Of a stretch of 31,838 nt of DNA, positions 1-31,838 are shown one piece after another. The stretch is from NCBI GenBank assembly GCA_022826515.1, contig JAJDUT010000062.1, positions 1 to 31,838 on the forward strand, given 5' to 3'. Source of the stretch: Candidatus Latescibacterota bacterium (GTDB taxonomy: Bacteria; Latescibacterota; UBA2968; UBA8231). The stretch's first letter is position 1; the number at the start of each line of letters is the position of its first letter. The notes beneath the pieces are model-generated. The model saw only the letters and a program-made list of their open reading frames with translations. It made no database searches and was not told the origin of the DNA. Both the position numbers and the translations under genes were made by a program.

Positions 1-105
1 GGCAAGGTCGCGGTGGTCGCGGTGATGCGCAAGCTGCTCCTGCTGCTCAACGCCATTGCCCATCGACGAACCCCTTGGGTGCAACACCAAGCCAAAGCAG
101 GATAA
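1..105 (+). CDS. IS110-family transposase, C-terminal fragment
   Basis: Frame 1 is open from the window edge to a TAA at 103-105 and reads 34 residues. They include VAVMRKLLLLLNAIA followed by a short basic tail with TPW. The pattern A-x-x-R-K-L-L-x-x-x-N-A, then TPW, is the usual end of IS110/IS116/IS902 (Transposase_20) DEDD-type transposases. Only the tail is present, so the catalytic part lies outside the window. An IS110 right end would be expected shortly after the stop, but no inverted repeat can be demonstrated from one end alone. This could be a live element cut by the window edge or a remnant. The family call rests on a short motif. Confidence 0.65.
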   Translation, partial: GKVAVVAVMRKLLLLLNAIAHRRTPWVQHQAKAG

Positions 106-394
106 AAAAGGCTTGACACACAACACAGATACTCCCGCGATCAAAGCAACTTACCCGAAGGCCAAGGACGATGTCCTGAGTCGTTACAAGAACGACGATA
201 TTTGCGGCACATGGGAACTCTTGGCAGATGCAGTATACCAAGGCGGCGCAAACGAGCTAAAAAAGAAGGGGTGGACAGCAATCGGCCATGAAAAGTCGAT
301 ATGGGCAGAGCGCATCGCTCCACACATGGACGTAGCTATCAACGCATCGCCCAGTTTCTGCTACTTTCACAAGAAGATTCGAGAGCTTATCTGA
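56..394 (+). CDS. Orphan ORF of 112 aa, unrecognised
   Basis: This frame starts inside the transposase tail and runs to a TGA just before the convergent sugar transferase gene. I recognise no family. The part after the transposase stop (from about residue 17) is rich in Lys, Asp, Ala and Trp, and looks more protein-like than random, for example GTWELLADAVYQGG and KSIWAERIAPHMD. There is no convincing ribosome binding site, and the first ATG overlaps the transposase, so the true start is unknown. It may be the remnant of a gene cut by the IS element. The sequence around it is less GC-rich than the operon that follows. Treat as doubtful. Confidence 0.2.
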   Translation: MPIDEPLGCNTKPKQDKKGLTHNTDTPAIKATYPKAKDDVLSRYKNDDICGTWELLADAVYQGGANELKKKGWTAIGHEKSIWAERIAPHMDVAINASPSFCYFHKKIRELI

Positions 395-400
395 GGAAGA

Positions 401-1855
401 TCAGCGCGTGCTCTTGCCCGTCAGCACGAACCACACCGTTTGCAGCATGATCTTGAAGTCCAACCTGAGCGACATGTTCTCGATGTAGTATAAATCGTAC
501 TCCAGCCGCTCGCGGGCAATGCCCACCACGTCCTTGGAGTCGAGGTCGAACTCGTGCTTGGACTGCGCCCAGCCCAACAGGCCGGGCTTGACGTTGAAAC
601 GCCGCATGTACAAAGGAATCTGCTTCTTGAATTGCTCGACGAAAAACGGGCGTTCAGGCCGTGGGCCGACCAAGCTCATGTCGCCGCGCAGGAAGTTGAT
701 GCACTGAGGAATCTCGTCTAAGTGTAGTGCGCGCAGCACTCGGCCAATCGGGGTCACCCGTGGATCTGCTCCCTTGGCCCACACCGGGCCGGTCTTTTCC
801 TCAGCATCCACGTACATTGAGCGAAATTTGAGCATCGCAAAAGTCCGCCCCCCCTCGCCGACGCGCTCTTGGCGAAAGAACACCGGCCCTTTGGAGGTCA
901 GCTTGATCGCCGCGGCCACCAACAGCCACAACGGGGCCAAGCCCGCGAGCACGACAACGGCCACCATCATGTCGATGAGCCGCTTGACCGTCCGCTGCCA
1001 AGCTGGCATCAACTCGGGCTTGAGCTCCATCAGCGGCACGCCGTAAATCTGCGTCGTGCGCACGTGGCCGGTCACAATGTCGTACAGGTCGGGCGTGATG
1101 CCAAAGGAAACCGGCAGCCCTTCGGCTTCCTCGACGATCTGCATGATTTCTTCGTGCGAATTGGCTTGCAAGGCGATGAGCACGGCCTCAATGCCCTCGG
1201 CCGCGAGGATGGTTCGCAGATCACTTACTTCGCCGAGCACGGGCAGTCCGTCAATGGCTGCGTGATCGTTCTCGCCGCGCGCCCGCACAAGGCCCACGAT
1301 CTCATATCCCTGAGCCGGCGCCGCGCGCAACGCGTGCAGCAACCGGATGCCGCGTGCGTTCACGCCCACGATGGCCGTGCGCCGGAGGCCGATGCCGCGC
1401 AACAACAATTGCCGCTCAAAGCTGCGCAGCAGCACCCTGCCACCTGCCACCAGCGCGACCATGCCCAGCCAGTAGAATAGGACCAGCAATCGAGTGAGGC
1501 GGATGTCGCGGTCAAAGGTAGCGACCATGCCCAGCAAGATGCCCAAAGTGACGACCTTGACGACCTCGTATATTTCGTCGAAGCGCGAGCTAGACAGGGA
1601 GGATTGGTAGAAACCAAAAAACAGGAACAGCAGCAGCCAGCAGCCGCTTATTAGCGGCAACACGTCTGAGTAATAGCCCAACGCATACCAGAAGCTCGGT
1701 CCGTCCACAGCGTCTGGATAGAGCCGCTCGTAGTTATGGCGAACGATCTCCAGCCCGCCGCCGACCAACTTCATCCACACAAAGAAAACCGACGCCAAAC
1801 TGACGGCGACTGTGTCGCTCAGCAACAGCAGGACAACGCGTTTCAGACGCGACAT
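401..1855 (-). CDS. Exopolysaccharide polyprenyl glycosylphosphotransferase (WbaP/WcaJ-like)
   Basis: This 484-aa integral membrane enzyme would transfer a sugar-1-phosphate from a nucleotide sugar to undecaprenyl phosphate, the first step of a lipid-linked polysaccharide repeat at the inner membrane. Four hydrophobic segments occupy about residues 1-150. A Rossmann-like CoA-binding domain follows at about 155-290 (TAIVGVNARGIRLL). A fifth membrane segment precedes the catalytic Bac_transf domain, which shows FFRQERVGEGGRTFAMLKFR, LHLDEIPQCINFLRGDMSL and VGPRPERP. The length matches the PNPT family of long initiating transferases. It is the last gene of the minus-strand polysaccharide operon and starts 7 nt after the upstream GT2 gene. 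The sugar cannot be told from sequence. Confidence 0.93.
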   Translation of the reverse strand: MSRLKRVVLLLLSDTVAVSLASVFFVWMKLVGGGLEIVRHNYERLYPDAVDGPSFWYALGYYSDVLPLISGCWLLLFLFFGFYQSSLSSSRFDEIYEVVKVVTLGILLGMVATFDRDIRLTRLLVLFYWLGMVALVAGGRVLLRSFERQLLLRGIGLRRTAIVGVNARGIRLLHALRAAPAQGYEIVGLVRARGENDHAAIDGLPVLGEVSDLRTILAAEGIEAVLIALQANSHEEIMQIVEEAEGLPVSFGITPDLYDIVTGHVRTTQIYGVPLMELKPELMPAWQRTVKRLIDMMVAVVVLAGLAPLWLLVAAAIKLTSKGPVFFRQERVGEGGRTFAMLKFRSMYVDAEEKTGPVWAKGADPRVTPIGRVLRALHLDEIPQCINFLRGDMSLVGPRPERPFFVEQFKKQIPLYMRRFNVKPGLLGWAQSKHEFDLDSKDVVGIARERLEYDLYYIENMSLRLDFKIMLQTVWFVLTGKSTR

Positions 1856-1862
1856 AAACGCT

Positions 1863-3002
1863 CTACCTCGCGGGCTGCCAGACGCGGTGGCGGCGACCCA
1901 TTAGGAAGCTCAGCAGCCCCAGCAGGGTACCCCAATTGGTCGCGGTGAAATAGGCCGGCACGTAGAACAGCCAATAGCGTCCCAACCGCTCCGGCAGCAA
2001 GAGGCCCAAAGCAGCCAAGCCATAGAAAGTCACTTGCAGCGCGAGCAAGATACCATAGTACTCGCTCGCGGCCAATGGAATATTGACCGCAAGCACTACC
2101 AACAGCCACACCGGCACGAGCCAGCGAAGCAGCTTGTGGGAAAACATCTGAAAGGTAAAAAAAAAGTGCGCGAACGGATTGAGCACGCCGGCCTCGGTCC
2201 ATAGCCCGTAGAGCGAGCGCGAGACAATGCGGCGGCGGCGGCGGAACTCGTCGCCAAAGCGAGCGCTGCTGTATTCGGTGGCAACGGCCTTTGGCTCGTA
2301 CGCGATGCGAAAGCCGCGCCGCCATACACCCAGAGGCGCGACAAAGTCGCTGATAATGTCGCCGCGCAGTTCGACGAATAGCTCGCGCCGGAGCGCGTAT
2401 ATCGCCCCATTGGCGCCCAACGTGGAGCTGAGCAAGCTCTCCCGGCGCTTGAGAAATTGCTCGTAGCGCCAGTACAGGCCTTCGCCCTTGCCAGCACCTT
2501 GCTCATCTGGATTGGCGTATTGCAACTCGCCGCAAACGCAGCCGATCCGCTCGTCGACAAAGGGTGCCAACAGCCGCTTGAGCGCACTGGACGCGTACAT
2601 GCTGTTGGCGTCGGAGAACGCGAGGAACTGCCCCCGCGCCAAGCGCACACCCGCGTTTTGCGCCTCGGTCTTGCCGCCGCGCACCTCCTCCCGGTGCAGC
2701 CGCACCCCGCGCTCGGCAAATTCGGTGGCAATGCGATCCGTGCCATCGGTCGAGGCGTCTGAGACGACGATGATGTCGAGCCGCTCGGCTGGGTAGTCCA
2801 TGGCCAGCGCGTTTTCTAGCTTGGCGCGCAATACGGTTTCTTCATTGTGCGCGGCAATGATCAGCGACACTGTGGGCCATTCGCTCGGCGACGCGTACTC
2901 GGGCATCTTGCGACCGGCCGCTAAGAGCCAGAGCAAAACTGGGTAGATTAGATAGGTATAGACGACGAGAAATAAAGCGGCCCAAAAAATGGCGACGAGC
3001 AT
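1863..3002 (-). CDS. Family 2 glycosyltransferase, membrane-anchored
   Basis: A 379-aa inverting GT-A glycosyltransferase that probably extends the lipid-linked sugar on the cytoplasmic face. A membrane segment lies at about residues 3-30. The GT2 core begins at PTVSLIIAAHNEE and continues with IIVVSDASTDGT (nucleotide-sugar loop), FSDANSMY in the DxD position, and an acceptor region SLLSSTLGANGAIYALRREL. A basic stretch RRRRRIVSRSLYG corresponds to the QxxRW area of processive-type enzymes. Three or four hydrophobic segments close the protein (about 265-360). The ATG at 3002 has only a weak upstream purine tract. The gene sits between a GT4 glycosyltransferase and the initiating transferase. 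Donor and acceptor are unknown. Confidence 0.9.
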   Translation of the reverse strand: MLVAIFWAALFLVVYTYLIYPVLLWLLAAGRKMPEYASPSEWPTVSLIIAAHNEETVLRAKLENALAMDYPAERLDIIVVSDASTDGTDRIATEFAERGVRLHREEVRGGKTEAQNAGVRLARGQFLAFSDANSMYASSALKRLLAPFVDERIGCVCGELQYANPDEQGAGKGEGLYWRYEQFLKRRESLLSSTLGANGAIYALRRELFVELRGDIISDFVAPLGVWRRGFRIAYEPKAVATEYSSARFGDEFRRRRRIVSRSLYGLWTEAGVLNPFAHFFFTFQMFSHKLLRWLVPVWLLVVLAVNIPLAASEYYGILLALQVTFYGLAALGLLLPERLGRYWLFYVPAYFTATNWGTLLGLLSFLMGRRHRVWQPAR

Positions 3003-3217
3003 GGGATTCCAGCGGTAGAAGGTGTATCTTATCTCGTTATATTTTCGTCATTTGTAGTCATTTATGCAACCGTGCATTGTTCGCGCTGAATGGGCATAGT
3101 CGCGCCTAATGTCGTCCACCCCACCACCGTCCACAGCCTCTTTGACAACCGCACCTTTCACCGCGATTTCGTCTTACTGAGCACTTCCTTCGCACCGCCG
3201 AACAATCCCAAGCGGGC
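3003..3217. other. Intergenic gap inside the polysaccharide operon
   Basis: This 215-bp gap is the only sizeable break in the minus-strand polysaccharide operon. The part next to the GT2 start (about 3015-3065) is clearly AT-rich against its surroundings and could hold a promoter for the last two genes, but I find no -35/-10 pair good enough to call. The remainder holds the small plus-strand frame listed separately. Confidence 0.4.
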
Positions 3218-3221
3218 CTAA
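3090..3221 (+). CDS. Possible 43-aa ORF, unrecognised
   Basis: An ATG at 3090 directly follows an in-frame TGA and opens 43 codons ending in TAA at 3219-3221. The middle reads VHSLFDNRTFHRDFVLLST. About three quarters of third codon positions are G or C, which is more coding-like than the AT-rich sequence just before it. No ribosome binding site is visible. Its last four bases overlap the end of the convergent GT4 gene. It may be a small gene, a remnant of a lost gene, or chance. Confidence 0.2.
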   Translation: MGIVAPNVVHPTTVHSLFDNRTFHRDFVLLSTSFAPPNNPKRA

Positions 3222-4375
3222 CGCAGTACGTCCTCGTACAGCGCATGGATCCGCGCTGCCACCCGGCGATAGTCGTAGCGCTCCTCAGCCTGTCGGCGGA
3301 TCACCTCGCGGTCGTAGCAATCGTATTCGTCTAGCACCGCGAGGATGCCCGCCGCCAAGTCCTCCGCGTCGCCGACCGCCACTAGCCGTCCGACCTCCTC
3401 ATTGACGACCTCCTCCGGCCCACCACAGCGCGTGGCGACCACGGGCAGGCCACAGGCCATGGCCTCCATCAGCGACGTGGTCAGGCCCTCGCTAAAGCTG
3501 GGCAGGACAAACAGATCGGCAGCGGCCATATAGGGAGGTAGCTCCTCCCAAGGCACCGCGTCCTCAAACGACACATGCTCGGACAGGTTCAAGTCGTTGA
3601 CTTGAGGTAGGAAAGGATCGGCGGTCCCGGTCGCAGGGTGGCCGCCGACCAAGGTCAATGAGACGTCGCGACCTTGACTGCGCACTTTAGCCAGTGCCGT
3701 CAGCAAGACGCGCAACCCCTTTGCCTCGACAAATCGGCCCACATACAGCAGACGCCACCCATCTTTACCGGGCTGGTGCGACCCGGTCGCCGAAAAGAGC
3801 TGGCAGTCAACGCCGTTGGGAATGCAGCGAACCTTGTCGGCCGGGACACCCAATTGCACAACCTCGCGGCCCAGCTCTTGGCTGACGGCAATAACGGCCG
3901 CAGCTCGCGTTAGGGTCTCGACGATCAATTGCCGCCATTGGGACTTGAGTTTGGGCAGGATCTTAATGTCGGAACCGTGGACTGTGATGACTACGGGCCG
4001 GCCGGTTTGTGAACCGTACTCAACAGCAGCCCGGCCATCGGGATAGGCGCAGTGCGCGTGAATGATGTCCGGCACAGACTCAACTGCACTGAGCAAAGCC
4101 TTGAGGTGAAAACGCCACTGCTTGGTAAAGAGGATCCGCCGCGGTAGGGCCAAGCGGCGGGGATGCCGCACCTCGATTTCGTCTAACACTTCGCAGCGTG
4201 GGACGTGGCGATAGGCACTCCACAACCCAAATCTCGGCAGGGGGAACCAAGGCACGGGTGCCACTACTTCTAGTTGACAATGATCTTGGAGGAAACGCGC
4301 TTGGTTGTGGACGAAACTTCCGGAGAGCTTAGATATGACGTTGGGGTAGAGGTGCGATAGCAGCAAAACTTTCAC
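3218..4375 (-). CDS. Family 4 glycosyltransferase
   Basis: A 385-aa retaining GT-B glycosyltransferase. The N-terminal acceptor domain carries IIHAHCAYPDGRAAVEY and PVVITVHGSDIKIL. The C-terminal donor domain has LLYVGRFVEAKGLRVLLTAL and the EX7E-type motif in FSEGLTTSLMEAMACGLPVV, followed by the usual CGGPEEVV. It has no obvious membrane segment, so it should act in the cytoplasm on the lipid-linked sugar. The start codon is GTG at 4375, preceded by GAGGA at a good distance, and begins 32 nt after the polymerase/ligase gene. It is likely co-transcribed with the phosphohexomutase and ligase. Sugar specificity is not predictable. Confidence 0.93.
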   Translation of the reverse strand: MKVLLLSHLYPNVISKLSGSFVHNQARFLQDHCQLEVVAPVPWFPLPRFGLWSAYRHVPRCEVLDEIEVRHPRRLALPRRILFTKQWRFHLKALLSAVESVPDIIHAHCAYPDGRAAVEYGSQTGRPVVITVHGSDIKILPKLKSQWRQLIVETLTRAAAVIAVSQELGREVVQLGVPADKVRCIPNGVDCQLFSATGSHQPGKDGWRLLYVGRFVEAKGLRVLLTALAKVRSQGRDVSLTLVGGHPATGTADPFLPQVNDLNLSEHVSFEDAVPWEELPPYMAAADLFVLPSFSEGLTTSLMEAMACGLPVVATRCGGPEEVVNEEVGRLVAVGDAEDLAAGILAVLDEYDCYDREVIRRQAEERYDYRRVAARIHALYEDVLR

Positions 4376-4407
4376 GATTGATCCTCGCGTTCTTCAAGCG
4401 GCCGGTT

Positions 4408-5853
4408 CTAAGCACGTGCGTCCGCGTCGAGCCGCTGCACGGCGAAGAGCATGCCGATGCAGAACCAAAACATGTTGCTGGGCAGGTCGCCATTGAACGT
4501 CTGATTGACCTGGAAGGCGACAAACGTGGCGATCAAGCCGATGGCTATGGCGCGCAAATAGGAATCCTGCATCTGCTGCAAGCGCCCCAAGCTCAAAAAG
4601 AACGTCTTGCCGACAAACCAGACAAAAGCCGCGAAACCAACGATGCCTAGTTCGCCCAAGATCGCAGTCACTATGGTGTGCGGCTCTTTCACTAGGGTCC
4701 AATGGGGATAGCCGGGCGGCGCGTATTGGGAGAATATTACCGGAAAGGATCGCCAACCAGTACCCAAGAACGGATGATCCGAAAACATGTCGAACGAGGC
4801 CATGACGAGATGAACGCGCGCCGTACTCGAAGCGCGGCCGGTCGCGCCGAACTCATCAAACAAGGTGAAGATGGAGGCAAAGCGCTCGAAGATGTACTCG
4901 GCATAAGGCACGAATTCTCTGAGGCCGAGCACCAGCAGGATAAAGGCAAAAACTCCAATAAAAAAATAGCGCAGCTTGCCGCTCAACCAGAGGATGACGA
5001 GCACGCCGGCCAGCGTTGACACCCAGCTAGAGCGGCTAAACGAGGCCAACAGCCCGCCAAAGCCGATGACGACCGCCAAAGCAAAAAGCACGCGCTGGCC
5101 CCTAGGCAGTCGATGGCTGAGCAAGACGGCCAATAGCGGCAGGACGCCGCTCATTACAAACGAGGCAAAGATGTTGGGGTTGTGAAAGGCCCCCGTCGCC
5201 CGCGGCACGTTGCCGCCCAAGGCGGTGATGACCTTGGCCGGCAAGTGGAATTGGCCGGTGATGACCTGATAGGCCCCCATCACGGAGCCCGCTATCGTCA
5301 AGACCACTAGGGACCATAAGACCGCAGACACGGCCCGCCTAGAGTCGAGCGTTATTTGCACCATGTAGGTGAAGAGCACGAGGGCGCAAATCCGCAAGAA
5401 GCTGACGGTTGCATCTAGCTGATTGGGCGTGTACGTCAGCGACACCGCAATAGACGCGAGGAACAAAAAGAGCGGCACCTTAATCTCAAAGTCGGGAAAA
5501 TGCACGCGCTGCCGCAGGCAGATGTTGGCGGCCAAGCCGAGGACCAGCAGCCCGAAGGCCAAGTGAAACCCCGTCAGCAAGAAGATCTCTTTCGAAGGGC
5601 CGGACTCGCCGAACAGCCGACCCGTGCTGTCGAGGCCCGTCGTCAGCAACAAAACTGGGACGACGATCCACGGCCTCAGCATCAGGCCCGCGACAAAAAA
5701 CGCGGCGCAGAGCGCACCGAGGAGAAGGGCCGGGAGGAATTCGAAAACGAAGATACTGCCAGCGACCACCGCGCCTTGGAAAACCAAAAATGCTGCAAAG
5801 TAGCGGCGGTCGAGGGCGAAAGCCCACGGGATCTTAGGGGCGGGGACCGTCAT
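4408..5853 (-). CDS. O-antigen ligase/polymerase family membrane protein (Wzy_C)
   Basis: A 481-aa polytopic inner-membrane protein with about a dozen hydrophobic segments and a large periplasmic loop near residues 330-400. The loop contains FLGTGWRSFPVIFSQYAPPG and EPHTIVTAILGELGIVGFAA. The PH(N/T)..L..LGE.GI.G pattern is the signature of the Wzy_C/WaaL superfamily, which polymerises or ligates polysaccharide at the outer face of the inner membrane. FGGLLASFSRSSWVSTLAGV matches the conserved Arg-Ser region. Polymerase and ligase cannot be separated by sequence alone. Because this operon also has an initiating transferase and two glycosyltransferases but no flippase, polymerisation or ligation of that glycan is the natural role. 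The start lies 3 nt after the mutase stop. Confidence 0.88.
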   Translation of the reverse strand: MTVPAPKIPWAFALDRRYFAAFLVFQGAVVAGSIFVFEFLPALLLGALCAAFFVAGLMLRPWIVVPVLLLTTGLDSTGRLFGESGPSKEIFLLTGFHLAFGLLVLGLAANICLRQRVHFPDFEIKVPLFLFLASIAVSLTYTPNQLDATVSFLRICALVLFTYMVQITLDSRRAVSAVLWSLVVLTIAGSVMGAYQVITGQFHLPAKVITALGGNVPRATGAFHNPNIFASFVMSGVLPLLAVLLSHRLPRGQRVLFALAVVIGFGGLLASFSRSSWVSTLAGVLVILWLSGKLRYFFIGVFAFILLVLGLREFVPYAEYIFERFASIFTLFDEFGATGRASSTARVHLVMASFDMFSDHPFLGTGWRSFPVIFSQYAPPGYPHWTLVKEPHTIVTAILGELGIVGFAAFVWFVGKTFFLSLGRLQQMQDSYLRAIAIGLIATFVAFQVNQTFNGDLPSNMFWFCIGMLFAVQRLDADARA

Positions 5854-5856
5854 AAT

Positions 5857-7197
5857 TTACGCGCGAATAAAGGCGAGTACCTCGTCCCGCTTCTCGGCCA
5901 TGCGCTCCGCGGAGAGGGCCTCTAGGTTGAGGCGCAGCAGCGGCTCGGTATTGGAGGGCCGCACGTTGAAGTGCCAGTCGTCGTAGCTGACCGAAATCCC
6001 GTCAAGACGCTGGATGTGACCGTCTTGGTAGCGGTCGGCTAGGGCCGCGATTTTGGCCGCGGGATCCGCGACTTTGGAGTTGATCTCAGAGGACGTGAAA
6101 TACTGGCGCTCCAACGGAGCGAGCAACTCGGAGAGCTTAACCCCGCGCTGCGACAGCAATTCCAGCATCACCAGCGACGGCACGATGCCGGAATCCGCAC
6201 CAAAGAAGTCGCGGAAGTAGTAATGACCGCTCAGCTCGCCCGCGAAAACAGCTCCTTCCTCAAACATCCTCGGCTTGAGAAACGAATGGCCCACGCGCTC
6301 GATCAGCGGGGTGCCGCCGGCTGCTTTTACGAGGTCGGGCACGGCCCACGAGCAGCGCACGTCGTACACGATCTTGGCCCCGGGGTCGCGCTCTAGCATG
6401 TAGCAGGCCATCAGTGCGGTCGCAAAGTCGCCGGGTACGAAGCGGCCCCGGTCATCGATGATGAAGAAGCGGTCGCCATCGCCGTCAAAGGCAAAGCCGA
6501 CGTCCGCACCTTCGGCTAGGACGCGGCGCTCCAAGTCGGCGCGGTTTTCCGGCTGCATGGGGTCGAGGCCGTGGTTGGGCAGATGGCCATCCGGCTCTAG
6601 GTACATGCCGATAAACTCGATGGGCAACCGCTCGTACACCTCTTGCAGAATCGGCCCGACCATGCCGTTGCCCGTATCGGCCACTACCTTGAGCGGCTTG
6701 ATGCAGGCCGGGTCCACGAGACTCAACACCTTGTCGATAAAGCCCGGCGTCACGTCCTCAGCCCGAACCACACCCTGCCTCCGACCCTCACCCCAGCTTT
6801 CCTCTGCCACGAGGCGGCGCAGGTCTTGGATTCCGGATTCGCCGCTGAGCAGATAGGGCATTTGGCGCACCATCTTGAAGCCGCAGTATTCGGGCGGGTT
6901 GTGCGAAGCCGTCACCATCGCGCCCGGGCGGTCCAAGGTAGCGCAGGCATAGTAGTATTGATCCGTACTGACCATGCCGATGTCGATGACGTCCGCGCCT
7001 TGATCGACGAGGCCGCGCAAGAGGTGCTCTTTTATGGCCGGACTCGAAAGGCGCATGTCGCGCCCCACGACGACCTCCTCGCACTTCAGCAGGGCCACAA
7101 AGGCGCGGCCTATGGCGTAGGCCACTTCTTCGCTCAGGGGGTCGGGATAGATGCCGCGGATATCGTACGCTTTGAAGATGGAAGGATCGACCTGCAT
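5857..7197 (-). CDS. Phosphomannomutase/phosphoglucomutase
   Basis: A 446-aa alpha-D-phosphohexomutase that interconverts hexose-6-phosphate and hexose-1-phosphate to supply nucleotide sugars for the polysaccharide genes downstream. It begins with DPSIFKAYDIRGIYPDPL. It carries the phosphoserine loop VTASHNPPEYCGFKM, the metal loop FAFDGDGDRFFIID, the sugar-binding loop with FAGELSGHYYFRDFFGADSG, and the phosphate-binding end NVRPSNTEPLLRL. The four domains look complete. I chose the ATG at 7197 because the family starts just before DPSIF. A longer frame would overlap the preceding gene, whose stop is 2 nt upstream. The sequence resembles bifunctional ManB/AlgC enzymes more than GlmM. Confidence 0.94.
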   Translation of the reverse strand: MQVDPSIFKAYDIRGIYPDPLSEEVAYAIGRAFVALLKCEEVVVGRDMRLSSPAIKEHLLRGLVDQGADVIDIGMVSTDQYYYACATLDRPGAMVTASHNPPEYCGFKMVRQMPYLLSGESGIQDLRRLVAEESWGEGRRQGVVRAEDVTPGFIDKVLSLVDPACIKPLKVVADTGNGMVGPILQEVYERLPIEFIGMYLEPDGHLPNHGLDPMQPENRADLERRVLAEGADVGFAFDGDGDRFFIIDDRGRFVPGDFATALMACYMLERDPGAKIVYDVRCSWAVPDLVKAAGGTPLIERVGHSFLKPRMFEEGAVFAGELSGHYYFRDFFGADSGIVPSLVMLELLSQRGVKLSELLAPLERQYFTSSEINSKVADPAAKIAALADRYQDGHIQRLDGISVSYDDWHFNVRPSNTEPLLRLNLEALSAERMAEKRDEVLAFIRA

Positions 7198-7199
7198 GC

Positions 7200-8270
7200 T
7201 CAGACGAAGCGGCGCAGGGTGACGTCGAGCGCGCGCACGCCGCACGCCGCCGGTTGGTGCTGCACCAGGATCGGGCTTTGGTACGTGCCCTGCAGGATGC
7301 GATCTGCGCCGGCTCCTGCGCTGTCTGAGACCAGTAGCCGGATGTGGCGCTTTAGGCGCAAGATGCGCTGGGCCGGCGTCGATAGCACCGAAACGATGCG
7401 GTCGATGACCGACCGCCCCACCGGAACTTGGTCGAGCAATTCGTTGTAGAAGCGGAGGGAATCGTAGGCCGCGTACGCGTGCATCTTGCCGGGGATGGAG
7501 GCCGGGTGCCGCAGGAGCCGCTTGCCGCGCTGGAATGCATAGCGCAGCGGATCGCTGAGGGCCTGGGGCAAGTCGTTGCGCATCAACAGGGTCTCGTACT
7601 CGTTGACGGTCATGCCGACGTGCTTTTCCTCTGGGGCGAGGCGGATGTCGATACAGCCTTTGTCGATGCCGGATTGCCGCAGCCGATCGGCGAGCGTTTC
7701 AAAGAGGCCATAGCGCGGGTCCTTGAGGTTGAAAGCGTCGATCGCATGGCTGCCACCCACCGGAATCTCCACTCGACTGCGCTGCACAATTTCGGTGCGA
7801 TTGTAAGCCATAACTGCGGTGTGCCGGCTGCGCACGTAGTGCTTGTAGATGCCGTCTAGCTCAATGAAGTACACCGGCTCCTCGGGATGGTGGATATAGG
7901 TCACGCAGTTTTTGAGACCCGCGGCAATAAAGGTCAGGTGCGAGTCGGCGTTGACCGGCTCCCTTTCCTTTTCGCCCTCGCTAAGCTCGTCGCGCAGTTG
8001 CATGCGGTCGTGGAAATAGCCGGCGTTGTAGGGAAATATCTTTTGGATGGCGCGGATAAATGGGTCAATCTGCTTACGACTGTGGCCCAAGCGCCGACAC
8101 ATGCCCTGCTCTATATAGCCGGCCGTGGTGTGCAACGAACAGTACGCGGCTTTGCGAAAGGGACGCAACTCATCGCCGACTTGCTGGCGGATCAACTCGG
8201 CGATGTCGATGACTGCAAAGCGGTGCTGAGGGCGGATGGTTAGGTTGAGTTCTACGGGTTGTGGAGCCAT
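7200..8270 (-). CDS. UPF0047/YjbQ-like protein with long C-terminal extension
   Basis: The first 170 or so of 356 residues resemble the UPF0047 (YjbQ) family, members of which have thiamine-phosphate-synthase activity in some assays. The matches are LHTTAGYIEQG (HTT motif), NAGYFHDRM, VNADSHLTFIAAGLKN (conserved NxxxH) and VYFIELDGIYKHYVRSR (usual ELDGPR). The protein is about 2.5 times longer than ordinary UPF0047 members (about 135 aa). I do not recognise residues 175-356, which contain YAYNAFN-like aromatic-poor, basic sequence and no membrane segment. The ATG at 8270 is preceded by AGGAT at 7 nt, better than an upstream GTG at 8303. It is the first gene of the polysaccharide operon, 2 nt from the mutase start. 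The true substrate is unknown. Confidence 0.6.
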   Translation of the reverse strand: MAPQPVELNLTIRPQHRFAVIDIAELIRQQVGDELRPFRKAAYCSLHTTAGYIEQGMCRRLGHSRKQIDPFIRAIQKIFPYNAGYFHDRMQLRDELSEGEKEREPVNADSHLTFIAAGLKNCVTYIHHPEEPVYFIELDGIYKHYVRSRHTAVMAYNRTEIVQRSRVEIPVGGSHAIDAFNLKDPRYGLFETLADRLRQSGIDKGCIDIRLAPEEKHVGMTVNEYETLLMRNDLPQALSDPLRYAFQRGKRLLRHPASIPGKMHAYAAYDSLRFYNELLDQVPVGRSVIDRIVSVLSTPAQRILRLKRHIRLLVSDSAGAGADRILQGTYQSPILVQHQPAACGVRALDVTLRRFV

Positions 8271-8370
8271 ATATAAATCCTGAGTCGCGTTTGTATCGAG
8301 CACCCATACACACTATCTTGCTGCTAATAAAAATACCTTCTAGTAAATGCCCACGCAACCAATTCAATGT

Positions 8371-8434
8371 AGGAATTAGGAATTGAGAATTGAGAATTGT
8401 AATTCCTAATTCCTAATTCTTAATTCTTAATTCC
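8371..8434. repeat. Inverted array of 7-bp repeats
   Basis: Four heptamers of the type GGAATTA/GGAATTG/AGAATTG are followed directly by five heptamers of the complementary type TAATTCC/TAATTCT. The whole stretch can fold into an imperfect long hairpin whose stem is built of AATT-centred heptads. It ends 1 nt before the ATG of sixA and lies between two divergent operons, so it replaces the usual ribosome binding region of sixA. AT content is far above the surrounding genes. Confidence 0.9.
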
Positions 8435-8435
8435 C

Positions 8436-8933
8436 ATGAAAACCTTGCTAATCATGCGCCATGCCAAGTCGGCTTATCCTCCCGGGATAAGCGACGATTT
8501 CGACCGTCCGCTCAACAAGCGCGGCCGCGCGGATTTGCCGCGCATCGCCCGCCTACTCGCAGCGTACGGCCCGCGTCCCGAGGTCGTGCTGGCCTCAACC
8601 GCGCGCCGGGCGCAGCAGACGGCCACTGGCCTAGTCGAATCCCTCGGCCTGCCGCCGAGTGCCCTGCACTTGGACGACGCGCTCTACCTCGCGTCCTCCA
8701 GCACTCTGACCCAAGCGGCAGCCGACTTGCCAGACAGGGCCCAGACCGGCCTCATCATCGCCCACAACCCAGGGATGGAAGAGTGGATCGGCGAGCTGAC
8801 GGGCGCGCACGTCGCCCTGCCAACTGCGGGCTTAGCCGCAGTCGCATTGGGCATCCACGCTTGGGCAGAAATCAGTCGCGGCCGCTTGCTCTATTTCGTG
8901 GTACCGCGACTCGTAAAAGCCATAACTCAATGA
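8436..8933 (+). CDS. sixA: SixA-type phosphohistidine phosphatase
   Basis: A 165-aa cytoplasmic histidine-phosphatase-superfamily protein. The catalytic RHG-type motif is MRHAKSAYP (Arg8, His9). STARRAQQTA carries the second conserved Arg, and LIIAHNPGMEEW carries the second His at 110. The size and the HNPGME block are typical of SixA, which removes phosphate from phosphohistidine proteins. In E. coli SixA acts on NPr of the nitrogen PTS (known from the family). Here the next gene is an EIIA-Ntr-like protein, so a shared phosphorelay is a reasonable inference. The ATG is preceded by the heptamer repeat and has no Shine-Dalgarno, so translation may be weak or depend on RNA structure. Confidence 0.9.
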   Translation: MKTLLIMRHAKSAYPPGISDDFDRPLNKRGRADLPRIARLLAAYGPRPEVVLASTARRAQQTATGLVESLGLPPSALHLDDALYLASSSTLTQAAADLPDRAQTGLIIAHNPGMEEWIGELTGAHVALPTAGLAAVALGIHAWAEISRGRLLYFVVPRLVKAITQ

Positions 8934-8943
8934 CAATGAGCGG

Positions 8944-8973
8944 TTGACGAATGTCGCATATAAGGCTTATTTT
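8944..8973 (+). promoter_or_regulatory. Candidate promoter for the EIIA-like gene
   Basis: TTGACG at 8944-8949 and TATTTT at 8968-8973 are separated by 18 nt in the short gap after sixA. Transcription would begin near 8980, leaving a leader of about 20 nt with GGAG at 8988-8991 before the ATG. The match is good at -35 and moderate at -10, and it has not been tested against background. Confidence 0.4.
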
Positions 8974-9000
8974 TCAACAACTCACCCGGAGATAACGCGC

Positions 9001-9474
9001 ATGAACCTGTTGGACATTCTGTCGCTCGAATCCATCATAGTTGACCTCAAAGGAGAATCCAAAGAGGAAATCATCACCGAACTGGTCAACTCGCTTCCAG
9101 TCGGCGACGCGATCACCGACCGCGCCCAAGCATTGCAAGCCGTACTCGACCGCGAAAAGATCATGAGCACGGGCATTGGCGATGGCATCGCCATCCCCCA
9201 CGGCAAGTCGGCCGCGGTGACCGAACTGGTCGCAGCTATGGGCACCCAGCGGCGGGGCATGGATTTCGACGCCCTCGACGGCGAGCCAGCCTATGTGTTC
9301 TTCCTGCTGGTCTCCCCGACCAACATCTCCGGCCCCCACATCAAGGCACTGGCGCGGATTTCGCGCTTGCTCAAAAACGAAGAGTTCAAAAAGAAGCTCA
9401 TCGACGCGAATTCAGCCGAGGAAATCATCGCCACCATCGAAGCGGCCGAGCGCGATATTCCCGCCGCGAACTAG
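9001..9474 (+). CDS. ptsN: PTS EIIA-Ntr-like (PtsN/fructose-type) phosphocarrier
   Basis: A 157-aa PTS_EIIA type 2 domain protein. The phosphorylated histidine is His67 in STGIGDGIAIPHGKS, the defining motif. VFFLLVSPTN and HIKALARISRLLKN are also family-typical. There is no permease domain, so it should be a soluble regulatory phosphocarrier of the PtsN/EIIA-Ntr type rather than a sugar transporter. I chose the ATG at 9001 because GGAG sits 9 nt upstream and the family begins with a short hydrophobic strand such as MNLLDIL. An upstream TTG at 8944 would add 19 unlike residues. It follows sixA by 67 nt and precedes the vWA membrane protein by 18 nt. No EI or HPr/NPr gene is in the window. Confidence 0.92.
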   Translation: MNLLDILSLESIIVDLKGESKEEIITELVNSLPVGDAITDRAQALQAVLDREKIMSTGIGDGIAIPHGKSAAVTELVAAMGTQRRGMDFDALDGEPAYVFFLLVSPTNISGPHIKALARISRLLKNEEFKKKLIDANSAEEIIATIEAAERDIPAAN

Positions 9475-9492
9475 CGCGGCCCCTTCCCCATC

Positions 9493-11562
9493 TTGCAGTT
9501 TCTCAATCCCGCGCTCCTTGTCGGACTGGTCGCGGCCGCCCTTCCCCTAGCCATTCACCTGCTGCATCGAGGGCGCGCCCAACCCCATCCTTTCAGCGAC
9601 TTCGCCTTTCTGCGCCAGCTACAGCAAAACCGCATGCGGCGACTGCAACTGCGCCAATGGCTGGTTCTGTTGCTGCGCACGCTCATCATCGCGCTCATCG
9701 TCTGCGCCTTTGCCCGTCCGACGTATCAGGCCGGTGGCGGATGGGGAGGCGGGGATCGCCCGGTGGCCGTTCACGCGCTCTTGGACCTGTCGTACAGCAC
9801 TCGCTACCAACGGCCCTCTGGCTCCCTTTTCGACCAACTCCAGCGCCAACTCGGCGACCTGCTGGCCGTTTTGCCGCCGCGCGATCAAGTGGCAGTGCAG
9901 CCTTTTGCCCTACGGCCCCACGCCCCTTTTGCCGGCGACCGCGATTACCTAGCCGAGCGCCTGGCCGAGCTCGCGCCGACGCAAGAGGCGACCGACTTGC
10001 GCGTGGCCTTGCACGCGGCGGCCCAACGCTTCGACCAAAAATCCGCACTCGCAGCGCACGAGCTTTTCGTCTTTACCGATTTGGCCCAATACAACTGGGA
10101 TCAACTCGACGCCTCGGTCCCGTCCTTTGCCGACGCACGCGTCTATGTCGCCAGCCCGCGCACCCAGCCCCGGCCAAATGCTTACGTCGAGCGGGTCTCG
10201 GCCCCGAGTTGGATGCTCGCGGCCGACGCCAAAGTCACCTTGCAAACCGAAATCGCGCACAGCGGCGCGGGCACAGCACTCGACCTGTTTGTCGAGGGCC
10301 AGCGCGTGCGCCGCCATAGCGTGGATCCCGGAGCGCCCGGCACGACCCAAGTAGCACTCAGCTTTTCGCCGCGCCGCCCCGGGCGGCTGAGCGGACACGT
10401 CGCCCTTTCCGACGACGCGCTCGCGCTCGACAACCGCCGCTACTTCACGCTTGACCTGCCCACCGCCATCACCGTGCTGCTGTTAAGCGAACAGCCCGAA
10501 GACGCGTACTATGTGCGTCGGGCACTCGGGGCGGCAGCCCTCTCCGATCCGGTCGTAAAAATCCGCACCGATCTCTTTGCCAACTTCGACGCCGGCACCC
10601 TCGCCGGAGTAGATGTCCTCGTGCTCTGCAACCTCGCGCGGCTAAGTGCGATGCAAAAGGCGGCCCTAGACGAGTTCGTCGCCAACGGCGGGGGCGTAGC
10701 CCTCTTTCCCGCGCCGCACAGCGACCTCGGCTACTACAACCGCGACCTCTTGCCTGGCCTGACTCCGGGCCGCTTCAAAAACCGGCTCGGCGCACCCGGC
10801 AACGCAGCCAACTATCAAGTCTTAGATTCGGACGAGCCGCACCACCCGCTTTTCAACGACCTCCTCGCCAGCGACGGCGATCAGCCGCGCTTCTACGGCT
10901 ATTTTTCCATGGTCCCCGCGCCCGACCTTTTGCCTTTGGTCCGCTTCAGCGACGGACAACTCGCCATGGCACTAGCCTGGAAGGAGCAGGGACGCGTCGC
11001 ACTGGCAGCTTTCCCCATCGACCCGCAGTGGAACGACCTGCACCAACGCGGACTGTTCGCTCCCCTCCTACACCGCTTGGTGCGCGAGTTGAGCCTGCCG
11101 CCCGATCGCCACGCCGCTTACTTGGTGGGAGAAACGGTCTATCGCCGCTTGGCCGATGTGCCAATGGAAGCGGTCGTAGAGGCCGAGACGCCGTCGGGCG
11201 AGCGCCTGCGCTTGGAGCCGGAGCCTGTCGGCGGCCAATACTTGTGGAAAATTCCCCACGTCGGCGAGGCTGGCATCTGGCGACTGCGGGCTGAGGGCGC
11301 AGAGGTCGATGCGTTCGCCGTCAACTTCGACGCCCGCGAATCCGCACTCGCGCCTGTAGTGCCCGAGTATGTACGGAGCGTTTTCGCGGACGCGGAAGTC
11401 CATTTCCTCAACCCAAGCGACGACCTGCGCCTTGCGGTCTTGGGCAACCGCCATGGCCGCGAGCTGTGGCGCGAATTCCTGCTTTTGGCCCTCGGCCTCC
11501 TCCTCGCCGAACAGTGGATCGCCCGCGCCCCCCGCGACGTTCCGGTGCGCCAAGCGGCATAA
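9493..11562 (+). CDS. BatA-type vWA membrane protein
   Basis: A 689-aa protein beginning with the BatA N-terminal module. The starting segment LQFLNPALLVGLVAAALPLA is followed by HLLHR, then a second membrane segment at about residues 55-75. A von Willebrand factor A-like domain follows with an intact MIDAS start, LLDLSYSTRY (DxSxS), running to about 210. The middle part includes VDVLVLCNLARLSAMQ and EFVANGGGVALFP, typical of the class I glutamine-amidotransferase-like fold seen in these long BatA proteins. A final membrane segment lies at about 655-675. The start is a TTG at 9493, because the conserved N-terminus begins there. No strong Shine-Dalgarno is seen. Relatives often sit with MoxR and DUF58 genes, which are absent here. 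Its 3' end is copied twice downstream. Confidence 0.85.
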   Translation: MQFLNPALLVGLVAAALPLAIHLLHRGRAQPHPFSDFAFLRQLQQNRMRRLQLRQWLVLLLRTLIIALIVCAFARPTYQAGGGWGGGDRPVAVHALLDLSYSTRYQRPSGSLFDQLQRQLGDLLAVLPPRDQVAVQPFALRPHAPFAGDRDYLAERLAELAPTQEATDLRVALHAAAQRFDQKSALAAHELFVFTDLAQYNWDQLDASVPSFADARVYVASPRTQPRPNAYVERVSAPSWMLAADAKVTLQTEIAHSGAGTALDLFVEGQRVRRHSVDPGAPGTTQVALSFSPRRPGRLSGHVALSDDALALDNRRYFTLDLPTAITVLLLSEQPEDAYYVRRALGAAALSDPVVKIRTDLFANFDAGTLAGVDVLVLCNLARLSAMQKAALDEFVANGGGVALFPAPHSDLGYYNRDLLPGLTPGRFKNRLGAPGNAANYQVLDSDEPHHPLFNDLLASDGDQPRFYGYFSMVPAPDLLPLVRFSDGQLAMALAWKEQGRVALAAFPIDPQWNDLHQRGLFAPLLHRLVRELSLPPDRHAAYLVGETVYRRLADVPMEAVVEAETPSGERLRLEPEPVGGQYLWKIPHVGEAGIWRLRAEGAEVDAFAVNFDARESALAPVVPEYVRSVFADAEVHFLNPSDDLRLAVLGNRHGRELWREFLLLALGLLLAEQWIARAPRDVPVRQAA
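11425..11562 (+). repeat. batA 3'-end repeat, copy 1 (in the intact gene)
   Basis: These last 138 bases of the vWA gene (46 codons including stop) match 12117-12254 without gaps, with 122 of 138 positions identical by hand alignment. A shorter degenerate match lies at 14506-14558. All three copies share GCGACGTTCCG, here at 11534-11544. Confidence 0.92.
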
Positions 11563-11575
11563 AGAGTTATATATT

Positions 11576-11686
11576 ATGAGTTTCGATAATCAAACTACAA
11601 CCATTCGATTCAACGAGAAGTTCTATGACTCCACGCTGAGCAAATTCGCCGTAGGCAATCTGCGAGGAAACATATGGAAAAAGTGA
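11576..11686 (+). CDS. Small ORF of 36 aa ahead of merC-like gene
   Basis: An ATG at 11576 opens 36 codons (MSFDNQTTTIRFNEKFYDST and so on) ending in TGA 11684-11686, overlapping the next gene's start by 13 nt. It has a weak AAAGAG upstream. The sequence is hydrophilic, with AT-richer codons than batA. I recognise no family. It may be a leader that couples translation into the MerC-like gene, or simply the 5' remnant of cassette DNA. Confidence 0.35.
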   Translation: MSFDNQTTTIRFNEKFYDSTLSKFAVGNLRGNIWKK

Positions 11687-12102
11687 AAAACTATTTTGAT
11701 CAAGGGCTGGTAGATACCATAGGAGCATTTCTATCTTTTTCGTGTGCGCTCCACTGCGTGGCAATGCCGCTTTTAGTAACAATTCTGCCATTACTGGGGC
11801 TTGGGTTCCTCGCAAGTGAACGCGCGGAATTAATCATTATTGGAGCCGTTGCACTCGCATTAGGTAGCGTCGTTTTGGGGATTAAGAATCACAGAAGTTG
11901 GAGAGCATTTCTCACCCTCGTAGTGGCAGTAGCGTTTATCGCCACCGCCCACATTGCTACTGAAGGAATCTTTGAAGTAGTCCTCCATGCAACAGGAGGC
12001 CTCCTACTGGCAACAGCACATCTCCTAAATCGGCATCTATGTAAGATATGTCCTACCTGTGAGCGCGAGCATCCGGGTGATTCTCACTCGCTGCGGCATT
12101 GA
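11674..12102 (+). CDS. MerC-domain integral membrane protein
   Basis: A 142-aa inner-membrane protein with four hydrophobic segments (about 15-40, 45-65, 70-90, 95-118). It carries the MerC signature FSCALHCVAMPL with Cys24 and Cys28 in the first segment. A Cys/His-rich tail follows (HLCKICPTCEREH), suited to metal binding. MerC proteins import mercuric ions in mer operons, but many stand-alone MerC-domain proteins exist whose substrate is not known. No merR, merA or merP is in the window, so mercury resistance is not established. GAGGAAA ends 5 nt before the ATG. Codon third positions are distinctly AT-richer than in the neighbouring batA gene, and the gene lies between two copies of the batA 3' end, both signs of transfer. 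Confidence 0.8.
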   Translation: MEKVKNYFDQGLVDTIGAFLSFSCALHCVAMPLLVTILPLLGLGFLASERAELIIIGAVALALGSVVLGIKNHRSWRAFLTLVVAVAFIATAHIATEGIFEVVLHATGGLLLATAHLLNRHLCKICPTCEREHPGDSHSLRH

Positions 12103-12116
12103 CAGAGTAGATACGA

Positions 12117-12254
12117 CTTTACCTCGCGGTTTTGGGCAATCGCCACGGTCGCGAGCTGTGGCGCGAATTCCTGCTTTTGGCTCTCGGCCTCCTCCTCACC
12201 GAACAGTGGATCGCCCGCGAGCCCTGCGACGTTCCGGTTCGTCAGGCGGCATAA
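12117..12254 (+). pseudogene. batA 3'-end repeat, copy 2 (gene fragment)
   Basis: This 46-codon stretch reads in frame as the C-terminus of the vWA protein up to the same TAA, but it has no start and is preceded by an in-frame TAG a few codons upstream. Against copy 1 there are 16 base differences in 14 codons. Ten are synonymous and four change a residue (R to Y, A to T, A to E, R to C). That excess of silent changes suggests it diverged as a working gene end in another genome before arriving here. The shared GCGACGTTCCG is at 12226-12236. Confidence 0.9.
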
Positions 12255-12298
12255 AGACCTATAGACGGTGGTCGTTTAGATTTGCACAGGCGAGCGGC

Positions 12299-12327
12299 TT
12301 GACGGGGATTTGCCTTAACAGTACCAT
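12299..12327 (+). promoter_or_regulatory. Candidate promoter for the uncharacterised gene pair
   Basis: TTGACG at 12299-12304 and TACCAT at 12322-12327 are separated by 17 nt. An AT-rich stretch follows and then AGGAG at 12345-12349, 12 nt before the ATG at 12362. It lies just downstream of the second batA end copy, so this cassette seems to carry its own promoter. Confidence 0.45.
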
Positions 12328-12361
12328 AAAATTTAACCCCTAGTAGGAGAGCAATCAGGAG

Positions 12362-12883
12362 ATGGTGGAACGTTCGAGAAAGATGCAAGATGATTACGGC
12401 GTCTTTACCCTCGACATGTCCGTAACCTCTCGCGTTTGGCAGCCCCAGATTGAAAACGCGAGCACGCCTGAGGAGATAATCAATATCCTCAGACAGTTCA
12501 ATCTCGATGCGATCGCGGATCGCCTCACCGACCTCCGCAAGCTTGTCGAAGTTGATCCTGAAGAATCGCCTATGGAGCTTGAATCACTGCGATCATTGGC
12601 CATTTTCCTTATGAGTGAGATACGTGAACGACAACTGCCCGAGCCAGAAATCGGTGTCACCCCAGACGGATTGGTAGAAATTGCATGGTCGCTCCCCCCC
12701 CACAACGGTATCCTGGCCATGGACTTCTTGCTCTCTGGACAAATTCAGTACACTGCCATCTCTGCACCGGCCCAATATGGAGTCGAGCAAAAGACCGCTA
12801 GCGGAACGTCGCCTAAGGACGAGATCATGAAAAATGTCCAGTCGTTCATCTCGCTTCTAGGGCGGTCATGTCTCGATGAATAA
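12362..12883 (+). CDS. Uncharacterised 173-aa protein, first of a pair
   Basis: A soluble, acidic protein with no signal peptide or membrane segment. Residues 30-75 look helical and charged (STPEEIINILRQFNLDAIAD). The middle has a conserved-looking VTPDGLVEIAWSLPPHNGIL, then a strand-rich part FLLSGQIQYTAISAPAQYG, and the C-terminus is a helix. I know similar proteins only as hypothetical proteins that accompany a partner like the next gene in accessory regions. The function is unknown. Start choice: ATG at 12362 with AGGAG 12 nt upstream. A second Met at codon 8 is possible. The stop overlaps the next gene's start by 8 nt, so the two are almost certainly translated together. Confidence 0.75.
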   Translation: MVERSRKMQDDYGVFTLDMSVTSRVWQPQIENASTPEEIINILRQFNLDAIADRLTDLRKLVEVDPEESPMELESLRSLAIFLMSEIRERQLPEPEIGVTPDGLVEIAWSLPPHNGILAMDFLLSGQIQYTAISAPAQYGVEQKTASGTSPKDEIMKNVQSFISLLGRSCLDE

Positions 12884-13277
12884 CCGGCCGCTTCCCGATA
12901 ACAACCACATCTCGCGGTACTGCAAGCCATCGCACATCGGCCAGAACGGAATGCTGTTACCTGCCGCCTTCTTGCCACGGAAGGGCGAAAAGCACCTCTC
13001 GGTCAACTGGCTTGAGTACTTCGATAAGGCCGACTTGGATGATGCCATTGAGGAAGTTCGAGAGGTGTTTCGCCGCAAGGGTTATAAAGTTAAATCGAAT
13101 GGTCGGTTTGCGGTGCTGGAGGTCGGAGCTGCCAAAGCCGTCGGGGATACTCTATCCATAAAGCATTTGCCCTCTATCAACGATGAGTCCCACGCCGGTA
13201 TTTTTGGAGATATTACGAGTGCCACAGCTACAGCACTTGCAATGCTGGCTGGTCGAACCTTATATCCCGCTATATAA
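12876..13277 (+). CDS. Uncharacterised 133-aa protein, second of a pair
   Basis: A soluble protein with the features RPLPDNNHISRYCKPSHI near the N-terminus, LSVNWLEYFDKADLDDAIEE in the middle, GRFAVLEVGAAKAV, and a His-containing segment near INDESHAGIFGDI. The Arg-Tyr-Cys, SVNWLEY and SHAGI blocks recur in a family of hypothetical proteins that I recall from accessory regions, always unnamed. Cys and two His residues could bind metal, but this is speculation. It overlaps the upstream gene by 8 nt and ends 15 nt before the end of the convergent PLD-like gene. No function is assigned. Confidence 0.75.
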   Translation: MNNRPLPDNNHISRYCKPSHIGQNGMLLPAAFLPRKGEKHLSVNWLEYFDKADLDDAIEEVREVFRRKGYKVKSNGRFAVLEVGAAKAVGDTLSIKHLPSINDESHAGIFGDITSATATALAMLAGRTLYPAI

Positions 13278-13292
13278 AAATCTCCGAAGTCG

Positions 13293-14447
13293 TCAGTCGA
13301 TTTGGTCGAGCGTGTCCTGCGGAACTTTGCCGTGTGCGTCGAACGCCGCTTGGAGCCGCTCGCCGAGCCAAGAAATCCCTTGCGGAGAAAGTTCGACGGC
13401 TGGTTGCTGCCCATATGCACGCCGAGGATTCGTGTTGCCGGTGTCGCGTGCTGCATTACGCTGGGTCGACGCAAATGAATCGCTCTTGAGTTCACACATC
13501 AACTCGTTCAGCGAGATGCCGTTGGCTATGGTCCCATCAACGAACTCGGCGCGATCCACTCGGATATACCTCGAATACTTTTCTCTCCACCAGCGAAGAT
13601 CAATGTCCTCGTCTGACGCGTTGTCTCGGTCCGGATGATGCTTCATGCCGACGGCGCGACCGAAAATTCGTATGTCGCGCTTCTCCGTGAATCGTGCCAT
13701 AAACATGATCGCACCGTCTTCGACGCTCCTAGGGCGTTTGGTCTTGGGATAGGCGAGGACCTCATGGCAACCCTCGTGTTTGATCACCTCGATAATAGGA
13801 TAAGAAACACAGACCCGCTCATGACTGTTGCCGAGAAACTTGATGAAGGCTTGGTCTCCATCCGCCACGGTAGCGGGAAGAGGAACGGATTGTGAGGCCG
13901 CAAGCCTCACCTTCGCGCCGAAATCGCCGAGCCCTTTCACGCGATTGGGCCTCCCAACAGCCGCACGGTGCTGGGTAACAGTTGCCGCCCAGCTATCGAG
14001 TAGATCTCGAGATAAGTCCTTGCCGCGCTGCCAAAGCCCGTCAAAATAGCTTTGGCAGTCCGCTATGACGGCTTCGTCTTCGGCGACAACACCGAACTCT
14101 TGGTTCCGGGTGAGCGCGGCCTCTGTCAGATTGGCCGACGTAATGATTACTCGGCTTGTCCCGAAGAGATACAACTTAGCATGGAGGTTCTGGACACCTC
14201 GGACGCTGGCACCATCGTCGAGTAGCATTCGCAGGGCTTCGACATCGCTGACACCGTTAGCGAAATCGTCCAGATTGAATCGGGTAATCACTTGAACGTC
14301 ACCGGGACGATGCGACAGGAGATATTCAAGTGCACCTTTCTTAATGAACGGACAGATGATGCGTAGCTCGCTGGGATCCGCGTGGATAGCCGCCGTCAGT
14401 TCCCGGTCCCATTCTGCACTGACCAGCCGTATGGGTTCTTGACTCAT
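13293..14447 (-). CDS. PLD-family nuclease-like protein with C-terminal unknown domain
   Basis: A 384-aa cytoplasmic protein. Residues 1-170 form a phospholipase D/nuclease domain with a single HKD-type motif LHAKLYLFGTSRVIITSANL (His89, Lys91, then Ser104-Asn106) and a following TRNQEFGVV. Single-motif members act as dimers, and several are DNA nucleases, including restriction enzymes such as BfiI and NgoFVII (family knowledge). Residues 195-340 are a second domain with GAIMFMARFTEKRDIRIFGR, an HHP motif, WWREKYSRYIRV and ISLNELM. It resembles PUA-like/EVE-type reader folds only in general pattern. The start ATG has GAGGG upstream. It converges on the uncharacterised pair and lies between batA end copies 2 and 3. 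Confidence 0.78.
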   Translation of the reverse strand: MSQEPIRLVSAEWDRELTAAIHADPSELRIICPFIKKGALEYLLSHRPGDVQVITRFNLDDFANGVSDVEALRMLLDDGASVRGVQNLHAKLYLFGTSRVIITSANLTEAALTRNQEFGVVAEDEAVIADCQSYFDGLWQRGKDLSRDLLDSWAATVTQHRAAVGRPNRVKGLGDFGAKVRLAASQSVPLPATVADGDQAFIKFLGNSHERVCVSYPIIEVIKHEGCHEVLAYPKTKRPRSVEDGAIMFMARFTEKRDIRIFGRAVGMKHHPDRDNASDEDIDLRWWREKYSRYIRVDRAEFVDGTIANGISLNELMCELKSDSFASTQRNAARDTGNTNPRRAYGQQPAVELSPQGISWLGERLQAAFDAHGKVPQDTLDQID

Positions 14448-14617
14448 TACACTACCCTCGCAAATTCACCGCTGACGGCCTGTTACCAGATATGTGCATA
14501 GACACCTCGGGCTCATCCTCACCGAATAGTGGATTGCCTGCGCCCCCGCGACGTTCCGAAAATCTATTATTGTTGAATCAAAGAGCTATTTGCTCGCTTC
14601 CCAAAACCCGCCTTACC
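14448..14617. other. Gap containing batA end copy 3
   Basis: This 170-bp stretch separates the PLD-like gene from the DUF971 gene. The degenerate third copy of the batA end sits in its middle. The rest is AT-richer and holds no recognisable gene. I could not identify a promoter for the PLD-like gene with confidence. Confidence 0.5.
14506..14558 (+). pseudogene. batA 3'-end repeat, copy 3 (degenerate)
   Basis: About 53 bases align to 11491-11544 of the vWA gene, with an in-frame TAG replacing CAG and a 1-bp deletion in the run of C. It shares ACC with copy 2 where copy 1 has GCC, and shares the GCC CC stretch with copy 1. It ends exactly after the common GCGACGTTCCG (14548-14558), beyond which similarity stops. 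Confidence 0.82.
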
Positions 14618-14935
14618 TCATCCCCCCGCGTCTAGCGCACGAAAAAACTCAAACGTATAAATGCCGTGGTCGTGCCCGTCGGCCCATTCAATGCGAATGC
14701 CGTAGCGCCCAACGTAGCTAACCCCCCGCACCTCGGCCGTGGCTGACACCGCCTCGGGCTGCAAGAGCGTCAACCCGCCCTCGCTCGCGTCGCGCAATTC
14801 CCGACAGTAGGCGCAAGGACAATCTCGCCGCAACCCCTCCAAGTCGTAGCGACCCTCGCGGCCATCGCTCCACCCGATGACCAACTCACCGGCCCGGCCA
14901 TCCACGGCGATGTCTCGCGGTCTCGCCTTGTTCAA
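14618..14935 (-). CDS. DUF971 (GBBH-like N-terminal) protein
   Basis: A 105-aa protein of the DUF971 family, which shares the N-terminal fold of gamma-butyrobetaine hydroxylase and often accompanies iron-sulfur or Mrp/ApbC proteins. The family features are the start with RDIAVD, LVIGWSDGREGRYDLEGLRR, the Cys pair in DCPCAYCREL, and the C-terminal YVGRYGIRIEWADGHDHGIY. Those cysteines could bind zinc or a cluster, but the biochemical role is not known. The start codon is TTG, overlapping the rimO stop as TTGA, so translational coupling is likely. It is the last gene of the long minus-strand operon. Confidence 0.85.
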   Translation of the reverse strand: MNKARPRDIAVDGRAGELVIGWSDGREGRYDLEGLRRDCPCAYCRELRDASEGGLTLLQPEAVSATAEVRGVSYVGRYGIRIEWADGHDHGIYTFEFFRALDAGG

Positions 14936-16251
14936 CGCGGCCCTCCCACCATCTTAGCACTCAGCTCATAGGGTGCGGCTGCGGTAATTTCCACTTCGAC
15001 GAAAGAACCCACCCGAGGCGTACCCTCGGTGATTACTACTTGGCCGTCGATTTCCGGGGCATCGCGCTCCATCCGCCCATAGCACATCTCCCCCACGCGC
15101 GCATCGACCAAGACCTGCTGCCGCGTGCCGACAAGCTCGTCGTTTTTCTCCGTGCCCACGCGCTCCTGCAGTTGCGTCAGGCGGCTGTAGCGCTCCTGCT
15201 TGACCTCCGCGCTGACCGGATCGCCAAGCCCATACGCCGAAGTCCCATCCTCCGGCGAGTAGAGAAAGCCGGTCGCGTAGTCGAAGCGCGTCTCGGCCAC
15301 GAATTCCAGCAAGGCGGCAAAATCGTCCTCAGTTTCCCCGGGAAAACCGACGATGAACGTCGAGCGCAGCCCAGCCCCCGGCAGCCTCTCTCGCAGTCGC
15401 GCCAACAAATCGAGCGTCTTTTGGCGCGTCGTCGCCCGCTTCATGCGCTTGAGTACCGGGTCGGAAATGTGTTGCAGCGGCATGTCGATGTACCGGCACA
15501 TCTTGTCGCACGTAGCGTAGAAGTCGATCAGTTCCTGGGTCCAGAACGCCGGATAGGTGTACATCAAGCGCATCCACTCAATGCCCTCCACCTCGGCGAG
15601 CGCTTGTAAAAGGCGCACGAGCTGCGGCCGGCCGTAGAGGTCGGCCCCGTAGCGCACCGAATCCTGTGAAACCAAGACCAACTCCCGCACCCCCTCCGCA
15701 GCCAGCCGTTCGGCCTCAGCCACGAGCTGTTCGACCGGCTCGCTCACGTGCCGCCCGCGGATGGCGGGAATGGCGCAAAAGGCGCATTGGTGATCGCAAC
15801 CGTCCGATATACGCAGATACGCCCAGTGCTCCGGCGTCAGCGAAGTCCGCGGCAAGCTGGCCAAGTACTGGGGCCGCTGAACGTCTAGCACCTCGTCAAC
15901 GTGGCGGACGATGTCGGCCTCGTCGGCAATCGTCAGCAGCTTGTCGGCCTCCACCAACTCCTGCGCTAGCTCCTCGTAGTAGCGCGTCGATAGACACCCC
16001 GTGACGATCACCCCCTCGCACTGACCCTCTTGCTTGAGCCGATGCGCATCCATAATCGCGGCGAGGGATTCTTCTTTGGCCGGCTCGATAAAGCCGCAGG
16101 TATTGACCACCACCACGTCCGCTTCTTCCGGCGCATCCGTCATCTGATAGGCATGGCCCTGCAAAAGCCCCTGCATCCGCTCGGAATCGACCGTGTTTTT
16201 CGGACACCCCAAGCTGACTAGGTGGACTTTGTGGGGTTGGTTTTCGCTCAT
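14932..16251 (-). CDS. rimO: Ribosomal protein S12 methylthiotransferase RimO
   Basis: A 439-aa radical SAM methylthiotransferase that adds a methylthio group to an aspartate of ribosomal protein S12. The N-terminal MTTase domain has HLVSLGCPKNTVDSE (Cys16), VVNTCGFIEPA (Cys52) and VTGCLS (Cys86), binding the auxiliary cluster. The radical SAM domain has CDHQCAFCAIPAIRGRH (Cys152, 156, 159). A TRAM domain closes the protein. CPKNxVDSE and the length separate it from MiaB. I chose the ATG at 16251 because it lies 1 nt after the aroB stop and has AGG upstream. The longer frame to 16305 would add 18 unlike residues overlapping aroB. All cluster cysteines are present. Confidence 0.96.
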   Translation of the reverse strand: MSENQPHKVHLVSLGCPKNTVDSERMQGLLQGHAYQMTDAPEEADVVVVNTCGFIEPAKEESLAAIMDAHRLKQEGQCEGVIVTGCLSTRYYEELAQELVEADKLLTIADEADIVRHVDEVLDVQRPQYLASLPRTSLTPEHWAYLRISDGCDHQCAFCAIPAIRGRHVSEPVEQLVAEAERLAAEGVRELVLVSQDSVRYGADLYGRPQLVRLLQALAEVEGIEWMRLMYTYPAFWTQELIDFYATCDKMCRYIDMPLQHISDPVLKRMKRATTRQKTLDLLARLRERLPGAGLRSTFIVGFPGETEDDFAALLEFVAETRFDYATGFLYSPEDGTSAYGLGDPVSAEVKQERYSRLTQLQERVGTEKNDELVGTRQQVLVDARVGEMCYGRMERDAPEIDGQVVITEGTPRVGSFVEVEITAAAPYELSAKMVGGPR

Positions 16252-16252
16252 A

Positions 16253-17356
16253 TCATGCCTCGCAAAACCGCTGCGCGTATGCAATGGCTGCGCGCACCGT
16301 GTCATCGGTTATGCCCTCCACAACCTCCACCTCCCCAATCCGCCGACCCAACACAAACCGCAACTGCCCATCCACTCGCTTCTTGTCGGCCTTGGCACAG
16401 ACCAAAATCCGCTCCGCCTCCACCTCGGCCAACCCCCCGGGCACCCCCAACCGCTCTAGCAACGCGTCCTGCCGCTGTCTTTCCGCTTCGGGCCAAAACC
16501 CTTCGCGGCAGGCGATTTCGCCCGCGGCGATCAAACCCAAAATTATCGCCTCCCCGTGCCGGTAGCGGCCGTAGTCCGTAGCGGCCTCAATCGCGTGTCC
16601 AATGGTGTGCCCGTAATTGAGAATGGCCCGCAAGCCCTGCTCCTTCTCGTCGGCGGCCACCACTTCGGCCTTGATCTCGACATTGCGGCCAATGAGCCAG
16701 TCCAAGGTCTCCGGCACCAGCGCCATATCTACGACTTCCTCCAAGTGCTCCTCCAAAAAGGCGAAGAGCGCAGCGTCGCGGATCAACCCGTGTTTGACCA
16801 CCTCGGCCATGCCCGCGACCCGCTCCCGCCTCGGCAGCGAGTGCAGCGCATTAGTGTCGACCAAGACCAAGCGCGGCTGGTGAAAGGTGCCGATCAGATT
16901 TTTGCCCAGCGCGTGGTTGACCCCCGTCTTGCCGCCGATGCTCGAATCCACCTGCGCGACGATGGTAGTAGGCACCTGCACATAGGGCACGCCGCGCAAA
17001 TAGGTGGAGGCCACAAAGCCCGCCATGTCGCCGACTACGCCCCCGCCGAGGGCCACGACCCAATCGCCGCGGTCGAACCCGGCTTCGATCATCTGCCCGA
17101 AAATGCCCTCAGCCCCGTGCAGGTTCTTAGCCTCCTCGCCCCCGGCATAGACAATCTCCAACACCTCAAATCCAGCAGCGCGCAAGCTGGCAGCCGCCGG
17201 TTGCAGGTAGTGCGCGGCCACGACCTCATCGGACACTAGTGCGACCTGCCGGCCCAAAGCCAAGTCGCGGCAGCGCGGCCCTAGTTCCCCTAAGATATTG
17301 TGGCCGACGAAAATGGGGTATGCAGCCCCGGGGATGTCTAAGTCAATTCTTTGCAT
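16253..17356 (-). CDS. aroB: 3-dehydroquinate synthase
   Basis: A 367-aa NAD- and metal-dependent enzyme that converts DAHP to 3-dehydroquinate, the second step of the shikimate pathway. The NAD-binding domain has GGGVVGDMAGFVASTYLRG and VPTTIVAQVDSSIGGKTGVN. Metal ligands are in the helical domain, GMAEVVKHGLI (Glu), LNYGHTIGHAIE (His) and RHGEAIILGL (His). The length is typical. The start overlaps the end of aroK by 14 nt and the stop is 1 nt from rimO, so it sits in a tightly packed operon. Confidence 0.97.
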   Translation of the reverse strand: MQRIDLDIPGAAYPIFVGHNILGELGPRCRDLALGRQVALVSDEVVAAHYLQPAAASLRAAGFEVLEIVYAGGEEAKNLHGAEGIFGQMIEAGFDRGDWVVALGGGVVGDMAGFVASTYLRGVPYVQVPTTIVAQVDSSIGGKTGVNHALGKNLIGTFHQPRLVLVDTNALHSLPRRERVAGMAEVVKHGLIRDAALFAFLEEHLEEVVDMALVPETLDWLIGRNVEIKAEVVAADEKEQGLRAILNYGHTIGHAIEAATDYGRYRHGEAIILGLIAAGEIACREGFWPEAERQRQDALLERLGVPGGLAEVEAERILVCAKADKKRVDGQLRFVLGRRIGEVEVVEGITDDTVRAAIAYAQRFCEA

Positions 17357-17876
17357 AGCTCTCCAGTAAGTCGCGGAGTTTCCCGGCCGTGTCCTCAGGC
17401 GTCTGCACCTGCGTGGTATTCAGCTCGATGTGGGCTTGGTCGTAAAAAGGAGCGCGCTCGCGGAGCAAGGATTCTATCTTGGCGCGCTGCGCCTGCGGAT
17501 CCAACCCAGCGAGCAGGGGCCGGTTAGAGCGACGCCTGACGCGTGCGAAAATCGTATCCACGTCGGCCTTGAGGCAGACCAAGATGCCAGCGCAGCGCAC
17601 GGCCTCGACGTTGTCGGCGCGGGTGATCGCCCCGCCGCCCAAGGCCACTACGGCATCCGGGCGCTGGCAGGTTTCGAGGACGCAGTCGCGCTCTAGCTGG
17701 CGGAAGTGTGCCTCGCCTTCGTCGGCAAAAATCTCCGCAATGGTCTTGCCGGCGCGCTGTTCAATCATCCGGTCGGTGTCCAGAAAGCAGCGCCCTAGCT
17801 CCCGCGCCAAAATGCGCCCGACCCGGGTCTTGCCCACGCCCATAAAACCCGTCAGAAATACCGGCCCTTCCGTCAT
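17343..17876 (-). CDS. aroK: Shikimate kinase
   Basis: A 177-aa P-loop kinase that phosphorylates shikimate at the 3-hydroxyl. The Walker A is GFMGVGKTRVGRILA. The shikimate-binding Asp is in CFLDTDRMIEQ, the conserved Arg is in EAHFRQLERD, GGGA follows the strand VVAL, and the lid Arg lies in RRRSNRPLLAG. I chose the ATG at 17876 since the family starts just before the P-loop strand. A GTG/ATG extension to 17909 would overlap argS. It lies 10 nt after argS and overlaps aroB by 14 nt. The product shikimate-3-phosphate is the substrate of EPSP synthase, whose homologue in this operon looks catalytically degenerate. Confidence 0.96.
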   Translation of the reverse strand: MTEGPVFLTGFMGVGKTRVGRILARELGRCFLDTDRMIEQRAGKTIAEIFADEGEAHFRQLERDCVLETCQRPDAVVALGGGAITRADNVEAVRCAGILVCLKADVDTIFARVRRRSNRPLLAGLDPQAQRAKIESLLRERAPFYDQAHIELNTTQVQTPEDTAGKLRDLLESYAKN

Positions 17877-17886
17877 GCCCCACGCC

Positions 17887-19602
17887 TCACATTCGCTCAA
17901 GGGTCTCAATGCCGAGCAGGTCGAGACCCTGACGCACGATGCGCGCAGTCAACAGCGCCAGCAGCAATCGGCTCGTCCGCACCGGCTCGTCCGCGCGAAG
18001 AACCGGGCACTGCTCGTAAAACTTCATAAAGGCGTCGGCCAGCTCGTAGAGATAATTGCAAAGCACGTGCGGATAGCACTGATGGGCTACGGCCGCGACC
18101 ACTTCGGGAAACTGCAACAGCTTGATGGCGAGCGCACTCTCGGCCTTTTCGCCGACAGTTATGGTTCCGTCGAGCGCATCTTCATCCACGCCAGCGCGGC
18201 GGAACATGCTCTTGATGCGGGCATAGGAGTAGAGCATGTACGGAGCGGTGTTGCCGTCGAGGGCCAGCATCCTGTCCCAGTCGAACACGTAGTCCGAGGT
18301 GCAGTTGAACGACAGCTCCATGTACTTGATGCTGCCAATGCCAATCGCGCGAGCGACCTGCCGCCGCTCGGCCTCGTCCATATCGGGATTCTTCTCGCTC
18401 ACTTGGGCAAAGGCCCGCGCCACGCCCTCCTCCAACACGTCCATCAGCTTGACCACGCCGCCAGTTCGCGTCTTGAATGGCCGGTTGTCCGCGCCTAAAA
18501 TCGCGCCAAACTCGTGGTGCTCCAAAGCAGTCGTCTCAGGCGCGTACCCAGCCGCCCGCGCCACCGCGAAAACCTGCTGCAAGTGAAGCGACTGGCGCGC
18601 ATCCACGATGTAGAGGATGCGGTCGGCGGCGAGCGCACCAGCCCGATAGCGCACAGCCGCGAGGTCGCTCGTCGCATAGAGATAGCCGCCGTCCGACTTC
18701 TGCACGATCACCGGCGTGATCTGGCCGTCCTTGTTTTTGAATTCCTCCAAAAAGACGCACTGCGCGCCGTTGGACTCCACCAACAAACCCTTGTCCCGCA
18801 AATCCTCGACCACGCGAGGTAAGTCGTCGTTGTACGCGCTCTCTCCCTGCACGTCTTCGGGCTTGAGACTGACTCCCAGCGCGTCGTATATGCGCTGGCC
18901 GTGGGCAAGCGACTCGTCGATGAACTGCTGCCACATCCGCAGCACGTGCGGGTCGCCGCTTTGCAATTTGACCACGTATTCCCGCGACAGATCGGCGAAC
19001 GCCTCGTCCTGGTCAAAGCGCTGACGCGCCGATTGGTAGAATACTTCTAGATCAGCCAATTCCGTGGCCGGGTCCGCAATCTCGTCCAAGTGGGCGATCA
19101 GCATCCCAAACTGCGTTCCCCAGTCGCCCACGTGATTGTGGCGCACGACCTCGTGACCCGAAAATTCGAGGACGCGGGCGATGGCGTCGCCAATAACCGT
19201 GCTGCGCAGATGGCCGATGTGCATTTCCTTGGCCAAGTTGGGATGCGAGTAGTCGATTACAACCTTTTGCGTCGTATCCTTAGGCACGCCGAGTCGCGGA
19301 TCGGCCAACACGTTCCCCAACTGCGCGGCCAGCCACTCGCCTTTGAGCTGGATATTGATAAAGCCCGGCCCGGCGATATCTACGGACGCGGCCATGTCCT
19401 CCAGATCCAGTTCCTCCACAACCTGAGCGGCGAGTGTGCGAGGATTGGTCTTCAGCTTTTTGGCCGCAGCCATCACGCCATTGGCCTGATAGTCGCCGAA
19501 CTCCGGGCGGGTCGCCGGGCCGACGAGAGCCGGTGAATCCGCGGGCGCGCCCGCTCGGGCCAGTGCCGCGCTAATGTGCGTTTCTAATGATTCGGTTATC
19601 AT
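17887..19602 (-). CDS. argS: Arginyl-tRNA synthetase
   Basis: A 571-aa class I aminoacyl-tRNA synthetase charging tRNA-Arg. The Arg-specific N-terminal domain is at about 1-110. The catalytic domain has SHPNLAKEMHIGHLRSTVIG (HIGH motif), HNHVGDWGTQFGML, and the region around PFKTRTGGVVKL that stands in for KMSKS in this family. The DALR anticodon domain is at the end (YSYARIKSMFR onward). The length is normal. The ATG at 19602 has an AT-rich upstream region without a clear Shine-Dalgarno. A 107-bp gap containing a 28-bp palindrome separates it from aroE, so a separate promoter is possible though none is clear. argS is not an aromatic gene, and its place inside the cluster is unexplained. Confidence 0.97.
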   Translation of the reverse strand: MITESLETHISAALARAGAPADSPALVGPATRPEFGDYQANGVMAAAKKLKTNPRTLAAQVVEELDLEDMAASVDIAGPGFINIQLKGEWLAAQLGNVLADPRLGVPKDTTQKVVIDYSHPNLAKEMHIGHLRSTVIGDAIARVLEFSGHEVVRHNHVGDWGTQFGMLIAHLDEIADPATELADLEVFYQSARQRFDQDEAFADLSREYVVKLQSGDPHVLRMWQQFIDESLAHGQRIYDALGVSLKPEDVQGESAYNDDLPRVVEDLRDKGLLVESNGAQCVFLEEFKNKDGQITPVIVQKSDGGYLYATSDLAAVRYRAGALAADRILYIVDARQSLHLQQVFAVARAAGYAPETTALEHHEFGAILGADNRPFKTRTGGVVKLMDVLEEGVARAFAQVSEKNPDMDEAERRQVARAIGIGSIKYMELSFNCTSDYVFDWDRMLALDGNTAPYMLYSYARIKSMFRRAGVDEDALDGTITVGEKAESALAIKLLQFPEVVAAVAHQCYPHVLCNYLYELADAFMKFYEQCPVLRADEPVRTSRLLLALLTARIVRQGLDLLGIETLERM

Positions 19603-19652
19603 GAGTTATTTATCGTTTGTCTTTGTTTTCTAACTGATGTTACGCGTCTCGT

Positions 19653-19680
19653 GTAGGGGCGGTTCGCGAACCGCCCCTAC
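19653..19680. repeat. 28-bp perfect palindrome, copy A
   Basis: The half-site GTAGGGGCGGTTCG is followed without spacer by its exact reverse complement. An identical copy lies at 26992-27019. It sits in the gap between aroE (end 19710) and argS (start 19602). It resembles REP-like intergenic palindromes and could form a very stable RNA hairpin, but no U-tract follows, so a classic terminator is not supported. Confidence 0.95.
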
Positions 19681-19709
19681 TAGGATGATCACAACATACG
19701 AGGGTTGCC

Positions 19710-20558
19710 CTACTGGGGAAAATGCTCCAGTGCGGCCGCAATCATCGCCTCGACTGGCGGCTCGACACCCGTCCATATCTCAAACGAGCGCGCCCCCTGC
19801 CAAGCGAGCATCCCCAAGCCGTTGATCGTCGGCGCACCAGCGGCGGCAGCCTGCCGCATGAGCACGGTCTCCAATGGGTTGTACACAATGTCGGCGACCA
19901 GCATGTGCTCGTGCAGACACGACGGGTCCGCCAGCGGCGAAACGTCTTCGCGGGGATGCATCCCCAGTGCCGTGGCGTTGATGAGCAAACCAGCATCTCC
20001 AATCGGCCCGGTCTCTGCCAGCGACCCGACCCGCACCTTGCCAGCACTGTCGAGGTCGCCGGCTAGAGCTGCGGCCTTTTCCACCGTGCGGTTGAGCAGC
20101 AGCACCTCCTCCACCTCGTCTCGCGCCAGTAGCGCGTAGAGCACGGCCCGCGCTGCGCCTCCCGCACCGAGGAGCGCGACCTTAGGAGGCAGCGGGTCCA
20201 AGCCGCCATCAGCCTTGAGGCTCTGCACGATTCCAAAGGCGTCGGTATTGTACCCCACGAGCCGACCATCGCGGTTGGCAATGGTATTGACCGCGCCAAT
20301 GCTCTGGGCCTCGGCGGAAATCTCGTCGAGATGCGCCATAACGGCCTGCTTATGCGGCACCGTTACATTCAACCCGACCATGCCAAAAGCGCGCATTCCG
20401 GCGAGCGCTTCGGACAAGGCTGCGGGAGCAACGCGGAACGCCGCGTACACATAGTTGAGATCCAACGCCCTAAGCGCGGCGTTGTGCATGGCCGGCGACG
20501 CCGTGTGTGCGACCGGGTCGCCGATGACGCCGAGCACCCGCGTCGTCCCGGAAATCAC
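19710..20558 (-). CDS. aroE: Shikimate 5-dehydrogenase
   Basis: A 282-aa NADPH-dependent enzyme reducing 3-dehydroshikimate to shikimate. The substrate domain has GDPVAHTASPAMHN (normally S/H-S-x-S-P), NVTVPHKQAVM with the catalytic Lys, GAVNTI and NTDAFG with the catalytic Asp. The Rossmann domain has LLGAGGAARAVLYAL and NRT. The ending YNPLETVLMRQAAAAGAPTI and GLGMLAWQGARSFEIW is typical. The start is GTG at 20558, sharing GTGA with the stop of a newly noted 46-aa gene, so it is likely translated by coupling. All catalytic residues seem present. Confidence 0.96.
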   Translation of the reverse strand: MISGTTRVLGVIGDPVAHTASPAMHNAALRALDLNYVYAAFRVAPAALSEALAGMRAFGMVGLNVTVPHKQAVMAHLDEISAEAQSIGAVNTIANRDGRLVGYNTDAFGIVQSLKADGGLDPLPPKVALLGAGGAARAVLYALLARDEVEEVLLLNRTVEKAAALAGDLDSAGKVRVGSLAETGPIGDAGLLINATALGMHPREDVSPLADPSCLHEHMLVADIVYNPLETVLMRQAAAAGAPTINGLGMLAWQGARSFEIWTGVEPPVEAMIAAALEHFPQ

Positions 20559-20695
20559 CCCAGCAAATCCTCAACGAAGCAGTTGGCAATCTCAAAGGAT
20601 TCGCGCCACGATACGTTGTAAAGCAAGCGGATGGCGAGTAGGCCGCCGCACAACATCACAGCCGAGCACACAAAGAGCCGAAAAATTCCTCTCAT
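20555..20695 (-). CDS. Small membrane protein of 46 aa between aroA and aroE
   Basis: A complete short gene. The ATG at 20695 lies 3 nt after the aroA-homologue stop, with GGAGGAG at 20703-20709, 7 nt upstream of the start and the strongest Shine-Dalgarno in this operon. The TGA at 20555-20557 overlaps the aroE GTG start as GTGA. The product begins MRGIFRLFVCSAVMLCGG and has one hydrophobic helix at about residues 4-26, then a short acidic tail ending CFVEDLLG. It has three Cys residues. I recognise no family. Its tight fit between two genes and its ribosome binding site are strong evidence for translation. Its role may be regulatory, structural, or simply to couple aroE. Confidence 0.75.
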   Translation of the reverse strand: MRGIFRLFVCSAVMLCGGLLAIRLLYNVSWRESFEIANCFVEDLLG

Positions 20696-20697
20696 CT

Positions 20698-21921
20698 TCA
20701 ATCTCCTCCAATAGATTGTACGGTGTTAAAAAAATCAGGCCAGATGGGCGTCAAGCAATCGCTACCTTCGATGGTCAGCTCCCCTTCGGCCAACAGCCCG
20801 GCCACGGCAAACGCCATAGTCAAACCGGGATCGCCCTTGCCGTCGAGCTGGCCGCCCTGAAGCGGGAAGCCGCCTTTGATGACGAGCCCCTCGGGAAACT
20901 GGCCAATCCGCGCATCGAGCGAGCGCAGCGCGGCACACAAATGCTCCACATGCGGCACGTTTTCGATATCGCGGATAACCGTCGTCCCCTGCGTCTGAGT
21001 CGCCAAGACTGCTAGCAATGCGATCTGGTCGGCGACCTTAGCCGCCCGCTGCCCTGCCACGCGCGTGGCCTTTAATTGGCTGGCGCTCACGTGCAAATCG
21101 CACGCGCCCTCTCCTATGTCTTCCGCGACAATCTCCGCCCCAATCTGCCGCAGCAAATCCAAGAAGGCCCGCTGCTTAGGGCGAATGGCCACGCGATTGA
21201 CGGTTAGCTCCGACCCCTTTCGGCACAGCGCGGCCCCTATGAGCGGATAAGCCAATTCGAGTTGCCCAGGCACCTCTACGTCAGTTGCCTTTAACGCCTG
21301 CCCCCCCTCCATCGACAGCAGTCTGCGCCGCTCAACGGCGATCCCATGCCCGCGCAATAATCGCTCCACGCGGCTGCCGACTTTCAGCGCGGTCGTCCCC
21401 TCGGCAAAAAGCGCGGCCACCATTGCGCCCAGCGCTAGGGAGTCGGTCGGCGGTGCCTCGGAGAGAACAAATCCTTTGGCCTGCTGACCACCGATTGCAA
21501 AGGTGTCCGCGCTTTCCTGTTCGACGGCAAACCCAAGCTGGGCCAGCAGGTTGAGCAAGAGCCGACACCGCTCGACTTCCGCGCCCAACTTCACCTGCGA
21601 GCGAAACGCTTGCCCGGCGAGCAAGGGAAGCAACAGCAGCGCAGTGTCGCCCAACCCTTCTAGGTCAAGCGGTCCCGCTGCGTTCCGAAACCCCCGCAGG
21701 CCAACGCCACGCACCGCATAAGTGCCCACGCGCTTGGCGATGTCAACGCCCAACTCGCGCAACAGCGCGACCACCCGGTCAGCAGCAACGGGCACGCAGC
21801 GGACGGTGCTATCCCCTTCACTCAGCGCGGCCAACACGAGCGCGCGCTCGGCTGGCTCCCGCTCTCCAGGCACCGACACTTGCCCCACAATTTTCACGAC
21901 TGGGCTTACTATTGCTGCCAT
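20698..21921 (-). CDS. aroA: EPSP synthase homologue (AroA-like) with degenerate active site
   Basis: A 407-aa protein whose length, repeat pattern and strands match EPSP synthase, the enzyme joining shikimate-3-phosphate and PEP. Family landmarks are recognisable, for example ERALVLAALSEG, QRAFLDLLRQIGAEI, TTVIRDIENV and MAFAVAGLLAEGELTI. Many ligand residues are changed. The PG(D/S)KSxS(H/N)R loop is PGEREPAER (18-26). The N(A/S)GT.MR loop is LGDTALLLL (90-98). The SAQ.KSA loop is PPTDSLALG (157-165). The VKESDR block is VPHVEH (about 322-327). The DHR(M/I) motif is DPGLTM (364-369). Asp298 matches the catalytic Asp position. The frame is intact and sits between tyrA (3 nt) and the 46-aa gene. 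It may be a highly diverged AroA or a pseudoenzyme. Confidence 0.85.
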   Translation of the reverse strand: MAAIVSPVVKIVGQVSVPGEREPAERALVLAALSEGDSTVRCVPVAADRVVALLRELGVDIAKRVGTYAVRGVGLRGFRNAAGPLDLEGLGDTALLLLPLLAGQAFRSQVKLGAEVERCRLLLNLLAQLGFAVEQESADTFAIGGQQAKGFVLSEAPPTDSLALGAMVAALFAEGTTALKVGSRVERLLRGHGIAVERRRLLSMEGGQALKATDVEVPGQLELAYPLIGAALCRKGSELTVNRVAIRPKQRAFLDLLRQIGAEIVAEDIGEGACDLHVSASQLKATRVAGQRAAKVADQIALLAVLATQTQGTTVIRDIENVPHVEHLCAALRSLDARIGQFPEGLVIKGGFPLQGGQLDGKGDPGLTMAFAVAGLLAEGELTIEGSDCLTPIWPDFFNTVQSIGGD

Positions 21922-21924
21922 CGC

Positions 21925-22992
21925 CTAGGGTCTCCGCGCCACGTACCCGAGCCGAGCCAAAATTCCCAGCGCATTTTCCGCACTCTCGGCGCTGTCAAAT
22001 CCCAACCGCAGCGTCCCTCCCTCGCCCTCGCGCACCTTCATCACTTCAATATCGTTGATGTTTACCCCTTGCGCCCCCAGCGCCTGGCCGATCTCGGCAA
22101 TGACGCCTGGCCGATCTTCGGCTAGCACCAAGATCTCGTGCAGCACGTGGATAAACCCCTTTGAATCCCTCGGAATGGACCCCCGAATCTCGTTGGCAAA
22201 ATCGAAATCTGCCTTTAGCTCCTCTGACTCCAACTGCTCCCTCACATCCGCGAGCGCGGCAATATAGCGATCAATCATCGCGCGGATCTCGTCGGCATTG
22301 GTCGCGCATATATCCTCCCACACCGGCGCGAATGGGCTAGAGGCAATCCGCGTCAAGTCGCGGAAACCGCCAGCCGCCAGCGGCAGGAAGTGGTCCCGCT
22401 CGGCATTCAGCCGCCCGACCATACTCACCAACGAGGTCGCCATCATCTGCGGCAAGTGGCTGATCGCAGCGACCGCTCGGTCATGTGACTCAGCGTCTAG
22501 TTCCATCACCCGCGCCCCGACCTGCCGCAAAAGAGCGGTCAATGCTTGGTAGCGGTCTGCCGGTACCTTCTGGTCGGGGACCAAAATGTAGATCGCATTC
22601 TGGAAGAGAAACGGATCGGCCGCGGCCACGCCCGCCTTTTCAGAACCGGCCATCGGATGGCCGCCGACAAAGTACACTTCGTCGCTGAAATATGCCTGGG
22701 CCGCTGCGACAATGCGCCGCTTGGTGCTCCCCACATCGGTAACGAGTGTCCCCGGTTCAGCGAGCTGACCCACCTCCGCAATCAGCGTCAGAATCCGCTT
22801 GATAGGGGTGCAGATAAAGACCAAGTCGGCCCCTTTGAGCGCCTGCCCCAGCTCGTCGTAGCCCCAACCCTCGTCGATCACACCCAATTCCAGCGCGCGG
22901 GCGATAATCGCAGGACGGCTGACACCCACAAGCTGCCCGCTAAAGCCAGTGCGCTTGAGCGCCAAGCCTATGGAGCCGCCAATCAGGCCCAC
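21925..22992 (-). CDS. tyrA: Prephenate dehydrogenase with C-terminal ACT domain
   Basis: An NAD-dependent enzyme converting prephenate to 4-hydroxyphenylpyruvate for tyrosine. It has the dinucleotide motif GVGLIGGSIGLAL (its first residues lie upstream of 22992), FICTPIK, VTDVGSTKRRIV, GGHPMAGSEKAG, and DAESHDRAVAAISHLPQMMA with the conserved His. The ACT regulatory domain occupies about residues 275-355 (ILVLAEDRPGVIAEIG), which usually binds Tyr. The annotated GTG at 22992 falls inside the glycine loop. Codons upstream read FFRRAVIVG in frame, the missing first strand, yet no ATG, GTG or TTG exists before the frame runs into aroQ. The true start is therefore unresolved: an unusual start codon, frameshift fusion with aroQ, or a sequence error. 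Confidence 0.92.
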   Translation of the reverse strand: MGLIGGSIGLALKRTGFSGQLVGVSRPAIIARALELGVIDEGWGYDELGQALKGADLVFICTPIKRILTLIAEVGQLAEPGTLVTDVGSTKRRIVAAAQAYFSDEVYFVGGHPMAGSEKAGVAAADPFLFQNAIYILVPDQKVPADRYQALTALLRQVGARVMELDAESHDRAVAAISHLPQMMATSLVSMVGRLNAERDHFLPLAAGGFRDLTRIASSPFAPVWEDICATNADEIRAMIDRYIAALADVREQLESEELKADFDFANEIRGSIPRDSKGFIHVLHEILVLAEDRPGVIAEIGQALGAQGVNINDIEVMKVREGEGGTLRLGFDSAESAENALGILARLGYVARRP

Positions 22993-23021
22993 GCCGACGA
23001 TGACTGCCCGCCGGAAGAAGG

Positions 23022-23294
23022 CTAATCCTCCTCGAGTTCGAAGTAGGTGGTTAGTTCGATGAGTAGCCAGTAGAGCTTCTCCAAGGACTCGTCCTTCATC
23101 AGCCCTTGAAGTTCTTGGTTGTAGGCTTTGGTCTTGGCGATCACCTCGCGCTCGCGCTCGGGATCGCGTATTGGTTTTCCCGCGGCCTTTTTAATCTGCC
23201 CAACCTCGTGTGCGCACTGCATGCGCTCGTTGAGCAGATCGATCATTTTCCGGTCAATGCTATCTATGCGTTCGCGCCAGTCACTCAGGTCCAT
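23022..23294 (-). CDS. aroQ: Chorismate mutase, AroQ type
   Basis: A 90-aa all-helical enzyme that rearranges chorismate to prephenate. The AroQ pattern is clear: DWRERIDSIDRKMIDLLNER (first helix, with active Arg), HEVGQIKKAAG (Lys), PIRDPEREREVI (Arg-Glu), and a third helix ending with LIELTTYFELEE. It lacks a fused dehydratase or dehydrogenase domain. The ATG at 23294 gives the normal family start, and the longer frame to 23375 would overlap trpS. It starts 10 nt after trpS and ends beside tyrA. GGAGGA at its very end could serve as the ribosome binding site for tyrA, which uses its product. Confidence 0.93.
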   Translation of the reverse strand: MDLSDWRERIDSIDRKMIDLLNERMQCAHEVGQIKKAAGKPIRDPEREREVIAKTKAYNQELQGLMKDESLEKLYWLLIELTTYFELEED

Positions 23295-23304
23295 AGCTGT
23301 TCCC

Positions 23305-24288
23305 TTACCGATGTCCCATGGCCCGACGGACCGCGTCCATGGTTGCGTCAACGATCGGACGCAGTTTCTCGACACTCTCAGCGAGTACTTCGTCTATATA
23401 GGTGGGATCTGCCGTCAGTTCCCGATAGCGGGCCTGGATCGGCTCAATCTCGGCGATGACCACTTCGACCAATTCCTTTTTCAAGTCGCCGTACCCCTTG
23501 CCGGCAAAATGCGCCTCAATCTCGTCGTTCCCCTGACCTGTCAACGCCTGATAGATCGTCAGCAGGTTGAAAAGTCCGGGACGCTGCGGGTCGAAGACAA
23601 TGCCCTGCTGCGAATCGGTCACCGCTCGCATAATCGTCTTGCGCACCTTATTCGGATCATCGAGCAGGCCGACGCTGTGGTACTGGCCCTCGGCCGACTT
23701 AGACATTTTCGCGGTCGGATCGTCGAGCCCCATGATCCGCGCCCCGACTTGCGGAATGACCGGCTCGGGCACGGTGAATACCTCGCCGAACTGGCGATTG
23801 AAGCGCTCGGCAATGTCGCGCGTCAGTTCCACGTGCTGTTTTTGGTCGTCGCCGACAGGCACCTCGTGCGCTTGGTAGAGCAGGATATCGGCGGCCATCA
23901 ACGTCGGATAGACGAACAGCCCCGTGCCGACGCGCTCGCGCCGCGCACCCACCCGATCCTTAAATTGGGTCATCCGCTCCAGCCAACCCATCGGCGTGAT
24001 ACAAGTAAAAAGCCAAGCCAACTCAGTGTGTTCGGGAATGTGCGACTGCACGAAGAGACGGCATTTTTGCGGATCGAGGCCACAGGCGATGTACAAGGCC
24101 ACGGCCTCGCGCGTGCCACTATGCAAAGCCTCCGGGTCGTACGGCACGGTGATCGCGTGCTGATCGACCACGCAGAAGATATTGTCGCGGTCCTCTAGGT
24201 TGACCAGCCAATTGCGGACGGCCCCGATGTAGTTGCCGATGTGGATGTGGCCCGAAGGCTGAATGCCCGAAAATACTCGCTTTTTCAC
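23305..24288 (-). CDS. trpS: Tryptophanyl-tRNA synthetase
   Basis: A 327-aa class I synthetase that charges tRNA-Trp. It has RVFSGIQPSGHIHIGNYIGA (HIGH motif as HIGN), VDQHAIT, VGDDQKQHVELTRDIAERFN and AKMSKSAEGQYHSV (KMSKS). The C-terminal helical domain runs to the end. The length is normal for bacterial TrpS. The start is GTG at 24288, sharing GTGA with the trpC stop, so the two are translationally coupled. Its place inside the trp operon would put tRNA-Trp charging under the same attenuator that senses charged tRNA-Trp. Confidence 0.97.
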   Translation of the reverse strand: MKKRVFSGIQPSGHIHIGNYIGAVRNWLVNLEDRDNIFCVVDQHAITVPYDPEALHSGTREAVALYIACGLDPQKCRLFVQSHIPEHTELAWLFTCITPMGWLERMTQFKDRVGARRERVGTGLFVYPTLMAADILLYQAHEVPVGDDQKQHVELTRDIAERFNRQFGEVFTVPEPVIPQVGARIMGLDDPTAKMSKSAEGQYHSVGLLDDPNKVRKTIMRAVTDSQQGIVFDPQRPGLFNLLTIYQALTGQGNDEIEAHFAGKGYGDLKKELVEVVIAEIEPIQARYRELTADPTYIDEVLAESVEKLRPIVDATMDAVRRAMGHR

Positions 24289-25064
24289 GCGCCTAATAAC
24301 TCCCTCACTTTAGTCCCGATATCGTCTTCGCGCATCAGAGATTCGCCGACTAAGATCGCATCGACACCGGCATCGGCGAGCCGTTCGACATCGCCGCGAT
24401 CCCCAATTCCGCTCTCGCTGACGACGACAGCCCCCTCCGGCATCTGATCCACAAGCGCAAAGGTAGTATCCAAGGTTGTTTCAAAAGTCCGCAGATCGCG
24501 GTTGTTGACACCGATAAGCCTAGCACCGGCCACTTTGGCCCGCGTCAGTTCCGCCCCATCGTGGACTTCGACTAGCGCGTCTAATTCTAACTCGCTGGCT
24601 AAGCCGAGGTAGTCGTCAAGCTGGCTGGAGTCCATCAGCGCCACGATCAGCAAAACGGCGTCAGCCCCGATGACGCGGGCTTCGTAGAGCTGGTATTCGT
24701 CGATGGTAAAATCCTTGCGCAACACCGGCAAGCCCGCGACCGCCTTAGCCATCTGCAAATACGCATCGCACCCCTGAAAATACGCCTCGTCCGTCAAAAC
24801 CGAAAGACAGCGCGAACCATGAGCGGCATACGCATCGGCGATCCACTCTGGGTCGAAGTCGGCGCGAATGACGCCCTTGGACGGCGAGGCTTTTTTTATT
24901 TCGGCGATCAGCGCGATCCCGTCCGCAGTCAGCGCACCCATGAAATCGGTCGGCACCGCCGTATCGCGAGCCTGCGACCGTACATCAGCCAAACTCCGCT
25001 GGCGCTTGCAGTCGGCGACAAACTCGCGCTTGTACGTAGCTATTTCGCTTAGAATATCTGCCAT
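24285..25064 (-). CDS. trpC: Indole-3-glycerol-phosphate synthase
   Basis: A 259-aa TIM-barrel enzyme that closes the indole ring in tryptophan synthesis. Conserved elements are ALIAEIKKASPSKGVIRADFDP (catalytic Lys), CLSVLTDEAYFQG, PVLRKDFTIDEYQLYEARVI (catalytic Lys-Asp), DAVLLIVA, ALVEVHDGAEL (Glu), LIGVNNRDLRTFE (Asn), VSESGI and ILVGESLM. It is a stand-alone enzyme, not fused to TrpF. It is separated by 11 nt from the 75-aa coiled-coil gene and overlaps trpS by 4 nt. TrpF, TrpA and TrpB are not in the window. Confidence 0.97.
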   Translation of the reverse strand: MADILSEIATYKREFVADCKRQRSLADVRSQARDTAVPTDFMGALTADGIALIAEIKKASPSKGVIRADFDPEWIADAYAAHGSRCLSVLTDEAYFQGCDAYLQMAKAVAGLPVLRKDFTIDEYQLYEARVIGADAVLLIVALMDSSQLDDYLGLASELELDALVEVHDGAELTRAKVAGARLIGVNNRDLRTFETTLDTTFALVDQMPEGAVVVSESGIGDRGDVERLADAGVDAILVGESLMREDDIGTKVRELLGA

Positions 25065-25075
25065 TTGGGTTGTGG

Positions 25076-25303
25076 CTAGGGCAGCTTCAACAGGATCGTT
25101 ACCAGCAAGCCTACCAGCGCGATAAAGGTGCTTAGCTGGATGCCGACAACCCAGCGCGTCAACGTATCGATGCGCTGGTTGACGGCGTTGGTGTCCTCGC
25201 GCTGTCGGGTCTCGATACCGTCAAGGCGTCTCTCGATGCTGTCGAGCCGCTTGTCCATCTGCTGCACGGTTCCGGTCAGCGCGTCGGAACTTAACTCGGT
25301 CAT
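25076..25303 (-). CDS. Small coiled-coil protein with C-terminal membrane anchor
   Basis: A 75-aa protein between trpD and trpC. The ATG at 25303 has AGGAG at 25312-25316, 8 nt upstream. The longer frame to 25333 lacks support. Residues 10-48 form a heptad-like amphipathic helix (QQMDKRLDSIERRLDGIETR and onward), and residues 53-74 are hydrophobic (STFIALVGLLVTILLKL) ending in Pro. This is the layout of small tail-anchored coiled-coil proteins, similar in shape to XhlA-like proteins, with no clear homology. It is embedded in the tryptophan operon with good translation signals, so it is probably expressed with it. Role unknown. It may be an insertion with no metabolic tie. Confidence 0.75.
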   Translation of the reverse strand: MTELSSDALTGTVQQMDKRLDSIERRLDGIETRQREDTNAVNQRIDTLTRWVVGIQLSTFIALVGLLVTILLKLP

Positions 25304-25354
25304 AATCACTTCTCCTTTGCATGGGCCGGGCACTTTAGCCCTGCGGTAGTGTAC

Positions 25355-26365
25355 TTAGGAATTGCTTACTTCGATCAGCCGGTCCAGAGCTTGACGAGCC
25401 TTACCCGAGTCAATGGACTCCTGGGCCACTTCGAGACCAGCGGTTATATCCTCGGCCCGCCCACCAACGACTATCGCCGCCGCCGCGTTGAGCAGCACTA
25501 CGTCGCGCTGCGGCCCTTCCTCGCCATCGAGTATCCCGCGCAGGATATGTGCGTTATGGTCCGCATCGCCTCCCTTGAGCGCCTCGGCTGGGACTGTCTG
25601 CAAGCCAAAATCCCCCGGGTGGATCTGACGCGTACTGACCTGCCCGTCTCTAAGCTCGCTGACCTGCGTCGGCCCCGTCAGCGTGATTTCGTCCAGTCCG
25701 TCCGAGCCGTGTACCACTAGGGCCTGATCCGACCCCAACTCGCGCAGCACTCCGGCGAGCGCCTCAGTCAACGCGCCGTCGAACACGCCGAGCAATTGCC
25801 TCTTGGCTCCAGCCGGATTGGTCAGCGGCCCCAAAATGTTAAAAACCGTGCGGGTAGCTAACTCCCTGCGCGGGCCGACGGCGTGTTTCATCGCCCCGTG
25901 CAAGGCTATCGCAAAGAGGAAGCCAATGCCGACTTCGTCGATGCACTCGCCGACCTTTTCCGGCGCAGCTTCGACATTGACCCCTAATGCGGTCAGCACG
26001 TCCGACGAGCCGCACTGGCTCGATATTGAGCGAGTGCCGTGCTTGGCCACTGCCAAACCGGCACCACAAGCGACAAAGGCTACCGTCGTAGAGATATTGA
26101 AGGTCCCCGAATCATCACCGCCAGTGCCGCAGGTGTCGATGAGATCGGGGCGCACTGTTACTATCGGCGTAGCTTTCTCGCGCATGACTTCGGCACCGCC
26201 AGCGATCTCGTCAATGGTCTCTCCCTTGATCCGCAAGGCAACGAGAAACGCACCAATCTGAGCGTCCGTAGCTTGACCACTCATAATCTGCTCCATCACC
26301 GCTCGCATCTTAGTGCGGCCTAAGTCCGTTCCGGCGATCAAATCTCTTATAGCTTCTTGTATCAT
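25355..26365 (-). CDS. trpD: Anthranilate phosphoribosyltransferase
   Basis: A 336-aa enzyme that joins anthranilate to PRPP. It shows the glycine loop DTCGTGGDDSGTFNIST for PRPP, KHGTRSISSQCGSSDVLTAL, and the region FNILGPLTNPAGAKRQLLGV. It has the usual N-terminal helical domain. I chose the ATG at 26365, with GAGG 8 nt upstream. A GTG at 26374 begins 1 nt after the trpG stop. The C-terminus ends normally. It follows trpG closely, the usual arrangement for these genes. Confidence 0.97.
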   Translation of the reverse strand: MIQEAIRDLIAGTDLGRTKMRAVMEQIMSGQATDAQIGAFLVALRIKGETIDEIAGGAEVMREKATPIVTVRPDLIDTCGTGGDDSGTFNISTTVAFVACGAGLAVAKHGTRSISSQCGSSDVLTALGVNVEAAPEKVGECIDEVGIGFLFAIALHGAMKHAVGPRRELATRTVFNILGPLTNPAGAKRQLLGVFDGALTEALAGVLRELGSDQALVVHGSDGLDEITLTGPTQVSELRDGQVSTRQIHPGDFGLQTVPAEALKGGDADHNAHILRGILDGEEGPQRDVVLLNAAAAIVVGGRAEDITAGLEVAQESIDSGKARQALDRLIEVSNS

Positions 26366-26375
26366 GTTGCGCACC

Positions 26376-26939
26376 TCACAAGCGAAGAAAATTAGCCAAC
26401 AATTGTTTGCCTTCTACGGTCAGAATCGATTCAGGATGGAACTGCACCCCTTCGAGGGGCCATCGCCGGTGCCGAATCCCCATAATCATTCCGTCCTCGC
26501 TCGTAGCCGATACTTGCAGGCATTCAGGCAAACTCGCTCGCTCGACAGCCAGCGAGTGATAGCGAGTAGCGACGAAGGGATTTTGCAGGCCGGCGAATAG
26601 CGTGCAGCCGTCGTGTTCCACCGGCGTCGCACGACCATGAACAATCTCGCTGGCCCGCACCACGCGCCCGCCGCAAACTTGGGCGATGACCTGGTGCCCC
26701 AAGCACACGCCCAAAATGGGGATCACACCGGCCAACCGCTCGACGAGCGCACACGAAATTCCAGCTTGATCTGGGCCGCCAGGACCAGGCGAGATAACGA
26801 CGCGCTCGGGCGCGAGCGCCACCGCTGCGGCGACCGTCAATTCGTCGTTGCGCAAGACCTTGGTCGCCGCCCCTAATTCCTCCAAATAATGCACCAAATT
26901 GTAGGTAAAGGAGTCGTAGTTATCAAGTATCAGCAGCAT
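26376..26939 (-). CDS. trpG: Stand-alone anthranilate/para-aminobenzoate synthase glutaminase
   Basis: A 187-aa class I glutamine amidotransferase that releases ammonia from glutamine for a chorismate-using partner. The catalytic Cys lies in ILGVCLGHQVIAQ and the His-Glu pair in GVQFHPESIL. It also has ILDNYDSFTYNLVHYL and VISPGPGGPD, typical of TrpG/PabA. No separate TrpE or PabB gene is in the window, and the upstream trpE(G) already carries its own glutaminase domain. This copy may therefore serve para-aminobenzoate synthesis or both pathways. It follows an 84-bp gap with a palindrome and has no clear Shine-Dalgarno. Confidence 0.93.
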   Translation of the reverse strand: MLLILDNYDSFTYNLVHYLEELGAATKVLRNDELTVAAAVALAPERVVISPGPGGPDQAGISCALVERLAGVIPILGVCLGHQVIAQVCGGRVVRASEIVHGRATPVEHDGCTLFAGLQNPFVATRYHSLAVERASLPECLQVSATSEDGMIMGIRHRRWPLEGVQFHPESILTVEGKQLLANFLRL

Positions 26940-26991
26940 GGTTGTGCGTTGGCGTAAAAGGCCGTAGAGATGGTTGGGTAACGACGATTCG

Positions 26992-27019
26992 GTAGGGGCG
27001 GTTCGCGAACCGCCCCTAC
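26992..27019. repeat. 28-bp perfect palindrome, copy B
   Basis: Identical over all 28 bases to the palindrome at 19653-19680 (half-site GTAGGGGCGGTTCG). It lies 4 nt past the trpE(G) stop, in the 84-bp gap before trpG. It could form a strong hairpin at the 3' end of the trpE(G) message, separating it from the rest of the operon or protecting it from 3' decay. Confidence 0.95.
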
Positions 27020-27023
27020 AACA

Positions 27024-29201
27024 TCACCGCGCCAACTTCCCTATTACTTGGGCGATCAGCCGCAAGCCCAAATCGTCCTTGAGCGTCAAGATCGACTCCG
27101 GGTGAAACTGCACGGCCGCCACTGGCAACTCGCGATGCTCTACGGCCATAATGACCCCGTCATCGGTCTGCGCTAACACCCGCAAGCACTCGGGCAGCTT
27201 CTCCGGCACGGCGTAAAGCGAGTGATAGCGTCCAGCGACGAATTCCGTGGGAAATCCGTCAAAAATCCCTTCGGGCGTGCAGCGGATCGTCGATTCCTTG
27301 CCGTGCATCGGGTAGGAAAGCACCCCTAACTCGCCTCCGAGAGCTTCGACAATACCTTGCAATCCGAGACACACGCCAAAAACCGGCAGCGTGCGACGCA
27401 CGCACTCGTTGACCAACTCCGGCACCCCGAATTCCTCGGGCGTACCTGGCCCCGGCGAGATGAAGACCAGATCGGGATCAAACTCGGCGAAGACGCGCTG
27501 GGGGTCGCGCAGGCCCCGCGCGCCGCTGCCGTCGCGCGATCTAGCAGCACGCACCGTCACCACCTCCGCTCCCGTCTGCCGCACGTAATCGCCGAGCGTA
27601 TGCACGAAAGAGTCGCGGTTATCGACGAAGAGCACCCGCTTGCCCTGCCCCGAAGTCGCGATTTGAGTGACCTTATCCTTGGCATCGTCAGCACCGATCA
27701 CCGCGTTGATAAAGGTCTCGGCCTTGGCTCGCGTCTCGCGCTCCTCAGCGTCGGGGTCCGAGTCGCAGAGCAGAGTCGCCCCGGCCCGCACTTTGGCGAT
27801 TCCGTCCTCCAGGTGTACCGTGCGGATGGTGATCCCAGTGTTGATCTCGCTGCTAAAGAGCAACATCCCAACGCAGCCGCCGTACCAGCGCCGCGCCGAG
27901 TTTTCCAGTTCCTCGATCTTCTGCATGGCCGCTGGTTTGGGTGCACCAGTAAGCGTCACTGCCCACATATGCGAAAGCAGGGCGTCGAATCCATCGCAGT
28001 CATCCTTCAGCTCACCTACTACTTGATCCACCGTGTGAAAGACCTTTGAGTACCTTTCAATCATTCGCCGCCCGACCACCCGCACCGAGCCTTCCTTGCA
28101 AATCCGCGCTTTATCGTTGCGATCGACGTCCGTACACATGTTCAGTTCGGCCTCGTCCTTTTTTGAGTTGAGCAAGTCGCGGATCTGTTCGGCGTCCTCC
28201 ATCACGGTTTTGCCGCGGCCAATGGTCCCGGCAATCGGACTCGTCTCGACGAATGGCCCATTGACCCGCACGAACATCTCGGGCGAAGCGCCGATCAGAT
28301 ACTCGTCGCCGAGGTTGATGAAAAACTCGTAGGGGCTGGGACTCGTGCGGCGGATATTCTCAAAGAGGGTGTGCGGACTGCCCGCATAACCAGCGCTGAG
28401 CACTTGGCTCGGAGTCACCTCAAAGAAGTCGCCGCGCTCGGTACCGGCGATGACCTCGCGCACCTTGTCGGCGTATTCCCCAGGGACGTGATCGCACGCA
28501 ATTTCGGACACTGCGCCGCGCACATAGGGCACGGCGTCCGTGCCGCGCTCCATGCCCTCGGTTGACAATCCATCGGCGGCAAATTCATAGCGGTAGCGCC
28601 GCGCCTGCTCCTTGCGGTGATCGACGACGACCAGTTCGTCTGGCAAAAAGAGGTGCAGATCGGGCCGGTCCTCGCGGCGCGGATGGCGCAGTTGGAGTGG
28701 CTCAAACTGGAGTACCAAGTCGTAGCCCAGCGCCCCATAAAATCCCAAGTGGTTTTCACCTTCGGCTCGCATCTGCGCCACCAGTGCGCGCAGGACACTG
28801 AAGATCGTCGGCTGCTTGGAGCGTTCCTCTTCGGGGAAGTACTCGGGCATGGGAGCCACCGCACCTTTGAGCTGACCGTCGGTTAGCTCCAACTCCGTCA
28901 CATGCTCGTTCTTGGCGAGGCTGCCGCGAAAAATCTCCAGCAACATCTCGCCGCGCCCGTTGAGCGCCCGAAAGGCAAAGGCGCGCTGACGCGCCACCAA
29001 CTCCAGCGGCGGATCAACGAAACCAATGTCCCAGCGGCTATAGCGCCCTGGATACTCGTAGCCGCTGGCGAAGACGGCACCCCGGTGGGTATTGAGCCGT
29101 TCGAGTAGTGTCTCTAGTGGCCTTTCTATGGGCAATTCCTCGGTCTGGCGATTGACTTCGACGCCGCCAGCCGTGCGAAAAATTTCCGTGTGAATAGTCA
29201 T
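27024..29201 (-). CDS. trpE: Fused anthranilate synthase TrpE(G)
   Basis: A 725-aa single-chain anthranilate synthase making anthranilate from chorismate and glutamine, the first committed step to tryptophan. The TrpE half (about 1-510) has SGYEYPGRYSRWDIGFVDPP near the inhibitor-binding region, SPSPYEFFINLGD, ETSPIAGTIGRGK, TDVDRNDKARIC and TLTGAPKPAAMQKIE. The glutaminase half (about 520-725) has FISPGPGTP, FGVCLGLQGIVEAL (Cys) and AVQFHPESIL. The fusion order, length and wording of motifs match the TrpE(G) type known from Rhizobium and Azospirillum. The ATG at 29201 has GGAGAA upstream, and a longer frame would run through the attenuator hairpin. It is preceded by a leader peptide gene and terminator. 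Confidence 0.96.
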   Translation of the reverse strand: MTIHTEIFRTAGGVEVNRQTEELPIERPLETLLERLNTHRGAVFASGYEYPGRYSRWDIGFVDPPLELVARQRAFAFRALNGRGEMLLEIFRGSLAKNEHVTELELTDGQLKGAVAPMPEYFPEEERSKQPTIFSVLRALVAQMRAEGENHLGFYGALGYDLVLQFEPLQLRHPRREDRPDLHLFLPDELVVVDHRKEQARRYRYEFAADGLSTEGMERGTDAVPYVRGAVSEIACDHVPGEYADKVREVIAGTERGDFFEVTPSQVLSAGYAGSPHTLFENIRRTSPSPYEFFINLGDEYLIGASPEMFVRVNGPFVETSPIAGTIGRGKTVMEDAEQIRDLLNSKKDEAELNMCTDVDRNDKARICKEGSVRVVGRRMIERYSKVFHTVDQVVGELKDDCDGFDALLSHMWAVTLTGAPKPAAMQKIEELENSARRWYGGCVGMLLFSSEINTGITIRTVHLEDGIAKVRAGATLLCDSDPDAEERETRAKAETFINAVIGADDAKDKVTQIATSGQGKRVLFVDNRDSFVHTLGDYVRQTGAEVVTVRAARSRDGSGARGLRDPQRVFAEFDPDLVFISPGPGTPEEFGVPELVNECVRRTLPVFGVCLGLQGIVEALGGELGVLSYPMHGKESTIRCTPEGIFDGFPTEFVAGRYHSLYAVPEKLPECLRVLAQTDDGVIMAVEHRELPVAAVQFHPESILTLKDDLGLRLIAQVIGKLAR

Positions 29202-29216
29202 ATCGTTCTCCAAGTA

Positions 29217-29251
29217 CAAAAAAAACGCGGACACCCGAGGGCGTCCGCGTT
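29217..29251 (-). terminator. trp attenuator terminator hairpin
   Basis: On the minus strand an 8-9 bp GC-rich stem (ACGCGGAC pairing with GTCCGCGT) is followed by a run of eight T. It stands 16 nt before the trpE(G) start and downstream of the leader peptide, the standard position for a transcription attenuator. Confidence 0.93.
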
Positions 29252-29266
29252 GGATTGAAAATTCAT

Positions 29267-29339
29267 CTCGTCGCAGTCTAGCAGATGGACGCACCTCTCT
29301 CCCTGCTCGGGGAATACCAAGCGCGCCACCAGCGACGAA
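29267..29339 (-). promoter_or_regulatory. trp leader RNA alternative-pairing region
   Basis: In the minus-strand RNA, UUCGUCGC (plus 29332-29339), just before the Trp codons, is complementary to GCGACGAG (29267-29274) beyond the leader stop, with one G-U pair. A second element, GCGUCC (29287-29292), inside the last six leader codons, is complementary to GGACGC (29241-29246) in the terminator's 5' arm. A ribosome stalled on Trp codons would free the second element to block the terminator, while one at the stop codon would cover it. This is the classical attenuation logic, inferred by hand pairing. Confidence 0.75.
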
Positions 29340-29358
29340 TGTGAGGCGAAGAATTCAT
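29278..29358 (-). CDS. trpL: trp operon leader peptide
   Basis: An ATG at 29358 opens 26 codons ending in TAG 29278-29280. The peptide contains RRWWRAWYSPS, with Trp at positions 10, 11 and 14. Three Trp codons in five is the hallmark of a Trp-sensing leader. There is no Shine-Dalgarno, and the predicted transcription start is only about 3 nt upstream, so it would be translated from a nearly leaderless message. Its stop lies 26 nt before the terminator stem. Its product need not have a function of its own. Confidence 0.9.
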   Translation of the reverse strand: MNSSPHIRRWWRAWYSPSRERGASIC

Positions 29359-29367
29359 AACGGGCAG

Positions 29368-29396
29368 AAAGTAAAGGCGAGTCTTTACGCTGTCAA
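29368..29396 (-). promoter_or_regulatory. Promoter of the trp operon
   Basis: On the minus strand a perfect TTGACA (plus 29391-29396) is followed after exactly 17 nt by TACTTT (plus 29368-29373). The -10 is only partly consensus. Transcription should begin near 29361, immediately before the leader ATG at 29358. The -35 lies 5 nt from the subtilase stop, so the promoter abuts the preceding gene. No operator palindrome for a TrpR-like protein is evident. Confidence 0.75.
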
Positions 29397-29401
29397 GCTG
29401 T

Positions 29402-31450
29402 TCAGCGAATCAACGCCAATTTAGTCGTTTGAACGGCACCTCCCGCTTGCAGCACGGCCCAATAGACCCCCGAAGCCACCCCTACACCCGCCGCCGTGCG
29501 ACCGTCCCAGCGCACGCGGTGCTCCCCGGCAGCCGCCCAACTATCGGCCAACACGCGAACCTGCTGTCCCATCAAATTATAGACGACAAGCCGCACGGGA
29601 CCGGCCTCGGCAAGAACAAAGGGAATGGTCACTTCGGCGTTGAACGGCGTGGGAAAGGGATCGCCTAGGCCGGACGCCAAATCATTCGGTAACTCGGACA
29701 GGAGCCGCGTCCCGGCGACGGGCTTGGCACTAGGCGGTTCTCCCACCGACACATCCTTCAATTGCCAGAGGGAAAAACCTGATGTGCGGTTTTGGTTGAA
29801 GGTATTGCGGAACTCGATAATGTTTGTGCCAGAGCGCAGGTCTGCGCGGTCTAAGATGAGATACCAACTCGTCCAGGCTTCGCTCTCTGGAATATCGGCG
29901 TAAGACAGTTCGTTAAAAAATATAGTGACCTCGCCGTCGCTTATTTCCTTTACCGAAAAATAACACGCGATACTGGAATTGGTTTTCTCATCAAAACCGA
30001 ACTTGACGCTCTTGGGATTTTTGGTAACTGTGGGCGGACTGTAGCCGAATAGTCCTCTACTCGGCAGGGACTCCACCACTTCGCCTTCAACAATAATGCG
30101 TTTAGTCCCAGAAGTTCCACCCCCTGTAATGACCTTCACTTCTCCGCTTTGCGCCCCAGCCGGAACCTTAACCACGATTCGGCTGTCGCTCCAAGTCACG
30201 TAATCTCCGGACGATGGCCGCACAGTGGGCGAGAATAGGACGTAACCGCTCCCTCGGCTGCTCCTGAAATTGGCCCCGATCAGCGTCAGACGGTCTCCGG
30301 GTTTGACTCTGCTCGGCGAAACACTGGCCAAGTAGGGGCTTGTTATCTCCAAGCGGATGGCGTTGCTCGTTCCTGCCGAGGTGCGGACGGTGACATTGCC
30401 AGAGCGCACATTCGTAGGAACGCGAAACCGGATGCGGGTATTCGACCAACTAGCCAACGCAGAGGAAGGGATCGCGATTGAGCCAATTCGCACGGTACTG
30501 CTTCCCCGCGAGGAACCGAAATTGTTGCCGGTGACGGTCACGACCTGATTGTACTGCACTTGGCGGGGAGAGACGGACGTGATTTGAGGAGACCCGCTTT
30601 CGATTTGAAGCCGCTTCGTCCCCGACGTCCCATTCGAAGTAGTAACCTGTACATTGCCACTTCGCGCTCTAGCTGGAACCTTCACGACAATTCTGCTGTT
30701 GGACCAACTCACATAGTCCGCAGCAGAAGGCCGTACATTAGACGTAAAGAAAACGTATCCAGTACCTCGTCTTGTACCAAAATTGCCACCCGCTAGCGTC
30801 AGGCGATCCCCTGTTTTTGCTCGAGTTGGCGAGATTCTCGTCAGATAGGGGCTCGTTATTTGTAGGCGGATGGCATTACTGGTGCCTTGGGACGTTCTAA
30901 CGGTCAGGTTGCCAGGGGGCGTATTGCGGGGAATACGGAACTGTATCCTGCTATTGGACCAAGAGGAAAACGAAGAGGAAGGAATCACGACCGAACCAAT
31001 TCGCACGGAACTGCTTCCCCGCGAAGAACCAAAATTACCCCCGCTTATGGTAACAACCGCATTCGCCCTTGGATTCTGTGGAGAGACGCGGCTGATGCGA
31101 GGAGAGGTGTTTGCGGAAACTTTCATAATCGGCAACACGAGTTTGCCGTATCCGCTGTCGTTGTCCCTTCCCCGATCTCCTATGTCAACCGTTGCCTCAA
31201 TGAGCGCATCCCACAATTGTCTGCGTGAGTACGATGGATTAGCCGACTTGATTAGGGCGGCTGCGCCAGCGACGTGGGGTGCCGCGAAGGAGGTTCCGCC
31301 AAAGACGTACGGCGCATGAGAAGCCGTCGATACGCCAGTAGGGGCGACGAGTTCGGGTTTGATGCGTCCATCGGTTGTAGGCCCTCGCGAGCTATAGTCT
31401 TCAATCCGGCCAGCATTCCAATTTCTATGATAGATTGCCCCGACGCTCAT
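29402..31450 (-). CDS. Subtilase (S8) C-terminal part with four TIG repeats and FlgD-like end
   Basis: The 682 residues from the ATG at 31450 begin inside a subtilase catalytic domain, with YSSRGPTTDGRIKPELVAPT and the Ser box GGTSFAAPHVAGAAAL (Ser54). The catalytic Asp and His and the oxyanion Asn are missing. Four IPT/TIG beta-sandwich repeats follow at about 115-198, 199-283, 284-369 and 370-455. A region of unknown fold follows (about 460-590). The end is a FlgD Ig-like/secretion-sorting type domain with FPTPFNAEVTIPFVL, VVYNLMGQQVRVL and ASGVYWAVLQAG. Such proteins are secreted or surface-bound. Homologous frame continues 5' of the ATG without a start, so this is a truncated gene and probably not a working protease. 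Confidence 0.85.
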   Translation of the reverse strand: MSVGAIYHRNWNAGRIEDYSSRGPTTDGRIKPELVAPTGVSTASHAPYVFGGTSFAAPHVAGAAALIKSANPSYSRRQLWDALIEATVDIGDRGRDNDSGYGKLVLPIMKVSANTSPRISRVSPQNPRANAVVTISGGNFGSSRGSSSVRIGSVVIPSSSFSSWSNSRIQFRIPRNTPPGNLTVRTSQGTSNAIRLQITSPYLTRISPTRAKTGDRLTLAGGNFGTRRGTGYVFFTSNVRPSAADYVSWSNSRIVVKVPARARSGNVQVTTSNGTSGTKRLQIESGSPQITSVSPRQVQYNQVVTVTGNNFGSSRGSSTVRIGSIAIPSSALASWSNTRIRFRVPTNVRSGNVTVRTSAGTSNAIRLEITSPYLASVSPSRVKPGDRLTLIGANFRSSRGSGYVLFSPTVRPSSGDYVTWSDSRIVVKVPAGAQSGEVKVITGGGTSGTKRIIVEGEVVESLPSRGLFGYSPPTVTKNPKSVKFGFDEKTNSSIACYFSVKEISDGEVTIFFNELSYADIPESEAWTSWYLILDRADLRSGTNIIEFRNTFNQNRTSGFSLWQLKDVSVGEPPSAKPVAGTRLLSELPNDLASGLGDPFPTPFNAEVTIPFVLAEAGPVRLVVYNLMGQQVRVLADSWAAAGEHRVRWDGRTAAGVGVASGVYWAVLQAGGAVQTTKLALIR

Positions 31451-31752
31451 CGCCCCTCTGGCATCCGCGGGACTCCCGATACTGTTCTTCGCAACCGCAT
31501 ACTCTTCAAAATCGTGGTTGAGCGACCATATCTTCAGCCTTCTGGGCCGAGCGTCCTCGCTGCGAACAGAAATTCCGTACTCTCCCGATTTCTCTACCTT
31601 GATTTCGATCGATTCTACAGGGTCGCCACCAGAAACATTTTGGCGATCGGTGCTTTCGGCGACGGTTTCGAGATCGCCGGAAGAGTTTACAAAATCGAGG
31701 GGCTTTGGTGCATAAAACTCGTGCCGGGGTGTTGGCTTCTTGTGTGTGTAGT
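31451..31752 (-). pseudogene. Upstream remnant of the truncated subtilase
   Basis: The same frame stays open upstream of the ATG at 31450. It reads subtilase-like sequence: FEEYAVAKNSIGSPADARGA runs straight into MSVGAI, and a beta-rich insert with EIKVEKSGEYGISVRSED lies further upstream. This arrangement is usual between the Asn and Ser parts of these secreted subtilases. No ATG, GTG or TTG occurs, and a TAA blocks the frame at 31787-31789. Similarity to a subtilase is lost at about 31750, so the gene has lost its 5' end there. Confidence 0.7.
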
Positions 31753-31838
31753 TTAGGCTTTCTCGGTTAGGGGATAGGATTCGGGTTTAGCCAAATGCAG
31801 TAGCCGGTTGAGTATGGCACATCCCACCCGTGTTTCGG
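31753..31838 (-). CDS. Possible C-terminal end of another gene at the window edge
   Basis: In a different frame from the subtilase, the minus strand is open from the window edge to a TAA at 31753-31755. It reads about 27 residues, including RVGCAILNRLLHLAKPES. The fragment is too short to assign. Because it replaces the subtilase N-terminus, it could be the end of an inserted mobile gene, but no transposase motif is visible. Confidence 0.3.
   Translation of the reverse strand, partial: ETRVGCAILNRLLHLAKPESYPLTEKA

Follow-up and report, generated by a model that had tools for sequence, protein, structure and literature searches.

Repeated batA gene ends in a Latescibacterota genome as probable scars of occupant stacking in an insertion slot

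How does the end of one gene come to stand three times in a row, with different genes between the copies? The stretch of DNA analyzed here, which we call the window, has 31,838 nt and comes from Candidatus Latescibacterota bacterium (assembly GCA_022826515.1, contig JAJDUT010000062.1, positions 1-31,838, forward strand). In it, the 3′ end of a batA-like gene recurs twice downstream, before a DUF971-like gene (Table 1). An earlier note on this DNA had described the locus as a stepwise-filled insertion hotspot, and had advised comparing it with relatives. Our comparison set consists of 11 genomes (G001-G011) of the Latescibacterota-type genus that matches the window.

Table 1. Features of the region between the batA-like and rimO-like genes, in window coordinates.
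Feature	Position	Strand	Basis
batA-like gene (BatA N-terminus, VWA_2), upstream flank of the slot	9493..11562	+	Pfam PF07584, PF13519
Best single breakpoint in batA, G001-like to G002/G003/G009-like bases	10320..10321	+	Informative sites
Copy 1: functional batA 3′ end plus 9 nt	11430..11571	+	Direct repeat
MerC-domain gene, occupant 1	11674..12102	+	PF03203, E 2.4e-20; follows batA also in G002, G003, G004
Joint: right edge of MerC allele / batA position -133, CTC common to both sides	12117..12125	+	Comparison with G002
Copy 2: displaced batA end (scar)	12122..12263	+	Direct repeat; codon counts
orfA, 173 aa, occupant 2	12362..12883	+	No Pfam match over cut-off
orfB, 133 aa, occupant 2	12876..13277	+	No Pfam match over cut-off
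DrmC-like PLD-domain protein, 384 aa, occupant 2	13293..14447	-	PF13091; PADLOC DrmC E 4.6e-132
Copy 3: older displaced batA end (scar)	14505..14558	+	Repeat family; comparison with G001
DUF971-like gene (GBBH-like_N), downstream flank of the slot	14618..14935	-	PF06155
rimO-like radical SAM gene, conserved neighbor	14932..16305	-	PF04055, PF00919, PF18693

A direct repeat comparison aligns copies 1 and 2 without a gap over 142 nt, at 89% identity. The hand figures of the earlier note are exact to the base: on recount, the last 138 nt of batA (11425-11562) recur at 12117-12254 with 122/138 positions identical, and 10 of the 14 changed codons are silent. The third copy, described as a 53-bp piece at 14506-14558, is placed at 14506-14547 by a 42-nt repeat family, and extends to the limits in Table 1 at 87% identity to copy 1. 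Chance is excluded for copy 2, because the best ungapped 138-nt match to the batA end in the copy-free stretch 12300-14400 is just 53/138. An assembly duplicate, for which the note had allowed, is an unlikely source, since the window copies diverge by 11-17% from one another and the third copy is also carried by G001, a separate assembly. The G001 version of this copy measures 73 nt, and next to it comes a hairpin like those immediately 3′ of batA in G006 and G007, so we read copy 3 as a displaced old batA end.

The cargo is as the note had read it. The Pfam scan finds a MerC domain gene between copies 1 and 2. The interval from copy 2 to copy 3 holds orfA and orfB, both unassigned, together with a PLD-domain protein. 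The PLD protein matches the PADLOC DrmC model PDLC02599 over its whole length. In DISARM, other Drm genes lie beside drmC, whereas here orfA and orfB have no Drm match in a PADLOC scan of the occupants, and the other neighbor is the GBBH-like_N gene; we do not assign the DrmC-like gene to DISARM. Residues 19-173 of orfA are found directly 3′ of batA in G001, and orfB is 98% identical to its G001 counterpart. The note had seen no integrase in either interval, and indeed scans of 26 window ORFs (Pfam, occupants included) and of six slot ORFs from relatives show no recombinase or transposase domain.

Is the interval that separates batA from the DUF971-like gene a place where genes come and go? 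In the three outlying members of the genus (G006, G007, and G010) the two genes are adjacent and the slot is empty. In the subclade of the window the gap is filled with differing cargo, for example in G001, G002, and G005. Across genomes it holds the MerC gene, the orfA/orfB/DrmC-like set, an Ig-like 588-aa protein, HsdS-like and unassigned genes, or nothing. The rimO-like gene adjoins the DUF971-like gene in every relative that shows both. Because the same gap holds different cargo within the subclade, the sequence comparison identifies it as a real insertion slot. The empty sites that the note had suggested looking for are there, as are differently filled ones, and its stepwise-filled hotspot is supported.

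How were the copies left in the slot? Probably, recombination stacked alternative occupants one behind the other, with a flanking gene as the anchor and, at the opposite end, an illegitimate joint. The gap would be a cassette slot without an integrase, its flanking genes providing the homology for recombination that swaps occupants, and the partial batA copies would be scars from cases in which a second slot allele was added, not swapped in. One side of an incoming fragment, possibly acquired by DNA uptake, would pair with the homologous flank, and the other would be joined illegitimately at a few shared bases; the outcome would be two successive occupants and, between them, a gene end left over. 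For the window, the proposed joint connects the DUF971-side edge of the MerC allele with batA position -133 of an orfA/orfB/DrmC-like allele. An earlier stacking of the latter on top of an empty allele would account for copy 3. Window and G002 have the MerC allele in common up to base 12125; there G002 continues into the DUF971 stop codon and the window into batA -133. The CTC at 12123-12125 is common to both sides of the joint, and the true donor alleles lie outside the sequences compared.

The note had instead favored elements that integrate at the 3′ end of a gene and bring a replacement end. Cis-mobilizable (CIME-like) elements in tandem at a gene 3′ end are organized in this way, as units separated by gene-end repeats, and require a recombinase as well as an invariant attachment core. 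The window is alike in its tandem units with gene-end repeats between them. Integrase-less site-specific elements of this kind, inserting in the batA 3′ end and driven in trans, would fit the batA allele of G001, which exceptionally has one visible occupant with a tail copy (the displaced old end and its hairpin), and a G011 allele described below. They would also fit copy 2 and the copy in G003, whose starts in batA lie only 1-2 nt apart. But over three slots the gene-end copy is absent from six one-occupant alleles, among them those of G002 and G005 at batA, and present in these two. Starts vary (-133 and -73 in batA, others in other genes) and show no constant core, the longest word common to six scar starts being no longer than in shuffles. 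In addition, one scar in G005 holds the start of the downstream gene, a product that integration at a gene end does not give, no batA tail was found in viral contigs with the one search pattern used, and the 26 window ORFs scanned have no recombinase domain. We consider such elements quite unlikely. Of the two routes that the note had offered, mobilization in trans finds neither a constant core nor a recombinase, and homologous recombination as the means of spread is the better of the two. As for the near-identical starts of copy 2 and the G003 copy, they hint at a preferred site.

Scars are not confined to batA. As an example, the PhyH-epimerase slot of G005 contains, in order, a PIN/FitA-like (VapBC-like) pair, a scar, a GmrSD-like gene, and the intact epimerase. 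The scar consists of the first part of the epimerase gene (68 coding nt) directly followed by the last part of PhyH (149 nt). In it, a downstream gene's start meets an upstream gene's end, with about 2 nt in common at the joint (read by eye). Among eight subclade genomes, this slot is empty in five (G002, G003, G008, G009, and G011, with a gap of 44-48 nt), has one occupant and no scar or tail copy in two (G001 and G004), and is stacked in one. At a third slot, next to an altronate-dehydratase gene, empty, filled, and scarred alleles are all present: G003 and G004 are filled without a tail copy (only the filling length was measured), and G011 has one visible occupant and a tail copy. If a transposon-like insertion had made a long target-site duplication, direct repeats would also flank the cargo, but such a duplication cannot join a downstream gene's start to an upstream gene's end. 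Its copies would be expected to be identical at birth and present in one-occupant alleles, yet one-occupant alleles without any duplication are already seen, and the 26 window ORFs scanned have no transposase domain. We find this origin extremely improbable.

A locus with a glycosidase-like gene in G001 was dropped as slot evidence, because its 3′ end is common to paralogues and no empty allele sharing its right flank was found. Its 67-nt piece is nevertheless among the six pieces of the silent-codon count, which also includes, without allele evidence, a G008 ORF at 191400 of the scanned stretch.

Over these six scars, 21 of the 39 changed codons are silent, versus an expected fraction of 0.26 (p 1.5e-4). 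Three of the six are not silent-dominated: the epimerase piece (2/5), the altronate-dehydratase piece (2/6, with a stop), and the G008 ORF (1/6). The final 29 nt of copy 2 up to the stop are identical to the G001 batA end, and identity to the G001 tail as a whole is only 91.7%. The note had taken copy 2 for a real gene end from another genome, and its silent-dominated divergence is what another lineage would be expected to give. A competing explanation is tandem duplication in place of the slot and pieces of both flanks, by unequal exchange at short repeats, with a later occupant swap via the flanks. The same two-sided scar would result, the joint having formed within one genome; short words are common to both sides at joints, and the G008 ORF and altronate-dehydratase scars look like decaying in-place copies. 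On the other hand, copy 2 and the PhyH scar (4/5 changed codons silent) have diverged as functional genes of two lineages do, and two identical occupants in series were seen in no genome among the slots examined. We judge in-place duplication unlikely.

The batA gene of the window is itself a mosaic: its 112 informative sites divide 44:10 before 10320/10321 and 20:38 after it, a split reached by 0/5000 permutations. A breakpoint near 10320 may be the one-sided homologous anchor, in a locus where identity between the window and G001 varies from 91% to 98% along its whole length. Because of this variation, and because the batA 3′ half is also more divergent between G002 and G003 (p 0.006), the donor tract is not clean, and a clean donor-recipient reading of batA is weakened. 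End joining of the Ku type was considered and dropped: Ku is absent in 11/11 genus genomes, and 1/14 control genomes are positive. ComEC-type genes occur in 9/11 genus genomes and also in 10/14 controls, so competence in the genus is a candidate only.

In four genus genomes we also scanned 1.2 Mb, with 815 ORFs of at least 150 aa, for nearby low-copy partial copies. There are 15 of a 3′ end only, 8 of a 5′ end only, and 2 of a middle only; a class-level control, G031 (0.4 Mb, 260 ORFs), has 3, 4, and 0. Ends exceed middles, and several matches are paralogues by eye. Gene-end copies have similar rates in the genus and in G031, and we claim no special density. A 24-28-nt batA match elsewhere in six genomes was rejected as chance coding similarity, all instances lying in one conserved open frame that has, by eye, a TPR-like repeat.

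On balance, the points for stacking are the empty and differently filled alleles, the G001 hairpin, the G002-window joint, the two-sided scar in G005, the third slot, the lack of a shared start word, the silent excess, and the mosaic batA. The points against it are the G001 batA and G011 tail copies, the neighboring starts of copy 2 and the G003 copy, the modest identity of copy 2 to the G001 tail, the unclean donor tract, the scars that are not silent-dominated, the G031 rate, the absence of Ku, and the ComEC frequency.

The locus resembles a combination of two known systems. One is the minimal mobile elements of Neisseria, in which unrelated gene sets lie between the same two conserved genes and no mobility genes are needed (Snyder et al. 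2007, cited in PMC2784325); the passages on them in PMC2784325 propose exchange by homologous recombination in the flanks. Differing unrelated cargo, empty alleles, and scanned occupants without mobility domains are alike. The differences are that in the window two occupants follow each other and gene-end scars accompany them, and that natural transformation in this genus is a candidate only. The other is the stacking proposed for immunity-gene arrays in T6SS clusters of Vibrio cholerae, where displaced effector ends and arrays are attributed to homology-facilitated illegitimate recombination (Kirchberger et al., PMC5361080). As the relevant sections describe it, a homologous anchor lies upstream, a new module is inserted beside it and displaces the old gene end and cargo in the downstream direction, and arrays grow stepwise without an integrase. 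Our locus would have all of these, as well as the few-base joints of that type of recombination (CTC here, about 2 nt in G005). The differences are that the interrupted gene there is a polymorphic effector, whereas here both flanks remain intact and a scar is an extra copy, and that cargo and phylum differ. Core-gene-flanked hotspots with variable content and no integrase have been explained by recombination in the flanks (Oliveira et al., PMC5635113); that model is one of clean double recombination, and the scars here would show that addition occurs too.

Many insertion hotspots are described in the same study as lacking a mobile element, and how such hotspots gain genes is debated. Where a scar contains pieces of both flanking genes, it would directly record that recombination between alleles added material, and any collection of genomes can be screened for such scars. 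The precedent concerns effector-immunity and Rhs-type loci, whereas the scars here lie in an uncultured lineage, around housekeeping genes. It is a tentative and rather doubtful extension that stacking is a general integrase-free route to arrays of defense-type cassettes between housekeeping genes, with two-sided scars as a readable, time-ordered, genome-wide record. If this extension is true, the common start at batA -133 would be a preferred joining site and not chance. At this locus and its relatives, the scars may also record the order in which the cassettes arrived.

In a search of the window for direct repeats (at least 45 nt, 10-nt seed), batA ends form the sole family. The 3′ end of the batA-like gene and its displaced copy 2 agree at 122 of 138 bases, 10 of the 14 changed codons being silent, and the positions and counts that an earlier note had given for the three copies are reproduced. 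In the final 29 nt up to the stop, copy 2 is identical to the batA end of G001, the genome closest to the window (46% of sampled 31-letter words in common); the word GGTTCGTCAGG, which the two share, is absent from the other nine intact batA ends aligned. Across the whole of copy 2, identity to the G001 tail falls to 91.7%. The DrmC-like protein of the second occupant is whole (PADLOC E-value 4.6e-132) and has two unassigned ORFs as companions and no other Drm genes beside it; it may act in defence on its own.

Slots, gene-end pieces and related loci (positions in the window unless a contig or locus is named)
Genome	Slot or locus	Position or size	Content
Window	batA-DUF971	9493..11562	batA-like gene
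Window	batA-DUF971	11430-11571 vs 12122-12263	batA end and copy 2: direct repeat, 142 nt, gap-free, 89%
Window	batA-DUF971	11674..12102	MerC gene
Window	batA-DUF971	12362..14447	orfA, orfB, DrmC-like PLD gene (13293-14447)
Window	batA-DUF971	14505-14558	third batA-end piece (copy 3)
Window	batA-DUF971	14618..14935, minus strand	DUF971-like gene
G001	batA-DUF971		orfA, orfB, DrmC-like gene, then 73-nt batA piece
G002	batA-DUF971		MerC alone
G003	one contig		batA-MerC
G003	DUF971 contig		HsdS-like gene, batA tail copy, two unassigned ORFs
G004	batA-DUF971		MerC, then UvrD-type helicase, then contig end
G005	batA-DUF971	588 aa	Ig-like protein
G008	batA-DUF971	1.34 Mb	batA to DUF971, one chromosome
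G009	batA-DUF971		batA and DUF971 on separate contigs
G005	PhyH-epimerase, 1		PhyH gene (PF05721)
G005	PhyH-epimerase, 2		PIN and FitA-like pair (FitA-like score under Pfam cut-off)
G005	PhyH-epimerase, 3	68 coding nt, 100 nt overall	epimerase-start piece, 87%
G005	PhyH-epimerase, 4	149 nt	PhyH-end piece, 97%, abutting epimerase-start piece
G005	PhyH-epimerase, 5	338 aa	protein without Pfam match
G005	PhyH-epimerase, 6		GmrSD-like protein
G005	PhyH-epimerase, 7		whole epimerase (PF01370)
G002, G005	third slot	22 nt	empty
G001	third slot	101 nt	
G003, G004	third slot	455 nt, 923 nt	filled, without second tail copy
G009, G011	third slot		scarred
G003	L037	4026-5471	macro-domain and DarT pair (PF01661, PF14487) between LysR-like and PhyH-like genes
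G009	C15	184992-188760	81-nt gene-start piece (86%) recurring ~3.6 kb off; Eco57I-type methylase and other genes between
G001	C60	26288-26432 vs 27917-28061	145-nt repeat (94%) either side of 505-aa gene
G031	C1	~1228847-1233205	gene end recurring 3.8 kb on, 92% over 235 nt

The slot between batA and the DUF971-like gene was compared across 11 genomes of the genus and 10 loci outside it. The earlier note had proposed looking for empty or differently filled sites, and both are present. The slot is empty in the outliers G006, G007 and G010, where the batA, DUF971-like and rimO-like genes adjoin (with a hairpin directly 3′ of batA in G006 and G007, not in G010), and the cargo varies within the window's subclade, which includes the single-contig chromosomes G005 (OX638377.1) and G008 (OY282352.1). 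G011 carries no information here: its batA runs off the contig and DUF971 was not found. Outside the genus, the DUF971-like gene lies immediately 3′ of batA at four loci (L018, L020, L022, L024); at the remaining six, either none was seen within the 1.5-kb flank or the contig ends. Rearrangement has also struck at this slot: batA and the DUF971-like gene lie far apart in G008 (C1:2203669 vs C1:3544494), and in G003 (C166, C305) and G009 (C15, C31) batA or batA-MerC runs into one common set of folD/serS-like genes (identified by eye). A 25-nt stretch of the MerC leader is still present in G009.

Where did the displaced ends come from? In G001, a hairpin of the G006/G007 batA type comes right after copy 3, with DUF971 beyond it, and because of this order copy 3 is best read as the old batA end of the slot, pushed aside. 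The window does not have this hairpin; by a consensus scan, its T-run is on the DUF971 strand only in G001, and on both strands in G006. The MerC occupant of the window aligns to G002 until base 12125; at this point G002 runs into the stop codon of DUF971 and the window into batA at -133, with CTC common to both. The window therefore looks as if a MerC allele had been truncated on its right-hand side and fused to the tail of batA from a second allele. Two alleles would also fit the gene-end integration of elements proposed in the earlier note. Copy 2 and the G003 copy start within 1-2 nt of one another in batA, which may indicate a preferred break site, or possibly a coincidence: when three copies begin somewhere in the final 138 nt, so close a pair has a chance of ~1/10 by a hand estimate.

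When 400 kb of G005 and 200 kb each of G001 and G009 were scanned, gene-end pieces around cargo turned up at loci other than batA too. The clearest case is the PhyH-epimerase locus of G005, the one stacked allele of this slot among the eight subclade genomes. Five are empty (G002, G003, G008, G009, G011; 44-48 nt) and two, G001 and G004, have a single scar-free occupant, which corresponds to the half of the G005 pair on the antitoxin side; in G006, G007 and G010 no epimerase start was seen in the flank. Neither gene-end integration nor target duplication would be expected to leave a scar holding the start of the downstream gene; such a scar would result from two alleles of one slot joined in series. 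The third slot lies directly after an altronate-dehydratase-type gene; in G008 its right flank was not found. Gene-end integration would also explain the G001 allele at batA and the G011 allele at the third slot, each with a single visible occupant and a tail copy, which we read as stacked on an empty or almost empty allele. As side observations, the LysR-like and PhyH-like genes that flank a filled slot in G003 are 10 nt apart in G009, where it is empty, and the G001 C60 repeat has an internal repeated word, GAATCAAAACCCGATCAAACG.

In the joining of alleles that we propose, one flank would pair homologously and the other side would be joined illegitimately, which would add an occupant beside the anchor and move the old gene end downstream. 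The main rival is duplication in place, then swapping of the occupant. Over six scars, 21 of 39 changed codons are silent vs. an expected share of 0.26 (p 1.5e-4). The excess is strongest in batA copy 2 and the PhyH piece (4/5), and absent in the epimerase (2/5), altronate-dehydratase (2/6, has a stop) and G008 (1/6) pieces. Near 10320, batA of the window shifts from bases typical of G001 to those of G002/G003/G009 (44:10 to the left, 20:38 to the right), a breakpoint matched by 0 of 5000 permutations; however, identity between the window and G001 is uneven along the locus (91% to 98%), and between G002 and G003 the 3′ half of batA is likewise more divergent. One-sided gene-end copies are about as frequent in the class-level control genome G031 (7 of 260 ORFs) as in the genus (23 of 815), so the making of such scars may belong to the ordinary background of many genomes. 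The G031 gene-end repeat, with a second matching piece past it, is possibly the same type of scar outside the genus.

There are precedents in several systems. Minimal mobile elements are described in Neisseria (PMC2784325). For Vibrio immunity-gene arrays, with successive insertions and displaced gene ends, Kirchberger et al. propose homology-facilitated illegitimate recombination, an idea also cited there for Rhs loci (PMC5361080). Illegitimate recombination is credited with much small-scale diversity, and its assisted form is described in three competent species (PMC2884548); pneumococcal transformation can generate tandem duplications (PMC3784515); and Oliveira et al. link hotspots that lack mobile elements to recombination in the core genes on either side (PMC5635113). 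The terms "minimal mobile elements" and "illegitimate recombination" both occur in the text of PMC9778887. Among the matches listed for literature on Latescibacterota, sponge, genomic island and horizontal gene transfer, none was on this subject by title. Overall, this is a real and well preserved case of cassette stacking in a slot that has no integrase, and other loci in the genus show parallels to it. It belongs to an already known kind of system; what makes it informative is that the scar is two-sided and that the setting is one of housekeeping genes.
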